Of a DNA stretch of 64,000 nucleotides, positions 1 to 64,000 are shown piece by piece (the first letter of the stretch is position 1; every line of letters begins with the position of its first letter). Source of the DNA: Loktanella salsilacus (GTDB lineage: Bacteria; Pseudomonadota; Alphaproteobacteria; Rhodobacterales; Rhodobacteraceae); contig NZ_FOTF01000003.1 of NCBI RefSeq assembly GCF_900114485.1, positions 124,001 to 188,000 on the forward strand, read 5' to 3'. The translations under genes and the position numbers were made by a program. The notes beneath the pieces were generated by a model, which made no database searches, was not told the origin of the DNA, and worked only from the letters and a program-made list of their open reading frames with translations.

Positions 1-1386
1 CAGAAATTCTCGCGGCTTGGTGGTAAGATTCCTAAGGGTGCTTTGCTTGTCGGCCCTCCGGGTACGGGTAAGACCCTGCTGGCCCGGGCGATTGCGGGTG
101 AGGCTGGCGTGCCGTTTTTCACCATCTCTGGTTCCGACTTTGTCGAGATGTTCGTCGGTGTTGGTGCAAGCCGCGTGCGCGACATGTTCGAGCAGGCAAA
201 AAAGAACGCGCCTTGTATCGTATTTATCGACGAGATCGACGCTGTTGGTCGGTCGCGTGGCGCAGGCTATGGCGGCGGCAATGATGAGCGTGAACAGACT
301 CTGAACCAGTTGCTGGTTGAGATGGACGGTTTTGAGGCCAACGAAGGTATCATCATCATCGCGGCGACCAACCGTCCTGACGTTCTGGACCCTGCTCTGC
401 TGCGTCCAGGTCGCTTTGACCGTCAGGTGCAGGTGCCAAATCCAGACATTAAGGGCCGCGAGAAAATTCTCTCCGTCCATGCTCGGAAGGTGCCGCTGGG
501 TCCCGATGTTGACCTACGCATTATCGCACGCGGCACGCCCGGATTCTCGGGTGCCGACTTGGCGAACCTTGTGAACGAATCCGCACTGATGGCGGCGCGC
601 ATTGGGCGTCGGTTCGTGATGATGATCGACTTCGAGTCGGCCAAGGACAAAGTTATGATGGGCGCGGAACGCCGCAGCATGGTCATGACCGAGGACGAGA
701 AGAAGTTGACGGCCTATCATGAGGCTGGTCACGCGGTTGTTGGTCTGAACGTTCCGCAGCATGACCCGATCCACAAGGCGACAATCATCCCGCGTGGTCG
801 TGCGCTGGGTCTGGTGCTGTCATTGCCGGAGCGTGATCAGTTGAGCGTAAGCTACACGAAGTACACGTCGAAAATCGCGATGGCGATGGGCGGCCGTGTT
901 GCGGAGGAGCTGGTGTTCGGCAAGGATCAAGTCACCTCTGGCGCATCGTCCGACATCCAGCAAGTGTCAAAGATTGCCCGCGCCATGGTTACGCAGTTCG
1001 GCTATGCGGAAGAGCTTGGGTTCGTTGATTACGCGAACGAGCAAAGCTCTTATCTGGGGAATTACGGTGGTGGTACAAACCACTCTGCCGATACCCAGAA
1101 GATCATCGATGACAAAGTTAAGGCCATCGTTCAGGAAGGTTATGAAACCGCTAAGCGTATCCTGACAGAGAAGCGCGACGATCTGGAACGTTTGGCGCAG
1201 GGTTTGTTGGAATACGAAACCCTGACCGGTAACGAGATCGCACGCGTCATTGCTGGAGAAGTACTGAAGCGCGGTGAAGATCAGGACGATACGCCGCCCT
1301 CTGGTGGCAATGCGATCCCCACGGTTCCTAAGACCCGCAAGACGCCGCAAGCTGACGGCGGCCTGGAGCCGGAGCCTTCGGCTTAA
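1..1386 (+). CDS. ftsH: ATP-dependent zinc metalloprotease FtsH (5' truncated by window)
   Basis: Membrane-anchored AAA+ protease that degrades misfolded membrane proteins and short-lived regulators. The reading frame is open from base 1, so the N-terminal transmembrane part and the start lie outside the window; 461 codons remain. Visible are Walker A GPPGTGKT (nt 52-75), Walker B with FIDEID (near nt 225), the second region of homology with the arginines of [10 protein letters not shown], and the HEAGH zinc site (nt 718-732) of the M41 peptidase domain. The tail is a Pro/Thr/Gly-rich, poorly conserved stretch ending EPEPSA, as in other alphaproteobacterial FtsH. A factor-independent terminator follows directly, so the gene ends its transcription unit. 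Family assignment is certain. Confidence 0.98.
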
Positions 1387-1406
1387 TCCTAACTTGATTT
1401 AAATAG

Positions 1407-1436
1407 AGCCCCGTGCTGAAAAGCGCGGGGTTTTTC
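1407..1436 (+). terminator. Factor-independent terminator after ftsH
   Basis: An 8-bp GC-rich stem (CCCCGTGC with GCGCGGGG, one G-T pair) around a TGAAAA loop is followed by TTTTTC. It lies 22 nt after the ftsH stop codon. Confidence 0.9.
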
Positions 1437-1452
1437 TTTGTGAAAGTATGCG

Positions 1453-2034
1453 ATGCCAGCGCTGATAAAAACGGAACACGTGGGTCGGATAACTTGGCTT
1501 GGCCGCGTCCCGCACCGCAATGCATCTGAGATTGTGGGGGAGCCGATTCAGTCAATGTCCTTGAACTTCGACGGGATGCCGGGCGAATTTCACGCAGGAT
1601 TAACGCGGCTGTCGTGTAGCCGGGTGACGACGCAGTATCCCAAGGGGACTGAAATTCGGAACGTGCGGCAGTTGAGCATTGTGAGCGCTGCCGAACTTGC
1701 GATCATCGCGAAGAAACTAGATTTGGACGAGATTGACCCAGCTTGGTTGGGTGCAAGCGTTGTGGTGGATGGCATTGAAGATTTCACGCATGTGCCGCCA
1801 TCAGCGCGCCTTCAGGGACCAGATGGCGTCACATTAACTGTCGATATGCTGAATCAGCCCTGCCATTTGGTGTCGAAGACGATTGAAGAAGCGCGACCCG
1901 GGCACGGTAAGGCTTTTAAAGCTGCTGCCAATGGTCTGCGCGGTGTGACTGCTTGGGTGGAACGGGCGGGAACGTTGACACTTGGTGATACTTTGGTTCT
2001 GCATGTCCCAGGCCAAAGGGCATGGCGCGGGTAA
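1453..2034 (+). CDS. MOSC domain-containing protein
   Basis: A 193-residue protein with the fold of MOSC (molybdenum cofactor sulfurase C-terminal) proteins, which carry or transfer sulfur on molybdenum-cofactor ligands. The evidence is the overall pattern: an N-terminal GRITWLGRVPHRN strand segment, a GMPGEFHAGLTRLSCSRV segment containing the only candidate sulfur-carrying cysteine of the N-terminal half, and the RNVRQLSIVSAAELAIIA stretch typical of the family. No signal peptide or other domain is visible. The start has only a weak GAAAG Shine-Dalgarno. It follows the ftsH terminator and is probably its own unit. The exact substrate cannot be assigned; a molybdenum-independent role is also possible. 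Confidence 0.8.
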   Translation: MPALIKTEHVGRITWLGRVPHRNASEIVGEPIQSMSLNFDGMPGEFHAGLTRLSCSRVTTQYPKGTEIRNVRQLSIVSAAELAIIAKKLDLDEIDPAWLGASVVVDGIEDFTHVPPSARLQGPDGVTLTVDMLNQPCHLVSKTIEEARPGHGKAFKAAANGLRGVTAWVERAGTLTLGDTLVLHVPGQRAWRG

Positions 2035-2106
2035 TTCTTTGGTCGCGACACGATCTGCGAGCGGAGACCATATTCCTTTGCGGGGCGGGCCAGTGTAGGT
2101 GAGTAG

Positions 2107-2222
2107 CGCGCGCCGCGGCTGCGCGTGAATGACGATTTAGGGATTGAACGATGTGCGACGCTGCCCGGGTGTGCCACCCGAAGGCGCCCCGCACAGCGTC
2201 CTGCGATGGAAAGGCAGCATCA
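2107..2222 (+). promoter_or_regulatory. Structured 5' leader of folD (candidate regulatory RNA)
   Basis: Upstream of folD, a closing stem GACGCTG (2157-2163) with CAGCGTC (2194-2200) encloses an inner hairpin CGGGTG/CACCCG (2166-2171, 2175-2180) with a three-base loop. An unpaired 3' arm (2181-2193) contains GGCGCC. An alternative pairing GTGCG (2153-2157) with CGCAC (2190-2194) would exclude the closing stem. The element ends 22 nt before the folD ATG. The pairing is seen in the sequence; a regulatory role is inference, and I could not match it to a known riboswitch class. Confidence 0.4.
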
Positions 2223-3101
2223 ATGACAGCCACGATTATCGACGGAAAGGCCTTTGCTGGCCGGGTTCGGGAAAAAGTCGCAGCGCATGTCGCGCGGCTG
2301 AAAGAGGAGCACGGGATTACGCCTGGTTTGGCTGTCGTGCTGGTCGGCGATGATCCAGCATCAGAGGTTTATGTCCGCTCTAAGGGCAAAATGACGAAGG
2401 CTGTCGGCATGCTGTCGCTGGAATACCGCCTGCAGGCGGATGCGGCGCAGGATGAGGTCATGCGCGTTGTTGCAGAGTTGAATGCCAATCCTGAAGTGCA
2501 TGGCATTCTGGTCCAACTGCCGTTGCCGCGGCACATGGACGAGGCAGAGGTTCTTGCGGCGATTGATCCAGCGAAGGATGTGGACGGGTTCCATATTTCG
2601 AACGTTGGTCTGTTAGGTACGGGCCAGCGGGCGATGGTGCCCTGTACGCCGCTGGGCTGTCTGATGATGCTGCGCGATCATCATGGTGACCTGACAGGCA
2701 TGGATGCGGTCGTTATCGGGCGTAGCAATATTGTCGGAAAACCGATGGCCCAATTGCTCTTGGGCGAGAGCTGCACGGTGACGATTGCGCATTCACGAAC
2801 GCGCAATCTAGCTGACGTGGTGCGCCGTGCGGACATCGTCGTGGCAGCGGTGGGGCGACCCAAGATGGTGCCGGGCGATTGGATCAAGCCGGGGGCGACC
2901 GTGATCGACGTGGGTATCAACCGGACCGAGGATGGTTTGGTCGGCGACGTCGATTTCGCGTCGGCGGTAGAGGTCGCTGGCGCGATAACGCCGGTGCCGG
3001 GCGGCGTTGGCCCGATGACCATTGCCTGCCTGTTGGCAAACACGGTTACGGCCTGCTGCCGCGCAAACGATTTGGCCGAGCCGGATGGGCTGACGGTTTA
3101 A
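2223..3101 (+). CDS. folD: Bifunctional methylenetetrahydrofolate dehydrogenase / methenyltetrahydrofolate cyclohydrolase
   Basis: Interconverts 5,10-methylene-, 5,10-methenyl- and 10-formyl-tetrahydrofolate with NADP in the cytosol, feeding purine and formyl-Met synthesis. The protein has 292 residues, close to the 288 of E. coli FolD. The catalytic Tyr50-x3-Lys54 of the YVRSK motif sits at the same numbering, followed by the VQLPLP segment and the dinucleotide site [11 protein letters not shown]; the C-terminus has the PGGVGPMT signature. The frame is open upstream to 2151, but the ATG at 2223 gives the conserved N-terminus MTATIIDGK, so the earlier codons are leader. The last 56 bp overlap, tail to tail, the end of pdeM on the other strand. 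Confidence 0.97.
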
Positions 3102-3744
3102 CTGGAACGCAGATTGCGCGATGGCCGGTTAAAATAGCGATAACTGATCCGCTAAAAAGGCGGGTCAGCACCGGGTCCGTTGCGCGCAATCCGCCCGTGT
3201 ATGCGCCATAGGCCGGCAAGATCAGGCGTTTAGCATCGGTTAAAAAGCATGAGCGCGCATTGCCTGCGCCAGGAATCGCGTACTTGGGGTGATAGTGGCC
3301 GGATATCTCGAGCTGGGTGTCGCTTGCGATATGGCGAAAGGTCAGGCCGCCGTCCTGATGGATTGAAAGGTGTGTTCCGCCCAATGCCAAGGGACCCGGA
3401 TCGTGATTCCCTTCGAGCCAGAGCCACTGACGCCCGGCCTGAAGGCTGGTCAGGGTTGTGTCATCCGCGTCTGACAGGCTGTCCGCAGCCATAAGATCGT
3501 CGAAACTGTCGCCAAGGCAAAGTACGGTTTTTGGGTCGGTCACGGCAATGTCGTGGCTCAATTTCGCCAAGGTTTCTTGGGTCTCATAGGGCGGCAACAT
3601 GACACCGGACCGCCGCGCAATGCGGTCGGATTTACCAAGATGCAGGTCGGAGACGCAAAGCAACTGCCGATCGCCCCACCATAAAGCACCAGAGGGCAGG
3701 GCGGTCAGCCGGTGTTCACCAAATGTAAAGCTATGTGCGTTCAT
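3046..3744 (-). CDS. pdeM: Ligase-associated DNA damage response metallophosphoesterase PdeM
   Basis: A calcineurin-type phosphoesterase of the PdeM family, which in many bacteria is encoded with an Lhr-type helicase, an exonuclease-like protein and an ATP-dependent DNA ligase and is thought to act in DNA repair. The 232 residues carry all metal-binding blocks: SDLHLGK (Asp33, His35), LGDSFDD (from 78), GNHDPG (112-117) and GHYHP (149-153). It lies 38 nt downstream of the helicase gene and is presumably co-transcribed with it. The C-terminal tail past about residue 215 is basic and variable, and its coding region overlaps the end of folD. No ligase gene is in the window. Confidence 0.9.
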
Positions 3745-3782
3745 ACTTTGTTCTAGAGCGTATTGAGGCGAAGGTGCAAGGA

Positions 3783-6182
3783 TCAGAGTGCAGATAGACC
3801 AGCCTCGTCCATTAAGCGGGCGGCCATCTCCTCCATCAGGCGTTCGCGGCCTGCGCCTACGACGGGTACGCGGCCGGGTTCAAGGAGCATAGGTGCTGCA
3901 AGCGGGCTCACGCGGGGTAGGATGACGTGATCGACGCGGCCAGACGTGCGGGTCAGCATCTCTTCGATGCGGCCGAAATCGACGATGCCGCGCAGGGCCT
4001 CTTCTTTGGTGACCTGCATAATAAGATGGTCCGGGTCGTATTTGGCGAGGGTGTCATAAAGGATGTCGGACGAAAACGTTGCTTGGCGGCCTGATTTACG
4101 TGCCTGCGGTAGGTTGCGCTGGATGAGGCCAGCGATGGTGGCCGATGCACGAAAGGTGCGTTTCATGACGGCGTTGCCGGCAAGCCAATCGGCGAAGCCA
4201 TCGTGCAGCGCGTCAGGGTTGAATAGCGAAGCGGGGTCATCGACAGGGGTTAATCCCCAGACAAGTGTCGCATAGTCGGTCGAGACAAAGCCAAGGGGAT
4301 TGAGGTCAAGCTCCTCCATCCGTTTGGTCAGAAGAAGGCCAAGGGTTTGCTGAGCATTGCGGCCTGCAAATCCGTAGAAACAGGTATGCGCGCGGCCATC
4401 GTGCGGAAAGGATTCGACAAGGATGCGGTCGGCTTGCGGAAGCTTTGACCATTCTCGTTGCAGGTGAAGCCATTCGGCGGTGTGCATCGGCAGCTCTGGC
4501 CAATCGTCTTCACGGAACATACGCAAGATGCGTTGGGATAACTGAGTGGAGGTTGCGAATTTCGTGCCCATGAATGTGGCGATCTTGGGTGTCTTATCAG
4601 CGCGGCGGGTGACCTCGACCGACATGTCTTTAAGGGATTCGTAGCGGACGATTTGGCCGCCGATCAAAAAGGTATCACCGGGGGTCAGGGTAGCGGCAAA
4701 GGATTCCTCGATCTCGCCCAACGGTTTAAATCCGCCGCGCAGGCGAACTTTAAGGGTGTCGGTGTCCTGAATTGTGCCAATGTTCATGCGCAGATCGCGT
4801 GTAGCGCGGGGATCGCGCAGGTGCCAAAGGCCATCACGCAGATGAAGTCGCTTCCAGCGATCATAGGCGCGCAGGGCGTAGCCACCGGTAGCACAGAAGT
4901 CGAGGCAGGCGTCGAAATCGGCGCGAGCCAGGGTGCTGTAGGCGCCGACGGTGCGGACTTGCTGATAGAGGTCGTCTGCCGAGAACGGTCCAGCGCAGGC
5001 GCGGATCAGGATGTGTTGGCATAGAACGTCGCGTGGACCGGGGCCGGGGGGATCGCCGTCGAGTTCATGGTCGCGGGCGGCTTGCAGGGCGGCAACGCAT
5101 TCGACGACTTCAAACCGGTTCGCCGGAACCAGCAGCGCCTTGGACGGGGCGTTATAGCGGTGGTTTGCGCGGCCGATACGCTGGATCAGGCGTTTAACGT
5201 TTTTGGGGGCACCGACTTGGATCACCAGATCAACGTCGCCCCAGTCGATGCCAAGGTCGAGGCTGCCAGTGCAGACGATGGCGCGCAGTGTGCCGGCGAC
5301 CATCGCGGCCTCGACTCTTTGTCGTTGATCCCGGTCTAGGCTGCCGTGGTGAATGCCGATTGGCAGATCAGTGTCATTCGCGAGCCAGAGGTTGTGAAAG
5401 AAGATCTCGGCCTGCGCCCGCGTGTTGTGGAAAATGAGCGTGGTTTTGTGTTGTTTGACCTGCTCTAGGACAGCCGGAATTGCATATTTGGCCCCGCCAC
5501 CAGCCCAGGGGGGTCGTTCCTCGGTCACCAGCATGGAGATGTCAGGGTCGGGACCGGGATCGGCGTAGAGAATTTCGCAGGGGTCAGGATGGCAGGCGAG
5601 GCCGCTGGCAATCCGGGCGGGGTTTTCGACGGTGGCAGAGAGGCCGACGCGGCGCAGACCGGGGGCCATGGCTTGCACGCGGGACAGGGCTAGCATGAGC
5701 TGATCGCCACGTTTCGATTCCGCGAGCGCGTGAATTTCGTCAACGATGACGCGCTGTACACCGGCAAACATGCGGGGCGCGTCCTCGTACGAGGTCAGAA
5801 GGGCAAGGCTTTCAGGCGTGGTCAGTAAAATATGCGGGGGATCGGCGCGCTGGCGCTTTTTCTGGGTGGCGCTGGTATCGCCAGTTCGATCCTCGATCCG
5901 GATCGGCAGGCCCATGTCAGTGACCGGAGTGGTCAGATTGCGTTTGATATCGGCAGCCAGCGCCTTGAGCGGCGAGACATACAGCGTGTGAAGCCCTTTA
6001 TGTTGGCCATCTGCGAGTTCGGCCAGCGTTGGCAGAAAGCCCGCGAGCGTTTTGCCGCCGCCCGTCGGTGCAATCAGCAACAGCGCAGGGGCATCGGCCC
6101 GGTCCAGCATGTCCTGCTGATGGGGATGGATGGACCAGCCCCGCGCGGTGAACCAATCGTGAATAATAGGGGGCAATTCCAT
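3783..6182 (-). CDS. Ligase-associated Lhr-type DEXH-box DNA helicase
   Basis: A superfamily 2 helicase of the short Lhr group (799 residues), predicted to translocate on single-stranded DNA and unwind DNA or RNA-DNA duplexes during repair. Motif I is APTGGGKT (38-45), motif II is DEIH (148-151) and motif III is LSAT. Motif VI appears in the stretch LIQRIGRANHR, followed by the winged-helix and Lhr-core beta region. Its partner pdeM lies directly downstream. The gene begins 39 nt after the stop of the AAA+ ATPase on the same strand, so read-through from the Tad locus is possible. Family assignment is strong; the physiological substrate is unknown. Confidence 0.93.
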   Translation of the reverse strand: MELPPIIHDWFTARGWSIHPHQQDMLDRADAPALLLIAPTGGGKTLAGFLPTLAELADGQHKGLHTLYVSPLKALAADIKRNLTTPVTDMGLPIRIEDRTGDTSATQKKRQRADPPHILLTTPESLALLTSYEDAPRMFAGVQRVIVDEIHALAESKRGDQLMLALSRVQAMAPGLRRVGLSATVENPARIASGLACHPDPCEILYADPGPDPDISMLVTEERPPWAGGGAKYAIPAVLEQVKQHKTTLIFHNTRAQAEIFFHNLWLANDTDLPIGIHHGSLDRDQRQRVEAAMVAGTLRAIVCTGSLDLGIDWGDVDLVIQVGAPKNVKRLIQRIGRANHRYNAPSKALLVPANRFEVVECVAALQAARDHELDGDPPGPGPRDVLCQHILIRACAGPFSADDLYQQVRTVGAYSTLARADFDACLDFCATGGYALRAYDRWKRLHLRDGLWHLRDPRATRDLRMNIGTIQDTDTLKVRLRGGFKPLGEIEESFAATLTPGDTFLIGGQIVRYESLKDMSVEVTRRADKTPKIATFMGTKFATSTQLSQRILRMFREDDWPELPMHTAEWLHLQREWSKLPQADRILVESFPHDGRAHTCFYGFAGRNAQQTLGLLLTKRMEELDLNPLGFVSTDYATLVWGLTPVDDPASLFNPDALHDGFADWLAGNAVMKRTFRASATIAGLIQRNLPQARKSGRQATFSSDILYDTLAKYDPDHLIMQVTKEEALRGIVDFGRIEEMLTRTSGRVDHVILPRVSPLAAPMLLEPGRVPVVGAGRERLMEEMAARLMDEAGLSAL

Positions 6183-6221
6183 CCCCCTGATGTGTGGCGG
6201 CAGGTGCCTTTGGTCAAGCGA

Positions 6222-7526
6222 TCAGCGGACGATCTCTTCTTCTTTGACGAACATGTTGGCCCAGGCGCGGTCAATCATGTCGGGATTCATTTGATATGGG
6301 ATCCCCTCAAACTCGCAGATCGAAATCATCTGATCGATCAGGAAGATCGGTTGGTAGTTGGCATAGACGTTGTCGATCTGCGGGTAGAGGTTGTTGAGCA
6401 GGTGAACCAACGTGCGTTCGTCCAGCGGCATCTTTTTCTTGCGTGCAACAAGAGCGAAGATTTTCAGGAAGTCGGCCTGCGAGGGTCCATCAATTTTGAT
6501 CTTGAAGAAGATACGGCGCAGGGCCGCTTGGTCAAAGATCGCATTGGGGTGAAAGTTCGTGGAAAAGATGACGAGGGTGTCAAATGGCACCTCGAACTTT
6601 TCACCCGATTGCAGGGCAAGAATATCTTTGGACTCTTCCAGCGGAACGATCCAGCGGTTGACCAGCGACTGTGGCGGCTCTGCCTGACGGCCAAGGTCGT
6701 CCACGATAAAGATGCCCCCCGTCGATTTCATCTGCAGCGGGGCCTGATAGGTCCGTGCAACCGGGTTGTAGACAAGGTCGAGCATCGAGAGCGACAGTTC
6801 GCCCCCGGTGATCACGGTCGGGCGTTCGCAGCGAACATAGCGGGTATCGAACCGACCTGTCGTGCGGCGCAGGGAATTGGGGTCCTGTTCGTCGTCATCG
6901 GCGCTGGAGTGCACGATCGGATCGTAGACGGTGATGACCTGACCGGAGTATTCGATGGCGCGGGGCACATAGATTTTGTCCCCCAGAGCGTCGCGAATAC
7001 CGTTTGAAATTGAAGACTTACCATTGCCCGGCGGGCCATACATCAGGATGGATCGCCCAGAACTGACAGCAGGGCCAAGGTTGGAAATAAGGGCGGGGGG
7101 CAGGATGAGGTGCCCCATCGCGGTAGTCAGTTGGTCGCGTGTAATCTGGATGTTGCGGATCGACTGACGCTTGATCTGTTCGCGGTAGATGTCCAGCGGC
7201 ACGGGCATTGCACCGTAATATTCCGACTGTTTCAGCGCATCATTGGCCCGGTTACGGCCTGCGTCGGTCAGCTGATAGCCCATTTCAGAGCTGCCAGAGG
7301 ACGACATGCTGCCCGTCGCCTCGAGTAAGAGCTGGCCGCGGGCCAGATCGACCAATTCCTGCGTGACATTGACAGGCAGACAGACGGCGCGCGCAAGCTG
7401 CGTGACCATTGTCAGGTTCATGCGGAACATGGTTTTCACCAATATGTCGCGCATCATTGGCAGGGGCAGAGCCATACCTTCCAAAGAGCGCGGGCTTGGC
7501 GGGGCCATGACCCCAGTGTTTTGCAT
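6222..7526 (-). CDS. AAA+ ATPase of unknown function at the end of the Tad locus
   Basis: A 434-residue protein with a central AAA+ module. Walker A is GPPGNGKS (about 164-171), Walker B is FIVDDLG (about 273-279), sensor 1 is VIFSTN (about 319-324) and an arginine-finger segment ALRRIFFKI follows. Residues 60-100 (GYQLTDAGRNRA) resemble a winged-helix element. An ATG at 7526 is preferred over a TTG two codons upstream; an ATG at 7508 is also possible. It is the last gene of the same-strand Tad cluster, 127 nt after tadV, and precedes the Lhr helicase. I do not recognise a characterised homolog. Position suggests a pilus-related remodelling or regulatory ATPase, but this is inference. Confidence 0.85.
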   Translation of the reverse strand: MQNTGVMAPPSPRSLEGMALPLPMMRDILVKTMFRMNLTMVTQLARAVCLPVNVTQELVDLARGQLLLEATGSMSSSGSSEMGYQLTDAGRNRANDALKQSEYYGAMPVPLDIYREQIKRQSIRNIQITRDQLTTAMGHLILPPALISNLGPAVSSGRSILMYGPPGNGKSSISNGIRDALGDKIYVPRAIEYSGQVITVYDPIVHSSADDDEQDPNSLRRTTGRFDTRYVRCERPTVITGGELSLSMLDLVYNPVARTYQAPLQMKSTGGIFIVDDLGRQAEPPQSLVNRWIVPLEESKDILALQSGEKFEVPFDTLVIFSTNFHPNAIFDQAALRRIFFKIKIDGPSQADFLKIFALVARKKKMPLDERTLVHLLNNLYPQIDNVYANYQPIFLIDQMISICEFEGIPYQMNPDMIDRAWANMFVKEEEIVR

Positions 7527-7653
7527 GTTCAAATGATCGACCCCATCAAAGCAACGCGGGGCGGACCCCCGGTGTTGCCTCTGTATGGTGTCGATTTATG
7601 GCTAAAACATGGACAAACGGTTTCACTGCAGCGGCATTTACGGCCGCCGTGGG

Positions 7654-8148
7654 TCAATATCCGCGGTAAATGACCAGTCCGAGGTAGGCGAGCAGGGTCA
7701 TTGCCAAGGGAAGGCCCATAGGAAAGCGGCGCCCTGACGTCCAGCTGGCCCAGTCCGGTGCGAGGCGGCGCAGAGGCGTCATGCGCGCGATGCGGTGGAT
7801 AGCCCAGCCGCCCAGCAGGCACAGCGAAAACAGGTAAAGCAACGGGGCAATGTCACCTGTCGCGATCATTGGCGCGGCGGCGGCGGCGAATTTCGCATCA
7901 CCCGCGCCGACTGCGCCAACGGCGTTCAGGGCAATGCCGATGATCAACACGACGATCATGTGCACATAGCCCCAAAGATAAGCCTCGAGCGGGAGGGCGA
8001 AGTAGCCTAGGACCACGTAGCCTGCAAAAAGCGTCATGACGGCGGCGTTGGTGATCTTCATACGCGATAAATCGGTATAGGCGACCCAGAGGCCGACCGG
8101 GATTGCAACGATCATGAACCACCAAGCGGCTGTAGCGGACAATACCAT
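7654..8148 (-). CDS. tadV: Prepilin peptidase TadV/CpaA (A24 family)
   Basis: Inner-membrane aspartic peptidase that cleaves the leader of Flp pilins before assembly. The 164 residues form a hydrophobic protein with about five to six membrane segments. It has the two catalytic aspartates of the A24 family: one in YTDLSRMKITN (near residue 26) and one in the GAGDAKF motif (near 84). It lacks the large N-terminal methylase domain of classical PilD, as expected for the TadV group. It starts 3 nt after the stop of the upstream TPR lipoprotein gene and is part of the Tad operon; the substrates are presumably the two small pilins at 17.8-18.3 kb. Confidence 0.92.
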   Translation of the reverse strand: MVLSATAAWWFMIVAIPVGLWVAYTDLSRMKITNAAVMTLFAGYVVLGYFALPLEAYLWGYVHMIVVLIIGIALNAVGAVGAGDAKFAAAAAPMIATGDIAPLLYLFSLCLLGGWAIHRIARMTPLRRLAPDWASWTSGRRFPMGLPLAMTLLAYLGLVIYRGY

Positions 8149-8151
8149 GTG

Positions 8152-8997
8152 TTAAACCGCTTCCAGGGCGCGCAAGGCGCGGGTGGCTTCTTCGAAGTGC
8201 TGCGGGTGCGTGTCGATGGCTTCACGCAAAAGGCCCTTGCCCGTGGTCACGTCGTTTTGCTTAATCGCGGTCAGCGCCATGGTGTAAAGCAGCTGTGCGC
8301 GTTCAATTTGGGTCATTGGCACGACCGGCAGATCGTATTTTCGCTGCGCGCCGCGTGCCAAGATCAAGTTGTTCTTGGCGGTGAACATTGTGCTGTCTTG
8401 GCGCAGGGCGTCGGTGAACAGACGCTCTGCCCCTGGATAATCGCCGCGTGTCAGCTTGGAGTAACCCCAGTTATTCATGGTGTTAGCGGGCGTCGACGTG
8501 AGGCCGACGGCGGTTTGGTAAAAGCTATCAGCCTTGGACCACTGTTGTTTGCTGTCGGCGATCATCGCCTCTAGCCGGTAGCGATCAAAGGTTTCGTGGG
8601 TCGGCGGGATGGCATTCAGCGTAGCTGCTGCATCGTCCCAGCTATTTGCGCGAATTTGGGCTTCGGCCATTTCGACCCGGTCATCAAGGTTGGAGTCGGG
8701 GTGCGCAATGACAAGCTTCCAAGTCGTCACGCCCTCGTCTGCGCGGCCTGCACGGACCAATGACTTGGCAAGTCCGCGCTGCAAATCGATCCGGTCCGGA
8801 TTGCCGGCCAAGGCACCGTTGAAATATTTTACGGCCTCTTCGGGATCGCCAACCGTAAGCATGACGTCGTTCAGGCTCGCGCTTTCGATCGAGTTGAGGT
8901 CCTGCATAGCGCGCTGCACTTCGGCATCGCCGTTACGTGTGCCGCAAGCGGACAAGGCCAGCGTTCCGGCCAGACATAGAATAACGGTATGGCGCAT
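8152..8997 (-). CDS. TPR lipoprotein, TadD-like (second copy)
   Basis: A 281-residue secreted protein. The N-terminus MRHTVILCLAGTLALSACG is a type II signal peptide with lipobox LSAC, so the mature protein should be lipid-anchored, probably in the outer membrane. The rest is helical with tetratricopeptide repeats, clearest around WGYSKLTRGDYPGAERLFTDAL. TadD-like TPR lipoproteins are thought to act as pilotins helping the Tad secretin assemble. It follows a shorter TPR lipoprotein gene by 27 nt and precedes tadV by 3 nt. The two TPR genes differ in length and sequence, so they are not a recent duplication. Its exact role is not defined. Confidence 0.85.
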   Translation of the reverse strand: MRHTVILCLAGTLALSACGTRNGDAEVQRAMQDLNSIESASLNDVMLTVGDPEEAVKYFNGALAGNPDRIDLQRGLAKSLVRAGRADEGVTTWKLVIAHPDSNLDDRVEMAEAQIRANSWDDAAATLNAIPPTHETFDRYRLEAMIADSKQQWSKADSFYQTAVGLTSTPANTMNNWGYSKLTRGDYPGAERLFTDALRQDSTMFTAKNNLILARGAQRKYDLPVVPMTQIERAQLLYTMALTAIKQNDVTTGKGLLREAIDTHPQHFEEATRALRALEAV

Positions 8998-9024
8998 TTT
9001 TATGCGTCCTTTCCTGCTGCTACC

Positions 9025-9582
9025 TCAAAGCGGTTCGATGGAGTCGTCATCGGCGCGCCGGACCAGTTCAAAGTTCTGGTTCTCTTGCGCAGGATCGTAA
9101 ATAACGGCGTCGCGTTTGGATAGTGCCAAGCGCAGGTTCTCTCGGATCTCGTCAGAATTCCCGTTGTCCGTGGCAAATGCGCGACGAAAAATCTCGGCTG
9201 CTTCGGCAAATTCGCCTTTTTCCATCAATAATACGCCCAAGTTGTTCCAAGCGGGGGCGAAATCAGGTGCCTCTTCAGCGGCGCGGCGCAGCAGGCCTTC
9301 GGCTTGTCCTAAGCGGCCAAGGCGCAGGTTGGCGGACCCAAGCGCGGACAATGTGTCCACGTTAAAGCCCTGCACCACGGCGGCGCGGGAATATGCATCA
9401 AGCGCGAGTTCGTATTCCCCGGCGGCCATCAGGCGGTGACCGACGACAAGGTTATCGACCTGCGCCTTGCCCGCGACGCCGGGTGCAAAAACGCCGTCCC
9501 CAGACGCAAGCGGGCCGCCTGATGAACAGGCGGCCAGTGCGAGACATATTGCGGCAGCCAAGGCGCTGCGAGGTCGAATCAT
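9025..9582 (-). CDS. tadD: TPR lipoprotein TadD
   Basis: A 185-residue lipoprotein with signal peptide and lipobox LAAC (Cys19). Two to three clear tetratricopeptide repeats follow, for example the stretch with AWNNLGVLLMEKGEFAEA at about residues 110-127. It sits directly behind tadC (4 nt), the usual tadD position in Tad clusters. TadD proteins are thought to assist localisation or stability of the outer-membrane secretin. The last residues are acidic (ADDDSIEPL). Confidence 0.88.
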   Translation of the reverse strand: MIRPRSALAAAICLALAACSSGGPLASGDGVFAPGVAGKAQVDNLVVGHRLMAAGEYELALDAYSRAAVVQGFNVDTLSALGSANLRLGRLGQAEGLLRRAAEEAPDFAPAWNNLGVLLMEKGEFAEAAEIFRRAFATDNGNSDEIRENLRLALSKRDAVIYDPAQENQNFELVRRADDDSIEPL

Positions 9583-9586
9583 CGGT

Positions 9587-10570
9587 TCAGTTTCCGCCCC
9601 CCATGGTTTGCGTGATACCGTAGATGGAGGGTCCGATCAGGATGAGCAAAAGCGGCGGCACGGTCAACATCATCGTGGCAAGTGTCATCTTAGTCGGTAG
9701 TTTATTTGCAGCTTCTTCGGCACGCATGACACGTTTGTCACGCATTTCTGCGGCATAGACCCGCAGCGCATCGGCGATCGAGGTGCCGAATTGTTGGCTT
9801 TGGATCAGCACGGTTGTGAAGGACGAGATGTCTTGCACACCGCAGCGTTCCGCCATGTCGCGCAGCACAGCCTCTTTTCCTTTGCCGGCCTTCATTTCTT
9901 GGCTGACCAGTTCGAATTCAGAAGCCAGATCGGGGAAGCCTGATTTCAACTCTCTTGCGACGCGCAGGATGGACTGGTCCATGGATTGACCAGCTTCGAC
10001 GCAGACCAGCATCATGTCGAGGCTATCTGGGAAGCCGTATTCGATGGCCTCTTTGCGCGCGGCAACGCGGCGCGTGACCCAGTATTTCGGTAGCATGTAG
10101 CCAATAAAGCCCGGAATCAGCAGCGTCATCATCATGGATTGCTGCGACACTTCGCCCGTCTGCGTTTTCAGCAGGGCATAGAGGCCGCCAAAGATAAGAC
10201 CGAAAATGCCCAAGGCGAACTGACTGAAGTGAAAGGTACGGACGGCGTTTTTGGATTTATAGCCGGCCTGCAACAGCGTCAGTCGTGCTGCAGAATAGGC
10301 GACGGCGTCCTGCGGTTCCAGAAAGTTGGCGTATTTTTCCAACTTGTCTTTGCTTGTGGGCGCACGCAGGCGTTCGCCGTTGCCGCTTGCCTTGGCGGTG
10401 TGGGCGCGGTTGAGGGCTTTGAGTTTGTCGAGTGGATCGACCTGCTTTTTCAGCAGGACAGGCAACGTGACAAGGATCATGATGAGGCCAATAAAGCCCA
10501 CCAGAATGACGCCGCCAAATGGCCCCAGGATGTCGGTTAGCATCGTGTTGATATCGTTGATAATAGACAT
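9587..10570 (-). CDS. tadC: Tad pilus inner-membrane platform protein TadC
   Basis: A 327-residue integral membrane protein of the type II secretion F family. There is an N-terminal hydrophobic helix (about 15-40), a cytoplasmic segment, two more membrane helices, the conserved T2SSF domain (from about residue 180, with FPDSLDMMLVCVEAGQSMDQSI) and a final hydrophobic helix. TadC pairs with TadB to form the platform on which the TadA/CpaF ATPase acts. It lies 9 nt after tadB and 4 nt before tadD in one operon. Confidence 0.95.
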   Translation of the reverse strand: MSIINDINTMLTDILGPFGGVILVGFIGLIMILVTLPVLLKKQVDPLDKLKALNRAHTAKASGNGERLRAPTSKDKLEKYANFLEPQDAVAYSAARLTLLQAGYKSKNAVRTFHFSQFALGIFGLIFGGLYALLKTQTGEVSQQSMMMTLLIPGFIGYMLPKYWVTRRVAARKEAIEYGFPDSLDMMLVCVEAGQSMDQSILRVARELKSGFPDLASEFELVSQEMKAGKGKEAVLRDMAERCGVQDISSFTTVLIQSQQFGTSIADALRVYAAEMRDKRVMRAEEAANKLPTKMTLATMMLTVPPLLLILIGPSIYGITQTMGGGN

Positions 10571-10579
10571 AATCTGACC

Positions 10580-11545
10580 TTACACCTTGATGTTCACGAG
10601 GGCGCGCATGACGATCAGGTTCAGAACCAGAAAGCCGGTTACGACCAGACAGGCAGGGATGAAAATCGGCTTATCCATCACCTCGTCAAAATAGCCGGGC
10701 TGGATCAGGTTGATCACGATCAACGCTAGGATCGGGAAGGCCGAGAGCAATTTGCCGGACCATTTTGCCTCTGACGTGATGGCTTTGACGCGGCGGAATA
10801 GGCGGAAGCGGGACCGGATCACCTTGGCCAGACCGTCAAGAATTTCGGCCAAGTTACCACCAGAGGTTTGCTGGATCGTGACGGCGACCGCCAAAAAGCG
10901 CAAATCCTGCATATCAAGACGTTCTGCCATGGCCTTCAGCGTTTCACCCATATCGCGACCATAGGCGGCCTCGTCCGAGATGACGCCCATTTCGGTGCCC
11001 AATGGGTCAGGCAATTCCCTGGCAACGATCTGAACAGCCGAAGAAAATGGGTGGCCGACGCGCAGGGAACGCACCATCAGTTCGACGGCTTCTGGCAGTT
11101 GTTCTTCGAACAAGGCCATGCGCTTGTTCGCCTTGCCGCTGATCCACATGAACACACCGCCCACGCCCATACCAACCGCGACGACGGCGCGGGTCGGGGG
11201 GGCGACTTCGGTCATCATCGTCAGGCCAAAGAAGGCCATGACGCTGACGCCTGCCATCAGCAGGATGATTTGCGGCGGGGTAAAGGCGATGTTAGCGCGC
11301 TGCGCCTTGGCAGCCAAAATCGAATAAAGCGGGATGCTTTGCGATTTCATGTGCTGGGTCATCTCCTTGCGGAGCTGTTCCAGAACCTGTTCGCGATTGC
11401 CGCCTTTTTCAAGCAGCTGCAGGCGGCGGTTCACCTTGCCATTCATGGTGATCGATTTGCCAAAAAGCACCAAATAGATGCCCTGCACCACGAAGATCAC
11501 GGACGCAAAGATCGCAATATAGATAAGCGGTTCGGCGGAAATCAT
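10580..11545 (-). CDS. tadB: Tad pilus inner-membrane platform protein TadB
   Basis: A 321-residue T2SSF-family membrane protein, paralogous to the neighbouring TadC. An N-terminal helix (about 5-28) is followed by a basic cytoplasmic segment, two hydrophobic helices (about 95-140), the T2SSF domain with LPEAVELMVRSLRVGHPF (about 150-167) and C-terminal helices. TadB and TadC together form the assembly platform. The gene lies 6 nt behind cpaF and 9 nt before tadC. Confidence 0.95.
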   Translation of the reverse strand: MISAEPLIYIAIFASVIFVVQGIYLVLFGKSITMNGKVNRRLQLLEKGGNREQVLEQLRKEMTQHMKSQSIPLYSILAAKAQRANIAFTPPQIILLMAGVSVMAFFGLTMMTEVAPPTRAVVAVGMGVGGVFMWISGKANKRMALFEEQLPEAVELMVRSLRVGHPFSSAVQIVARELPDPLGTEMGVISDEAAYGRDMGETLKAMAERLDMQDLRFLAVAVTIQQTSGGNLAEILDGLAKVIRSRFRLFRRVKAITSEAKWSGKLLSAFPILALIVINLIQPGYFDEVMDKPIFIPACLVVTGFLVLNLIVMRALVNIKV

Positions 11546-11551
11546 GGTGCG

Positions 11552-13000
11552 TTACTCCGCAACAAGGGGTTCGAAAATCTGCGGCGGCAAATCGTAGCCC
11601 CACAGTTTGAAACGGTCAGAGAAGTGGCTGCGCACGCCGGTCGCCGTGAAGTGACCGATGATCTTATTCTCGGGCGTCAGGCCAACACGCTGGAATTTAA
11701 AGATTTCCTGCATAGAGATCACGTCGCCTTCCATCCCGGTAATTTCGGTGATGGACGTCATGCGGCGCGAGCCGTCTTGCAGACGCGAGGCCTGCACGAT
11801 CAGGTTCACAGCGGATGAGATCTGGCTACGCATCGCTTTGATCGGCATTTCAATACCGGCCATAGCGATCATGTTTTCAAGACGCGACACGCCGTCACGC
11901 GCAGAGTTGGCGTGGATCGTGGTCATCGATCCGTCGTGGCCCGTGTTCATGGCCTGCAACATGTCGATAACTTCTTCGCCGCGCGTTTCCCCGACGATGA
12001 TGCGGTCTGGCCGCATCCGCAGGGCGTTTTTCAGACAGTCGCGCTGGCTGACAGCGCCTTTGCCTTCGACGTTGGGCGGACGGCTTTCCATGCGACCCAC
12101 GTGGATCTGTTGTAGCTGAAGTTCGGCCGTGTCTTCGATCGTCAGAATGCGTTCGTCGTTGTCGATGAAAGACGACAGCGCGTTCAACGTCGTCGTCTTA
12201 CCCGAACCCGTACCGCCAGAAACGATAATGTTCAGACGGGTTGCGACGGCGGCCTGCAGATAGGCGGCCATTTCTTCGGAAAACGCCCCGAATCGCACTA
12301 GGTCATCGATGCCCAGCTTGTCTTTTTTGAACTTACGAATCGACACCAGCGAGCCGTCGACCGCAATCGGACCGACCATCGCGTTGAAACGCGAGCCGTC
12401 TGCAAGACGGGCGTCAACGTAGGGGTTACTTTCGTCGACGCGGCGACCCACGGCAGATACGATCTTGTCGATAATCCGCAGCAGGTGCTTTTCGTCTTTA
12501 AAGGTGATGTCGGTCAGTTCGAGCTTGCCGTCGCGTTCGACAAAGATCTGCTGTGGGCCGTTCACCAGAATATCGTTGACCGTGTCATCCTTGAGCAGGG
12601 TTTCAAGCGGACCCAAGCCCTTCACCTCGAAGAACAGATCCTGCGACAGGGTAACGCGTTCATCCCGGTTCAGGACGATGCCCATTTCATCAAGCGTTTC
12701 GTTCGTGATTGCGTTGATTTCGTTGCGCAAATCATTCTCGCTCGCATTTTCAAGCGCGGCGAGGTTCAGGTTGTCGAGCAGGGCTTTGTGCAGCTCTAGC
12801 TTAATTTCACCCAGTCGTTCCTTGCGCTTTTTATCGCGGTCACCCGGCGCGACTTCTGCCGCGCGGGTGGGCATGGATTTCATCAAGGATTTACGCGGAG
12901 CATCCTCGGCCACCAGCGCCGTGACGGCGGACATGGTTGGCTTGGGATTTCCGGGTGCGGGCGTCGCCGCGCCGCCTGGCTTTTTGTACTTCGAGAACAT
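11552..13000 (-). CDS. cpaF: Tad pilus assembly ATPase CpaF/TadA
   Basis: Cytoplasmic secretion ATPase that drives Flp pilus extension (and in some species retraction). The 482 residues include a variable 50-residue N-terminus and an N-terminal domain. The motor follows: Walker [10 protein letters not shown] (262-270), Asp box [10 protein letters not shown] (285-294), Walker B region [12 protein letters not shown] (332-343) and His box MTTIHANS (359-366). All catalytic boxes are intact. It lies between tadZ (14 nt) and tadB (6 nt). Confidence 0.97.
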
Positions 13001-13014
13001 GACGTGCCTTTCCC

Positions 13015-14262
13015 TTAACCGCGTGCTTCGGCGTGATCGGCCCGATTGACCGCGTGGACAGAGGCCGCGAGTTTCGCGATCTCTTTGCGCATGGTATTTT
13101 TAGGGGCATTCACAGCAAGCGGCGTGCCGTGATCACCGGTTTGCGCGACCTGCTTGCCGCCATCGGGCAACTGAACTTCGACTGAGATTCCAAGGCTTTC
13201 GCCCAGCCGTTTGACCCGCGCCTTGCCGGAAAGATCGGTGAAGCCGGGTGCCCGGTTCAGCACAAAGCGCAGCTTTTCGAACGGCAGGTTTTCAGACTGC
13301 AGGGCGCGTTTCAGACGCAGAGTGTTCTGCGCTGACCGCATGTCCAGTTCTAACGTCGCGAAATAGATGTGCGCGGCTTCTAGAACGGTCTGCGACCATT
13401 CGACCATGACAGAGGGCATATCAATGATGATGTAATCAAAGTTTGTCCGCGCCATTTCCAAGATTCGCGAGACATCAGCGCTGGTGATCAGATCCATGGG
13501 GATCATGTCCGTCGGCGCGGTCAGCACGTGCAGTTTTTGGTCATAGGACAAAAGCGCCTGCATAAATGAGGTGCTATCCATCGCTTCGGTGTCTGACATC
13601 AATTCAAGCACTGCCTCTCGGCGGGGCAGGTCGAGGTAAGTCGAGACCGAGCCGCACTGCAGGTCGAGGTCGAGCAAGCAGACGCGGGGTGGGTTGTCCT
13701 TGTCGAGCAGCGACAATTCCCAAGCCAGATTGACTGCGAAAGTCGTGGCCCCGGTGCCGCCAGCCATGCCGTGCACAGCGATCAGCACACCATCATGGGT
13801 GCCAGTCGCCTTCAGCTTGTTTTGCAATTCCGGGGCGATGGCGATTTCCGCGGCAGGGGTTAGGACCCGTTCGATTGCGTTGGCCAGCTCGTTTTCCGGC
13901 AGCGGATAGGGCACAAATTCGTCGCCGCCTTCGCGCAGCAGCTTGTGTAGCGCGGCGGGGCTGACGTCTTCGGTGATAAGGATGACTTTGATTTCTTGGG
14001 TCTTGGCCGCACTGATGATGGCAGCGATTCGGTCAAGGTTGACTTCATCCTCTGCATCCATCGCGACGGCCAGAAATTGCAATTCAGCCGCGTCGGGTTG
14101 GCGCAAAAATGCAAGGGCGTCGTCGAAGCTCAAATCACCCCAGCTTTCGCCAAGGGCTGCTTCCATGTCTTCGATCAACAGATCAAAGATCTGTACATCA
14201 CGACTAACGGTGCAGGCCACCAGAGCGGGGCTATCGGATTTATGAATTGCATTGCTGCTCAT
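13015..14262 (-). CDS. tadZ: Pilus localisation protein TadZ/CpaE (MinD-like ATPase with altered P-loop)
   Basis: A 415-residue two-domain protein that places the Tad machine in the cell. The N-terminal part (about 1-135) is a receiver-like domain without clear phosphorylation signature. The C-terminal part is MinD/ParA-like, with Walker A' DLDLQ (198-202) and the IIIDMPS segment. The P-loop is GMAGGTGATT (165-174): the signature lysine and the catalytic-loop lysine of MinD (KGGVGKTT) are both replaced by alanine, so ATP hydrolysis may be lost. An ATG at 14277 in the same frame is possible, but the ATG at 14262 has a GAGGA Shine-Dalgarno eight bases upstream and is preferred. It heads the cpaF-tadB-tadC series. 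Confidence 0.9.
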   Translation of the reverse strand: MSSNAIHKSDSPALVACTVSRDVQIFDLLIEDMEAALGESWGDLSFDDALAFLRQPDAAELQFLAVAMDAEDEVNLDRIAAIISAAKTQEIKVILITEDVSPAALHKLLREGGDEFVPYPLPENELANAIERVLTPAAEIAIAPELQNKLKATGTHDGVLIAVHGMAGGTGATTFAVNLAWELSLLDKDNPPRVCLLDLDLQCGSVSTYLDLPRREAVLELMSDTEAMDSTSFMQALLSYDQKLHVLTAPTDMIPMDLITSADVSRILEMARTNFDYIIIDMPSVMVEWSQTVLEAAHIYFATLELDMRSAQNTLRLKRALQSENLPFEKLRFVLNRAPGFTDLSGKARVKRLGESLGISVEVQLPDGGKQVAQTGDHGTPLAVNAPKNTMRKEIAKLAASVHAVNRADHAEARG

Positions 14263-14538
14263 GCCGGACGTCCTCATTCAATTGGGCGCCACACGGGTAT
14301 ATGAGGGATTTCTTAAGGTCCCGTCACGATCACCCGGTGCCTACGTCTGACCTGCATCGTGCAGAACAAGACTGACCCGTTGGATCGGTTTTGACGGTTA
14401 ATCTTGTCGAGAATGGGACCAAATTCGATTGATTGTGCGTTCAGGCGGCACGATCATGTGAATTTTGAAGCACTGTTGACGCACACCTTGCGGTGCGCGT
14501 CACATAACAGTGAGGATATTAGGCGGTTTTGGTGCGTT
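14263..14538. other. Non-coding gap between ompA-like gene and tadZ
   Basis: About 276 bp without a supported gene. It holds an imperfect 10-bp hairpin (14478-14501, stem GACGCACACC with GGTGCGCGTC, one mismatch) behind the ompA-like gene, without a following T-run. It should also hold any tadZ promoter; I could not identify convincing -35/-10 elements. Confidence 0.5.
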
Positions 14539-15201
14539 TTACTGAATAGAGTCCAGCGTCGCCGTCGCAGAAGTCGACAGGGTCGTCGGAGGGACGGCGC
14601 TGGCGATATATTCGCGGAAAATGACTTCGGCGTATTTACCGTTCAGCAACATCGGCGCGCCTTTGACGAAGCCAGAAACTTCGGTGACGGTGCGGCGATT
14701 CTGTTGTTCGGGCGCTTGCGTTGCGATGACCGGACGGGTTTCGCCGTACGAAACAAGCGCTTCTAGACGCGAACGGCTGATGCCTTGAGTCGACAAGAAG
14801 TTGACGACCGCATTGGCGCGCGCCAAGCCGAGGCGTTTGTTGTAGGACGCGCTGCCGACCAGGTCGGTGTGCCCGTAAACATTGAAACGGATTTCCGGGA
14901 ATTGCCGAATCCAATTGGCCTGTGTGATCAGAACCGCCTGCGCGGCTGCGTCCAACTGGCTGGAATTGAACGCGAATGTGACCGTCGTGTCGACCTCGGC
15001 TGCAAAGCGCTGGCCCAACTGGACTGTTGCCTCGCCGGGGTTGGTCATTGCTTGGTGGTTCGCAGCGGTGGCTGCACCAAAGTCGGCAGCAACCCCGGCA
15101 GCGCCAGCAGGCAAAGCGGCATCGTTGTGGAAACCGGCCTCTTGGGCGCAACCCATTAAGGTCAGGGCGGCGGCGGTAATTGTTAGCAGAGTCTTCATCA
15201 T
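14539..15201 (-). CDS. OmpA-family lipoprotein of the Tad locus
   Basis: A 220-residue lipoprotein: signal peptide with lipobox LMGC (Cys18), a linker, and an OmpA C-terminal peptidoglycan-binding domain from about residue 70 (FAFNSSQLDAAAQ, YGHTDLVGSASYNKRLGLARA). In classical Tad operons an accessory periplasmic or outer-membrane gene (rcpB or similar) sits next to the secretin gene. This OmpA-like protein occupies that place, 10 nt after cpaC, and probably ties the secretin to the cell wall. The assignment of the domain is firm; the link to the secretin is inferred from position. A 35-residue extension follows the OmpA domain (about 185-220). Confidence 0.88.
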   Translation of the reverse strand: MMKTLLTITAAALTLMGCAQEAGFHNDAALPAGAAGVAADFGAATAANHQAMTNPGEATVQLGQRFAAEVDTTVTFAFNSSQLDAAAQAVLITQANWIRQFPEIRFNVYGHTDLVGSASYNKRLGLARANAVVNFLSTQGISRSRLEALVSYGETRPVIATQAPEQQNRRTVTEVSGFVKGAPMLLNGKYAEVIFREYIASAVPPTTLSTSATATLDSIQ

Positions 15202-15211
15202 ACCGCCCCTA

Positions 15212-16636
15212 TCATTCCATCACATAGCCGTAGGACCCGCTAAAGTCCTGACGTGCTACTTCACCCGCGCCGCCCGATTTGGGGGCGTTTGATGCCGCCA
15301 CACGGCCGAACAGGAACAGGTCCTTTTCGGATGGCGGTTGCACACGGTCTGTCGGCAAAGCCAAGGCTTGCCCACGGGTCGGTGTCACCAAATGCGGGGT
15401 GACGATAATCACCAGCTCGGTCTGTTCGCGGCTGTATTCGACGCTGCGGAACAGGGCACCCAAAACGGGCACGTCGCCCAGCCATGGCACCTGACCTTTA
15501 AGATCGGTGAAATCATCAGACAGCAAACCGGCGATGGCAAAGCTTTCGCCGTCGCGCATTTCAACTGTGGTCGATGTTTCGCGGCGCTTGAAGGCGTTGA
15601 TGGTAAAGCCGTTTGCGGTAAAGCCGTTGGCCGTATCGATCGACGACACTGCTGCCTTTAGTTCCAAGTTGATGATGTCGCCATCAACAACCCGGGGTGT
15701 GAAGGTCATTTCCACGCCAAAGGGTTTATATTGAACCGAAATTTCACCGTTGTCTTGTGTCACGGGCACGGGATATTCACCGCCGGCCAAGAACTTAGCC
15801 TCTTGCCCCGAGAGCGCAGTCAAGTTCGGCTCTGCCAAGCTACGGACCACGCCGCGCGCTTCCAAAGCTTCTAGCAGAATGCCGACTTCAAGTCCGCCAG
15901 CGTTAAAGCCAAACAAGAAAGCGCCGTTATTCGCATTCGTGGTGGGGGTGGACCCGCTAAAAGTATTGCTCACTGCGCCAGAGCTGACAAGCGAACCAGT
16001 GCCGCCAGTTGTGCCAAGGTTGCCGTTCAGCGCGGTGCCCTGTGCTGCAATCGATGATGCCAGCGATTTGCTAACACTGCGCTGCATTTCGGCAAAACGG
16101 ACCTTCAGCATGACCTGCTGGGTGCCGCCGACGCTCATAAGGTTGGACACCCGGTCAGGGGCATAACGCTCAGCAAGTTCCAACGCGCGATCAAGCCGCG
16201 CGGTGCTGGTGACAGTACCGGACAAGACGATACCGTTGTTCGCTGTGCGGACCTCGATCGGCTCTCCTGGCAGGATCTGCTCCAGCCGTTCTTTGAATTC
16301 CGCGATGTCAGGGGTGACCTGCACCTCGACGTTGCTGATCAGGCGGCCGTCTGGCCCCAAAATCGTCATCGTCGTGCGCCCTGGTTCCTTGCCCAGCAAA
16401 TAGATGCTGCGGTCCGACAAAGACGAAATGTCGGCGATACCAGGGTTTGCGATGGAAATTTCCGCAAAGGGTTCGTCGCTTTCAACCACGATGGCACGGT
16501 TCATTGGCACTGCCAAAGGGGCAGACGCCGAACCGCGCACAACACGTAGTGTCTCCGCAGACGTTGTCATTGGAATGCTGGCCATCGCCAGCGAAAGGCT
16601 CGCAAGTGCGGCCTTCATGAATCTGTCATAGCTCAT
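15212..16636 (-). CDS. cpaC: Tad pilus outer-membrane secretin CpaC/RcpA
   Basis: The 474-residue secretin forms the outer-membrane channel for the Flp pilus. It has a Sec signal peptide (about 1-27), an N-terminal pilus-secretin domain, a BON-like segment (about 110-165) and the C-terminal secretin domain, including the VPWLGDVPVLGALFRS block (about 383-398) common to type II/III secretins. A low-complexity Gly/Ser/Thr/Asn stretch at about 200-240 is in the gate region. It begins a new stretch after the terminator that closes cpaB, so it probably has its own promoter in the 16642-16809 gap. Confidence 0.95.
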   Translation of the reverse strand: MSYDRFMKAALASLSLAMASIPMTTSAETLRVVRGSASAPLAVPMNRAIVVESDEPFAEISIANPGIADISSLSDRSIYLLGKEPGRTTMTILGPDGRLISNVEVQVTPDIAEFKERLEQILPGEPIEVRTANNGIVLSGTVTSTARLDRALELAERYAPDRVSNLMSVGGTQQVMLKVRFAEMQRSVSKSLASSIAAQGTALNGNLGTTGGTGSLVSSGAVSNTFSGSTPTTNANNGAFLFGFNAGGLEVGILLEALEARGVVRSLAEPNLTALSGQEAKFLAGGEYPVPVTQDNGEISVQYKPFGVEMTFTPRVVDGDIINLELKAAVSSIDTANGFTANGFTINAFKRRETSTTVEMRDGESFAIAGLLSDDFTDLKGQVPWLGDVPVLGALFRSVEYSREQTELVIIVTPHLVTPTRGQALALPTDRVQPPSEKDLFLFGRVAASNAPKSGGAGEVARQDFSGSYGYVME

Positions 16637-16809
16637 TGTGACCTGCCTCTCCGATCACGCCTCAGCGGAAATTATTTTCCGTCATTAGGGCTACCATGAC
16701 CGGACCGCATGATTATTGCAAGAATCAATGGTTTGCAGGTCGGACTTGCTGTGGATAAAGCGCAACAGCTAGCCATTTTTTGTATGTCTGCTTGGCTCTG
16801 CGGACATAG

Positions 16810-16841
16810 AAAAGGCGCCGGGGACGTGGCCCCGGCGCCTT
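16810..16841 (-). terminator. Terminator after cpaB
   Basis: A perfect 12-bp stem (16812-16823 with 16830-16841, core GGCGCCGGGG) and a 6-base loop are followed on the minus strand by TTTTC. It lies 13 nt downstream of the cpaB stop and separates flp-cpaB transcripts from cpaC and later genes, at least partly. Confidence 0.85.
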
Positions 16842-16854
16842 GTATTGGCTGCCA

Positions 16855-17721
16855 TCAGTTTGTGCAGGCGATTTCCATCTGCACTTTTTCGGTGCCGCGG
16901 CGGACAGTCGTGTAGCAAGTCTGCGGGGCAGGGGCGACTTCGACGGGGGCTTCGGCAACGACGACGGGGGCTTCTGGCGGCTCTGGCAAGGTGATTGCCT
17001 GGTCGCCATCGGGCACGACATTCAACGCAGAGTCCGATCCGACGAGCGAGAGGCTGAGCTTGCCTTCGGACTGGGCCTGCGCAAGGCGGGCAACGTCAGA
17101 GGGGCTGACCTGAACAGTCACCGTGCGCGGGATGACGGTTTGGGTGCTGTTGCGGTCGGTGCTTTGATCAATCGCGATCAGCTCAATCGAAGATCCAATC
17201 AAGAATGTTTCGTCCTGCCGTGCGGTCGGGCCGACCAAGCCGGTCCAGTAGATGTCGACTCGGTTTCCGGGGCGCAGAAAGCCTGACACGCCAGTTCCGG
17301 CATCAACATAGATGGTAAAAGCACGCATCATGGGGCGCAGTGTCTGCGTGATGCTGGCGATTTGGCCTTGCGGGGTCACTTTTGACGAAAGAACAATTTC
17401 GTTTGCGTCCATCGAGACGAGTACCGATCGGCTGATGTCCATGCCTTCGGGAAATAGGTCCTCTTTGGTTGCAAAAGAGCCTTCGGGAAGGAAGTCTTTG
17501 GCGTAACGGACCGCTATCAGGTCGTCTGGCATGATGGTGTCGCCAAAGGCCTTTGCGGAGTTGACCGCCAAAACTTCGACAGTTTCGACAATTTGAGCTG
17601 CGCGTTGACGTTCTGCAATCAACGCAGATTCTGTATCGGCAACATAGCCTTTGACCATGTAGACGGCGAATCCTGCGAGCGCCATTCCCAGCACCAGCAC
17701 TAATCCAAATACTGTACGCAT
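16855..17721 (-). CDS. cpaB: Tad pilus periplasmic protein CpaB/RcpC
   Basis: A 288-residue protein with one N-terminal membrane helix (about 5-25), an SAF domain (about 45-110, with IMPDDLIAVRYAKDFLP) and the RcpC/CpaB C-terminal domain (FLRPGNRVDIYWTG near 147-160). It stabilises the secretin and may modulate the channel or bind peptidoglycan. It ends in a Pro/Glu/Val-rich linker and a short two-cysteine tail (CYTTVRRG... IACTN). An AAGGA Shine-Dalgarno precedes the ATG. It is followed by a strong terminator and preceded by a pilin gene. Confidence 0.93.
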   Translation of the reverse strand: MRTVFGLVLVLGMALAGFAVYMVKGYVADTESALIAERQRAAQIVETVEVLAVNSAKAFGDTIMPDDLIAVRYAKDFLPEGSFATKEDLFPEGMDISRSVLVSMDANEIVLSSKVTPQGQIASITQTLRPMMRAFTIYVDAGTGVSGFLRPGNRVDIYWTGLVGPTARQDETFLIGSSIELIAIDQSTDRNSTQTVIPRTVTVQVSPSDVARLAQAQSEGKLSLSLVGSDSALNVVPDGDQAITLPEPPEAPVVVAEAPVEVAPAPQTCYTTVRRGTEKVQMEIACTN

Positions 17722-17794
17722 GATTTATCCTTTCGTGGTGGCCGTAAAATCGACGGAGTGGGGCGGCAGGGGCCGACGCGTCGTGGCTAAAATA

Positions 17795-17977
17795 TTAAGG
17801 TTCGGTGGCTGCGATGACGTCTGCGATGTTATCTGCTTTTGCCAGCGCTGACGGCTTGATGGCGACGGCGATGATCAGGCCAAGGCCCACAGTTGCAGCC
17901 GTAAGAACGACCCAATCTACGGTGATCGCGCCGTCTTCGGCTGCAATGAAATTTTTCAAAAATCTTGTCATGTCCAA
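17795..17977 (-). CDS. Flp-type pilin (second copy)
   Basis: A 60-residue prepilin: a short leader rich in Phe, Lys and Asn up to EDG, then the hydrophobic assembly helix AITVDWVVLTAATVGLGLII, then a short tail. Prepilin peptidase should cut after the Gly of EDG (residue 16). The helix carries Asp, not the usual Glu, at mature position +5, followed by Trp. It closely resembles the neighbouring 62-residue pilin and lies 73 nt before cpaB. It could be a minor pilin or an alternative major subunit. Confidence 0.88.
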   Translation of the reverse strand: MDMTRFLKNFIAAEDGAITVDWVVLTAATVGLGLIIAVAIKPSALAKADNIADVIAATEP

Positions 17978-18070
17978 GTTCTCCGATCTGGTGGCGACAT
18001 CTTTGCATCGCAGGGTATTACGGCAAACTTGCGGCGGGGCCGTGGTGCTTTCGTGCCCAGCACAACAAAA

Positions 18071-18097
18071 AAAGCCGCGCCATATTGGCGCGGCTTT
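18071..18097 (-). terminator. Terminator after the first flp pilin gene
   Basis: An 8-bp GC stem (18074-18081 with 18087-18094, GCCGCGCC/GGCGCGGC) with a 5-base loop is followed on the minus strand by seven T. It lies 21-47 nt after the pilin stop, so most transcripts should end here and pilin mRNA should exceed mRNA of the rest of the locus. Confidence 0.92.
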
Positions 18098-18117
18098 CAG
18101 TAGCGTTGGAGCTACTA

Positions 18118-18306
18118 TTATGGAGTGGTGGTGCCGGCAACAGCCTGGATGTCAGTAACGATCAGGGCAGTCTTGGCGATTGCCGCGTTACGGACAGTCG
18201 TGCCGACCAGCAGGCCCAGAGCAACGATGGCAGCGGTCAGAACGACCCAGTCAACAGTCACAGCACCGTCTTCGTCGTTGCGGAAGTTTTTGATAAAGTT
18301 CAACAT
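18118..18306 (-). CDS. flp: Flp-type major pilin
   Basis: A 62-residue prepilin and the first gene of the Tad locus. The leader ends NDEDG, the expected cleavage point (after residue 14). The mature N-terminus AVTVDWVVLTAAIVALGLLVG forms the hydrophobic helix, with Asp at +5. A short Ala/Thr-rich tail follows, as in Flp pilins. A full AGGAGGGA Shine-Dalgarno six bases upstream and a terminator directly downstream fit a highly expressed structural subunit. The related pilin gene downstream has a weaker ribosome binding site. Confidence 0.9.
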   Translation of the reverse strand: MLNFIKNFRNDEDGAVTVDWVVLTAAIVALGLLVGTTVRNAAIAKTALIVTDIQAVAGTTTP

Positions 18307-18663
18307 GTTAATTCCCTCCTCAGGGTATCGCTAGTGTTATAGTATCCCTTGCCGGATTATCGCGACCGGCCTCTTGTTTGGCCGCTCCCCGTCTTGGATG
18401 AGTTATATTTGCCCTGTGATTGCGTCTGAAATTAGGCCCGTTTCGCATTATTTTGGACGAGACTTGATAAAGAGCAATAAAACTCCTAAGTATATGAATT
18501 AATGTGTGAATTTTATTCATTTACTACATTTTTGTTAATTTTTGCGTTGCGCGTTTGCGTCGAATACTGGCGAAAATGCCTTATTGTTCACGTCAAAGTA
18601 GCAATCACGCCGTGAACCTGCGACTCTCGGCGCAAAAGAAGCGTCGAGCAGGACGGATAAATT
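18307..18663. other. AT-rich divergent intergenic region between flp and lytic transglycosylase
   Basis: A 357-bp gap that must hold the flp promoter (minus) and the transglycosylase promoter (plus). The stretch 18460-18560 is strikingly AT-rich compared with the surroundings and includes an imperfect inverted repeat ATGAAT...ATTCAT (about 18494-18520). No clear CtrA pair (TTAA-N7-TTAA) and no convincing -35/-10 pair could be fixed. No gene is supported inside. Confidence 0.6.
18313..18320 (-). promoter_or_regulatory. Strong Shine-Dalgarno of the flp gene
   Basis: AGGAGGGA on the minus strand, six bases before the ATG at 18306. It is one of the strongest ribosome binding sites in the window. 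Confidence 0.85.
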
Positions 18664-19509
18664 ATGAAAATCTTTACGGTGGGCTGTCTTGTGGTAGCCG
18701 GGCTGATGATGGGCGTCGCGGAATTGCGGGCTGAAAGCCGATTGCAGCCTGATTTTACCTTTAAAAGGGTAGGGGTGCCTAAGTCGGGTGGATCGCGGAT
18801 TACTGTTCAGGTCGATCCCAACGCAGCCCCTGCGACAATGTTTGCGCCAAAGCCCGAACAGACCGCTGCGGCTGTTATGACGCCGGACGGTGCTATCGCC
18901 CGCGTGCCGCAGTCGTCGGGGCTGGATTGGTTCTGGTCCACGATCTCTCCTGCTTTGGCGGACAGTGGGCCGGGGCGTTTGCACGATGCGCTTGCGGTGA
19001 TCGCCCAACCGCCAGAGGGTAAGTCGGTGCCGGCCCCGCGCTTGCAGACATTGCAGGACATCGCGGCGCTACATGGGATCGAGATTCTGAAGGCGACCGT
19101 CGGCACAAAAGTCAGTCCGGCGTTAGTGCTTGCTTTGATCAGTGTGGAAAGCGCGGGGAATGCGCAGGCGGTTAGCGGGGCAGGGGCGCAGGGGTTGATG
19201 CAACTGATGCCCGACACCGCCGCGCGTTTTAGCGTGACGGATAGCCTGTCGCCCGCACAGAACATCAAAGGCGGCGTGGCCTATCTGGATTGGTTGATGA
19301 ACAAGTTCGATGGCGACCCGATTTTGGTGCTGGCAGGATACAATGCTGGCGAAGGGTCGGTGCGCGACAATAAAGGTGTGCCGCCCTTCGCGGAAACCCG
19401 CGGCTATGTGCCCAAGGTGCTAGCCGCTTTTGCCGTGGCAAAGGGCCTGTGCCTGACGCCGCCAGAACTGGTCAGCGACGGCTGTGTGTTCGCGGTCAAC
19501 AGGTCGTAA
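18664..19509 (+). CDS. Periplasmic lytic transglycosylase (SLT domain)
   Basis: Cleaves the glycan strands of peptidoglycan with formation of 1,6-anhydromuramic ends. The 281 residues have an N-terminal signal peptide (about 1-23), a low-complexity region and a C-terminal lysozyme-like SLT domain. Catalytic Glu162 is in LISVESAGN, followed by GLMQLMP (177-183) and the later AGYNAGEGSV motif. Divergent from the Tad locus; such enzymes sometimes open the wall for envelope-spanning machines, so a link to the pilus is possible but not shown. A terminator follows. Confidence 0.93.
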   Translation: MKIFTVGCLVVAGLMMGVAELRAESRLQPDFTFKRVGVPKSGGSRITVQVDPNAAPATMFAPKPEQTAAAVMTPDGAIARVPQSSGLDWFWSTISPALADSGPGRLHDALAVIAQPPEGKSVPAPRLQTLQDIAALHGIEILKATVGTKVSPALVLALISVESAGNAQAVSGAGAQGLMQLMPDTAARFSVTDSLSPAQNIKGGVAYLDWLMNKFDGDPILVLAGYNAGEGSVRDNKGVPPFAETRGYVPKVLAAFAVAKGLCLTPPELVSDGCVFAVNRS

Positions 19510-19514
19510 TTGGT

Positions 19515-19542
19515 AGGCGGGCCAATCTGGCCCGCCCGTTTT
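19515..19542 (+). terminator. Terminator after the lytic transglycosylase gene
   Basis: A perfect 8-bp stem GGCGGGCC (19516-19523)/GGCCCGCC (19529-19536) with a 5-base loop, then CGTTTTG. It lies between convergent genes, two bases before the scoB stop. Confidence 0.82.
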
Positions 19543-19544
19543 GA

Positions 19545-20189
19545 TTAGTCGACGATTGTGGCTTCGGTTGCAGCGCGCAATTCGTCCATCGTCACGTCCG
19601 TCGCACATTCGACGATCCGCAAACCGCCTTCGACGACATCCAGCACACCAAGGTTCGTGATGATCCGGTCCACGACGGCAGCGCCCGTCAGCGGCAGAGT
19701 GCAGGCCTTCAAGACCTTTGATTCGCCGTGCTTGTTGGCGTGATCCATGACGACCACGACGCGCTGCACGCCGGCGACAAGGTCCATCGCGCCGCCCATG
19801 CCTTTGATCAGCTTGCCGGGAATCATCCAGTTCGCCAGATCGCCATTCTCGGCGACTTCCATCGCGCCAAGAATCGCCATCGCGATCTTGCCGCCGCGGA
19901 TCATGCCAAAGGACGTCGCAGAATCGAAGAACGCGGTCTGCGGCAGTTCGGTAATCGTCTGTTTACCCGCATTGATCAGGTCGGCGTCTTCTTCGCCTTC
20001 AATCGGGAAAGCGCCCATGCCAAGCATGCCGTTTTCCGATTGCAACGTCACCTCGATCCCGTCGGGGATATAGTTGCTGACCAGCGTCGGGATGCCGATG
20101 CCAAGGTTTACGTACCAGCCGTCCTGCAATTCTTGTGCAGCGCGGGCCGCCATTTGGTTGCGGTCCCAGCCCTTTTGCGTCCCAGCCAT
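19545..20189 (-). CDS. scoB: 3-oxoacid CoA-transferase subunit B
   Basis: Second subunit of the succinyl-CoA:3-ketoacid CoA-transferase, which activates acetoacetate (or a related oxoacid) with CoA from succinyl-CoA. The 214 residues include the catalytic SENG motif with Glu52, which forms the enzyme-CoA thioester. The frame extends upstream, but the ATG at 20189 overlaps the scoA stop codon as TAATG and gives the conserved MAGTQKGWDRNQMAARAA start. Co-translated with scoA. Confidence 0.95.
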   Translation of the reverse strand: MAGTQKGWDRNQMAARAAQELQDGWYVNLGIGIPTLVSNYIPDGIEVTLQSENGMLGMGAFPIEGEEDADLINAGKQTITELPQTAFFDSATSFGMIRGGKIAMAILGAMEVAENGDLANWMIPGKLIKGMGGAMDLVAGVQRVVVVMDHANKHGESKVLKACTLPLTGAAVVDRIITNLGVLDVVEGGLRIVECATDVTMDELRAATEATIVD

Positions 20190-20893
20190 TATGCAGACTC
20201 CTTCTTGCGTGTCGTGCGCTGTTCGATCCGCTTTTCGTGCTCGCCTTGAATAATGCGATGCACATAGACGCCGGGCAGGTGGATGCTGTCGGGCTCTAGG
20301 CTGCCTGTCGGCACGATCTCTTCGACTTCGACCACGCAGACCTTGCCGCACATGGCGGCGGGTGGGTTAAAGTTGCGGGCAGTCTTGCGGAACACAAGGT
20401 TGCCGGTCGCGTCCGCTTTCCAAGCCTTCACGATTGCCAGATCCGCGACGATGCCGCGTTCCATGATATAGGTCTGGCCGTCGAAGTCCTTGTGCTCTTT
20501 CCCCTCGGCGATCTGGGTGCCGACGCCGGTCTTGGTGTAAAAGCCGGGAATGCCGCAGCCGCCAGCGCGCATCCGTTCGGCGAGCGTGCCTTGCGGATTG
20601 AATTCGACCTCTAGTTCGCCAGCCAGATATTGACGCATGAACTCGGCGTTCTCGCCCACGTAAGAAGAGATCATCTTCTTAACCTGTTTGGTTTGCAGCA
20701 GGATGCCGATCCCGAAGTCATCGACGCCAGCATTGTTGGACGCAAAGGTCAGACCCTTAACGCCTGAGTCCTTGATCGCGCCCAGCAGAAGTTCGGGGAT
20801 GCCACACAGGCCAAAGCCTCCGGCGGCGATTAGCATGTCATCGGTCAGCAGACCGTCCAACGCCTCGGCGGCAGAGCCATAGACTTTCTTCAT
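20189..20893 (-). CDS. scoA: 3-oxoacid CoA-transferase subunit A
   Basis: First subunit of the succinyl-CoA:3-ketoacid CoA-transferase, with 234 residues and the conserved glycine-rich GGFGLCGIPELL (about 25-36) and FNPQGTLAERMRAGGCGIPGF segments. The C-terminus ends in a charged tail (KRIEQRTTRKKESA). It shares one base with scoB. The topA terminator lies upstream, so scoAB probably has its own promoter in the 20894-20973 gap. The actual acyl substrate (acetoacetate versus another 3-oxoacid) cannot be told from sequence. Confidence 0.95.
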   Translation of the reverse strand: MKKVYGSAAEALDGLLTDDMLIAAGGFGLCGIPELLLGAIKDSGVKGLTFASNNAGVDDFGIGILLQTKQVKKMISSYVGENAEFMRQYLAGELEVEFNPQGTLAERMRAGGCGIPGFYTKTGVGTQIAEGKEHKDFDGQTYIMERGIVADLAIVKAWKADATGNLVFRKTARNFNPPAAMCGKVCVVEVEEIVPTGSLEPDSIHLPGVYVHRIIQGEHEKRIEQRTTRKKESA

Positions 20894-20912
20894 CTCGCAC
20901 CCTCAAAATTCA

Positions 20913-20947
20913 ATTGCCCGGCGAACCTGCTAGGCGCGCCGGGCAAT
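20913..20947 (-). terminator. Terminator after topA
   Basis: A perfect 11-bp stem (20913-20923 with 20937-20947, ATTGCCCGGCG/CGCCGGGCAAT) with a 13-base loop is followed on the minus strand by TGAATTTTGA. The T-run is interrupted. Confidence 0.7.
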
Positions 20948-20973
20948 GTCAATCTGATGCGGGCCTTTGAAGC

Positions 20974-23691
20974 CTATTCCAAAACGTCGCCGTCATCGTC
21001 GTCTGGCGCTGGCTTGGCTTTTGGCGCAGCTTTTTTCGCAGCAGGCTTTTTGGTCGCCGTCTTAGTTGCAGTCTTCGCCGCTGTCTTTGCAGCAGGTTTC
21101 TTTGCGGCCGTTTTCGCGGCTGGTTTTTTCGCAGCGGCCTTTTTCGGAGCAGCCTTCTTTTTGGCCCCCGGTTTGGGTTTGCCAGATTTCGCAGCCCGTT
21201 CGTCCAACAGGTCCACCGCCTGCGCCAGCGTCAAATCCTCTGGCGTGATCGTGTCAGGGATCGTGGCGTTCAGCTTATCCCATTTCACGTAAGGACCATA
21301 TTTTCCGTCATAGATATTAACCGGACCGCCAGCGGCCGGGTGTTCGCCCAACTCTCTCAACGCGACGGCTGCCTTGCCGCGGCTGCCGCGGCTGGCGACT
21401 TTTTCGGCCAATAGCTGCACCGCGTGGTTCATGCCAACGGTCCAGACGTCGTCCAACCCTTCGAGGTTGGCATTGGTGCCACCCCGGTCAGATGTCGTGT
21501 CAGCGTGTTTCAAATACGGACCATAGCGTCCGATGTTTGCCCAAACGTTAATGCCGTCTTCGGGGTGTGTTCCAATGAGTCGGGGCAGGGCGAGCAGGCG
21601 CACGGCCTCTTCCAGGCTAACCTCTTCAGGCTCCCACGCAGCAGGCACAGATTGACGTGGCGGCTTCGGCACCTCCTCTGTCGCGGCACCGCGTTGGGCG
21701 AAGGGGCCAAAGCGGCCTTTGAAGATGCGGATCTCTTCGCCTTGATCCTCGCCCAGCAGCTTGCCGTCAGGGGGAATTGCAGACTTTTCCGCCTCTGGGT
21801 CGGGGGGGCCGAAGGGCCGGGTGTAGCGGCATTCAGGGTAATTCGAACAGCCGATGAACGCGCCGCCGGACCGGGCTGTGCGCATCGACAGACGGCCCGC
21901 GCCGCAGTTGGGGCAAAGGCGTGGATCGGTGCCATCGCCGGGATCGGGGAAAAGGTGCGGTTCCAGCACCTCGTTGATTTTGTCCAGCACTTCGCCGATG
22001 CGCAGATCGGCGGTTTCAGCAATCGCTGCGGAAAAGTCGCGCCAGAACCGTTCAAGCAGCTTTTTATAGTCGCCTTCTCCGGCGCTTACCTTGTCGAGCT
22101 GATCTTCTAGGTCGGCAGTAAAGTCGTATTCGACGTAGCGGTGGAAGTAGTTCGACAGGAACGCTGTCACCAGCCGCCCTTTGTCCTGCGGAATCAGGCG
22201 GTTCTTGTCTTTTTCGACATAGCCGCGATCCTGAATTGTCGTGACGATGCTGGCATAGGTGGACGGGCGGCCGATGCCGAGCTCTTCCATGCGCTTGACC
22301 AGCGTCGCTTCGGTATAACGGGGCGGGGGGAGGGTGAAATGTTGTTCACTATCAACAGATTGCTTTTTGGCAACCTCGCCCTGTTCGATCTGTGGCAGAC
22401 GCTTGTCGTCTTCGTCCGTGCTGTCGTCGCGGCCTTCCTCGTAGACGCGCAGGAAGCCGTCGAACAGCATGACCTGACCGTTGGCACGCAGCATGACTTG
22501 CCCGTCCTTGCTGCCCACATCCACGGTCGTGCGTTCCATACGCGCCGCTTCCATTTGGCTGGCCAGCGTGCGCTTCCAGATCAGGTCATACAGCTTGCGC
22601 TGATCGGCATCCTTGATCTCTGCTTGCGTTGCGTCGACCATCATATCCGTCGGGCGGATACATTCGTGCGCCTCTTGCGCGTTCTTCGCCTTGTTTTTGT
22701 AGATGCGGGCGTCCTTGGGGACGTAATTGTCGCCAAACTTCGCCTTGATCGCGTCGCGCGCACCGGTCACCGCTTCTGGTGCCATGTCGATGCCGTCGGT
22801 CCGCATATACGTGATGAACCCGGCCTCATACAGGCGCTGTGCAACGCTCATACACTGCTTTGCGCCCATGCCGAATTTACGGCTGGCTTCCTGCTGCAGG
22901 GTCGAGGTCATGAAGGGTGGGCTGGGGTTGCGGCTGGCGGGCTTCGCCTCCACGCTTTGGACGGACAGATCGCGGGAGGTGATCGCCTGCACAGCCATTT
23001 CGGCCTGCGTTGCGTTGCCCAGATCGAATTTATCAAGTTTTTTGCCGCCAAGCACCGTCAGGCGCGCCTCGTAATTTGCGCCGCGGGGGTTTTCCAGAAC
23101 CGCGCGGACGGTCCAGTATTCCTGATTGCGAAAGGCTTCGATTTCCATCTCGCGTTCGACGATCAAACGCAGGCAGACCGACTGAACCCGGCCTGCGGAT
23201 TTCGCGCCGGGCAGTTTGCGCCACAACACAGGCGACAGGTTGAAGCCCACCAGATAATCCAGCGCGCGGCGCGCCAGATAGGCATCCACCAGCGGTTGGT
23301 CGACTTGGCGGGGATTTTTCATCGCCTCGGTTACGGCGGATTTTGTGATCGCGTTAAAGACGACGCGGCTGGCAGATTGAATTTTCAGCCCGCGCTTGTT
23401 CTGCAACTCTTCTTGCAGGTGCCACGAAATCGCCTCGCCCTCTCTGTCGGGGTCGGTTGCGAGGATCAGGTGCGGGTCTTCTTTCAGCGCATCGACGATG
23501 GCCTTGAGGTGCTTTTTGGAATCGCTCGCGACCTCCCACAGCATGGTAAAGTCTTCGTCCGGTAGGACCGAGCCGTTCTTTGGCGGCAGGTCGCGGACGT
23601 GGCCGTAGGATGCCAGCACCGTGAAATCCTGCCCCAAATACTTGTTGATCGTCTTGGCTTTCGCCGGGGATTCGACAACGACAACTGGCAT
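20974..23691 (-). CDS. topA: DNA topoisomerase I
   Basis: Type IA topoisomerase that relaxes negative supercoils. The 905 residues begin at the ATG giving MPVVVVESPAKAKTINKYLG; ten extra upstream codons are unlikely. The TOPRIM site is TDPDREGEA (79-87). The catalytic tyrosine is Tyr295 in GFITYMRTD. One four-cysteine zinc finger is at about 593-621 (CPNC...CSNYPEC), after which two repeated GRFGPFAQ / GRYGPYLK-type domains occur. The last 60 residues are a Lys/Ala/Pro-rich tail with repeats such as AAKKPAAKTAAKK, ending DDDDGDVLE, typical of alphaproteobacterial TopA. Confidence 0.97.
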   Translation of the reverse strand: MPVVVVESPAKAKTINKYLGQDFTVLASYGHVRDLPPKNGSVLPDEDFTMLWEVASDSKKHLKAIVDALKEDPHLILATDPDREGEAISWHLQEELQNKRGLKIQSASRVVFNAITKSAVTEAMKNPRQVDQPLVDAYLARRALDYLVGFNLSPVLWRKLPGAKSAGRVQSVCLRLIVEREMEIEAFRNQEYWTVRAVLENPRGANYEARLTVLGGKKLDKFDLGNATQAEMAVQAITSRDLSVQSVEAKPASRNPSPPFMTSTLQQEASRKFGMGAKQCMSVAQRLYEAGFITYMRTDGIDMAPEAVTGARDAIKAKFGDNYVPKDARIYKNKAKNAQEAHECIRPTDMMVDATQAEIKDADQRKLYDLIWKRTLASQMEAARMERTTVDVGSKDGQVMLRANGQVMLFDGFLRVYEEGRDDSTDEDDKRLPQIEQGEVAKKQSVDSEQHFTLPPPRYTEATLVKRMEELGIGRPSTYASIVTTIQDRGYVEKDKNRLIPQDKGRLVTAFLSNYFHRYVEYDFTADLEDQLDKVSAGEGDYKKLLERFWRDFSAAIAETADLRIGEVLDKINEVLEPHLFPDPGDGTDPRLCPNCGAGRLSMRTARSGGAFIGCSNYPECRYTRPFGPPDPEAEKSAIPPDGKLLGEDQGEEIRIFKGRFGPFAQRGAATEEVPKPPRQSVPAAWEPEEVSLEEAVRLLALPRLIGTHPEDGINVWANIGRYGPYLKHADTTSDRGGTNANLEGLDDVWTVGMNHAVQLLAEKVASRGSRGKAAVALRELGEHPAAGGPVNIYDGKYGPYVKWDKLNATIPDTITPEDLTLAQAVDLLDERAAKSGKPKPGAKKKAAPKKAAAKKPAAKTAAKKPAAKTAAKTATKTATKKPAAKKAAPKAKPAPDDDDGDVLE

Positions 23692-23848
23692 GGAAAACCT
23701 TGCTTTTACTAGAGGGCACACTGGCCGCGCAACATGGTCGGCTTGTCCCTAAGTTGTCAATCCGGCGGCGTAGCGCCAGTGCCAAACCGCTTGATGCGCC
23801 TTACTGCATTGAAATTAATGATAAACAAATTTTCCGGCGTGTCACCAC

Positions 23849-25015
23849 TCAGTTGGTGCGTGACAATAGCCCGCCGGCAGAACGGGCAATGAGGCCCTCA
23901 AGCTCTAGGTCGACTAGCGCTGGTGCGACGACGGGGGCAGCCCCTCCAAGGTCGCGGATTAGCTGATCTTCGGCCATCGGGGACACGCCAAGGCGGTTCA
24001 GGATCAAGTTGTGCAGCGCTGCAGTTTCGCGCAATCCGCGCTGCGGTTTTGGCGGGCGGTCTGGCGCTTGCGGGCGGTCTGGCGTTTGCGAATGATCTGG
24101 CATTCGCAGCGGCAGTTCAGGGGCGGCGCAGGGCAGGGTGCCGACGGCTTCGATCACGTCAGCGGCGCAGCGGATCAACGTTGCCCCATCGCGGATCAGC
24201 ATGTTGCACCCGGCGGCGCGGGCATCAAAGGGGTGGCCCGGCACGGCGAGCACGTCGCGGTTGGCATCCAGCGCATTGCGGGCGGTGATCAGGCTGCCTG
24301 ACTTGGCCGCCGCTTCTACGATGACCACGGCGCGCGACAGGCCCGCGATAATGCGATTGCGCGCGGGAAAGTGCCGCGCCTGTGGTTGCAGGCCCATTGG
24401 CATTTCCGACAGGCGCAGTCCCTGCGCCCCAATCTGCTGTGCCAGCACACTATTTTCGCGCGGATAAATCACATCGACCCCGCCCGCCTGGACAGCAACG
24501 GTGCCACCTTGCAGCGCAGCGTGGTGGGCGGCGGCGTCAATGCCGCGCGCAAGGCCGGACACCACGACAAAGCCTGCGGCGGTCAGATCGGCGGCCAGCG
24601 CCTTTGCCATGCGTGTGCCAAGGGACGATGCATTGCGGGCACCAACCATGGCGATCATGGGCCGCTGCAGCAGGTCAATTTGACCGATTGCCCATAGCAT
24701 GGGCGGTGCGTCGGAAAGATCGTCAATGACCGCAGGCCAACCCGGATCGCCCTGCATCAGCAATTGCGCACCGGCCTTTTGCCCGGCCTTCAGTTCGGCG
24801 GCAACAACGCCTTCTGGGCAAATGCTGTAGTCTGATACGCCAGCCGCTGCGGCGATATCTGGCAGGGCGTCAAGCGCGGCAAGCGCCGTGCCGTGTTCGG
24901 CGAGCAGCCGGCGATAGGTTGCTGGCCCGACCCGGCGAGAACGCAGAAGACGAAGGTGATGGAACCTGGGGGCATCCTGGGGGGGGATGTGGTGCGTGGT
25001 CGGGAAACGTTCCAC
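23849..25015 (-). CDS. dprA: DNA-processing protein DprA
   Basis: Binds single-stranded DNA and loads RecA during natural transformation. The 388 residues show an N-terminal SAM-like region, the Rossmann-fold core (about 115-275, with MVGARNASSLGTRMAKAL and VVSGLARGIDAAAH) and a C-terminal winged helix (about 330-388). Between core and winged helix lies a proline-rich linker with three six-residue repeats beginning PD (PDHSQT, PDRPQA, PDRPPK). The start is GTG at 25015. It lies upstream of topA on the same strand, a common alphaproteobacterial neighbourhood. Confidence 0.95.
   Translation of the reverse strand: MERFPTTHHIPPQDAPRFHHLRLLRSRRVGPATYRRLLAEHGTALAALDALPDIAAAAGVSDYSICPEGVVAAELKAGQKAGAQLLMQGDPGWPAVIDDLSDAPPMLWAIGQIDLLQRPMIAMVGARNASSLGTRMAKALAADLTAAGFVVVSGLARGIDAAAHHAALQGGTVAVQAGGVDVIYPRENSVLAQQIGAQGLRLSEMPMGLQPQARHFPARNRIIAGLSRAVVIVEAAAKSGSLITARNALDANRDVLAVPGHPFDARAAGCNMLIRDGATLIRCAADVIEAVGTLPCAAPELPLRMPDHSQTPDRPQAPDRPPKPQRGLRETAALHNLILNRLGVSPMAEDQLIRDLGGAAPVVAPALVDLELEGLIARSAGGLLSRTN
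24052..24105. repeat. 18-bp tandem repeat inside dprA
   Basis: Two near-identical 18-bp units (24052-24069 and 24070-24087, one C/T difference) and one degenerate unit (24088-24105) encode the six-residue PD-repeats of the DprA linker. The length is a multiple of three, so copy-number change would stay in frame. Confidence 0.85.
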
Positions 25016-25113
25016 TTTTGAACCATACCTTCGTCTTGCTGCCTGATCAGACTAGAATCCCAAGGGTTAATAGGTTCTGAATCATTTCAGCAATTTAAGA
25101 CGTTTTTGATCGG

Positions 25114-26532
25114 TCAGGCCGATCCGCCCACGGTCAGCCCCCCGATCATCAGGCTGGGTTGGCCGACGCCCACGGGCACCCACTGGCCTGCCTTGCCGCA
25201 ATTCCCGATGCCGGGGTCGAGCGCGAGGTCATTGCCGATGCCGCGAATCTGCTTCAGCGCGGTCGCGCCGTCACCGATCAAGGTTGCGCCCTTGATCGGC
25301 GCGCCGACGACGCCGTCTTTGACGCGGTAGGCCTCTGTGCAGGAAAACACGAACTTGCCGTTGGTGATATCGACCTGACCACCGCCAAAGCCAACCGCAT
25401 AGATCCCGTCCTTCAGGTCTGCGACCAGATCGGCGGGGGGCGTGCCGCCAGCCAGCATATACGTGTTCGTCATCCGCGGCATCGGCGCATGGGCATAGCT
25501 TTCGCGCCGCCCGTTGCCGGTGGGTTCGACGCCCATCAGGCGGGCATTCTGCCGGTCCTGCATATAGCCAACCAGCACACCGTCATCGATCAACACATTC
25601 TTGGCGCTGGGCGTGCCTTCGTCGTCCACGGTGATCGAGCCGCGACGGTCGGGGATCGTGCCATCGTCCAGCACTGTCACGCCTTTGGCCGCAATCTGTT
25701 GGCCCATCAGGCCCGCAAACGCGCTGCTGCCTTTGCGGTTAAAGTCGCCCTCTAGCCCGTGGCCAATCGCTTCATGCAGCAAAATGCCTGGCCAGCCCGG
25801 CCCAAGCACCACGTCCATCACGCCTGCTGGCGCGGCTTCGGCCGTCAGGTTGACCAGCGCGATGCGCAGCGCTTCGCGGGCGACGCCTTGCCAGTGGTCG
25901 GGCGCGATCAGGCCGATCAACGATGCGCGGCCACCGCCGCCCATGCTGCCGCTTTCCCGGCGGCCGCCGTCCTCGACGATGACAGAGATATTGATGCGGC
26001 TCATCGGCCGAATATCCGTGACGACAGTCCCTTCGGGGCGCAATATCACGACCTCTTGCAAGGATGCGCCCAAGGATGCGCTGACCTGCACGATGCGCGG
26101 GTCTAGATCGCGGCAGAAGGCGTCGATCTGGCGCAGTAGGTCGATTTTTGCCGGAAAGGTCGCCTCTGCCACCGGGTCAACGTCACTATAAAGCTTAACA
26201 TTCGTCCCCTTGGGCCCGGCCGCCAGTGTGCCGCCGCCATCACCGACGGCCAAACGCGCCGTCGCCACGGCCCGCCGCAGCGCATGTTCGTCAATGGTCG
26301 AGGCGTGGGCATAACCGGCACGCTCGCCCCGCACGGCGCGCAGGCCGAAGCCTTCGGACGCATCATAGCTGGCGTTTTTTACACGCCCATCGTCCAGCAC
26401 AAGGCTTTCCGACCGGCGGCGTTCAATGAACAATTCACCGTCGTCAGCGCCCTGAACGGCGTCCCGCAACAGGCCGAGGGCTGCATCCTGATCGAGGTGC
26501 GTCGTGAATGGGCGGAAGGCGTCAGCGGTCAT
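25114..26532 (-). CDS. tldD: Metalloprotease TldD
   Basis: Zinc metallopeptidase that works with PmbA/TldE on peptides such as modified microcins and in toxin-antitoxin turnover. Length 472, the family norm. The zinc motif HEAIGHGLEGD has His253, Glu254 and His258, and the C-terminal third metal-ligand region with VFSCTEAYRVKDG is present. No tldE is in the window. It is divergent from coxB. Confidence 0.95.
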   Translation of the reverse strand: MTADAFRPFTTHLDQDAALGLLRDAVQGADDGELFIERRRSESLVLDDGRVKNASYDASEGFGLRAVRGERAGYAHASTIDEHALRRAVATARLAVGDGGGTLAAGPKGTNVKLYSDVDPVAEATFPAKIDLLRQIDAFCRDLDPRIVQVSASLGASLQEVVILRPEGTVVTDIRPMSRINISVIVEDGGRRESGSMGGGGRASLIGLIAPDHWQGVAREALRIALVNLTAEAAPAGVMDVVLGPGWPGILLHEAIGHGLEGDFNRKGSSAFAGLMGQQIAAKGVTVLDDGTIPDRRGSITVDDEGTPSAKNVLIDDGVLVGYMQDRQNARLMGVEPTGNGRRESYAHAPMPRMTNTYMLAGGTPPADLVADLKDGIYAVGFGGGQVDITNGKFVFSCTEAYRVKDGVVGAPIKGATLIGDGATALKQIRGIGNDLALDPGIGNCGKAGQWVPVGVGQPSLMIGGLTVGGSA

Positions 26533-26698
26533 TTAGGCATCCTTAAGCGGGGCAAGTTAAACACACACATCGCGCCAAAGCGTCTCTTTGACGCAATCGT
26601 GGTTCTTGAGTTGTCCCTCAGGATATGGGACACGCTGGGCAGGATACAACGGGATTCCGTGTCGGCCGCATCGTCGGTGGCCCCGCGCAATCGTCACG

Positions 26699-26719
26699 CC
26701 GCAGGGGGAAAACCCTGCG
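26699..26719 (+). promoter_or_regulatory. Hairpin in the coxB leader
   Basis: A 7-bp stem CGCAGGG/CCCTGCG with a GGAAAA loop, ending about 20 nt before the coxB ATG and next to the AAAAGGGA ribosome binding site. The 207-bp gap upstream (26533-26739) must hold the divergent tldD and coxB promoters; I found no convincing hexamers. Role unknown. Confidence 0.4.
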
Positions 26720-26739
26720 CCGGAGCAAAAGGGAAAGAC

Positions 26740-27570
26740 ATGCGAGTGAGCAATTTCGCCAAGACTGCCTGGACCACCATGGGTCTTATTCTTGCCGGTG
26801 CCGCGGCCAATGCGCAGGACGTGAACGTGGAATTGCCCGTCATCGGTGCCCCCCATGCGAACGGAATCGGTTTTCAAGAAGCTGTCACCAGCATTGCGCG
26901 CGACGTGCATTGGCTGGACGGCATGCTGCTGTGGATCATCACCGCGATCGTGCTTTTCGTGTCTGGTCTGATGATTTGGACCTTCTGGAAGTTTAACCAC
27001 AAGACGAACCCAAAGCCCGCTGGCTTTACTCACAACAGCCCGCTGGAAATCGCTTGGACCGTCGTGCCAATCATCGTTCTGGTGTTTATCGGTGCGTTCT
27101 CTTTGCCGGTCTTGTTTAACCAGCAGGAAATCCCTGAAGGCGACATCACCATCAAGGTGACAGGCTACCAGTGGTATTGGGGCTACGAATACGTTGACGA
27201 AGGCGTCGCGTTCGAATCCTTCATGCTCGCTCCTGAAGAGCTGGCCGACTACGGTTACACCGACGATTTGTACAAGCTGGCAACCGATCAGGCGATCATC
27301 CTGCCCGTTGGCAAGACCGTCGTGATGCAGCTGACTGGCGCTGACGTGATCCATTCGTGGACCATCCCTGCCTTTGGTGTGAAGCAAGACGCCGTGCCTG
27401 GCCGTTTGGCGCAACTGTGGTTTAACCCAGAAAAAGAAGGCATTTACTTTGGCCAGTGCTCTGAGCTGTGTGGCAAAGACCATGCCTATATGCCGATCAC
27501 CGTCAAGGTCGTCAGCCAAGAAGTCTACGACGCTTGGTTGATCGAAGCGAAAGACCAGAACGGCGTCTGA
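26740..27570 (+). CDS. coxB: Cytochrome c oxidase subunit II
   Basis: Carries the CuA electron entry site of the aa3-type oxidase. The 276 residues show a signal peptide (cut near residue 25), two membrane helices (about 61-85 and 105-127) and the periplasmic cupredoxin domain. CuA ligands are visible: His205, Cys240, Glu242, Cys244, His248 and Met251 (FGQCSELCGKDHAYMP). The aromatic electron-entry patch YQWYWGYE is at 143-150. The frame is open far upstream, but the ATG at 26740 has a good AAAAGGGA ribosome binding site and starts the signal peptide. Confidence 0.97.
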   Translation: MRVSNFAKTAWTTMGLILAGAAANAQDVNVELPVIGAPHANGIGFQEAVTSIARDVHWLDGMLLWIITAIVLFVSGLMIWTFWKFNHKTNPKPAGFTHNSPLEIAWTVVPIIVLVFIGAFSLPVLFNQQEIPEGDITIKVTGYQWYWGYEYVDEGVAFESFMLAPEELADYGYTDDLYKLATDQAIILPVGKTVVMQLTGADVIHSWTIPAFGVKQDAVPGRLAQLWFNPEKEGIYFGQCSELCGKDHAYMPITVKVVSQEVYDAWLIEAKDQNGV

Positions 27571-27606
27571 TCGCAGTTGCGATTAGGGACCAAATTTACA
27601 TACGGC

Positions 27607-27641
27607 GCGACCCGGTGATTACCCCGGGTCGCGTCCCTTTT
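27607..27641 (+). terminator. Hairpin between coxB and ctaB, weak terminator
   Basis: A 9-bp stem GCGACCCGG (27607-27615)/CCGGGTCGC (27624-27632) with an 8-base loop, then GTCCCTTTTA. The U-run is short, so it may attenuate transcription rather than stop it, giving more coxB than assembly-factor mRNA. Confidence 0.55.
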
Positions 27642-27666
27642 ATCCGAGCTGCTGAAGGCGCAAACC

Positions 27667-28611
27667 ATGTCTGACATGAGCCTGCACGAAACCACCCCAG
27701 AGACCGAGTACGAGGCGCAGATGGGCGATTATTTCGCCTTACTGAAGCCGCGCGTGATGTCGCTGGTGGTGTTCACAGCCCTTGTTGGCCTTCTTGTGGC
27801 ACCGACGCCGGTCCATCCCTTCATCGGGTTCGTTGCGATTTTGTGCATCGCCGTTGGGGCTGGGGCCTCTGGTGCGCTGAACATGTGGTGGGATGCGGAT
27901 ATCGACGCCCGCATGCGCCGCACGGCGAAACGCCCCATTCCTGATGGCCGCGTTAAACCGGGCGAAGCGCTGGGCCTTGGTCTAACTTTGTCCTGCTTTG
28001 CTGTTGTGCTGCTTGGGCTTGCGACCAATTGGGTCGCGACCGGGTTGCTGGCCTTTACCATCTTCTTTTACGCCGTCGTTTATTCGATGTGGCTCAAGCG
28101 CGCGACGCCACAGAATATCGTGATTGGCGGCGCTGCTGGTGCGTTCCCTCCGATGATCGGCTGGGCCGTTGCGACCGGGGGAATCAGCATTGATTCGGTC
28201 CTGATGTTCGCGCTGATCTTTATGTGGACGCCGCCGCACTTCTGGGCGCTCGCGCTGTTTGTGAAAACGGACTATGGCGACGCTGGCGTGCCGATGCTGA
28301 CCGAAACCCACGGCCGCCGCGTCACCCGTAACCACGTGCTGGCCTATTGCGTGCCGCTGGTCGCTGTGGCGATTGGACTTGGCTTCACCTCGATCGGGGG
28401 CTGGGTCTATTTGGCGGTGGCAGTGTTCTTTAACGCTTGGTTCCTGAAAGGCTGCTACGACATTTGGCGCCGGGACGATGCACAGGCCGAGGCGGACAAT
28501 TACAAGGTCGAGATCAAGACCTTCAAAGTGTCTCTCTATTACCTTTTCGCGCATTTCGGTGCCCTCCTGATCGAGGCTGTCTTGCGCGCCAACCATATCG
28601 GAGGCCTGTAA
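27667..28611 (+). CDS. ctaB: Protoheme IX farnesyltransferase (heme O synthase)
   Basis: Attaches the farnesyl chain to heme b to make heme O, the precursor of heme A for the oxidase. The 314-residue protein has about nine membrane helices. The aspartate-rich prenyl-binding motif lies in NMWWDADIDARMRRTAKRP (about 76-94), with a second basic/acidic loop later. The stop is immediately followed by the ATG of the next gene. Confidence 0.96.
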   Translation: MSDMSLHETTPETEYEAQMGDYFALLKPRVMSLVVFTALVGLLVAPTPVHPFIGFVAILCIAVGAGASGALNMWWDADIDARMRRTAKRPIPDGRVKPGEALGLGLTLSCFAVVLLGLATNWVATGLLAFTIFFYAVVYSMWLKRATPQNIVIGGAAGAFPPMIGWAVATGGISIDSVLMFALIFMWTPPHFWALALFVKTDYGDAGVPMLTETHGRRVTRNHVLAYCVPLVAVAIGLGFTSIGGWVYLAVAVFFNAWFLKGCYDIWRRDDAQAEADNYKVEIKTFKVSLYYLFAHFGALLIEAVLRANHIGGL

Positions 28612-28839
28612 ATGGCAATCCAAGTCGAACATGAAATTCACAAACGCCGCCGTGGCCGCAACATGGGCGTCGGCATTTTGCTGCTGGCGTTTATTGGTGT
28701 CGTCTTCGGGCTGACCGTGGTGAAGGTTCTGCAACTGGGCGACTTGCGCAAGTTTGAGACATTTGACCACGTTGTGCGCCCGCAGATCGTGCCTGATACT
28801 CCTGAAACAACTGTTCCATTACCAGAGGTTTCAAACTGA
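28612..28839 (+). CDS. Small membrane protein between ctaB and ctaG (CoxF-like)
   Basis: A 75-residue protein with a basic N-terminus (HKRRRGRN), one membrane helix (about 18-40) and a periplasmic-side tail of about 35 residues. It starts directly after ctaB and overlaps ctaG as TGATG, so it is translated with the oxidase assembly genes. Small proteins of this shape are annotated as CoxF or oxidase assembly proteins in Rhodobacterales; I know of no proven biochemical role. The coupling suggests a part in copper delivery or CtaG function. Confidence 0.8.
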   Translation: MAIQVEHEIHKRRRGRNMGVGILLLAFIGVVFGLTVVKVLQLGDLRKFETFDHVVRPQIVPDTPETTVPLPEVSN

Positions 28840-29450
28840 TGCTTTTCCCTAGGCTTACCGGTGCCAATCGCACCCTTGCACAGACGGTTGCTGTCGTTGC
28901 GGTGATGGTTGGCCTCGCGTTTGCGTCCGTGCCTTTTTATTCGTGGTTCTGCCGGGTTACGGGCTTTTCCGGCTATACCAATGTCGCGACCGCCGGGTCT
29001 GACACGATCCTTGATCAGACGATTAAGGTCCGCTTTGACGCGTCCCTTGATCGCGATATGCCTTGGACCTTTACGCCCGTGCAGCGGGAAATGACCCTGC
29101 GCCTCGGCGAAACGGGCCTTGCATTTTACGAGGCGCATAACCCGACCGACCGTGTTGTGTCGGGGCAGGCTGCCTATAATGTCACCCCCTACGAGGCGGG
29201 CGGCTTTTTCGATAAGATCGAATGCTTCTGCTTTACCGAGCAAACCTTGCAGCCCGGAGAAACGGTACAGATGCCCGTCAGCTTTTATGTTGACCCGGCA
29301 ATTATCGAAGACCGCGATGCGAAGTATGTCCATACGATCACATTGGGTTATACCTTTTACGAGATTGACCCACCCGAAACCACACAACAGGCATCCGCCG
29401 ACGCGAATCTTTTGACAACCGCGCCAGCCAACGCCATAGACACCAACTAA
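28839..29450 (+). CDS. ctaG: Cytochrome c oxidase assembly protein CtaG/Cox11
   Basis: Membrane-anchored periplasmic copper chaperone needed to form the CuB centre of subunit I. The 203 residues have one N-terminal helix (about 12-34) and an immunoglobulin-like domain. The copper-binding CFCF motif has Cys129 and Cys131, preceded by FFDKIE. A further conserved Cys (Cys38) follows the helix. Overlaps the preceding small gene; coxC begins 33 nt after. Confidence 0.96.
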   Translation: MLFPRLTGANRTLAQTVAVVAVMVGLAFASVPFYSWFCRVTGFSGYTNVATAGSDTILDQTIKVRFDASLDRDMPWTFTPVQREMTLRLGETGLAFYEAHNPTDRVVSGQAAYNVTPYEAGGFFDKIECFCFTEQTLQPGETVQMPVSFYVDPAIIEDRDAKYVHTITLGYTFYEIDPPETTQQASADANLLTTAPANAIDTN

Positions 29451-29483
29451 CGACCGCGACCAGCAGCACGGGAAAACAACAAC

Positions 29484-30284
29484 ATGGCTCACGAAAAGAA
29501 CCACGACTTCCACATCCTCGCACCGTCGATCTGGCCATTCGCCGGTTCGCTAGGCGCATTTATCATGCTGTTCGGCGGCACACTGTGGATGCACGATCAC
29601 GGGCCATGGGCGTTCCTGGTCGGCTTGGCGCTGGTGCTTTACGTCATGTTCGCTTGGTGGTCCGAAGTCGTCCACGAAAGCCAGATTGGCGATCACACCC
29701 CGGTTGTCCGCATCGGCCTGCGTTACGGCTTCATCATGTTCATCATGTCCGAAGTCATGTTCTTTGCGGCCTGGTTCTGGTCGTTCTTTAAGCACGCCAT
29801 GTACCCGATGGGCCCGATGAGTCCCATCGTTGATGGTGTTTGGCCACCTGCAGGGATCGAAACCTTTGATCCGTGGCACCTGCCGCTGATCAACACGCTG
29901 ATCCTGCTCTGCTCTGGCGCGGCCGCGACTTGGGCACACCACGCACTGGTGCACGAAAACAACCGTCAGGATATGAAGTGGGGCCTGATGCTGGCCGTCG
30001 CTTTGGGCGCGCTGTTCACCGTGTTTCAGGCGTACGAGTATTCGCACGCGGCCTTCGGCCTTGCTGGCAACATCTACGGCGCGAACTTCTACATGGCGAC
30101 CGGCTTCCATGGTTTCCACGTTCTGATCGGTACGATCTTTCTGCTGGTCTGCTTGATCCGCGTCTACAAGGGCCACTTCACCCCTGAAAAGCACGTCGGT
30201 TTCGAGGCCGCAGCTTGGTACTGGCACTTCGTTGACGTCGTCTGGCTGTTCCTCTTTGCCTCGATCTACATCTGGGGCGCATAA
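29484..30284 (+). CDS. coxC: Cytochrome c oxidase subunit III
   Basis: Seven-helix subunit that stabilises the oxidase and supports proton uptake. The 266 residues open with [18 protein letters not shown], and the conserved [22 protein letters not shown] and [10 protein letters not shown] segments are present. A terminator follows, which closes the cox unit. Confidence 0.97.
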
Positions 30285-30306
30285 GCGCGATCCACGCACC
30301 GAATTT

Positions 30307-30336
30307 GAAAAGGCGGCCCCAGCGGGTCGCCTTTTT
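30307..30336 (+). terminator. Terminator after coxC
   Basis: A 10-bp stem AAGGCGGCCC (30310-30319)/GGGTCGCCTT (30324-30333, one G-T pair) with a CAGC loop and TTTTT. Confidence 0.88.
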
Positions 30337-30409
30337 GCATAAGACCGGACCTTCACCCCGCGCGCCAAACGCGGTAAGGCAACCCGGTCTGATCCAAGGG
30401 GCGACATCG

Positions 30410-31087
30410 ATGCTGCGCAAGATTTTCTTTCCCCTGCTAATGGGCGTCGCCGGTTGCGCCGTCCTGATCGCGTTGGGGACATGGCAGGTGCAGCGCCTGA
30501 CGTGGAAGACAGCCATTCTGGACCAGATCACAGCGACCATCATCGCACCGCCCGTGGCGCTGCCCGCGAACCCCGATCCTGTCGCCGACGAATATCTACC
30601 CGTTATGGTTTCGGGGCAGATCATCGGCGCACCTTTGTCGGTGCTTGTCAGCACGGCGGATAACGGCGCAGGCTATCGCACCATCACGGCATTTCAAACC
30701 GACGCGGGCCGCACGATTGCGGCCGATTTTGGCTTTCTGTCCCTTGATGATCGCGGCGCGGCGCTGCCGACGGGGCAGGCGACGCTGACGGGCAATCTGC
30801 TTTGGCCGGACGAGGTGGACAATTGGACGCCGGAGCCCGATGTCGCCACGGGCATCTGGTTCGCCCGCGATCTGCCTGCCATGGCCACTGCCTTGAACGC
30901 AGAGCCTATTTTGCTGGTCGCCCGCAATATTGACCCCGTCAGCCCCACCGTCCCTATGCCGGTCGGGATCGAGGGGATCCCCAACGACCACCTTGGCTAT
31001 GCCATTACGTGGTTCATGCTGGCTATCGGCTGGGCGCTGATGACTGGCCTTTTGATCTTTCGCACACTTCGCCAAAAGGACGCCTGA
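30410..31087 (+). CDS. SURF1 family oxidase assembly protein
   Basis: A 225-residue protein with the SURF1 layout: one helix at each end (about 5-25 and 198-218) and a periplasmic loop between. Conserved stretches include GTWQVQRLTWK near residue 23 and a YRTITAFQT region near 88. SURF1 proteins assist heme A insertion into subunit I. The start at 30410 is chosen because the 35 preceding codons overlap the coxC terminator and lack a membrane helix. thrC begins one base after its stop. Confidence 0.93.
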   Translation: MLRKIFFPLLMGVAGCAVLIALGTWQVQRLTWKTAILDQITATIIAPPVALPANPDPVADEYLPVMVSGQIIGAPLSVLVSTADNGAGYRTITAFQTDAGRTIAADFGFLSLDDRGAALPTGQATLTGNLLWPDEVDNWTPEPDVATGIWFARDLPAMATALNAEPILLVARNIDPVSPTVPMPVGIEGIPNDHLGYAITWFMLAIGWALMTGLLIFRTLRQKDA

Positions 31088-31088
31088 C

Positions 31089-32474
31089 ATGCGCTATATT
31101 TCGACCCGCGGGCAGGCCCCGATCCTGTCGTTTGAAGACACAATGCTGACGGGCCTTGCCCGGGATGGCGGCCTTTATGTGCCGGAAACGATCCCGACAC
31201 TAACCCCCGATCAGATCGCCGCAATGGCTGGGCAAAGCTATGAGGACGTGGCCTATACCGTCATGCGCCCCTTTATCGGTGAGACCTTCACCGACGCGCA
31301 ATTCCGCGAGCTGATCGCCAAGGCCTATGCCGGATTTGGCCACGCCGCCCGCGCGCCATTGGTGCAGTTGGCCCCGAACCATTTCCTGCTGGAGCTGTTC
31401 CACGGCCCAACGCTGGCGTTCAAAGACTTTGCGATGCAGCTGATTGGCCAGATGTTTCAGGCGGCGCTTGCCCGCTCTGGCAACCGCGTCACGATTGTCG
31501 GTGCGACATCGGGCGATACCGGTTCTGCCGCGATAGAGGCGTTTCGCGGTCTTGATGCCGTGGATGTCTTTATCCTGTACCCGCATGGCCGCGTGTCCGA
31601 AGTGCAGCGCCGTCAGATGACCACGCCGACCGAATCCAACGTCCATGCGATTGCCGTGGATGGCGATTTCGACGGTTGTCAGGCGCTGGTGAAGGATATG
31701 TTCAACGACTTCCAGTTCCGCGAAGACGTGCGGCTGGCGGGGGTGAACTCGATCAACTGGGGCCGGGTGTTGGCGCAGGTGGTGTATTACTTCACGTCCG
31801 CCGTGTCGCTGGGTGCGCCGCATCGCAAGGTCAGCTTTACCGTTCCGACGGGCAATTTCGGTGACATCTTTGCGGGCTATATCGCCAAGCAGATGGGCCT
31901 GCCGATTGGCGAGTTGGTTGTTGCGACCAATACGAACGACATCCTGCATCGCACACTGGAAACCGGCGCTTATACCAAGGACAGCGTGACCCCGACGATC
32001 AGCCCGTCGATGGATATTCAGGTCAGCAGCAACTTTGAACGCGCGCTGTTTTATGCCTACGGCCAAGACGGCGCCGCCGTTGCCAGCCAAATGGATGATC
32101 TGAAAAAGGGTGGCTTTAAGATTTCCCAAGGTGCCATCGACGCGCTGCGCAGCGCCTATGCCTCTGGCCGGGTGTCAGAGGGTGACACATCCGAGACGAT
32201 CACCCGCTATCTGGCAGAGCATGGCGAACTGCTGTGCCCTCACACGGCTGTGGGTGCAAATATCGGCGAAAAGCACCTTGGCACCGTTCCGATGGTCACA
32301 CTGGCCACGGCACACCCCGCAAAATTCCCCGCCGCAGTCGAGGCTGCGACAGGCATCCACCCCCCCTTGCCCCCGCGCATGGCGGACCTGTATGACCGCC
32401 CCGAACGGATTACACGCAGCAAGGGTGACCTTGTTGCAATCCAGAAAATCATCAAGGACCGGATCACGTCTTGA
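31089..32474 (+). CDS. thrC: Threonine synthase
   Basis: PLP enzyme converting O-phosphohomoserine to threonine. Length 461, in the long class found in proteobacteria and fungi. The N-terminus MRYISTRGQAP and the PLP lysine Lys112 in LAFKDFAMQ are typical, and the phosphate-binding GATSGDTGSAAIEAF segment follows. It sits between SURF1 and the M16 peptidase gene, an order typical of Rhodobacterales, and overlaps the latter by four bases. Confidence 0.97.
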   Translation: MRYISTRGQAPILSFEDTMLTGLARDGGLYVPETIPTLTPDQIAAMAGQSYEDVAYTVMRPFIGETFTDAQFRELIAKAYAGFGHAARAPLVQLAPNHFLLELFHGPTLAFKDFAMQLIGQMFQAALARSGNRVTIVGATSGDTGSAAIEAFRGLDAVDVFILYPHGRVSEVQRRQMTTPTESNVHAIAVDGDFDGCQALVKDMFNDFQFREDVRLAGVNSINWGRVLAQVVYYFTSAVSLGAPHRKVSFTVPTGNFGDIFAGYIAKQMGLPIGELVVATNTNDILHRTLETGAYTKDSVTPTISPSMDIQVSSNFERALFYAYGQDGAAVASQMDDLKKGGFKISQGAIDALRSAYASGRVSEGDTSETITRYLAEHGELLCPHTAVGANIGEKHLGTVPMVTLATAHPAKFPAAVEAATGIHPPLPPRMADLYDRPERITRSKGDLVAIQKIIKDRITS

Positions 32475-33733
32475 CCATTGAACTTCACACGCTGTCCAAC
32501 GGCTTTCGCGTTGTAACTGAACATATGCCGGGGCTGGCCAGCGCCTCTGTTGGCATCTGGGTGAACGCGGGCGGCCGACACGAGGCCGAAGAGCAGAACG
32601 GCATTGCGCACTTTCTGGAACACATGGCGTTCAAGGGCACAGACACCCGCACGTCCCTGCAGATCGCAGAGGCGATCGAGGATGTGGGCGGCTATATCAA
32701 CGCCTATACCAGCCGGGAAACGACGGCCTATTACGCGCGCGTGCTCGAATCGGACGTCGGGCTTGGCCTTGATGTGATCGCTGATATCCTGCTGAACCCG
32801 CTGTTCGAGGACCACGAGATCGAGACAGAGCGCGGCGTGATCTTGCAAGAGATCGGCCAGGCGCTGGATACGCCAGACGATATCATCTTCGACTGGCTGC
32901 AAGAGGTCGCTTATCCCGACCAGCCCATTGGGCGCACGATCTTGGGACCAGAGGAGCGGGTCGAGAAGTTTACCCGCGATGATCTGACAGGCTTTGTCGG
33001 CACGCATTATGGCCCGAACCAAATGATTCTTGCCGCCGCTGGTGCTGTCGATCACGACGCATTGGTTGCGCAGGCGGAAAAGCTGTTTGGACATCTGCCA
33101 GCGCGTCCGCGCACCGGCCTGATCCAGCCCGCGAAATTCGTCGGCGGCGAGCGGCGCGAGAGCAAGAAGCTGGAGCAAGTCCACTTTGCGCTGGCGTTCG
33201 AGGGGCCGGATTACCGCGATCCCGCGATCTACACCGCCCAGATTTATGCCAGCGCGTTGGGCGGCGGCATGTCGTCCCGTCTGTTTCAAGAAATCCGTGA
33301 AAAGCGCGGGCTGTGCTATACGATTTTTGCGCAGGCTGGAGCCTATGAGGATACAGGCCTGACCACGATCTATGCGGGCACTAGCGCCGAAGAGATCGAA
33401 GAGCTTGCCAATATCACCATGGACGAGATGAAGCGCGCGGCCGACGACATGACGGCAGCCGAGGTCGCCCGGTCGCGTGCGCAGATGAAGGCTGGCTTGC
33501 TAATGGGGCTGGAAAGCCCATCGAACCGGGCAGAGCGTCTGGCGCGGCTGCTGGCGATCTGGGACCGTATCCCGACTGTCGCGGAAACGGTGGAAAGCAT
33601 CGACGCCGTCACCACGGGCGACGTGCGCGACTTTGCCGCCCGCACGGCGCAGGCTGGCGCGGCGCTGACGCTTTATGGTCCCGCCGACGCGGCCCCCTCG
33701 CTAGAGGCGCTGCGCGCGCGACTGGTCGCCTGA
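32471..33733 (+). CDS. M16 family zinc peptidase (mitochondrial processing peptidase-like)
   Basis: The 420-residue protein is close to the beta subunit of mitochondrial processing peptidase. The inverted zinc motif is HFLEH (His47, Glu50, His51), and the distal glutamate lies in ETERGVILQEI. A glycine-rich GGGMSSRLFQEIREKRGLCY loop is present in the C-terminal half. The start is TTG at 32471, overlapping the thrC stop as TTGA. Its bacterial substrate is not defined. Confidence 0.94.
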   Translation: MTIELHTLSNGFRVVTEHMPGLASASVGIWVNAGGRHEAEEQNGIAHFLEHMAFKGTDTRTSLQIAEAIEDVGGYINAYTSRETTAYYARVLESDVGLGLDVIADILLNPLFEDHEIETERGVILQEIGQALDTPDDIIFDWLQEVAYPDQPIGRTILGPEERVEKFTRDDLTGFVGTHYGPNQMILAAAGAVDHDALVAQAEKLFGHLPARPRTGLIQPAKFVGGERRESKKLEQVHFALAFEGPDYRDPAIYTAQIYASALGGGMSSRLFQEIREKRGLCYTIFAQAGAYEDTGLTTIYAGTSAEEIEELANITMDEMKRAADDMTAAEVARSRAQMKAGLLMGLESPSNRAERLARLLAIWDRIPTVAETVESIDAVTTGDVRDFAARTAQAGAALTLYGPADAAPSLEALRARLVA

Positions 33734-34317
33734 TGCTGGGGCGGGCGCGCAAGGTTCGGCTAGATACCGAACGCCTGATGTTGCGCCCGCCGATGCATGC
33801 CGACTTTCGCCCATGGTGCGGGTTGCGCGAAGCCAGCCACGATTTCCTGCAACCGTGGGAGCCGACCTGGGCTGCCGATCATTTTAGCCGCAAGTCATTC
33901 ACCAACCGGGTGTATTGGTCGCAACGGTCGATCCAGCAGGGCAGCGCAGTGCCGTTGTTTCTGATCCGCCACAGCGACAACCAACTGATCGGGGCGATTA
34001 CGCTTGATAATATCCGCCGCGGTCCGGCGCAGGCGGGGACAACGGGCTATTGGATCGGGCAATCTTTTGCGCGCCAAGGCTACATGCGCGAGGCGATCAA
34101 AGCGCTGGTGCATTACGCCTTTACCGCGCTGGACCTGAGCCGGATCGAGGCAGGGTGCCTGCCCGAAAACGCGCCATCGCGCCGGCTCTTGGAAAACTGC
34201 GGGTACAAATACGAGGGCGTCGCGCAAAGCTATTTGCAGATCGACGGGCGCTGGCGCAATCACGTGCTTTACGCCAACCTGCGCCATGACCGGCGGGGGC
34301 GCACTGACGTCGGCTAG
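33733..34317 (+). CDS. GNAT acetyltransferase, RimJ/RimL-like
   Basis: A 194-residue N-acetyltransferase of the RimJ/RimL type. The acetyl-CoA site is seen in GYWIGQSFARQGYMREAIKAL (about 101-121), and the C-terminal NAPSRRLLENCGYKYEGVA segment is typical. It overlaps the M16 gene as TGATG and so closes the thrC-containing unit. The target is probably an N-terminal amino group of a ribosomal or other protein, but this cannot be read from sequence. Confidence 0.9.
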   Translation: MLGRARKVRLDTERLMLRPPMHADFRPWCGLREASHDFLQPWEPTWAADHFSRKSFTNRVYWSQRSIQQGSAVPLFLIRHSDNQLIGAITLDNIRRGPAQAGTTGYWIGQSFARQGYMREAIKALVHYAFTALDLSRIEAGCLPENAPSRRLLENCGYKYEGVAQSYLQIDGRWRNHVLYANLRHDRRGRTDVG

Positions 34318-34384
34318 GCGCTACGCCACCGATACGCGGCAGGGCACCTTGACGGCAGCGTGCAATCGCACAATGCATGGCGGC

Positions 34385-35281
34385 ATGCGCTGGATTTTTC
34401 TTTTGTTGATGTGTGCAGGGTGTAGCCCGGCCTTACTGCGAACCACCGGGGCGCAGGACCCTTTTGTGTATGACGCTGTAGCCGTGGCGCAGGCCGACAA
34501 GGTCGCCCTTTTTATCCCCGGGGCTCTGTCGTCAATCGAAGTCTTTGGCCCTTCAAAAGACTGGGAAGCTGCAGGTTATACCCGCGCTTTTTACCGCTAT
34601 CCCGGCCTTGATGGCCTGCCGACAGACCACCGCCTTGACCCGTCAACGGCCGCTGCTGACGTTGTTCAATTTGCCAGTAAGTTGGCCCCAGACGCACAGC
34701 TGGTCTTGGTCGGCTATTCTACCGGCGCATTGATCGCGCTAGAGGCCGCGCCTGACATAAATCCCGCCCATCAGGTCCGCGTGGCCGCGATGTCGCCGTC
34801 GGTCGAACACGCTGGCGGATTGCAGACGATTGTGTCCGGCGCAGGTGATGTCGTGCGGGCGGTTTATGCGACAAAGTCGGTGGCAAAGGAAAAAGTCTGG
34901 CCTCGGTTCTGGGCAGGGCTTTTGTTCGGCAGAGAAGAACTGGCCGCGCCAACCGCTTCGCCTGAATTGCAGGACGCGGTGGCGCGTGGGTCCAAGATTC
35001 AGACGCAGCTGGATACGCAAATCGCGTTTGCGCATATGCTCGCGCTGCCCGGCTGGCGGTTGCCTTCGAATCTGGACCTGACGGGCATCCCGGTCGCGTT
35101 TTTCATTGGCCTAAGTGATCCGGTGTTCTCGACCCGCCAAACAACCGATTTTTCGCGAAAAATCGGCGGCGTCCCCATCCTTGGCTATCCGGGGCAGGGG
35201 CATCTGTTGTTCTTTACCCGGCCAGATGTCTTCGCGGATATGCTTGATTTTGCCGAAGGCCGCCCGCCCCGATTGCGTTAA
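34385..35281 (+). CDS. Lipoprotein-like alpha/beta hydrolase
   Basis: A 298-residue predicted secreted hydrolase. The start at 34385 gives a short signal sequence MRWIFLLLMCAGC; the cysteine could be lipid-modified, though the -3 residue is also Cys, an atypical lipobox. The nucleophile elbow is GYSTGAL (G-x-S-x-G). A late GLSDPVF with Asp and a GQGHLLFF with His provide the rest of a plausible triad. No specific substrate can be named. The open frame upstream overlaps the GNAT gene and is not needed. Confidence 0.75.
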   Translation: MRWIFLLLMCAGCSPALLRTTGAQDPFVYDAVAVAQADKVALFIPGALSSIEVFGPSKDWEAAGYTRAFYRYPGLDGLPTDHRLDPSTAAADVVQFASKLAPDAQLVLVGYSTGALIALEAAPDINPAHQVRVAAMSPSVEHAGGLQTIVSGAGDVVRAVYATKSVAKEKVWPRFWAGLLFGREELAAPTASPELQDAVARGSKIQTQLDTQIAFAHMLALPGWRLPSNLDLTGIPVAFFIGLSDPVFSTRQTTDFSRKIGGVPILGYPGQGHLLFFTRPDVFADMLDFAEGRPPRLR

Positions 35282-35369
35282 GGTCCGGCCGTTTCTGATC
35301 GACGGGGCGTTTGCGCTGGACACCGCCCGGCGTGCCCTTACCTTTGCCTCGACAAAGAATGGAGCCGCC

Positions 35370-36791
35370 ATGCTGACCCCGGCCACGACCGATACCCTTG
35401 CCGATCTGCGCGCGGCCTTGCCCGCAGATACCTTTCGCGATGATACCGCGCCTTACCTGACTGAACCACGCGGCCGCTGGGCGGGTAGCGGGATCGTCGT
35501 CGCGCCGCGCACGACGGATCAGGTTGCGCAGATCGTACGTTATTGTCACGAACGGCGCATCGCTGTCGTGCCTTACGGTGGTGGCACCGGATTGGTCGGC
35601 GGCCAGTTGATGGGGCAGGGGGATGTGCCGCTTGTGCTGTCGCTAGAGCGCATGACTGCAATCCGCGCGACCTATCCCAGCGAATCCGTTCTGGTGGCCG
35701 AGGCCGGGGCGATCTTGGCTGATGTGCAAAAGGCCGCAGAAGATATCGGGAGGATGTTCCCGCTCTCGCTTGCCTCTGAAGGGTCGGCGCGGATTGGCGG
35801 GTTGCTATCTACCAATGCAGGCGGCGTGAATGTGCTGCGCTACGGCAATGCGCGCGCCCAGTGTCTGGGGCTAGAGGTGGTGCGCCCGGACGGCAGTATT
35901 TGGAACGGGTTGTCGCGCCTGCGCAAGGATAACACCGGATACGATCTGCGCGATTTGATGATCGGGGCAGAGGGCACGCTTGGCATTATCACCGCGGCCG
36001 CCTTGCGCCTTGTGCCGCAGCCTGCCGCTGTTGGGGCTGCAATGCTGGCGGTGCCGTCCCCTGCCGCGGCGCTGGATTTGCTTGCGCTGGCCCAGTCGCG
36101 CCTTGGTGACGGGATTTCCGCGTTCGAGATGATCCACCGTCAGGGCCTAGATTTTCTGGACGAGGTCGGCCCGGCTTTTAAGGCCCCCTTTGCTGCGCAC
36201 CCCGAATGGATGGTGCTGATTGATATCGGTATGCCCGCCGGGCTTGCCCCTGACGCGGCGCTGGAAACCCTGTTCGAGGTTGCGGCCGAGGCGGGGCTTG
36301 TGACCGACGGCGTGATTGCCCGGTCCGGTGCGGACCGCGATGCGCTGTGGCATATCCGTGAAAGCATTCCAGAGGCGAACCGGCGCATCGGCTCTATTTC
36401 GTCCCACGATATTTCGCTGCCGCTGAGCCTTGTGCCTGATTTTATCGTCGAAGGTGGCAAGCGGTTGGCGCAGGTCGGTCATTTCAGGATCAACTGCTTT
36501 GGTCATCTGGGGGACGGTAACCTGCACTACAATGTCTTCCCCTTACTCGGCGAGGCGCGCAGCGATCACGAAGATAAGCGTGCCGCGGTGAAGGATTGCG
36601 TCCATGATCTGACCCACGAGATGGGTGGGTCGGTCAGCGCCGAACACGGCGTTGGGCGGCTAAAGGTCGGCGATCTGGAAAAATACGGCGATCCGGCCAA
36701 GCTGGCGATGATGCGTGCGATTAAATTAGCACTGGATCCCCACGGCATTATGAATCCCGGTGCCGTGCTGCGCACGTTAACTGACGATTAA
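35370..36791 (+). CDS. FAD-binding oxidoreductase, D-lactate / D-2-hydroxyglutarate dehydrogenase type
   Basis: A 473-residue flavoprotein of the FAD_binding_4 plus FAD-oxidase C family. The FAD-binding loop is YGGGTGLVGGQ (about 68-78), and the GLLSTNAGGVNVLRYGNAR segment follows. The C-terminus contains HLGDGNLHYNVF and SAEHGVGRLK, the metal- and substrate-binding blocks of D-2-hydroxy acid dehydrogenases. A GGAG ribosome binding site precedes the ATG at 35370. The substrate (lactate, 2-hydroxyglutarate, glycolate) is open. Confidence 0.9.
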   Translation: MLTPATTDTLADLRAALPADTFRDDTAPYLTEPRGRWAGSGIVVAPRTTDQVAQIVRYCHERRIAVVPYGGGTGLVGGQLMGQGDVPLVLSLERMTAIRATYPSESVLVAEAGAILADVQKAAEDIGRMFPLSLASEGSARIGGLLSTNAGGVNVLRYGNARAQCLGLEVVRPDGSIWNGLSRLRKDNTGYDLRDLMIGAEGTLGIITAAALRLVPQPAAVGAAMLAVPSPAAALDLLALAQSRLGDGISAFEMIHRQGLDFLDEVGPAFKAPFAAHPEWMVLIDIGMPAGLAPDAALETLFEVAAEAGLVTDGVIARSGADRDALWHIRESIPEANRRIGSISSHDISLPLSLVPDFIVEGGKRLAQVGHFRINCFGHLGDGNLHYNVFPLLGEARSDHEDKRAAVKDCVHDLTHEMGGSVSAEHGVGRLKVGDLEKYGDPAKLAMMRAIKLALDPHGIMNPGAVLRTLTDD

Positions 36792-36962
36792 GGATCACGA
36801 CGCATAAGGGAGGAAGAAAGCCGGTGAATCACTGGACTTCCTCCCAGGTCAGAAGACCTATGCTGCGACCTTCGAAAGAGGTCTTGCCGGAAAATCCGGC
36901 GCAGCCGGTCTGCGGATCTAGTCGCGGCGGCGCGGGTTAAATGCCAACGCCGCCGCAGCGCC
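36792..36962. other. Hairpin-rich intergenic region with a possible 38-codon ORF
   Basis: Five hairpins occur in 150 bases. They are a 9-bp stem GGGAGGAAG/CTTCCTCCC (36808-36816, 36837-36845) enclosing an inner CCGGTG/CACTGG stem, two AGGTC/GACCT pairings that are mutually exclusive (36847-36883), a GCCGG/CCGGC stem (36885-36899), CGCAG/CTGCG (36900-36914), and a 9-bp GC stem (36924-36932, 36948-36956) next to the apt stop. A plus-strand frame from GTG 36824 to TAA 36940 would encode 38 residues, with its ribosome binding site GGGAGGA inside the first stem. The reading frame uses two adjacent AGA codons, rare in the neighbours. It may be a small RNA, a leader-controlled small protein, or terminators. 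Confidence 0.45.
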
Positions 36963-37493
36963 TTAGTGGCCTTCGTAGGCACACAGCGCATGGACATCCA
37001 TGCCTAGCGCTTCCAGTTTTGCCCGTCCGCCTAGTTCAGGCAGGTCGATGACAAAGGCGCAGCCAGTGACCTGTGCGCCAAGGCGTTCGATCAGCTTGAT
37101 CCCAGCCTCTGCCGTGCCGCCAGTGGCAAGCAGGTCGTCAACCATCAGCACGCGTTCGCCCGGCTTCAGCGCGTCGTCGTGGATTTCGACAATCGCCTCG
37201 CCGTATTCCAGCGTGTAGGCCTGCTCGATGCATTTGGCGGGCAGCTTGCCCTTTTTGCGGATCGGCACAAAGCCGACGGACAACTGGTGGGCAATCGCGC
37301 CGCCAAGGATAAAGCCGCGCGCTTCTAGCCCGACAACCCGGTCGATGGGCTGACCTGCATAGGGGTGCAGCAACTGGTCGATCGCCATGCGAAATCCGCG
37401 CGGGTCGGCAAACAGGGTCGTCACATCGCGAAACATGATCCCTTCGTGCGGGAAATCGGGGATCGTGCGGATATAGTCCTGAACGGTTTTCAT
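36963..37493 (-). CDS. apt: Adenine phosphoribosyltransferase
   Basis: Salvages adenine to AMP using PRPP. The 176 residues carry the PRPP motif [17 protein letters not shown] (115-131) and the [15 protein letters not shown] segment. It overlaps the upstream mtnP stop by four bases (ATGA); together the pair returns the adenine released from methylthioadenosine. Confidence 0.97.
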
Positions 37494-38365
37494 GCGGTGT
37501 CCTTTGGGTTCAGAACGCGGCCCGCGACCGCGCCCAGTTTTGCCACCAGCGCAGGGTCGCGCCGGTCGGGGGATGTCATAATCGCATGGGCCAATGCCTG
37601 ATCGCAGTCGCTAGCGCAAGCTTTGGGCAGCATCGCGGCAAGCGCCATGACCATGTCGCGCGCCTTTGTGCCGTTGCCTTGCAGGGTGCGGATCACGTCG
37701 GCGACGTCGACGGCATCGTGATCCGGGTGCCAGCTGTCGTAGTCGGTTATCATCGCGACAGAAGCATAGTGCAGCTCTGCCTCTCGGGCGAGCTTCGCCT
37801 CTGGCATGTTTGTCATGCCGATCACGTCGCAGCCCCAGCTGCGGTACATCAGACTTTCCGCCCGGGTGGAAAATTGCGGGCCTTCCATCGCCAGATAGGT
37901 GCCGCCGTCATGCACGCGAATACCGGCCGCGCGGGCCGCAGAAACGCAGGCGGCGGAGAGGTCGGGGCAGACCGGGTGGGCGACGCTGACGTGCGCGACG
38001 CAGCCGGTGCCAAAGAACGATTTTTCCCGTGCAAAGGTGCGGTCGATGAATTGGTCCACGACGACAAAATCGCCTGGGGCCATGTCTTCGCGGAACGATC
38101 CGCAGGCGCTGATGCTGACCAGGTGTGTCACGCCCAGCCGTTTCATCGCGTCGATATTCGCGCGGTAGGGGACAGTCGTCGGGCTGTGCACATGTCCGCG
38201 TCCGTGGCGCGGCAGAAACGCCAGCGGCACGCCGTTCAGTGTGCCGGTCAAGACCGCATCGGATGGTGCGCCCCACGGACTGTCGACTTGCGTCCAAGCT
38301 GCGTCCTTGAGTCCTGGAATGTCATACAGGCCCGAGCCGCCGATAATGCCAAATCTGCCCTGCAT
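37490..38365 (-). CDS. mtnP: S-methyl-5'-thioadenosine phosphorylase
   Basis: Splits methylthioadenosine, a by-product of polyamine or homoserine-lactone synthesis, into adenine and methylthioribose-1-phosphate. The 291 residues start at the ATG giving [16 protein letters not shown]; the in-frame upstream codons run into the SulP gene on the other strand. Family-typical segments include [19 protein letters not shown], the [19 protein letters not shown] block and the [16 protein letters not shown] substrate loop. Coupled to apt. Confidence 0.96.
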
Positions 38366-38502
38366 GAATGCGCCTTTCGGTGTTGCACCATCGCTTTGTG
38401 GCCCCTGCGCCGCGGCGGTGCAACCGTTCAGCGCGGGGCGGGGTGACAATCGGGCCGTTCTGGCGTAGGGGCCACACAACACGTTTAGTATTAGGATGTC
38501 CC

Positions 38503-40122
38503 ATGGCCCCCCGCGCCCTTCTGGCAAGTTTTGCCGACAGCATTGCCCTAACTGATCCCAGTGCGCCCCTGAATGCCGGTCGCCTGCGGATCGAGGTGCT
38601 GTCAGGTCTGACCGTCGCCCTTGCGTTGGTGCCAGAAGCCGTGGCCTTTGCCTTTGTCGCCGGGGTGCCGCCGCTGGTGGGCCTTTATGCCGCGTTCATC
38701 GTGGGCCTGATTACGGCCGTGTTTGGCGGGCGTCCGGGCATGATCTCTGGCGCGACGGGCGCGCTGGCCGTTGTGATCGTCAGCCTCGTGTCGCTGCACG
38801 GGATTGAGTATCTGTTTGCCACCGTCGTTTTGATGGGCCTGATCCAGATCGTCGTTGGGGTCATGCGTTGGGGGAAATTTATTCGGCTTGTACCGCATCC
38901 GGTTATGCTGGGCTTTGTGAACGGTCTGGCTATCGTGATCTTCTTGGCGCAGCTGGGCCAGTTCAAAGTGCCCGGCACGGCAGAAGCTGTTGGTCACGGT
39001 ATGTCAGGCGGCGCATGGCTGTCTGGTCTGCCGTTGATCTGGATGTTGGGCCTGACCGCCTTGACCATGTTCATCATTTGGGGTGCGCCGAAGGTGACGA
39101 ACCTGATCCCGGCGCCATTGGCCGGCATTGGTATTGTCGCCGCAATCGTCATCATCTTTGGCATCGACGTGCCTGTCGTGGGCGATCTGGCGTCCATCGA
39201 GGGCACTTTGCCCCCGTTCCACGTTCCCATGGTGCCCTTCACCTTTGAGACGTTCCAGATCATCCTGCCCTATGCGATGATCTTGGCCGCCATTGGCTTG
39301 ATCGAAAGCTTGCTGACCCTAAACCTGGTGTCCGAAATGACGAACCAGCGCGGCGGTGCCAGCCAAGAGTGCATCGCGCAGGGTGTTGCGAACACTGTCA
39401 CCGGTTTCTTTGGCGGTATGGGTGGTTGCGCGATGATCGGTCAGTCCATGATCAACGTGAAATCTGGCGGCCGTACGCGCATCGCCGGGATCGCGGCGGC
39501 GCTGTTTCTGCTCGCCTTTATTCTATTCGCTTCTGGCCTGATCGCGCAGATCCCGCTGGCGGCGCTGGTCGGCGTGATGTTCATGGTCGTGATCGGCACC
39601 TTCGCGTGGAACAGCTTTAGCATCCTGCGCAAAGTGCCGCGGACCGACGCCGTCGTCATCGTTCTGGTGACTGCCGTCACTGTGGCGACCGATCTGGCGA
39701 CGGCTGTGCTGGTCGGTGTGGTCGTATCCGCGCTGGCCTATGCGTGGAACAACGCGACCCGCATCCACGCCAAGACCTATACCACGCCCGAAGGTGCTAA
39801 GGTCTATCAGATCCAAGGTCCGCTGTTCTTTGGCTCTGCCGAAGGTTTCAGCGAGCTGTTTCAAGTGGACGCCGACCCGTCGCTGGTGATCGTCGATTTC
39901 AACGATAGCCGCGTTGTGGACCAGTCAGCTCTGGCCGCGATTGAGACGATTGCCGGCAAGTATGAGGACGCCGGAAAATCCATCCAATTGCGCCACCTGT
40001 CTCGCGATTGTCACCGCCTGCTGTCCAAAGCCGGGCACCTGATCGTCGATAGTGATGACGATCCCGATTACGCACTGGCCGTTGACTATTCGGTCCGCAC
40101 TGGGGTTCTGGGCGGTCACTGA
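38503..40122 (+). CDS. SulP family anion transporter with STAS domain
   Basis: A 539-residue inner-membrane transporter. It has about ten to twelve membrane helices with a conserved VPEAVAFAFVAGVPPLVGLYAAF segment, and a short C-terminal STAS domain (about 425-525) containing VDFNDSRVVDQSALAAIE. SulP proteins carry sulfate, bicarbonate or dicarboxylates. The substrate cannot be set here. The ATG at 38503 has an AGGA site; earlier codons overlap mtnP on the other strand. It ends before a separate ABC importer. Confidence 0.92.
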   Translation: MAPRALLASFADSIALTDPSAPLNAGRLRIEVLSGLTVALALVPEAVAFAFVAGVPPLVGLYAAFIVGLITAVFGGRPGMISGATGALAVVIVSLVSLHGIEYLFATVVLMGLIQIVVGVMRWGKFIRLVPHPVMLGFVNGLAIVIFLAQLGQFKVPGTAEAVGHGMSGGAWLSGLPLIWMLGLTALTMFIIWGAPKVTNLIPAPLAGIGIVAAIVIIFGIDVPVVGDLASIEGTLPPFHVPMVPFTFETFQIILPYAMILAAIGLIESLLTLNLVSEMTNQRGGASQECIAQGVANTVTGFFGGMGGCAMIGQSMINVKSGGRTRIAGIAAALFLLAFILFASGLIAQIPLAALVGVMFMVVIGTFAWNSFSILRKVPRTDAVVIVLVTAVTVATDLATAVLVGVVVSALAYAWNNATRIHAKTYTTPEGAKVYQIQGPLFFGSAEGFSELFQVDADPSLVIVDFNDSRVVDQSALAAIETIAGKYEDAGKSIQLRHLSRDCHRLLSKAGHLIVDSDDDPDYALAVDYSVRTGVLGGH

Positions 40123-40147
40123 CGCCTAAAAATTAAGCAAACGCACG

Positions 40148-40172
40148 GAAACGGGGCGAAATTCCCCGTTTC
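40148..40172 (+). terminator. Terminator-like hairpin after the SulP gene
   Basis: A perfect 9-bp stem GAAACGGGG/CCCCGTTTC with a 7-base loop. It has no long T-run, so it may be an incomplete or Rho-aided terminator. Confidence 0.5.
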
Positions 40173-40240
40173 TGGCTAGCCATGCGGCGGGCAAGGTCCA
40201 ATACTGCGGTTTAACAATAAACCGATGACGGGGACCTTTT

Positions 40241-41239
40241 ATGTTTTATCGCTCACTTACTGCTGCCGTTCTGATGGCATCCGCAGCGCAGGCGCAGACC
40301 GATCTGCCATTCGCGCTGGACTGGAAATTCGAAGGGCCCGCTGCGCCCTATTTTGCCGCCATCGACAATGGCCACTTTGCGGCCGCCGACCTGAATGTCA
40401 CGGTCGAGGCTGGCAATGGCTCGCTTGATGCGATCCCCAAGGTCGCCACCGGTGCGTTCCCCGTCGGTTTTGCCGACATCAACAGCCTGATCAAGTTCCT
40501 TGACCAAAACCCCGGCGCGCCCGTGATCGCGGCGATGATGGTCTATGACAAGCCGCCATTCGCCGTGATCGGCCGCACGTCGCTGGGCGTCAGCGATCCT
40601 AAATCGCTTGAAGGCAAAGTGCTGGGTGCCCCGCCGCCCGATGGCGCATGGGCGCAGTTCCCGATCTTTGCCGCTGAAAATGGCCTTGATATGGATGCGA
40701 TCACCGTCGAACCTGTCGGCTTTCCGACGCGCGAACCGATGCTGGCCGAAGGCAATGTCGCCGCGATTACCGGCTTTTCCTTCACGTCCTACCTGAACGC
40801 CGCCCGCCTTGGCGTGCCAGAAGATGATCTGGTCACCATGCTGATGGCGGACTACGGCGTTGATTTGTATGGCAATGCGGTCATCGTGAACACCGAATAT
40901 GCCGCGGCCAATCCAGAAGTAATCAAGTCCTTCCTCGGTGCCGTGGCGATGGGCTGGTCCGACGCAATTGCTGATCCGGCTTCGGTCATTCCCATGCTGA
41001 TCGAACGTAACCCCGCGGCTGATGCAGAGCTGGAGCAGCGCCGGCTAGAGCTTTCGATCCGCGACAACGTGGACACCGATTGGGTCAAGGCGAACGGCTT
41101 TGGCGGCATTGATGCGGACCGTATGGAAAACAGCCTTGCCCAGATCGCGACCACCTATGAGTTCGCGACGACGCCTGATGCGTCGCTGTATTTCACCAGC
41201 GATTACCTGCCCGAGGGCGGCTTTAAGTTGGCGGAATAA
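40241..41239 (+). CDS. ABC transporter substrate-binding protein, NMT1/THI5-like
   Basis: A 332-residue periplasmic binding protein with a signal peptide (cut after AQA, residue 18). The fold and the N-terminal FALDWKFEGPAAPYFAAIDNGHF pattern match the NMT1/THI5 family that binds pyrimidine thiamine precursors, taurine or aromatic sulfonates. It is followed by ATPase and permease genes that complete an importer. No TPP riboswitch is seen upstream, so a thiamine role is not supported beyond the family name. Confidence 0.9.
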   Translation: MFYRSLTAAVLMASAAQAQTDLPFALDWKFEGPAAPYFAAIDNGHFAAADLNVTVEAGNGSLDAIPKVATGAFPVGFADINSLIKFLDQNPGAPVIAAMMVYDKPPFAVIGRTSLGVSDPKSLEGKVLGAPPPDGAWAQFPIFAAENGLDMDAITVEPVGFPTREPMLAEGNVAAITGFSFTSYLNAARLGVPEDDLVTMLMADYGVDLYGNAVIVNTEYAAANPEVIKSFLGAVAMGWSDAIADPASVIPMLIERNPAADAELEQRRLELSIRDNVDTDWVKANGFGGIDADRMENSLAQIATTYEFATTPDASLYFTSDYLPEGGFKLAE

Positions 41240-41242
41240 GGT

Positions 41243-42025
41243 TTGGAAAACCTAATTGAAATCAAGGGGGTGCGGCACTCTTACCGCACCGCCTCTGGCC
41301 CTTTGCCGGTGCTTGATGGGCTTGACGTTACGGTGCCAGAGGGCGGTTTTGTTGCCGTCGTCGGGCCGTCTGGCTGCGGAAAATCGACACTGACCCGCCT
41401 TGTCGCGGGTCTGCTGATCCCGGACGAGGGCACGGTCAACGTTCACGGCACCCGCATCACCGCGCCGCGCAGCAATGTCGGCATGGCGTTCCAGAACCCG
41501 GTACTGCTGGAATGGCGCACGATTTTGGACAACGTCATGTTGCCGCTGGAAATCGTGCCAAACAAGCTGACCAAAGCCCAAGGCGAGGACCGCGCGCGCA
41601 AGCTGCTGGCGCTGGTGGGGCTAGAGGGGTTCGAGTCAAAACGCCCGTCAGAACTGTCGGGCGGCATGAAGCAACGCGCGTCCCTGTGCCGTGCGCTGAT
41701 CCACCAACCAGAGGTGTTGATCCTTGATGAACCTTTTGGCGCGCTTGACGCTTTCACCCGCGAAGACCTGTGGCAGACCATGCATAAGGTGAAAGCAGAA
41801 GAGCCATTTACCGGCGTGCTGATTACCCATGATCTGCGCGAATCGATCTTTCTGGCCGACCAGGTCGTCGTGCTGTCTGGACGTCCGGCCAAGACGCAGT
41901 TCGTCATGGATATCCCCGATACGGGCCTGCGCACGCTCGAAGACCTTTATACCCCGCTAGCCGCTGAACGCCTGAACGTGCTCCGCCACCAGATCGAGGT
42001 CGCCCAAGGGCGGGTTGCCGCATGA
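41243..42025 (+). CDS. ABC transporter ATP-binding protein (NitT/TauT type)
   Basis: The 260-residue nucleotide-binding subunit of the importer. Walker A is GPSGCGKST (41-49), the signature is LSGGMKQRASLCRAL and Walker B is LILDEPFGALD, followed by the H-loop ITHDLRES. The start is TTG at 41243, three bases after the binding-protein stop. It overlaps the permease gene by four bases. Confidence 0.93.
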   Translation: MENLIEIKGVRHSYRTASGPLPVLDGLDVTVPEGGFVAVVGPSGCGKSTLTRLVAGLLIPDEGTVNVHGTRITAPRSNVGMAFQNPVLLEWRTILDNVMLPLEIVPNKLTKAQGEDRARKLLALVGLEGFESKRPSELSGGMKQRASLCRALIHQPEVLILDEPFGALDAFTREDLWQTMHKVKAEEPFTGVLITHDLRESIFLADQVVVLSGRPAKTQFVMDIPDTGLRTLEDLYTPLAAERLNVLRHQIEVAQGRVAA

Positions 42026-42780
42026 AGGCGCGTCAGGTTCTTGTGCCGCTGGCCGCCGTCGTCGTGTTTCTGGTCCTGTGGGAGGCCCTTGTTTGGGTCA
42101 TGGGGTGGCCGAACTACAAAATGGCCTCTCCGTCCGACTTGATCCCGGCCTATGAAAAATACTGGTCGCTGTTCCTGATCATGGGCTGGCAGACGCTGTG
42201 GCGGACGATTGTCGGCCTGCTGCTTGCGGTTATCTTTGGCACCGGACTGGGCATGGTCATGGGCTTTTCACGCACAATGCGCGACGCGCTCTATCCCCTG
42301 CTGGTGGGCTTTAACGCCGTGCCCAAGGCGACCGTGGTGCCCATCGTGGCGCTGATGTTCGTCGGTTGGCACGATTTTAACACAGTGCTGATTGCCTTTA
42401 TGATCAGCTTTTTTCCGATCGCCGTATCCGTCAGCATCGGCCTGTCCACGCTGGAACCGGAATACCGCGACATCCTGCGCAGCCTTGGCGCGAGCCAAGC
42501 ACAGGTATTCTGGAAAATCGCGCTGCCCAAAACCCTGCCGGAATTCTTCGGTGCGCTCAAAGTCTCGGTCACGTTGGCCTTTATCGGCACCAATCTGATG
42601 GAGATCGTGTCGCCCCATGGCCGCGGCCTTGGGGCGCTGTTTGATAGTGGTAAAACCAACTCTGACTATCCGCTGATGTTCGCGGTGTTGATCGCCTTAG
42701 CGTTCCTTGGCATCGTTTTGTACTACATCGTCGTCGCGCTAGAGAAGATCTTTGCCGGTTGGGCCGACCGGACGGTTTAA
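42022..42780 (+). CDS. ABC transporter permease (NitT/TauT type)
   Basis: The 252-residue permease has about six membrane helices and the EAA-type cytoplasmic loop EYRDILRSLGASQAQVFWKIALPKTLPEFF. It starts with ATGA overlapping the ATPase stop, and its stop overlaps by four bases the stop of the convergent flavin reductase gene. Confidence 0.93.
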   Translation: MKARQVLVPLAAVVVFLVLWEALVWVMGWPNYKMASPSDLIPAYEKYWSLFLIMGWQTLWRTIVGLLLAVIFGTGLGMVMGFSRTMRDALYPLLVGFNAVPKATVVPIVALMFVGWHDFNTVLIAFMISFFPIAVSVSIGLSTLEPEYRDILRSLGASQAQVFWKIALPKTLPEFFGALKVSVTLAFIGTNLMEIVSPHGRGLGALFDSGKTNSDYPLMFAVLIALAFLGIVLYYIVVALEKIFAGWADRTV

Positions 42781-43397
42781 GATTCGCCGGGCCGGTTTAG
42801 ACTGAACACCTCGGTTACCGTCGCATAGTCGCGGTAGCCGAGGCGCGACAGCGGGTTGAACGTGGTCACGTCAAACATGCCGTCCACGATGCAATCGTCA
42901 GCCATGCGGATGCCGACGACTTCGCCGATCACCATGAAATTGTTTGCGCCCTCTAGCGTCACGATCTGGGTCATTTTGCATTCCAGCGTCGCGGGGCTGG
43001 CGGTGACAAAGCCGCAATCGATGGTCTGGCATTGGCCCTTTTCCAGACCCGCGACAGCAAACTCGTCCACATCCCTGCGCCACGGGCCGGACGTTTGGTT
43101 CATCGCGTCGCGCAGCGCATGGCTGACGATATTGACCGCAAAGACACCGGTTTCGCGGATATTGGCGACCGAATCCTTGGTGTCGCCCCGGTCCGGCTTG
43201 GCCGAGGTTGAGGCAAACATGACCTGCGGGGGGAAATAGCTGACCGCGTTGAAAAACGAATACGGCGCAAGGTTATCTGACCCGTCGCTGCCGCGCGTCG
43301 AAATCCAACCGATGGGGCGGGGGGTGACGATGGCGTTGAACGGGTTGTGCGGCAGGCCATGGCCCGCCCCTGTGTTGCGATCTGGTTGATAGAACAT
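42777..43397 (-). CDS. Flavin reductase family protein (FMN-binding split barrel)
   Basis: A 206-residue protein of the flavin reductase-like family. Conserved segments are PRPIGWISTRG, NLAPYSFFNAVSYFPP and VNIVSHALRDAMN. Such proteins bind FMN and may reduce flavin for monooxygenases. It is convergent with the ABC importer (four-base overlap) and divergent from a GNAT gene. A partner monooxygenase is not in the window. Confidence 0.88.
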   Translation of the reverse strand: MFYQPDRNTGAGHGLPHNPFNAIVTPRPIGWISTRGSDGSDNLAPYSFFNAVSYFPPQVMFASTSAKPDRGDTKDSVANIRETGVFAVNIVSHALRDAMNQTSGPWRRDVDEFAVAGLEKGQCQTIDCGFVTASPATLECKMTQIVTLEGANNFMVIGEVVGIRMADDCIVDGMFDVTTFNPLSRLGYRDYATVTEVFSLNRPGES

Positions 43398-43476
43398 GGC
43401 TGTGATCCCTTTTATCCGGCTTGCTCAACAGCTAGCGTGCCAAAACGCGCCGGACCATACGAAAGACTCGCACAGC

Positions 43477-43968
43477 ATGGATATCACAACCGCACGGGAA
43501 CGCCCCGACGACTGGTGGGAAGTCGAGGCGCTGTACGACACATGTTTTGCGCCAGGCCGGACCGCGTTGTCGTCCTATCGCCTGCGCTACGGTGTCGACC
43601 CGATTGAACGGCTGTGCATCGTGGCGCGCGATGGTGACGGACAGATTGCGGGCGCGATCCGTAACTGGCCCGTGCGGGTCGCCGGCAAAGAGGTCGTGCT
43701 GCTGGGCCCCGTCGCCGTTCACCCCGTTCATCAAGGCGAAGGGATCGCCGCCCTGTTGATCTGGCGCTGCCTAGAGGTCGCGGCAAAAGACGGTTGGCCG
43801 CGGATTATGCTGGTGGGCGATGCGCCTTATTACGGTCGCTTCGGTTTTACCCCGCTGACGGACGTTGTCATGCCGCCGCCGACGAACCCCGACCGCGTTT
43901 TAGGCATCGCATTGCGCAAAGGTGGCTGGGACGGCGTAACTGGGCCGGTGGAACGCGCGCACGATTGA
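43477..43968 (+). CDS. GNAT family N-acetyltransferase
   Basis: A 163-residue acetyltransferase with the acetyl-CoA motif VHPVHQGEGIAALLIWRCLE (about 82-101) and the YYGRFGFTPL segment typical of the YhbS-like group. The ATG at 43477 begins the conserved MDITTARERPDD region; earlier codons overlap the divergent flavin reductase promoter. Substrate unknown. Confidence 0.88.
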   Translation: MDITTARERPDDWWEVEALYDTCFAPGRTALSSYRLRYGVDPIERLCIVARDGDGQIAGAIRNWPVRVAGKEVVLLGPVAVHPVHQGEGIAALLIWRCLEVAAKDGWPRIMLVGDAPYYGRFGFTPLTDVVMPPPTNPDRVLGIALRKGGWDGVTGPVERAHD

Positions 43969-44019
43969 AAACGCCGTAGGGTTGCATATGTTCATGCTAA
44001 CCAAAAAGGTGCGGTCCCG

Positions 44020-44808
44020 ATGAAGACGATCAACGCCGAAATATCTGACAAGTCCCCGTTGGGCGATGACGAACGCGCCCGTATTCGCGCCCTTGCTGAC
44101 CGGCAGCGCCGTGCGAACGGGGTGCTGATGCGGGCGATCAACTTTGTCGGCACGCAGGTCGAAGATACGCTGAAAATGCTGCCCAAAGGCGCGCGCGGTC
44201 AGATTGATGCCGCAGCCCGCGCCGCCTTGACGCATAGCTACGAGGTCGCGGCAAAGTCCCGCTCTGGCGCGCTGGGGCAGGCGGTGAATACGGACCGGAT
44301 GCACAAGGTTATGGCGACGCTGTCGGGCGCGATTGGGGGCTTTGGCGGTCTGCCGACAGCGCTGGCAGAACTGCCTGTCGCCACCACGATGATTTTTCGC
44401 GCGGTACAGGGTGTCGCCGCCCAATATGGCGAAGACCCCGCTGACCCCGAAACCCGCCTGCAGGCGCTGGCTGTCTTCGGCGCGGGCGAGGATGGCGAGG
44501 ACGGGATCGACACGTCGTTCCTTGGCGCGCGTTTAGGGCTGTCCGGCGCTGCCGTGCATACACTGATCGCCCGCGTCGCGCCGCGCTTTGCCGCTGTTTT
44601 AACTCAGAAACTGGCGACGCAGGCCGTGCCGATCCTTGGCGCAGCGGCCGGGGCAGGGACGAATTATGCCTTCACCCAATACTACGTCGAGATGGCCCAT
44701 GTGCATTTTGGCCTGCGCCAAATCGTGCGCGAACACGGCGAAGATGCGGTGTTAGACGTCTTCCACGCCGCTCTTGCCAAACGTCAGGTCACGGACCGCG
44801 ACGCCTGA
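44020..44808 (+). CDS. EcsC family protein
   Basis: A 262-residue EcsC-family protein. It contains Gly/Ala-rich helices that may contact the membrane (about 105-125 and 205-225), an acidic EDPADPETRLQALAVFGAG segment and the conserved YVEMAHVHFGLRQI near the end. In Bacillus EcsC is linked to an ABC system; its biochemical role is unknown. Here it stands alone. Its last 25 bp overlap the end of ptsP on the other strand. Confidence 0.87.
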   Translation: MKTINAEISDKSPLGDDERARIRALADRQRRANGVLMRAINFVGTQVEDTLKMLPKGARGQIDAAARAALTHSYEVAAKSRSGALGQAVNTDRMHKVMATLSGAIGGFGGLPTALAELPVATTMIFRAVQGVAAQYGEDPADPETRLQALAVFGAGEDGEDGIDTSFLGARLGLSGAAVHTLIARVAPRFAAVLTQKLATQAVPILGAAAGAGTNYAFTQYYVEMAHVHFGLRQIVREHGEDAVLDVFHAALAKRQVTDRDA

Positions 44809-47048
44809 TGGTGTTCCACTAGCCAAGCGTTAATCATCTCTCTGATATCTTGCTCGCCTGCGTCAAGCGCGGCTGACACGGCCTGGCCTGCGGCGACAAT
44901 ATCGACCTGACGCAGCAAGTGTTTGACTGGCCCGACAGAGGCGGGCCGCATCGACAGGCTGCGGAACCCAATGGCCGACAGCACAAGCGCCTCTAGCGGG
45001 CGGCCCGCGTCTTCACCGCAGAATGACACCGGGGTGCCCGCCGCATTGCAGCGTTCGACGACGGTTTTCAGGAACGACAAAAAGCTTCCGTTCAATGTGT
45101 CATAGCGCCGGCGCACCAGCTCGTTCTCGCGGTCAGCTGCATAAAAGAACTGCTTTAGATCGTTGCCGCCGACCGAGATGAAATCGACCTCTTTGAAAAA
45201 CGCAGCAGGCGCATAGGCGAGCGACGGGGTTTCCAGCATGGCGCCGACTTCGAACTTTGACGGCAATGGGTTGCCCAACTTGACCTCGCGGGCCAGCACC
45301 TTGTCCAGCTCTGCCTTGGCCGCGCGGAATTCGGAATGCAGCGTGATGAAGGGGAACATCACCGCCAGCGGCCCGCCGTTTGCAGCGCGGATCAGCGCCT
45401 GCAACTGCATCCGCAGAATGCCGGGCTTATCAAGGCCAACGCGGATCGCGCGCCAGCCCATCGCGGGGTTCGGCTCGTCGTTGGCCTTCATGTAGGGCAG
45501 GACTTTGTCCGACCCGATGTCGAGCGTGCGGAAGGCAACGCGCTTGCCATGCGCCGCGCCGATGACGCGGGAATAAAGCGCTGACAGCTCTGACCGTTTC
45601 GGCATCTGGCTGCGGATCAGGAACTGCAATTCGGTCCGGAACAGGCCCACACCTTCGGCCCCGGATGACGGCAGCGACGGTAAGTCCGCCATCAGTCCTG
45701 CGTTCATATGCAGTGCGATCTGCGTCCCGCAGGTGCCCACCGCAGGCAATTCGCGCAAAGACGCATAGCGTTCTTGTGCCCGCGTCTGCATCGCCAGTTT
45801 GTCACCAAAGGCGGTCGACACGCTGTCGTCAGGCCGCAGGTGCACAACGCCCTGTTCGCCGTCCACAAGGATCGTGTCGCCGTTCAGCGCCTCTGTCGTG
45901 ATGCCTTTGACGTTGATGACCAGCGGAATGGCCCAAGCCCGCGCCACAATGGTCGCGTGCGATCCGACAGAGCCTTCTTCTAGCACGATCCCGCGCAGCG
46001 CCTTGCCGTATTCCAGCAATTCGCCGGGGCCGATGTTCTTGGCGATTAGGATCGGATTTTCTGGCATTTCCGCGCCAGTGTTCGATCCTTGGCCGGTCAA
46101 AATCCGCAGCAGGCGGTTCGACAGATCGTCCAGATCATGCAGCCGGTCGCGCATATAGGCGTCCTCTGCCTGACCCAGACGGGACCGGGCAAGCGACTGC
46201 TCTTTCTCGACAGCGGCCTCGGCGGACAACCCGTTAGAGACGTCGGCTTCCATCCGGCGCATCCAACTGCGCGAATTGGCAAACATCCGGTAAGCCTCAA
46301 AGATTTCGACCTGATCGGGGGTCATGGCGCGGTCGCCGCTCAGCAATTCGTCGACGGACAAGCGCAGCGTTTCCACCGCAGCGCGCAGGCGCTCCAGCTC
46401 TAGATCCGGATCGTCAGAGATCGGGTTCGTGACCACGACGCGCGGCTCGTGCAGGTAAACTTTGCCAGCGCTGGCACCTTCTTGCGCGATCGTGCCGCGG
46501 AACAGAACCGGTTGTTGGTGCCGCGCAGACAAGGCCGCACCTTCGCCGACAAAAGCGCCCAGTTCCGTCATTTCCGCCAGCACCATGGCGACCACTTCAA
46601 GGGCATAAACTTCGTCCGTGGTGAAGGCGCGCGAATCCTTGGACTGCACAACCAGCACGCCAAGGGCATCGCCCAGCCGCTGGATTGGCACGCCGCAGAA
46701 GGACGAATAACGCTCCTCCCCGGTCTCAGGCATATAGCGAAAACCGGGGGCAGAGGGCGCGTCGGCGGCGTTCACCACACGGCGCGTCCGGGCCACGCGG
46801 CCAACCAAGCCTTCGCCCAGCCGCATCCGCGTTTTATGTACTGATTCAGCCTGCAAACCTTCGGTTGCACACAACTCTAGCGTGTCAACGTCGCGGAAAA
46901 GATAGATCGAGCAGACCTCTGTCTGCATCGAACTCGCGATCAATTCGACGATTCGATCCAGCCGTTCCTGACCGGCTGAATCCTCGGCCAAGGCGCGGCG
47001 CAGACGGCCAAGCAGCTTTCGGCTTTCGGTTTCGATCCTGTCGCTCAT
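44784..47048 (-). CDS. ptsP: Phosphoenolpyruvate-protein phosphotransferase PtsP (EI-Ntr)
   Basis: First enzyme of the nitrogen-type PTS, which phosphorylates NPr from PEP and signals nitrogen/carbon state. The 754 residues begin with a GAF domain (about 20-160). The EI N-terminal and phosphohistidine domains follow, with active His364 in GSVGSHATIVAR. The C-terminal TIM barrel has ISVGGNDLKQFFYAADREN and FCGEDAGRP. The ATG at 47048, behind GGGGGAG, is preferred over the longer frame. Upstream, a carbonic anhydrase gene separates it from lysC. Confidence 0.95.
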   Translation of the reverse strand: MSDRIETESRKLLGRLRRALAEDSAGQERLDRIVELIASSMQTEVCSIYLFRDVDTLELCATEGLQAESVHKTRMRLGEGLVGRVARTRRVVNAADAPSAPGFRYMPETGEERYSSFCGVPIQRLGDALGVLVVQSKDSRAFTTDEVYALEVVAMVLAEMTELGAFVGEGAALSARHQQPVLFRGTIAQEGASAGKVYLHEPRVVVTNPISDDPDLELERLRAAVETLRLSVDELLSGDRAMTPDQVEIFEAYRMFANSRSWMRRMEADVSNGLSAEAAVEKEQSLARSRLGQAEDAYMRDRLHDLDDLSNRLLRILTGQGSNTGAEMPENPILIAKNIGPGELLEYGKALRGIVLEEGSVGSHATIVARAWAIPLVINVKGITTEALNGDTILVDGEQGVVHLRPDDSVSTAFGDKLAMQTRAQERYASLRELPAVGTCGTQIALHMNAGLMADLPSLPSSGAEGVGLFRTELQFLIRSQMPKRSELSALYSRVIGAAHGKRVAFRTLDIGSDKVLPYMKANDEPNPAMGWRAIRVGLDKPGILRMQLQALIRAANGGPLAVMFPFITLHSEFRAAKAELDKVLAREVKLGNPLPSKFEVGAMLETPSLAYAPAAFFKEVDFISVGGNDLKQFFYAADRENELVRRRYDTLNGSFLSFLKTVVERCNAAGTPVSFCGEDAGRPLEALVLSAIGFRSLSMRPASVGPVKHLLRQVDIVAAGQAVSAALDAGEQDIREMINAWLVEHHQASRSVT

Positions 47049-47239
47049 GGCTCCCCCAGCGCGTCGTCTTTTCCCTTCTGTATGCGGTTTGCACCCAGAA
47101 GGGGAGGGTGAATGCACCCCAGCGTCGGTGCGGTGATCAATTCAGGCGAAAAGTTTGCGAAATCGCACAGCACTTAAGCGGATATTCACCCCAAGCCCGC
47201 AGTCTGTCCGAAGACCATTGATCTGCCATAGGATTGCCC

Positions 47240-47980
47240 ATGACACCCTGCCGCGCTGCCCTGTTCTCTGTGATGCTGTTATGCTTTGCGCTGCCTGCGG
47301 CGCATGCGGCGGACTGGTCTTACGATGGCGAACACGGGCCGGACCATTGGGCTGACCTATCGGACGATTTTGCAACCTGCGCTGAGGGTCATTTTCAGTC
47401 GCCGTTTAATATCGTCCCTGACATTGATGCCGATTTGGCGAACCTTGATATCCACTACACCCCGATGCCGGCTGCGGTGACAAACAACGGGCATACGCTT
47501 GTGGTGAACGGCGGAGTTGATGATTTTCTCCGGATCGGTGGGACGGATTTCAAACTCCTGCAGTTTCACTTTCACACACCCAGCGAATACCTGATCAATG
47601 GCAAGGCCTTCCCGATGGAACTGCACTTTGTGCATCAGGCCGCTGACGGGCGTTTTGCCGTCCTTGGGGTAATGATTGCCGAAGGGGCCGCAAATCCTGC
47701 GATCGCGCAGTTATGGAACGTCGCGCCCTATGATCACGGCACCACTGGCATCGGCGACGCCATGTTCAACCCGCGCGATCTGCTGCCAAGCAGTCAAAGC
47801 TACATGCGTTTCATGGGCTCTTTGACAACGCCGCCCTGCACGGAAGGAATCAACTGGCACATGCTGATGTCGCCGATCACAGCCTCTGCGGAACAAATTG
47901 CCGCATTTCAGACTGTGTTTCCCAACAACGCCCGCCCAATCCAGTCGCGCAATGGGCGGCTTGTCGTGGCAGAGTGGTAA
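47240..47980 (+). CDS. Periplasmic alpha-type carbonic anhydrase
   Basis: Interconverts CO2 and bicarbonate in the periplasm. The 246 residues have a Sec signal peptide cut near AHA (residue 23). The zinc ligands His110, His112 (FHFHTPSEY) and His129 (ELHFVHQ) are present, and Cys47 with the Cys of TTPPCTEG can form the usual disulfide. The ATG at 47240 is six bases behind AGGA and is preferred to a TTG two codons upstream. It lies, on the opposite strand, between lysC and ptsP. Confidence 0.95.
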   Translation: MTPCRAALFSVMLLCFALPAAHAADWSYDGEHGPDHWADLSDDFATCAEGHFQSPFNIVPDIDADLANLDIHYTPMPAAVTNNGHTLVVNGGVDDFLRIGGTDFKLLQFHFHTPSEYLINGKAFPMELHFVHQAADGRFAVLGVMIAEGAANPAIAQLWNVAPYDHGTTGIGDAMFNPRDLLPSSQSYMRFMGSLTTPPCTEGINWHMLMSPITASAEQIAAFQTVFPNNARPIQSRNGRLVVAEW

Positions 47981-48020
47981 CGGCATCGCCGCTTTGGCGT
48001 AGGGATAGGCGGTCTAACTG

Positions 48021-48056
48021 AAAGGTGGATTGGCCCGAACCGCGGACCAATCCTTT
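48021..48056. terminator. Bidirectional terminator between carbonic anhydrase and lysC
   Basis: A 7-bp stem GGATTGG (48027-48033)/CCAATCC (48047-48053) with an inner CCCG/CGGG-like pairing, flanked by AAAGG and TTTCT. Convergent genes end on both sides. Confidence 0.6.
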
Positions 48057-48071
48057 CTGTAGAAACGAACC

Positions 48072-49310
48072 TTAAGCGGATTTTTCCAGCTCAAACGCGT
48101 CGTGCAGGGCCTGCACGGCCAGTTCCATATATTTACGGTCGATCAGCACGCTGATCTTAATTTCGGATGTGGTGATGACCTTGATATTCACACCTTCGTC
48201 GCGTAGCACGGCAAACATCTTTGCTGCGACGCCAGCATGGCTGCGCATGCCGATGCCGACGATGCTGACCTTAGCCACACCTTCATCTGCAACCAGATCG
48301 TGGAAGTTGATCGTCCCGCCAGCCTTGGCATCTTCCATCGCCTTTTGCGCGCGGACGACCTGATCGACCGGGCAGGAAAAGGTCATGTCAGTGCGACCCT
48401 CTTCGCTGATGTTTTGCACGATCATATCGACGTTGACCCCGGCATCTGCCAGCGGGCCAAAGATCGCCGCAGCGATACCCGGCCGGTCCGCGACCGAGAT
48501 CAGGGTCATCTTCGCTTCGTCACGCGAATAGGCCACACCGGCCACGACATTGCTTTCCATGATGTCCTCCTCGGCGCACACCAGTGTGCCCGCATTGTCT
48601 GATGGTTCCTCGAACGATGACAGCACCCGCAGCTTGACGCCAAACCGCATTGCCAGCTCGACAGAGCGGGTTTGCAGCACCTTGGCCCCGAGCGACGCCA
48701 GCTCTAGCATCTCTTCAAAGGCGATGCGGTCCAGCTTGCGCGCTTTACGAACGATACGCGGGTCGGTGGTATAGACGCCGTCAACGTCTGTATAAATATC
48801 GCAACGCTCTGCATCGAAAGCGGCGGCAAAGGCGACAGCGGTCGTATCCGATCCGCCCCGGCCCAGCGTCGTGATCCGGCCTTCTGGGCTGATGCCCTGA
48901 AAGCCAGCGACCACGGCAACCTTCATGCCTTCGGCAAACTTGGCGTTGATGTTGTCGGTCGGGATCCCCTCGATGCGCGCATTGGCATGGGCAGAGGTCG
49001 TCTGCACCGGCACTTGCCAGCCTTGCCAACTGCGTGCCGGGATATCCATTTCCTGCAGCCGCAACGCCATCAGGCCCGCCGTGACGTTCTCTCCGGACGA
49101 TACGACAGCGTCATATTCGCGTGCATCATACAGCGGCGACGTCTCGTTCACCCAGCCGACCAGCTCGTTGGTTTTGCCAGACATGGCTGACACAACGACG
49201 ATCACGTCATAGCCATTGGCCACTTCCAACGCGACGCGTTTGGACGCGCGCGCGATCCGGTCAAGGTTTGCGACGGACGTGCCGCCGAATTTCATCACAA
49301 GTGTGGGCAT
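48072..49310 (-). CDS. lysC: Aspartate kinase
   Basis: First enzyme of the aspartate pathway to lysine, threonine and methionine. The 412 residues start at the ATG giving MPTLVMKFGGTSVAN, with KFGGTS at 7-12. The catalytic domain runs to about 250, followed by tandem ACT domains (about 265-405) for feedback by amino acids. The ATG has GGGGAA upstream; the longer frame would add 22 residues before the conserved start. It provides substrate upstream of thrC in the same window. Confidence 0.96.
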   Translation of the reverse strand: MPTLVMKFGGTSVANLDRIARASKRVALEVANGYDVIVVVSAMSGKTNELVGWVNETSPLYDAREYDAVVSSGENVTAGLMALRLQEMDIPARSWQGWQVPVQTTSAHANARIEGIPTDNINAKFAEGMKVAVVAGFQGISPEGRITTLGRGGSDTTAVAFAAAFDAERCDIYTDVDGVYTTDPRIVRKARKLDRIAFEEMLELASLGAKVLQTRSVELAMRFGVKLRVLSSFEEPSDNAGTLVCAEEDIMESNVVAGVAYSRDEAKMTLISVADRPGIAAAIFGPLADAGVNVDMIVQNISEEGRTDMTFSCPVDQVVRAQKAMEDAKAGGTINFHDLVADEGVAKVSIVGIGMRSHAGVAAKMFAVLRDEGVNIKVITTSEIKISVLIDRKYMELAVQALHDAFELEKSA

Positions 49311-49450
49311 GATATTTCCCCGTGCTTCCGCGCCGCCCTTTACGCGACGAGAGGCGCAAGAGCAATCCACATGCATGGAACGTCCGTATTCTTCTCGTTA
49401 AAAATATCCCGGGGGGGCGCGTCGCGGCGGGGCAGAGCCCCCTTCAAGCC

Positions 49451-50095
49451 TTAATAAGGGTGATCTTCCCCGTCCCAAGTCTTGAAACATCCCGTCGTCG
49501 CCACGGATAAATCATCGAACCTGTCCAGTAACCCGCCTGCGGCCTGAACGGGCGTAATCGCAGCGCTGCTGCCGCCCATGTCCGTTTGCACCCAGCCGGG
49601 GTGATAAATCCCGACGGCGATCCCGTCATCCTTTAGGTCCGCCGCAAGGTTGCGGCCAAAGTTCAGCGCCGCCGCCTTGGATGCACGGTAAACATAGGAC
49701 CCGCCCGGCGCATGGGTGTCGGATGCCATCTGGCTGCTGATGATTGCGATCTTGCCGCCAGCGGCTTTGATGTTTGGCAAAAGCGCCTGAATGGTTAGGA
49801 ACACGCCCGTCACGTTGACCGCAAATTCCTGCGCCCAAATGTCGGCGGTTAGATCTGCCACGGACTGGCCGCGATCCAGAAAAACGCCCGCGTTGCACAC
49901 CAGTAGATCCAGCGGTGTATCGCCAAAATCCTTGGCCATCTGTGCGACCGAACCCGGATCGGTCACGTCCAGCCGCATCCAATCCGTCGTTGGTGCATCA
50001 CGGTGGGTGCCAATCACCTTTTCGCCGCGGTCGCGATACCCTTCGAACATGGCCCGGCCAATGCCGCGATTCGCGCCAGTAATCAAAGTTGTCAT
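49451..50095 (-). CDS. SDR family oxidoreductase
   Basis: A 214-residue short-chain dehydrogenase. The cofactor loop TGANRGIG is at 6-13, the NAG motif (LLVCNAGVF) is in place, and the catalytic Tyr and Lys are in YRASKAA (about 131-137). The Ser is in ISSQMAS. No substrate is evident. It lies 12 nt after the DUF1178 gene. Confidence 0.9.
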   Translation of the reverse strand: MTTLITGANRGIGRAMFEGYRDRGEKVIGTHRDAPTTDWMRLDVTDPGSVAQMAKDFGDTPLDLLVCNAGVFLDRGQSVADLTADIWAQEFAVNVTGVFLTIQALLPNIKAAGGKIAIISSQMASDTHAPGGSYVYRASKAAALNFGRNLAADLKDDGIAVGIYHPGWVQTDMGGSSAAITPVQAAGGLLDRFDDLSVATTGCFKTWDGEDHPY

Positions 50096-50107
50096 GTCGT
50101 CACCTTT

Positions 50108-50494
50108 TCAGTTGGTACGGCGGCGCGGCATAAACGGCAGCGGCAGCACGGGAATATCATCGGCCAGCAGGGCGCGCACATCTGCGCCCGTCGCCTCGCC
50201 GTAGATAGCGCGCTCTGGCGCGTCGCCCAGATGCATTGCGCGCGCCTCTTTGGCAAAACTGGTGCCGACGTCCTCTGCGTTTGCTTCGACCTGTTTGCGC
50301 AACTTTTGGACAGCAGCCTCTTTGCCGCGATCGGCGGCGACGGCGGGGGCCATGATCGTTTTGCTGACCTTCGCCGATCCGCAGACGGCGCAGGTCAGCT
50401 GCCCTGCGGCAGAGAGCGCAGCATAGGCATCAGCCGACTGAAACCAGCTGTCAAAGCGGTGATCACTGTCACAAATCAGGGTATAGCGGATCAA
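50108..50494 (-). CDS. DUF1178 family protein
   Basis: A 128-residue protein of unknown function, common in alpha- and betaproteobacteria. It starts MIRYTLICDSDHRFDSWF and has a CAVCG pair (about 35-39) together with Cys9, which may bind zinc. The start is TTG at 50494. A rubredoxin-like or zinc-ribbon N-terminal part is likely; the C-terminal half is charged. Confidence 0.88.
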   Translation of the reverse strand: MIRYTLICDSDHRFDSWFQSADAYAALSAAGQLTCAVCGSAKVSKTIMAPAVAADRGKEAAVQKLRKQVEANAEDVGTSFAKEARAMHLGDAPERAIYGEATGADVRALLADDIPVLPLPFMPRRRTN

Positions 50495-50569
50495 GGGTCA
50501 CATCCGTTGCGGGGTGGGGCAAAGATAAGCTGACTGCGCCCGGATGCAACGGTTTAACCGCAGCTGGGG

Positions 50570-51100
50570 TTAAAGGCTATCGGGATCAAACGCTTCGACA
50601 ATGCGCCGCAGTGCGGGTTCCTCCAGTTTCGACGCCGCCTTGCGCCGAGAGAACCACTTGCGCTTGCGTTCAGCCTTTTCCGGCCAATCGCTGGCGACCT
50701 GCAGGACTTCCAGCGGATAGACCATGACAACGACCGGAGTTGTCCGATTGGACAGCGGTTTCACATAGGAAAATACGCCAAGACAGCGGTCTACCGGGTG
50801 TCCGGTCAGGCCCGCTTCTTCCCAAGCTTCGGTTGCTGCGGCCTCTGCTGGGGTCTGTTTGTGCATCGGCCAGCCCTTGGGCACGATCCAGCGTTTCGTG
50901 CGGCGCGATGTGATCAGGCAGACCTCGACCTCTCCTGCTGCGTCGCGGCGCCAGCACAGGGCCGCGAACTGGCCGCGGACATCCGTTTTCCCGCCGCGCA
51001 GCTTGAGCGGCAGCTGGGCGCGGGCGGGGAATGGCTGGTCAGGGGTGGCGTCGGCTGGCAAAGGTCTTACATCCCGTTGATATGCACCCTGTCGTCCCAC
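50570..51100 (-). CDS. NUDIX hydrolase
   Basis: A 176-residue NUDIX protein of the diphosphoinositol-polyphosphate or dinucleotide-polyphosphate hydrolase group. The box runs from KGWPMHKQTPAEAAATEAW to EEAGL (about 80-102), with Glu residues for Mg in place; the usual Arg of REUXEEXGU is Thr. Start is uncertain: GTG at 51100 gives the longest protein but would overlap head-to-head the start of the HDAC-like gene; TTG at 51061 is a plausible alternative. Substrate not assignable. Confidence 0.87.
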   Translation of the reverse strand: MGRQGAYQRDVRPLPADATPDQPFPARAQLPLKLRGGKTDVRGQFAALCWRRDAAGEVEVCLITSRRTKRWIVPKGWPMHKQTPAEAAATEAWEEAGLTGHPVDRCLGVFSYVKPLSNRTTPVVVMVYPLEVLQVASDWPEKAERKRKWFSRRKAASKLEEPALRRIVEAFDPDSL

Positions 51101-52245
51101 ACCCCCATGACGTCCGCAAGACGCAAACCCTGCCTTGGTTTATCGGGTCGGAAATATACCGCCATTCGTCCTATGGCCCGTTTCATCCGCTACGTGTGCC
51201 GCGCGTATCGACGGTGATGGACCTGTGCCGCGCCATGGGTTGGATCGCGCCAGAGCAATATCTGAACAGCCCCCGCGCCAAGCCTGCGGCCCTGATGTCC
51301 TATCACACGCCCGAATATGTCGCCGCCCTGCAACGGGCAGAGGCGACGCAAACCGTCAGCGACACTGACCGCACGCGCCACGGCCTCGGCACCTCGAATA
51401 ACCCTGTGTTCAAAGAGATGTATCGCCGCCCCGCGACCTCTGCTGGGGCGGCGATGTTGGCGGGCGAGTTGTTGCGCCGGCCCGGCACCGTGTTCACCCC
51501 TGCTGGCGGCACGCATCATGGATTTCCTGACCGGGCTGGTGGGTTTTGTTATCTGAATGATCCTGTGCTTGGCATTCAGTCCCTGCGCCGGAATGGGGCG
51601 GCGCGGATTGCCTATCTTGATATCGACGCGCACCATTGCGACGGCGTGGATCACGCTTTTCGGGACGATCCCGATACGCTGCTAATTTCCACGCACGAGG
51701 CGGGCCGTTGGCCGCGCACCGGACCGCTTGATGATGCGGGCGCTGGCAACGTGCTGAACGTGCCGCTGCCCAGCGGCGCGCATGACGACGACATGGCCCT
51801 TGTGCGCGACCGCGTGATCCTGCCCGCGCTGGCGCTGTTCCGCCCCGACGCCATCGTGTTGCAATGCGGCGCAGACGCTGTGACCGAAGATCCGCAATCG
51901 CGCCTGTGTCTGTCCAACAACGCGCATTGGGCGATCTTGCGCGCGATCCGCCCCTTGGCACCGCGCCTGATGGTGCTGGGCGGTGGCGGCTATAATCCGT
52001 GGAGCGTCGGGCGGCTTTGGTCGGGTAACTGGGCGATTTTGAACGATCACCCTATTCCCGATATCCTGCCTGACCCGGCGCAAAAGGTGCTGGCCGCGCT
52101 GCGCTGGGACGGGCAGCGCCGTATCACAGTTCCGCCGCCGCATTGGATCACAACCCTGCGCGATGCGCCGCGCCCGGGCGCGATCCATGACGCGGTGCGG
52201 CACGCCTGCGATACCCTTTCGGCGCGTCTGCTCTCTTGGACGTAA
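51082..52245 (+). CDS. HDAC-type zinc amidohydrolase (AcuC-like)
   Basis: A 387-residue class I/II histone deacetylase-fold enzyme, which in bacteria removes acetyl groups from proteins, polyamines or small amides. The catalytic His pair is in GGTHHGF (His145, His146) and the zinc ligands are in YLDIDAHHCDG (Asp182, His184). A further acidic segment LQCGADAVTED and the late GGGGYNP with the catalytic tyrosine are present. The ATG at 51082 begins upstream of the conserved region. It is divergent from the NUDIX gene and precedes modA by 42 nt. Confidence 0.9.
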   Translation: MHPVVPHPHDVRKTQTLPWFIGSEIYRHSSYGPFHPLRVPRVSTVMDLCRAMGWIAPEQYLNSPRAKPAALMSYHTPEYVAALQRAEATQTVSDTDRTRHGLGTSNNPVFKEMYRRPATSAGAAMLAGELLRRPGTVFTPAGGTHHGFPDRAGGFCYLNDPVLGIQSLRRNGAARIAYLDIDAHHCDGVDHAFRDDPDTLLISTHEAGRWPRTGPLDDAGAGNVLNVPLPSGAHDDDMALVRDRVILPALALFRPDAIVLQCGADAVTEDPQSRLCLSNNAHWAILRAIRPLAPRLMVLGGGGYNPWSVGRLWSGNWAILNDHPIPDILPDPAQKVLAALRWDGQRRITVPPPHWITTLRDAPRPGAIHDAVRHACDTLSARLLSWT

Positions 52246-52287
52246 AGGTGACTTGCAGCGGCTGCGCCCGCGCGGGATAGTCCGTTC

Positions 52288-53022
52288 ATGAAACACATCG
52301 CCCTTCTACTTTCGCTGCTTTTTGCGACCTCTGCGCAAGCCCGCGATCTGACCATTTTCGCCGCCGCAAGTTTGAAAGAGCCGCTGGACCAGTTGCTGCA
52401 AACCCAGCCCGGCGTCACCGCGACCTATGGCGGCAGTGGCACGCTGGCGCGGCAGGTCATGGCTGGTGCCCCTGCGGATCTGGTGTTTCTGGCGCATCCC
52501 GACTGGATGCAGGCGATGGATAAGGCTGGCGTACTGACCCCGGGCACCGTGACCGACCTGCTGGGCAATCAGATTGTGATTGTGGCCCCTGCTGGCACCC
52601 CTGATCTGGCGTTGACGCCCGATGCGTTCGCCGCTGCGCTTGGCCCGGATGGCCGCCTTGCCATTGGTCTGACGGCATCCGTGCCCGCCGGGATTTACGG
52701 CGCTGAATCCCTGACCGCACTGGGCCTCTGGGACACGGTAAAGGACCACTTGGCAGAGGTCGACAGTGTCCGCGCTGCCCTTGCCTTAACAGCGCGGGGC
52801 GAGGCGCCGCTTGCGCTGGTCTATCGCACGGACGCGCGTGTCGAACCCGCCGTCACCATCGTCGCAACCTTGCCAGAAGATAGTCACACCCCGATCCTGT
52901 ACCAAGCCGCCACCGTCGGCCCCGCCAATCCCGAAACCACCGCCTTGCTGGATTTGCTCAAATCCCCGGCCGGGCAAGCAGCCTTTGAACAGGCGGGCTT
53001 TATCCCGCTGGCTTCGCACTGA
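52288..53022 (+). CDS. modA: Molybdate ABC transporter substrate-binding protein
   Basis: A 244-residue periplasmic molybdate/tungstate receptor with a signal peptide (cut after AQA, residue 18). The start of the mature part, RDLTIFAAASLKEPLDQLL, is typical of ModA. Overlaps modB by one base. Upstream, no Mo-box-like inverted repeat could be fixed with confidence. Confidence 0.95.
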   Translation: MKHIALLLSLLFATSAQARDLTIFAAASLKEPLDQLLQTQPGVTATYGGSGTLARQVMAGAPADLVFLAHPDWMQAMDKAGVLTPGTVTDLLGNQIVIVAPAGTPDLALTPDAFAAALGPDGRLAIGLTASVPAGIYGAESLTALGLWDTVKDHLAEVDSVRAALALTARGEAPLALVYRTDARVEPAVTIVATLPEDSHTPILYQAATVGPANPETTALLDLLKSPAGQAAFEQAGFIPLASH

Positions 53023-53711
53023 TGTCGCTTGACGCAGCCGCCTGGGCCGCCGTCGCGCTGTCGCTGCGCGTGGCGTTGGTCGCGACCCTGCTGGGGTTGC
53101 CCCTCGCGATTGCCGTGGCCTGGCTACTGGCGCGCAAGCAATTCTGGGGCAGGGGCCTACTGAACGGGTTGGTGCACCTGCCGCTGGTGCTGCCCCCCGT
53201 CGTGACGGGGTATCTGTTGCTATTGGCCTTCGGCACCCAAGGGCCGATTGGCGGCTTTCTGCGCGACACCTTTGGGATCACGCTGGCGTTTCGCTGGACC
53301 GGGGCCGTATTGGCCGCCGCGATCATGGCGTTTCCCTTGACCGTCCGCGCGATCCGGCTGGGATTCGAGGCTGTGCCACCGGGCCTAGAGGACGCAGCTG
53401 CCACTCTTGGCGCATCGCGCGCCCGTGTGTTCCTGACCGTAACCTTGCCGCTGATCGCCCCCGCCGTGCTGGCCGGGGCGGTACTGGGTTTTGCCAAAAG
53501 CCTTGGTGAATTCGGCGCAACGATCACCTTTGTCGCCGCAATCCCGGGTCAGACGCAGACGATCCCTTCGGCGATCTATGCGCTGTTACAGGTGCCCGGG
53601 CAGGACGGGGCGGTGGTGTCGCTGGTCGTAATTTCGATCGTTTTGGCCATGGGCACGCTGGCGCTGGCCGAGTGGTTGTCGCGCCGCATGACCGCCCGGA
53701 TTGCCGGATGA
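53022..53711 (+). CDS. modB: Molybdate ABC transporter permease
   Basis: A 229-residue permease with about five to six helices and the EAA-like loop DAAATLGASRARVFLTVTLPLIAPA, the ATPase contact site. It shares one base with modA (TGATG) and overlaps modC by four. Confidence 0.95.
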   Translation: MSLDAAAWAAVALSLRVALVATLLGLPLAIAVAWLLARKQFWGRGLLNGLVHLPLVLPPVVTGYLLLLAFGTQGPIGGFLRDTFGITLAFRWTGAVLAAAIMAFPLTVRAIRLGFEAVPPGLEDAAATLGASRARVFLTVTLPLIAPAVLAGAVLGFAKSLGEFGATITFVAAIPGQTQTIPSAIYALLQVPGQDGAVVSLVVISIVLAMGTLALAEWLSRRMTARIAG

Positions 53712-54757
53712 TTGATGTCGCTGTCACGAAACGGTTGGGTGATTTCACCCTTGATGCCGCCTTTACTGCGCCTGCCGGCGTGACGGCGATTTTTGGTCGC
53801 TCCGGCTCTGGCAAATCTTCGTTGATTAACGGGATCGCGGGGCTGTTGCCGCTGGATGCAGGGCATGTGCGTGTCGGCGGCACCGACCTGACGCGGCTGC
53901 CGGTGCATAAGCGGCGGATCGGCTATGTCTTTCAGGACGCACGGCTTTTTCCCCATATGTCCGTCCTGCAAAACCTGACCTACGGCGGCAGCCATGACCG
54001 CGGCGCTGTGATCGATATGCTGGGGCTAGACGATCTGCTTGATCGCCGCCCGGCGTCCCTGTCTGGCGGGGAAAGGTCCCGCGTGGCCATTGGCCGCGCC
54101 CTGATGATGCGCCCGCAATTGTTGCTGATGGATGAACCCCTTGCCGCCCTTGATGCGCCCCGCAAGGCAGAGGTGTTGCACTATCTTGAACGGCTGTGCA
54201 GCACCGCGCGGATCCCGATCATCTACGTCAGTCATGCCATGTCAGAGGTCGCGCGCCTTGCGACGACCCTTGTTTTGCTGGACGCGGGCCGCGTGACCCG
54301 CGCTGGCCCGCTGGACGATATCCTGTCCGATCCCGCTGCCGTCCCGCTGATTGGTGTCAGAGAAGCAGGTGCCGTCCTGACCGGCACCGTGCGCGGATTA
54401 AACACCGCCGACGGCCTGACAGAGGTCGCCTTGTCCGCTGGCCGCCTGATCCTGCCGGGCCGCCTTGGCTCCCCCGGCGCACGCATTCGCCTGCGGATTC
54501 CTGCGCAGGATGTAATCCTGTCCACGGCAAAACCTGCCGGGCTGTCGGCCCTGAACGTGTTGCGGTGCCAGATCGCCGCGATTGAAATCGGTCAAGGTCC
54601 GGGTGTTGCTGTTTCGCTTGTCTCTGGCACGGACCGTTTGCTTGCGCGGATCACACGGCGTTCTGCCGCGCTGATGGGACTGGCGGTCGGGCAAGAGGTG
54701 CACGCCATTCTGAAAGCCACCGCCATGGCACCGCAAGATATCGGAGGCAGCGCATGA
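53708..54757 (+). CDS. modC: Molybdate ABC transporter ATP-binding protein
   Basis: A 349-residue ATPase with Walker A GRSGSGKS (30-37), signature LSGGERSRVAIGRAL and Walker B LLLMDEPLAALD, then a C-terminal TOBE/molybdate-binding domain (about 280-349). It begins as ATGA over the modB stop, and its own stop overlaps gntK. Confidence 0.95.
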   Translation: MIDVAVTKRLGDFTLDAAFTAPAGVTAIFGRSGSGKSSLINGIAGLLPLDAGHVRVGGTDLTRLPVHKRRIGYVFQDARLFPHMSVLQNLTYGGSHDRGAVIDMLGLDDLLDRRPASLSGGERSRVAIGRALMMRPQLLLMDEPLAALDAPRKAEVLHYLERLCSTARIPIIYVSHAMSEVARLATTLVLLDAGRVTRAGPLDDILSDPAAVPLIGVREAGAVLTGTVRGLNTADGLTEVALSAGRLILPGRLGSPGARIRLRIPAQDVILSTAKPAGLSALNVLRCQIAAIEIGQGPGVAVSLVSGTDRLLARITRRSAALMGLAVGQEVHAILKATAMAPQDIGGSA

Positions 54758-55257
54758 GTGACGCCGCACCATTGATCATTGTCATGGGGGTGTCGGGTTG
54801 CGGCAAATCCCATATCGGGGCCGCGCTGGCGCAGCGCCTTGGGCTTGGTTTTCTGGACGGGGACAGCCTGCATCCGCCTACCAATATTGCAAAGATGGCG
54901 CAGGGCATTGCGCTGAACGACGATGACCGCGCGCCTTGGCTTGATGCGGTCGGCGGCGCGCTGGGCGCAGGGTCAGAGGTGATTGCCTGTTCTGCGTTAA
55001 AACGCAGCTATCGTGACCGCATCCGCGCCGCCGCGACGGGGGTTGTTTTTGTGCATTTGGACGGCGCGCGCGCCGTGCTGGCGCAGCGGGTCAGTCAGCG
55101 CCCCGGCCACTTCATGCCGCCCGCGCTGTTGGACAGCCAGCTTGCAACGCTACAGCCGCTGCAAGCTGACGAGGCGGCGGTTGTTGTTGATCTGGACCAA
55201 ACACCGGAGCAGATCATCGCAGCTATTATTTCAACGGATCTGTTCGGAACAGCGTGA
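54754..55257 (+). CDS. gntK: Gluconokinase
   Basis: Phosphorylates D-gluconate to 6-phosphogluconate. The 167-residue protein has a P-loop GVSGCGKS (12-19), the DGDSLHPPTNIAKMAQGIALND substrate segment and the HFMPPALLDSQ block typical of thermoresistant gluconokinases. It overlaps modC by ATGA, an unusual coupling with molybdate uptake. The end overlaps 32 bp with the convergent RNA methyltransferase. Confidence 0.94.
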   Translation: MSDAAPLIIVMGVSGCGKSHIGAALAQRLGLGFLDGDSLHPPTNIAKMAQGIALNDDDRAPWLDAVGGALGAGSEVIACSALKRSYRDRIRAAATGVVFVHLDGARAVLAQRVSQRPGHFMPPALLDSQLATLQPLQADEAAVVVDLDQTPEQIIAAIISTDLFGTA

Positions 55258-56338
55258 CCTTCAAGCCGCCATGCGGCACCTGAAGCCGGTCCTGCGTGAA
55301 AGGCAGACCCGTCGCCTTGGCCAGCCCCGGCTCGCTTGTGACAAGGCCGACACGCCAGCCGCGAAAGCGGTCTTTCAGCGTCGCACCCAGCGCGCCGTAC
55401 AGCGGAAACAGCAGATTGCGGTTGCCAATGCGCGCGCCGTAGGGCGGGTTGACCATGATCAGACCCGGCGGCCCGGCAGGACGCGGCAGATCGCTGATCG
55501 CGTGGTGGGCAAAGGTCGTGATATCGCCAACGCCCGCCCGCTGCGCGTTCGCCGTCGCATTGCGCACTGCGCCGGTATCGCGGTCCGAGCCGTAGAATTG
55601 CAGATTGGTGTCGCGCAAAGCGTAGGCGCTGCGCAGCGCATCAAAGGCGGCCCGGTCAAAGCTGGCCAGCTGCATAAAGGCGAAATCACGCGAACGACCG
55701 GGCATCAGCCCGCGCGCGATCTCTGCCGCCTCGATCACAAAGGTGCCTGACCCGCACATCGGGTCCACGACGGGTTCGGTCCCGGTGTAGCCGCAATGCG
55801 CGAGGAACAGCGATGCCAGCGTTTCGCGCATCGGGGCCTTGCCGACAGCCTCTTTATGGCCGCGTTTATGCAGGCTTTCGCCGCTGGTATCGACGGACAT
55901 CGTCACCGTATTGTCGTCGATCCGCACCTTCAGCGTGATCGGGGCATCAGAGGCGATGGTGATCCCGGCCTCTTCTTTCAGGGCGGTTTCAATGCGCTGC
56001 TGGGCTGCACCCGCATGATAGATTTTCGATTTATGACAGGTGACTTCGACCCGGACAGGTACGTCGGCGCGCAGGGTGTCGGTCCATGGAAACTTGCGTG
56101 ACCGCTTGTCCAGCTGCGCCAAATGGAACGCCAAAAAGCTGCCAAACCGCACAAGGACGCGCCCCGCGCCGCGCAGTTCCACATTGGCGCGCCACACATC
56201 AGGCCAGCCACCTGGAAAGCTGACGCCGCCCGGTACGGCTTGCGCCCCGGCAAAACCAGCGGCCTGCACCTGCGCCAACAACAAAGGCTCTAGCCCCGGC
56301 GGCGCGGTCACGAAAATGTCGAATGAGGTATCAGTCAT
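55226..56338 (-). CDS. THUMP domain class I SAM-dependent RNA methyltransferase
   Basis: A 370-residue RNA N-methyltransferase of the RlmL/RlmK-N-terminal type (YcbY/YpsC group). A THUMP domain (about 50-150) binds RNA; the SAM domain has DPMCGSGTFVIEA (about 193-205) and the catalytic NPPYG (about 299-303). Likely modifies a guanosine in 23S rRNA; the exact position is not readable. Convergent with gntK. Confidence 0.9.
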   Translation of the reverse strand: MTDTSFDIFVTAPPGLEPLLLAQVQAAGFAGAQAVPGGVSFPGGWPDVWRANVELRGAGRVLVRFGSFLAFHLAQLDKRSRKFPWTDTLRADVPVRVEVTCHKSKIYHAGAAQQRIETALKEEAGITIASDAPITLKVRIDDNTVTMSVDTSGESLHKRGHKEAVGKAPMRETLASLFLAHCGYTGTEPVVDPMCGSGTFVIEAAEIARGLMPGRSRDFAFMQLASFDRAAFDALRSAYALRDTNLQFYGSDRDTGAVRNATANAQRAGVGDITTFAHHAISDLPRPAGPPGLIMVNPPYGARIGNRNLLFPLYGALGATLKDRFRGWRVGLVTSEPGLAKATGLPFTQDRLQVPHGGLKVTLFRTDPLK

Positions 56339-56417
56339 GCGCCCATCTAGCGCGAAACGCAGGCCCGCGCATCTGGAAAAGCGATTGCACCAGACGCACG
56401 GGATTTAGGCGTAGGGA

Positions 56418-56990
56418 TTAGCTGGGGCGAAAGTTAAGCGCTGTCCCGTTAATGCAATGCAGCGGCCTGTTGCCGACAATCAGGTGGTGACCCAGATGGC
56501 TGCCACAGCGGCGGCAATGAATTTCGGTCAGCGCAATTTCTGCATTGGGGCGCATGCCATAGGCAGGGTTGGGGCCGTCGATATCGGTCATCACGGCGTT
56601 GGGTTCAGAATGGAAAAAGAACGAAAATCCTTTGTCCACAATGGTTTTCCAGCGCGAATCGTAAACTTTCAGATCGCAGCCTTTGCAGTGGTATTCGCCG
56701 TCTTTGGTTTCTTGCCACAAAAAGCTGGACTTGGGGACTTCAGTCTCGCCCTCGCGCATGATGCTGTATTCTGTGTCGCTTAGCATCGCGCGCCATTCTG
56801 CATCGGTGCGGCGCACTTCGTAAGGATAGGACCGGTCGGGTTGGTAGCGACGGTTGACGCCGCCCAGATCGGCCGCGGCCCCCGGTGTGATATTCGCGCC
56901 TGCGCAGCCGGCGGCACCGACGGTCAAAGCTGCGACACTGCTTGCCGCAAAAAAGCGGCGCCGTGTTAGGTTGTCTGTCGTGGTGTCCAT
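56418..56990 (-). CDS. Tat-exported methionine-R-sulfoxide reductase-like protein (MsrB)
   Basis: The 190-residue protein has a twin-arginine signal (TRRRFFAASSVAALTVGAA, 9-27) and a possible lipobox Cys29, then an MsrB domain. Zinc cysteines are Cys102, Cys105, Cys159 and Cys162, and the catalytic cysteine is Cys179 in PLHCINGTAL. The usual SGTGWPSF substrate motif is replaced by VDKGFSFFFH, so specificity may differ from cytosolic MsrB. The ATG at 56990 starts the Tat signal. Function: repair of oxidised periplasmic proteins is likely. Confidence 0.85.
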   Translation of the reverse strand: MDTTTDNLTRRRFFAASSVAALTVGAAGCAGANITPGAAADLGGVNRRYQPDRSYPYEVRRTDAEWRAMLSDTEYSIMREGETEVPKSSFLWQETKDGEYHCKGCDLKVYDSRWKTIVDKGFSFFFHSEPNAVMTDIDGPNPAYGMRPNAEIALTEIHCRRCGSHLGHHLIVGNRPLHCINGTALNFRPS

Positions 56991-57254
56991 GTCGTTCCCT
57001 CGCGCGTTATATCGTGCCGCCCTAGTAGCTATCGCCGAGGTCTTAGGTTTTGGTGAATGTTCACCGGGGTGACGATCGCAATTGACAGCCATTAACCTGT
57101 ATTAGGTCTTTGCGCATTATGACAGTTTTTTGCTGTATTGATGACACGAATGTCACCGCGCTCGCTTTTCGTTTGCCGTCAAAGGTACCCCTTCATTGGG
57201 CTGATATGGACGTGGTCTGCCGCCTTGGTAAGGGCACCAAAGGTCTTAATCCGT
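56991..57254. other. Non-coding gap upstream of msrB
   Basis: 264 bp without a supported gene. It contains the msrB promoter region and a short GGTGAA/TTCACC hairpin (57050-57063). No terminator with a T-run is clear after the deacetylase-fold gene, whose transcripts run toward msrB. Confidence 0.5.
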
Positions 57255-58142
57255 CTAGGATACGGGCGGCGGGATACGTGCGGCATAGGCCTGCGCGATC
57301 TGCCCTGCCGTCGTGATCCAGATGTCATCCCGGCGCTGGGCAATATGGTTTAGCGCGCGTCGCAGCTGGCGCAGGCGAAAGGGTTGGCCGACGATATAAG
57401 GGTGCAGCGCGATGCCAAAGACCAGCGGTTGCGCGACGCTTTGATCCAGCAGTTCGTCAAAGTTGTCGATGATCATATCGGCAAACTCTGCCGCGCCGGT
57501 TTTGCGCCCGACAATCGCAGGGATGTCGTTGATTTCTTGACCGTAAGGCAGGGACAGTAGCGGGCCGGACCTTGTTCGCATCCAGACTGGCTGGTCGTCC
57601 ATGCACCAGTTCATGGTGTAGCTATATCCCGCCTCTACCAGCAGATCTGGCGTCACCTCGGTCTCGGCAATCCATGGGCTAAGCCACCCCTTGGGTTGTT
57701 GCCCGGCGTGCGCCGTGATCACATCAGAGCAATGGGCAATCATCGCCGCCTCTTCGGCCTCGCTCATGCCGCTTTGGCTTTCGGAATTGGTGCGGCCATG
57801 GCCTGCGACCTCGTCCCCGCGGACGGCGTGGGCCGCCATCAGGGCGGGGGCGTAATCGTACATTTCGCTATTGGGCAGCACGGTGGCGGGCAGGTTCAGA
57901 TCGTCCAGCAGATCAATCAGCCGCCACGCACCGACCCGGTTGCCGTAGTCGCGCCAAGCATAGTTCAAAACATCAGGCTCGGGTTCGGCATTACCGATCT
58001 GCGCGCCTTTTCCTGCCCCAAAGGCAAAGTGTTCATGGTTCACACCTAGATAGACCGCCAGCCGCTTGTTGCCGGGCCAGTCAAAATCGGGGCGCTGGGT
58101 GATCGGGGTGTAATCATAGCGTCCATGCGTTGGCAGGCTCAT
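57255..58142 (-). CDS. Polysaccharide deacetylase family protein, PuuE-like
   Basis: A 295-residue carbohydrate-esterase-4 fold protein. The segments YLGVNHEHFAFG (31-42) and EVAGHGRTNSE (111-121) are the altered metal-site motifs of the PuuE-like subgroup, which includes a cofactor-free allantoinase, rather than true polysaccharide deacetylases. It is the last gene of the importer/racemase operon and overlaps the SnoaL-like gene by four bases. Ring-opening of a hydantoin-type amide is a plausible activity; not proven. Confidence 0.85.
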   Translation of the reverse strand: MSLPTHGRYDYTPITQRPDFDWPGNKRLAVYLGVNHEHFAFGAGKGAQIGNAEPEPDVLNYAWRDYGNRVGAWRLIDLLDDLNLPATVLPNSEMYDYAPALMAAHAVRGDEVAGHGRTNSESQSGMSEAEEAAMIAHCSDVITAHAGQQPKGWLSPWIAETEVTPDLLVEAGYSYTMNWCMDDQPVWMRTRSGPLLSLPYGQEINDIPAIVGRKTGAAEFADMIIDNFDELLDQSVAQPLVFGIALHPYIVGQPFRLRQLRRALNHIAQRRDDIWITTAGQIAQAYAARIPPPVS

Positions 58143-58555
58143 AGCGGCGCCTCTGCCAGGCCGGCACGGTCCAGCAGGATTTCCGCGCTGTCGTTCCAGA
58201 TTTGCGTTTCAACGATTTTGCCGCCGCGCACCGTAAAGATGTCGATATAGCGGTTGCCGTCAAATGCGGTGCCGTCCGGCCAAGCGCCGTACAGATGCCC
58301 TGTATTATAGACGTGAACGTCGCCGGTTTCGTGATCCTGAACCGCATCGGTGCGGATGAACCGCTTTTTCACCCATGCATAGCGTTTGGCGTTGAACGCA
58401 GCCGTCTGCGCTGGCGCGGTAAAGGCGCGGCCGCCAGTAAAGGCGATCTTAAGATCTGCCGAAACATACTTGGCGGCACCCTCTGGGTCAGGGACCATCG
58501 ACCGTTCTAAAAACGCCTCGACCACTTGTTTGGCCTGCGTCGCGGGGTCTGTCAT
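58139..58555 (-). CDS. SnoaL-like / NTF2-family protein
   Basis: A 138-residue alpha+beta-barrel protein of the nuclear transport factor 2 superfamily (SnoaL or ketosteroid isomerase-like), seen from the VVEAFLERSMVPDPEGAAKYV start and the GRYIDIFTVRGGKIVE-type ending strand pair. Such proteins catalyse isomerisation or hydrolysis of small molecules or just bind ligands. It is translationally coupled on both sides (ATGA overlaps) with the racemase and the deacetylase-fold gene, so it probably acts in the same pathway. Confidence 0.82.
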   Translation of the reverse strand: MTDPATQAKQVVEAFLERSMVPDPEGAAKYVSADLKIAFTGGRAFTAPAQTAAFNAKRYAWVKKRFIRTDAVQDHETGDVHVYNTGHLYGAWPDGTAFDGNRYIDIFTVRGGKIVETQIWNDSAEILLDRAGLAEAPL

Positions 58556-59178
58556 TGCATCGTCCTTTCAAGCGCGGCGCGCAGGCCGTCGATCAACGGC
58601 ACAGGGAAATCAGGCGCGTTGGCCGCCACGTCCACCATGCCTGCGCAGCCCAGAACAATAGCGCTGATGTCGTCTTCGGCCACCGCCTGCCGCGCCTCTG
58701 CCAATACGCGGGGGATGGCGGTGGCGGGATCGGTATCAAGGTCCAGTACCGGTACACCGCTGGCGCGCACGCGCGCGCATAGCGGGGTCAGGCCAAGGGC
58801 TGCGATGTTCCCTTCCAGCACCGGGATCGAGACGGCGAGCGTCGTTACCACGCTGAAACGGCCCAACTGCGCGGCCTTGTCATAGGCGGCCTGCCCAATC
58901 CCGATCACAGGGCAGGGGACCAGCGCACGCGCCTCGGTCAAGCCTGTGTCGTCAAAGCAGCCGATGATGATGACCGATGCACCTGCGTCATAGGCCTTTT
59001 TCACCAGCTTCAGCAGCGGCGGGATGCAGGCGGCACCGTCCTGCGGCCCTTGGATCGCGGGCGGGCCGTCATGGGATGTCCAGCCTTCGATCTGGGCATC
59101 GGGGCACATCTGGCGGGCGGTGGTCAGCAGCGTTTCGGTCATCGCTGCCGTGCTGTTCGGGTTGATGATGACGATCAC
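58552..59178 (-). CDS. Aspartate/glutamate racemase family protein, hydantoin/allantoin racemase-like
   Basis: A 208-residue racemase of the Asp/Glu/hydantoin family. The two catalytic cysteines are Cys74 in IIGCFDDTGL and Cys178 in VLGCAGM, the signature pair of hydantoin and allantoin racemases. The start is GTG at 59178, overlapping the permease stop (GTGA). Its operon partners, an ABC importer and a PuuE-like hydrolase, fit a pathway for a chiral cyclic ureide. Substrate is an inference. Confidence 0.88.
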   Translation of the reverse strand: MIVIINPNSTAAMTETLLTTARQMCPDAQIEGWTSHDGPPAIQGPQDGAACIPPLLKLVKKAYDAGASVIIIGCFDDTGLTEARALVPCPVIGIGQAAYDKAAQLGRFSVVTTLAVSIPVLEGNIAALGLTPLCARVRASGVPVLDLDTDPATAIPRVLAEARQAVAEDDISAIVLGCAGMVDVAANAPDFPVPLIDGLRAALERTMQ

Positions 59179-60014
59179 AACACACCTTTACCCGCGTCCG
59201 ATCCCGCCCGCGCCCGGCGGCGGTTGCCGATCAAGGCGATGGTCAGGAATACGCCGATAATGGCCAATGAAAACAACGTCGTCAGTGTCCCCAGCGCATA
59301 AAGGACCGGAGAGGTGACATTCGTTGTCATCCCGTAAATCTCGAGCGGGAGCGTGTTGTAACTGCCCGCGGTCAGCAGCGTGCGGGCGAATTCGTCGTAG
59401 GACAGGGTGAAGCCGAATAGCGCGACGCCGATCAGCGCGGGCGCAATAATCGGCAGCACGACATGGCGCAGGGTCTGCCACGGGCTGGCCCCCAGATCAC
59501 GCGCCGCTTCCTCATAGCTTTTGTCGAAACGGTTGAAGACGGCGAACATGATCAGCAGGCCGAACGGCAGCGTCCACGTCAACTGCGCCCCAAAACCAGA
59601 GGTCGCCCAGTGTACCGTCAGGCCGGTTTGGCTGAACAGCAAGCCGACGCCCAAAGAGATCAGGATGGAAGGGATCACCAGCGCGGTGATGATCAGGTAA
59701 AACAGGATGCCAGAGCCCTTGAACCGGGTGCGGAACGCCAGCCCGCCCATGACCGACACGGTGACCGTCGTGACCATGACCATCAGGCCCAGCACAATGC
59801 TGCGGCTAAAGCTGCCCCAGATGTCGCCGACCGCCTGCTGCTGGAACAGGTCGCGGAACCAATAGGTCGACACGCCGCGCATCGGAAAGGTCAGGCCGCC
59901 GCCCTCGCCCTGAAACGACAGGATGCCGATGGTGATGGTCGGGCCGTAAAGGAACAGCATGAACAGCGCAAAGAACGCAGTCAGAACGTAAAATGACTTG
60001 GGGCGGGGTTCCAT
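59175..60014 (-). CDS. ABC transporter permease (PotC-like)
   Basis: A 279-residue inner-membrane permease of the spermidine/putrescine-type importer family, with six helices and the ATPase-contact loop SYEEAARDLGASPWQTLRHV. One base overlap with the previous permease (TAATG) and four-base overlap with the racemase. Partner of the PotB-like permease next to it. Confidence 0.92.
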   Translation of the reverse strand: MEPRPKSFYVLTAFFALFMLFLYGPTITIGILSFQGEGGGLTFPMRGVSTYWFRDLFQQQAVGDIWGSFSRSIVLGLMVMVTTVTVSVMGGLAFRTRFKGSGILFYLIITALVIPSILISLGVGLLFSQTGLTVHWATSGFGAQLTWTLPFGLLIMFAVFNRFDKSYEEAARDLGASPWQTLRHVVLPIIAPALIGVALFGFTLSYDEFARTLLTAGSYNTLPLEIYGMTTNVTSPVLYALGTLTTLFSLAIIGVFLTIALIGNRRRARAGSDAGKGVL

Positions 60015-60868
60015 TACAGCTCTTTTCTTATGTCAACAAAGCGCAGCAGGATCGCGATGGTGATCAGCACGGTGGCCAGCAGGACAATCGCCGTGGCCGA
60101 GGCGCTGGGATATTGCAGCAAGGCGATATCATTAGAAATCAGGCGTCCGACGTTGGCGGACTGTGAGCCGCTCATAAAGCGGACCGTGATGAAGTCGCCC
60201 ATGACAAGCGTCACGACAAAGATCGTGCCGATCATGATGCCGGACTTGGTCAGCGGCAGGATCACATTCCACAGGATCTGGCGGCCGCTCGCGCCTGCGT
60301 CCCGCGCCGCCTCTATCAGGGATTTATCGATGCGCATCATGGTGTTGAAGATCGGGACCACCATGAACAACGTATAAAGATGCACGAAGGCAAGGATCAC
60401 GGCAAAGTCGCTAAACAGGAGCCAGTCCAGCGGCTCGTCCACCACGCCCCAACTGATGAGTGCGGAATTGGCGATGCCGTTGCGGCCCAGAAACGGGATC
60501 CAACTGATCATGCGGATGATGTTGCTGGTCCAAAATGGGATCGTGCACAGCAAAAATAGGGCGATCTGCCATGTCTGCGTGCGGATATGAAAGGCAAGAT
60601 AATAGGCAATCGTGAACCCGATGCTAAAGGTCAGCGCCCACGTGATAATCGCGTATTTAAAGGTGTTCAGGAACACGCTGTATGTGACGGGTGATCCGAA
60701 CAGAAAATCGTAATTCTCCCATGAAAAGGCGGGGATGATGCTGAACTCTGTCGCCGTCCAAAAGCTGACGACACCGATCAGGATGATCGGCAGCACAAGG
60801 AACACGGCCAGCACGATCGCCAGCGGCGACACCATCAGCCAGCCGGTCAGGTTAGGTCTTGCTTGCAT
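60014..60868 (-). CDS. ABC transporter permease (PotB-like)
   Basis: A 284-residue permease with six helices and the loop SLIEAARDAGASGRQILWNVILPL. The ATG at 60868 is chosen over a GTG one codon upstream because of better spacing from an AAGG site. It is 57 nt after the binding-protein stop. Confidence 0.92.
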   Translation of the reverse strand: MQARPNLTGWLMVSPLAIVLAVFLVLPIILIGVVSFWTATEFSIIPAFSWENYDFLFGSPVTYSVFLNTFKYAIITWALTFSIGFTIAYYLAFHIRTQTWQIALFLLCTIPFWTSNIIRMISWIPFLGRNGIANSALISWGVVDEPLDWLLFSDFAVILAFVHLYTLFMVVPIFNTMMRIDKSLIEAARDAGASGRQILWNVILPLTKSGIMIGTIFVVTLVMGDFITVRFMSGSQSANVGRLISNDIALLQYPSASATAIVLLATVLITIAILLRFVDIRKEL

Positions 60869-60925
60869 CACAGCGCCTTTTGATTGGGGGTGCGGCGCGC
60901 CGATACAGGCGCACCGCGGGTTTCA

Positions 60926-62203
60926 TCACGCGGCGATGAATTCATTCCACTTGCGGACCATGTACTGGTTTTCGTCCATGACGGAGTTCCAGCAAGCCAC
61001 GGACCCCATTCGGTCATCAAAAGAGCCGCCGTCGCGCACATCGCCAGCCTGCGCCAGCGCGTCGCCGGTGGGGGATGTGATGACATCGGTGGCAGCCTTG
61101 CCTTCGAACCAATAGCCCCACTCGTTTTCGGACATGAAGTTCTTGGATGTTTCAGGCACAGCGGAATAATAGCCCTGCCGCATCAAATAACCGCCGACCC
61201 AGCCGTCCAGATACCAGTTGATGTATTCATAGGCCGCGTCACGCTCTAGCCCGGTCAGGGATTTGGACAGGCCGATACCGCCGCCCCAAGACCGGTAACC
61301 TTCTTCCAGCGGCTGATAGACACATTCGATCCCGCGCGATTTGACGGCGGTGATGGCAGGCGACCACATGGACTGGATGACGACTTCGCCAGATGCCATC
61401 AGGTTCACGGATTCATCGAAGGATTTCCAGAACGACCGGAACTGGCCGTTTTTCTTGGCTTCGGTAAAGATGCCAAGAGTCATGTCGATCTCTTCGCGGG
61501 TCATGTTGCCTTTGTCGGGGTATTTATATTCGCCCATCGATTCCACGACCATGGCCATGTCCATGATCCCAATAGAGGAAATATCGAGGATCGAAGCTTT
61601 GCCTTTGAATTCGGGGTTCAGCAATTCGGACCAATTGGTGATGGGACGCCCGATCAGATCGGGGCGGATGCCCAGCGTGTCGGCGTTATAGATCGTCGGG
61701 ATCAGGGTCATCCAACCGGACTCTTCTTGCACGAAATCGGTGCCGTCCGGGCCAGAGGTAAAGCCGACCGTATGTGGCGCGGTGCCCTGTGCAATCGTGC
61801 TGCCCGGGGTCAGCAGGCCATTGCGGAAAATGCCGACGATCTTGTCGTAATTCTTGATCTTGGATGTATCCATCGCCTGCAGGTTTCCGGCGGCCCAGAC
61901 CTTTTTACAGATGAAATACTCGATATCTGCGATATCAAAACTGTTCGGCTGTGTGGCGGCCCGCTGGGTCACGCTGTCCGTATCAAGCGCTGTCATCTCT
62001 AGCGTAAAGCCAAGGTCCTCTTTCACCTTGTCGGCGACGTCGTTCAGGTTTGACACGCCGGTGCCGAACTGGCGCAGGGTGATGTCCTTGATGTTCTGCG
62101 CCCAGATCATTGGTGCGCCCAGCGTGGTGCCAGCGGCAAAGGCGGCGGTGGCGGCCCCGCCTTTCAGAACGGAGCGGCGGGAAAGTTTGGTGGCTTTGGT
62201 CAT
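60926..62203 (-). CDS. ABC transporter substrate-binding protein (PotD-like, Tat-type signal)
   Basis: A 425-residue binding protein with a twin-arginine-like signal (LSRRSVLKGGAATAAFAAG, about 8-26). The later segments with SIGIMDMAMVVESMGEYK and LTGLERDAAYEYINWYLDGWVGGY are typical of the spermidine/putrescine family. The ligand cannot be set by family alone; operon context suggests a ureide or hydantoin-like compound. It lies 34 nt after the ATPase gene. Confidence 0.92.
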   Translation of the reverse strand: MTKATKLSRRSVLKGGAATAAFAAGTTLGAPMIWAQNIKDITLRQFGTGVSNLNDVADKVKEDLGFTLEMTALDTDSVTQRAATQPNSFDIADIEYFICKKVWAAGNLQAMDTSKIKNYDKIVGIFRNGLLTPGSTIAQGTAPHTVGFTSGPDGTDFVQEESGWMTLIPTIYNADTLGIRPDLIGRPITNWSELLNPEFKGKASILDISSIGIMDMAMVVESMGEYKYPDKGNMTREEIDMTLGIFTEAKKNGQFRSFWKSFDESVNLMASGEVVIQSMWSPAITAVKSRGIECVYQPLEEGYRSWGGGIGLSKSLTGLERDAAYEYINWYLDGWVGGYLMRQGYYSAVPETSKNFMSENEWGYWFEGKAATDVITSPTGDALAQAGDVRDGGSFDDRMGSVACWNSVMDENQYMVRKWNEFIAA

Positions 62204-62237
62204 GGCATCTCTCTCTGTTTTGTGGGGACGCGGCGGT

Positions 62238-63224
62238 TCACGCCGTCAATTGGTGAAGGTTTTTGGCATCCCAGGTCAGACCGATGCGGTCGCCGGGGTG
62301 GTGCGGGGCGTCGAAATAGGCAGCATCTGGGACAAGGGCCGTGACCTCTTGATCGCCTGCGATGCGGGACATGACACTGACGTAGGTGCCTTGATATTCG
62401 ATGGCGGTGACGTGGCCTTCCATCTGGCCGCTGCCTGCGGGGGTGACGCCGACGGCGTCGGACCGGATGGCGAAATGGCCTTGGGGCAGGGCGATGACGT
62501 TATGTCCGCCCATGAATTGCGCGACGAACCGGGTCTTGGGCGCGTTAAAGACTTCGCGCGCTGGGCCAGCCTGTTCGATGACAGCATCGTTCATCACGAC
62601 AATCTCGTCCGCCAGCGCAAGCGCCTCGTCCTGCCCGTGGGTGACGTGGATGAAACTGATCCCCAGCTCTTTTTGCAGGTTGCGCAATTCGGTCCGCATC
62701 CTGACCCGCAAGAAAGGATCAAGCGCTGACAGCGGCTCGTCCAGCAACAAGACCTGAGGGCGGGTGATCAGCGCCCGCGCCAGTGCGACGCGCTGCTGTT
62801 GCCCGCCGGACAGTTGCGCAGGCAGGCGGTCTGCAAGGGCAGTCAGATCGACCAGTTCCAACATCTCGGCCGCTTTGGCACGGCGTTCCTTGGCATCAAC
62901 GCCCTTCATTTTTAGGCTAAAGGCGACGTTATCCAGCACGCTAAGGTGCGGAAATAGCGCATAACTTTGGAACATCATCGCTGTGCCGCGCTTGGCAGGC
63001 GGTAGATTTGAAATGTCGCGGTGCGCCAGCAGGATCGACCCTTCGGTCACGCTTTCATGCCCGGCAATCATCCGCAGCGTCGATGACTTCCCGCAGCCTG
63101 ATGGCCCAAGCAAACAGGTATAGCTGGCAGGGCGAAACCGGTGGCTGACCGCATTCACCGCAAGCGCTGTGCCATAGCGTTTGGTCACGCTGACCAGCTC
63201 TAAATCTTGGATAATACCGCTCAT
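62238..63224 (-). CDS. ABC transporter ATP-binding protein (PotA-like)
   Basis: A 328-residue ATPase. Walker A is GPSGCGKSS (40-48), signature [15 protein letters not shown], Walker [13 protein letters not shown], and a C-terminal TOBE domain follows. It is the first gene of the operon; the ATG at 63224 begins [18 protein letters not shown]. The long frame upstream runs through the promoter and regulator operator region and is not coding. Confidence 0.93.
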
Positions 63225-63366
63225 ATGGCCCCCGTGACTGCTGGGCTCAGCTAAGGGGCGGATTTGCACGCCAGCAAACAATTGCACGGATTCTAGCAGG
63301 ACGAGGCGTAGCTTTGCCGCTTTTTGTCGCAGAATTGGAGGTGGGTGCTCAGAAATTAGGATGAAT

Positions 63367-63378
63367 ATTGTATACAAT
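63367..63378. promoter_or_regulatory. Palindromic operator, FCD-type GntR box
   Basis: The sequence ATTGTATACAAT is a perfect 12-bp palindrome in the 236-bp gap between the ABC operon and the GntR gene. It matches the TNGTATACNA core known for FCD-subfamily GntR regulators. It includes a TACAAT hexamer on both strands, so it may overlap the -10 elements of both divergent promoters. It is 82 bp from the regulator ATG and 142 bp from the ABC ATG. Confidence 0.8.
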
Positions 63379-63460
63379 TAACTCAAGGATTGGTGACGAT
63401 ACGGTGGTTGATACTCATCACGGGCTTGCTCCGGTCTGCGGGATTCGGCAAAATAGGGCG

Positions 63461-64000
63461 ATGATACAACCAGTTTCCGCTTCACCCAGCGACCGCGTCA
63501 TGACGGCGGCGAGCCTTGCGCAGGATCTGTCTGCGGCGATTCATGCCCACCGGATCGCGCCAGGTACCAAGCTGCGAGAGGACGAGCTAAGCGACATTTA
63601 CAGTGTGTCCCGCACCATCGTACGCAGTGCTTTGCAGGCGCTTGCGCATCAAAAGCTAGTTGATATTCAGCGTAACCGCGGTGCCAGTGTTGCTAGCCCT
63701 ACGCCGCGCGATGCGCATGACGTGTTCGAGGCGCGGATCATGATAGAACCGCAGATGGCGCAGGCCGCGGCGCAAAAGGCGATGCCGGACGATATCGCGA
63801 TTCTGCGTCAGCATATCGCCGATGAACATGCCGCCGTGCTGGCGGGTGATCGGGGGCAAGCGCTTGCGCTGTCTGGGCAATTTCACGTCGAAATCGCGCG
63901 TATGGCTGATCAATCGATCATCGCAGAATTCGTGCGGTCCTTGGTTGAACGCTCTAGCCTGATTATTGCGCTGTATTGGCGCAAGCCAAGCACGTTGTGC
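63461..64000 (+). CDS. GntR family transcriptional regulator, FCD domain (3' truncated by window)
   Basis: 180 codons are visible. The N-terminal winged helix-turn-helix covers about residues 15-80 (SLAQDLSAAIHAHRI, TKLREDELSDIYSVSRTIVRSAL), and the all-helical FCD ligand-binding domain begins at about 90 with VFEARIMIEPQMAQ. The metal/ligand residues of FCD visible here are Arg96 (EAR) and the acidic HIADEHAA and GQFHVEI segments. It is divergent from the ABC-racemase operon and, with the palindrome between them, is the probable local regulator. The C-terminal end is outside the window. Confidence 0.92.
   Translation, partial: MIQPVSASPSDRVMTAASLAQDLSAAIHAHRIAPGTKLREDELSDIYSVSRTIVRSALQALAHQKLVDIQRNRGASVASPTPRDAHDVFEARIMIEPQMAQAAAQKAMPDDIAILRQHIADEHAAVLAGDRGQALALSGQFHVEIARMADQSIIAEFVRSLVERSSLIIALYWRKPSTLC

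Follow-up and report, generated by a model that had tools for sequence, protein, structure and literature searches.

What compound is served by an operon that joins a PotABCD-like importer to a racemase, a SnoaL-like protein and a PuuE-like hydrolase? The seven genes lie at 57255-63224 of a 64,000-nucleotide stretch of Loktanella salsilacus DNA (the window), all intact and all on the minus strand. The original prediction, made from the letters alone, read them as a candidate operon by which a cyclic ureide, hydantoin-like or allantoin-like, is taken up and degraded. The span that it gave was exact, and the four-base and one-base overlaps that it described were found at the junctions (three overlaps of 4 bases and one of 1 base, with gaps of 34 and 54 bases). 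Profile matches in Pfam and NCBIfam bore out the importer, racemase, SnoaL and PuuE-like families, with a marginal match for SnoaL (Table 1). The parts resemble known ones and the combination is unfamiliar; no paper on this gene set was found in the open-access PMC literature. A divergent GntR/FCD regulator and a putative operator, absent from the original prediction, were also observed upstream of the operon.

Table 1. Features of the operon and its control region, in window positions.
Feature	Position	Strand	Evidence
PotA-like ABC ATPase with TOBE domain	62238..63224	-	PF00005 117.2 bits; PF08402
PotD-like periplasmic substrate-binding protein (SBP_bac_8)	60926..62203	-	PF13416 58.2 bits
PotB-like permease	60014..60871	-	PF00528
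PotC-like permease	59175..60014	-	PF00528
Hydantoin/allantoin-type racemase	58552..59178	-	PF01177 196.8 bits (cut-off 31); Cys74, Cys178
SnoaL/NTF2-fold protein	58139..58555	-	PF12680 27.5 bits (cut-off 27)
PuuE-like hydrolase, NodB fold	57255..58142	-	PF01522 32.3 bits; TIGR03212 118.1 bits (cut-off 424.6)
Palindrome TTGTATACAA, putative GntR operator, divergent control region	63368..63377	.	conservation
Divergent GntR/FCD regulator, gene start	63461..64000 (ends at window-equivalent 64162)	+	PF00392 and PF07729

The racemase belonged to the PF01177 family and held both cysteines of the hydantoin/allantoin racemases, Cys74 in GCFDDTG and Cys178 in GCAGM, so the CFDDTG/GCAGM pair named in the original prediction was present. 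Its best PDB matches were racemases of this type (3qvj, 5lfd, and 3qvk). With the allantoin racemases of Klebsiella pneumoniae (3qvj, called KpAllR in PMC12661438) and P. fluorescens (5lfd) it shared the family and both cysteines, with full-length matches of about 100 bits, but it was joined to a PotABCD-like importer instead of lying inside a purine operon. Both cysteines were kept in all nine alpha-type relatives of at least 40% identity. The second was gone in all nine beta-type racemases, and racemisation is therefore not a constant step.

The importer was like the spermidine/putrescine importer PotABCD in subunit composition and families, but its PotA-, PotB-, and PotC-like subunits fell under the equivalog cut-offs. 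The PotA-like ATPase scored 304.3 bits against 355.6 (TIGR01187) and 301 against 482 for the PotA subfamily models, and the permeases matched PotB (141.4 bits, cut-off 348) and PotC (113.1 bits, cut-off 326) best among NCBIfam families, while the binding protein matched no NCBIfam family at E <= 0.001. Judged by these scores, the importer is not a PotABCD equivalog. The binding protein carried an N-terminal RR motif with a sub-threshold TAT-signal match (PF10518, 20.4 bits, cut-off 22.7), and its orthologs, 56-89% identical, accompanied the same permeases. Its structure model was too poor for a fold search (pLDDT 57.3) and gave no ligand class.

Within the window, the palindrome TTGTATACAA occurred exactly only once (0.01 expected), in the divergent control region; genome-wide it was present in two places. 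Relatives of the GntR regulator, 52-65% identical, adjoined 47 Pot-racemase operons, and 45 of the 47 related control regions carried the palindrome with no more than one mismatch (27 of them exactly). In the neighbouring HydA cluster this site was not found, and that unit carried a different palindrome.

We further compared the operon across genomes. Forty-eight regions were drawn from the racemase match list regardless of SnoaL or urate genes, and 11-19 kb was read in each. PotA-D-B-C and a two-cysteine racemase were conserved in 47 of them; the exception (G350) lacked Pot genes and had an ABC set of the branched-chain type. Within the sequence read, no SnoaL or PuuE-like gene was found in any of the 48, and neither were urate genes. 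HyuA/HyuB-like genes lay inside one Pot-racemase region (L244). Of 80 SnoaL loci, for their part, 68 also held a PuuE-like gene, in 62 of them within 200 bp, and this cassette accompanied several transporter types. In eight of the nine family genomes whose SnoaL ortholog reached at least 61%, the PuuE-like gene adjoined SnoaL. It also occurred without SnoaL, with a SnoaL match on the record in 3 of the best 23 plasmid PuuE-like records (at least 48% identity). By gene neighbourhood, the PotADBC-racemase genes and the SnoaL/PuuE-like pair are separate units that are joined here, and the original reading of the seven genes as one pathway did not hold. The outcome it had named as refuting, homologs never found together, did not occur either: SnoaL and PuuE-like genes are usually paired, and both alpha- and beta-proteobacteria have further examples of the complete set.

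Loci without a PuuE-like gene gave an indication of what the cassette does. In L059, L071, and L082 a dihydropyrimidinase, 67-68% identical to the HydA of the window genome, stood beside SnoaL and was followed by PotA, with PotDBC and the racemase also present in L059 and L071. HyuB-HyuA adjoined SnoaL in L026. PuuE-like was absent from 12 SnoaL loci, and in 5 to 9 of these SnoaL had no recognisable ring-opening neighbour; of the partnerless loci, L013, L041, L049, L062, and L075 were uncut by contig ends, and L022, L055, and L061 were cut. Among 21 short loci of distant SnoaL relatives, 16 had HyuB next to SnoaL and 2 had a HydA-like gene there, and the order SnoaL-HyuB-HyuA-RutB-like hydrolase was seen in all ten longer HyuB-type regions (8 of the 16 and 2 others). 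Since dihydropyrimidinase or HyuAB can stand beside SnoaL where PuuE-like is missing, ring opening of a cyclic ureide or imide is very probably the function of the cassette.

The PuuE-like hydrolase was well below the TIGR03212 allantoinase cut-off (Table 1), and its closest PDB entries were 1z7a and 3cl6 (PuuE) at 85-90 bits. It shared with PuuE a NodB fold that has lost the metal motif HxxxH, here replaced by HGxxN, and the conserved YG-R-G-WR, HG, PY...ND, and GxPxR elements. The window enzyme differs in reading HGRTNSE and GWLSPW, whereas the genome's own PuuE reads HGLKWIE and GFYQGR. His115, Gly116, and Asn119 were invariant among seven aligned proteins; in contrast, the second deacetylase of L006 carried HGYMH. 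The enzyme is predicted to be a metal-free hydrolase of cyclic ureides or imides. Allantoin as its substrate was lowered by the 118-bit score together with the canonical PuuE-UraD-AllA genes on another contig (C67). NodB-fold opening of a small cyclic imide ring, as in P. putida YZ-26 CIH (AAY98498) and Aspergillus HxnM, is described in PMC9304392. According to the same paper, these imidases act on imides that are no ureides. HP0310 is described as related to cyclic imidases and as metal-binding in PMC3084791.

The SnoaL protein was examined by its AlphaFold2 model (pLDDT 92.5). The best Foldseek matches were 9mup and 9mua, "4OT-SnoaL" of P. atlanticus (TM-score 0.81-0.83 by query; 61.7 bits by sequence), in agreement with an NTF2 fold. 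This nearest structure differs in being fused to a 4-oxalocrotonate tautomerase domain, and since the name "Tautomerase" of 9mua is that of the fusion, the SnoaL part is not thereby shown to be a tautomerase. A fusion of the 4OT-SnoaL kind adjoined HyuB-HyuA-isochorismatase in L141. In the SnoaL family, 15 columns were invariant among 39 aligned sequences. The dimethylmaleate degradation of E. barkeri and the residue pattern of arylmalonate decarboxylase belong to the general background. The nicotine-pathway polyketide cyclase was discarded as a precedent, being a pfam04199 protein according to PMC6214936. We infer that the SnoaL protein is an isomerase-type partner of ring-opening hydrolases; it may instead be a decarboxylase, as originally suggested.

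The surroundings of the operon and the rest of the host genome were also considered. L005 continues beyond the window end and carries there a GntR gene, an ABC importer of the amino-acid type, a PLP enzyme (TIGR01976), and a dihydropyrimidinase/D-hydantoinase (window-equivalent 68553-69974; TIGR02033 527.7 bits, cut-off 393.25). The statement that no classic hydantoinase, carbamoylase or ureidoglycolate gene is nearby thus stood inside the window, but a D-hydantoinase follows about 4.6 kb past its end; no carbamoylase or ureidoglycolate gene was seen by eye in L005 up to 19001, past the window end. The TIGR01976, HydA, and HisJMP unit adjoined SnoaL or PotABCD loci in L005, L007, L018, and L057. 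We left it outside the operon because of its different palindrome and because related units occurred in genomes without a SnoaL match (G226, G091, and G125). A canonical PuuE-UraD fusion (TIGR03212, 508.5 bits) and AllA were encoded on C67, as were a urate oxidase and a ureidoglycine aminohydrolase named by reading translations. An OHCU decarboxylase, a second D-hydantoinase, and a D-carbamoylase homolog (C43, 371.7 bits) also lay on contigs other than that of the window. A separate TetR, HyuC-like, HydA, and NMT1-type ABC set on C55 (names from translations, except for a TIGR02033 match) lowered a dihydropyrimidine route for the operon.

On balance, we favor the reading that the operon, under GntR control, imports a C5-substituted hydantoin-type cyclic ureide, racemises it, and opens its ring without a metal. 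The GntR/FCD repressor would sit on the conserved site TTGTATACAA and be released by substrate or product. The ureide would be imported by the PotD-like protein and PotABC, and the two-cysteine racemase would equilibrate its C5 enantiomers through proton transfer. The SnoaL protein might then perform a cofactor-free isomerisation of the ring compound, perhaps keto-enol, before opening; this is the weakest step. The fold of the PuuE-like enzyme, its loss of the metal motif, and its replacement by dihydropyrimidinase or HyuAB suggest that it hydrolyses the imide C-N bond without metal to an acyclic ureido acid. That acid could be finished by enzymes encoded elsewhere, such as the D-carbamoylase homolog on C43, AllA on C67, and the D-hydantoinase next door. 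The wider-spread Pot-racemase unit may also feed the host allantoin pathway, and the joined cassette would add a ureide outside the scope of canonical PuuE.

A further proposal, tentative and somewhat doubtful, concerns the SnoaL family itself: a new activity, that of a cofactor-free hydantoin or cyclic-imide isomerase. Such an isomerase would make the ring openable and hence be recruited beside unrelated ring-openers (PuuE-like, dihydropyrimidinase/dihydroorotase-type, and HyuAB), the window operon then having a route, not known to us from elsewhere, for a C5-heteroatom hydantoin other than allantoin, e.g. 5-hydroxyhydantoin. Ring opening of 5-hydroxyhydantoin would yield ureidoglycolate. This product is the substrate of AllA-like genes, which were found beside several beta-proteobacterial versions.

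It is unlikely that the operon serves plain allantoin uptake, with racemic allantoin entering through PotABCD, the racemase converting R to S, host PuuE-UraD-AllA finishing the pathway, and the PuuE-like enzyme acting as a second allantoinase. The Pot-racemase operon adjoined full urate oxidase/PuuE/AllA clusters in G066 (L137 and L250) and in G496 (L209), the latter picked since its coordinates suggested a urate neighbourhood; in G340 the immediate neighbours of a 46% racemase were PuuE, AllA, and a ureidoglycine-aminohydrolase-like gene, and a Pot-racemase unit without the cassette needs a downstream pathway encoded elsewhere. Canonical PuuE was present in 383 of 390 genomes of the order, which seemed to favor this route, but being near-universal its co-occurrence with the racemase is uninformative, and urate genes adjoined none of the 48 unselected regions. 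Moreover, the PuuE-like enzyme is far from PuuE in score and active-site motifs, the two enzymes coexist in G066 and in the window genome, and the swaps to dihydropyrimidinase and HyuAB suggest a broader substrate.

Known hydantoinase process operons consist of racemase, D-hydantoinase, and D-carbamoylase. This trio was found in single runs in L006, L027, and L135, with D-carbamoylase (406.8 bits to 8i99 in L006) and D-hydantoinase directly after PuuE-like. A classical route, from racemised 5-alkyl or 5-aryl hydantoins over N-carbamoyl-D-amino acids to D-amino acids, could also draw on the D-hydantoinase next door and the homolog on C43. We regard it as improbable in the window, where the operon lacks D-hydantoinase and D-carbamoylase but includes an importer of its own, SnoaL, and PuuE-like. 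The adjacent HydA unit has a different palindrome, and related units occur in genomes without a SnoaL match; moreover, a single substrate would make one of two ring-openers superfluous. Equally improbable is cyclic imide catabolism, with the PuuE-like enzyme as an imidase, comparable to P. putida CIH and fungal HxnM, and with the downstream half-amidase role falling to an amidase in other versions. NodB-fold imidases are published (PMC9304392), a PF01425 amidase (family f16) accompanied 10 of 80 SnoaL loci and clustered reference loci, and cytosine-deaminase-like amidohydrolases accompanied others (L059 and L140), but the C5-type racemase here and the D-carbamoylase and AllA-like genes of relatives suggest ureides. 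A polyamine importer with an amino-acid racemase among unrelated genes is very improbable: the transporter parts match Pot and Phn families best, and HP0310 homologs are reported beside polyamine importers in PMC3084791, but every subunit with a Pot match is under its cut-off, and a hydantoin-type racemase is what goes with this transporter, in 47 of the 48 unselected regions.

Together, racemase kinship, hydrolase swaps, and the runs in L006, L027, and L135 make a role in taking up and degrading a hydantoin- or allantoin-type cyclic ureide the best-supported class, as originally predicted. Cyclic ureides and imides, which arise from purine and pyrimidine breakdown and as damage products, can be nitrogen sources for bacteria. 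The annotations "polysaccharide deacetylase" and "NTF2-like" can hide enzymes for them. The comparisons point to two units: importer and racemase genes that share a conserved operator across many genomes of the order, and a mobile pair, SnoaL and PuuE-like, that forms a ring-opening cassette. Both enable cheap and concrete substrate screens, by which the annotation of these genes would improve.

The seven genes of the operon were intact. Four of their junctions overlapped by 4, 4, 4 and 1 bases and the other two were gaps of 34 and 54 bases; domain-model searches upheld the assignments of the original prediction. The transporter consisted of an ABC ATPase, a binding protein and two permeases, and the racemase belonged to the Asp/Glu/hydantoin racemase family (196.8 bits). 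The SnoaL protein matched SnoaL_2 (27.5 bits versus a cut-off of 27), and the top NCBIfam model for the NodB-fold protein was PuuE (118 bits versus a cut-off of 424.6). The proposed substrate class, a cyclic ureide of the hydantoin or allantoin type, was the best reading. We consider the mechanism proposed for the whole operon slightly favored, and place greater confidence in the ring-opening class alone. The statement that no hydantoinase lay nearby was correct inside the window, but not past its end, where a second, previously unnoted cluster comprised GntR, a HisJ/M/P-type importer, a TIGR01976 PLP enzyme and a D-hydantoinase. Related TIGR01976-HisP-HisM units occurred in L157-L160, with HydA in view in some.

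Coordinates of features in the window, the window genome (G000) and other loci (L)
Feature	Region	Coordinates	Remarks
Operon of seven genes	window	57255-63224	minus strand
Putative operator, palindrome TTGTATACAA	window	63368-63377	control region of divergent GntR/FCD gene; absent from original prediction
Divergent GntR/FCD gene	window	from 63461	absent from original prediction
GntR/HisJ-HisM-HisP/TIGR01976 PLP enzyme/D-hydantoinase unit	L005, running past window end	8167-13975 (window-equivalent 64166-69974)	long palindrome ATTGGTCAGACCGGTCTGACCGGTCAGACCAAT upstream
D-hydantoinase	past window end	window-equivalent 68553-69974	
Region with D-carbamoylase homolog	L199 (G000, contig C43)	64000-82000	59% identical to Sulfitobacter one
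GNAT-type acetyltransferase (by eye)	L137 (G066)	~9185-10000	between racemase and SnoaL; similar-sized gap in L032, L043
PuuE-like gene, 5-hydroxyisourate hydrolase, amidohydrolase	L009, Sphingomonas plasmid	9451-12867	another context for PuuE-like family; SnoaL gene absent from this stretch
Region with distant SnoaL relative fused to 4-OT tautomerase domain	L141	5874-15942	

Comparison of gene neighborhoods showed that SnoaL and PuuE-like were mostly together, but that this cassette and the Pot-racemase genes were two separable modules. A SnoaL profile search of the genome collection gave 185 relatives, and the 80 best of these were taken as loci. Among these 80, a PuuE-like gene lay within 200 bp of SnoaL in 62 and somewhere in the locus in 68, while a PotD ortholog was present in 17 and the racemase in 16. 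The importers beside the cassette varied: PotABCD, a TetR plus NMT1/THI5-type ABC set, which accompanied it together with an amidohydrolase in many Rhodobacterales, or a branched-chain-type ABC set, which was often accompanied by a GGT-like gene and a PF01425 amidase. Distribution was patchy. SnoaL orthologs of at least 61% identity were found in 9 of 295 Rhodobacteraceae genomes (window genome counted), a further 46 had a distant relative only, and neither was found in the sole same-genus genome sampled.

The second module read GntR, then PotA-PotD-PotB-PotC-racemase. Racemase matches at E <= 1e-30 were present in 141 of 390 Rhodobacterales genomes, and 51 regions were fetched: 48 off the match list regardless of SnoaL or urate genes, G496 and G340 for their close racemase and PuuE coordinates, and G066, in which SnoaL had been found beforehand. 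PotADBC was present in 47 of the 48 unselected regions, the exception (G350) having a branched-chain-type ABC set with a racemase that was 49% identical in one search and 46% in another. Within the 11-19 kb read, none of the 48 contained SnoaL, PuuE-like or urate genes, and one (L244) had HyuA/HyuB-like genes. A GntR gene accompanied 46 of the 47 PotADBC regions, and G496 had one as well. Across the resulting 47 control regions (46 unselected plus G496), the putative operator was exact in 27 and had no more than one mismatch in 45, and two control palindromes had no exact match. It was exact in five of the seven window-type regions (window, L006, L013, L025, L027, L134, L135), read TTGTACACAA in L027, and was altered in L134. 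The window genome had only two exact sites; the second lay at a GntR gene whose neighbors were a malonyl-CoA-decarboxylase-like gene and a TRAP transporter (names read from translations). Since this is another GntR gene, the consensus may be common to several regulators of the family.

The strongest argument on function came from the hydrolases beside SnoaL. Twelve of the best 80 loci lacked the PuuE-like gene, three of them cut by a contig end. It was replaced by a dihydropyrimidinase, 67-68% identical to the window-genome HydA, in L059, L071 and L082, and by HyuB-HyuA in L026; no ring-opening hydrolase was recognized beside SnoaL in the uncut L013, L041, L049, L062 and L075. Of 21 short loci with distant SnoaL relatives, 16 had HyuB, two a HydA-like gene and three neither. 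Twelve longer regions around distant relatives gave ten SnoaL-HyuB-HyuA-RutB-like hydrolase sets, the RutB-like assignment being a tblastn match at 27-31% only (for the L124 piece, no NCBIfam model matched at E <= 1e-20), and two SnoaL-HydA-like sets. Because three unrelated hydrolase families adjoin one SnoaL family, the cassette would open cyclic amide bonds and SnoaL would act either on the ring compound itself or on the first product formed from it.

Other neighbors bore on the substrate class. A D-carbamoylase and a D-hydantoinase directly followed the PuuE-like gene in Sulfitobacter SK012 (L006), a Rhodobacteraceae MAG (L027) and G184 (L135); the L006 carbamoylase matched N-carbamoyl-D-amino-acid hydrolases at 407 bits, and the L135 match was split in two pieces. 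Beside the C43 homolog lay an amidase-like gene and, by eye, a dipeptide-type ABC importer; a further PF01177 match, scoring 86.7 bits, was about 2 kb away. AllA-like genes accompanied the beta-proteobacterial sets L007, L051, L057 and L063 and the short locus L082, the L063 gene passing one ureidoglycolate-lyase cut-off (208.6 versus 160 bits). In G496 the Pot-racemase operon lay next to a complete urate-to-ureidoglycolate cluster, and the window-type operon of G066 adjoined urate oxidase, HIU-hydrolase-like, PuuE-UraD and AllA genes. The link to urate is suggestive only, since G496 was picked for it and none of the 48 unselected regions showed it. In the window genome, canonical urate/allantoin genes were on contig C67, and C55 carried what looked like a reductive pyrimidine set. 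The ureide handled by the operon is therefore most likely a different one, or one in addition.

Both cysteines were kept in all nine alpha-type racemases of at least 40% identity (L006, L013, L022, L025, L027, L032, L043, L059, L071). The nine beta-proteobacterial, beta-type racemases (L007, L051, L054, L056, L063, L073, L077, L078, L083) had the first only, with GGAG replacing GCAG, and a 31% relative in L038 had neither. Since the second cysteine is missing, another proton transfer may stand in place of racemization in the beta sets. The residue pattern of arylmalonate decarboxylase is the mirror image of this first-Cys/second-Gly arrangement.

Distant SnoaL relatives in L141 and L124-L133 occurred with HyuB-HyuA and an isochorismatase-type hydrolase, and those in L138 and L139 occurred with a dihydroorotase-like/amidohydrolase gene and an isochorismatase-type hydrolase. 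Aconitase or LeuCD genes were also present in L138, L139 and L141, and PEP-mutase-family genes in L138 and L141. By analogy with dimethylmaleate metabolism, these loci would appear to degrade a substituted maleimide by hydrolysis.

Among 39 SnoaL sequences, six of them distant, 15 alignment columns were invariant. The predicted structure was confident (pLDDT 92.5) and closest to 4OT-SnoaL structures, followed by limonene epoxide hydrolases and polyketide cyclases; the reaction is therefore not given by the fold alone. The gene set combines known kinds of component in a new way, and the SnoaL partner is the part of the operon that could be new chemistry.
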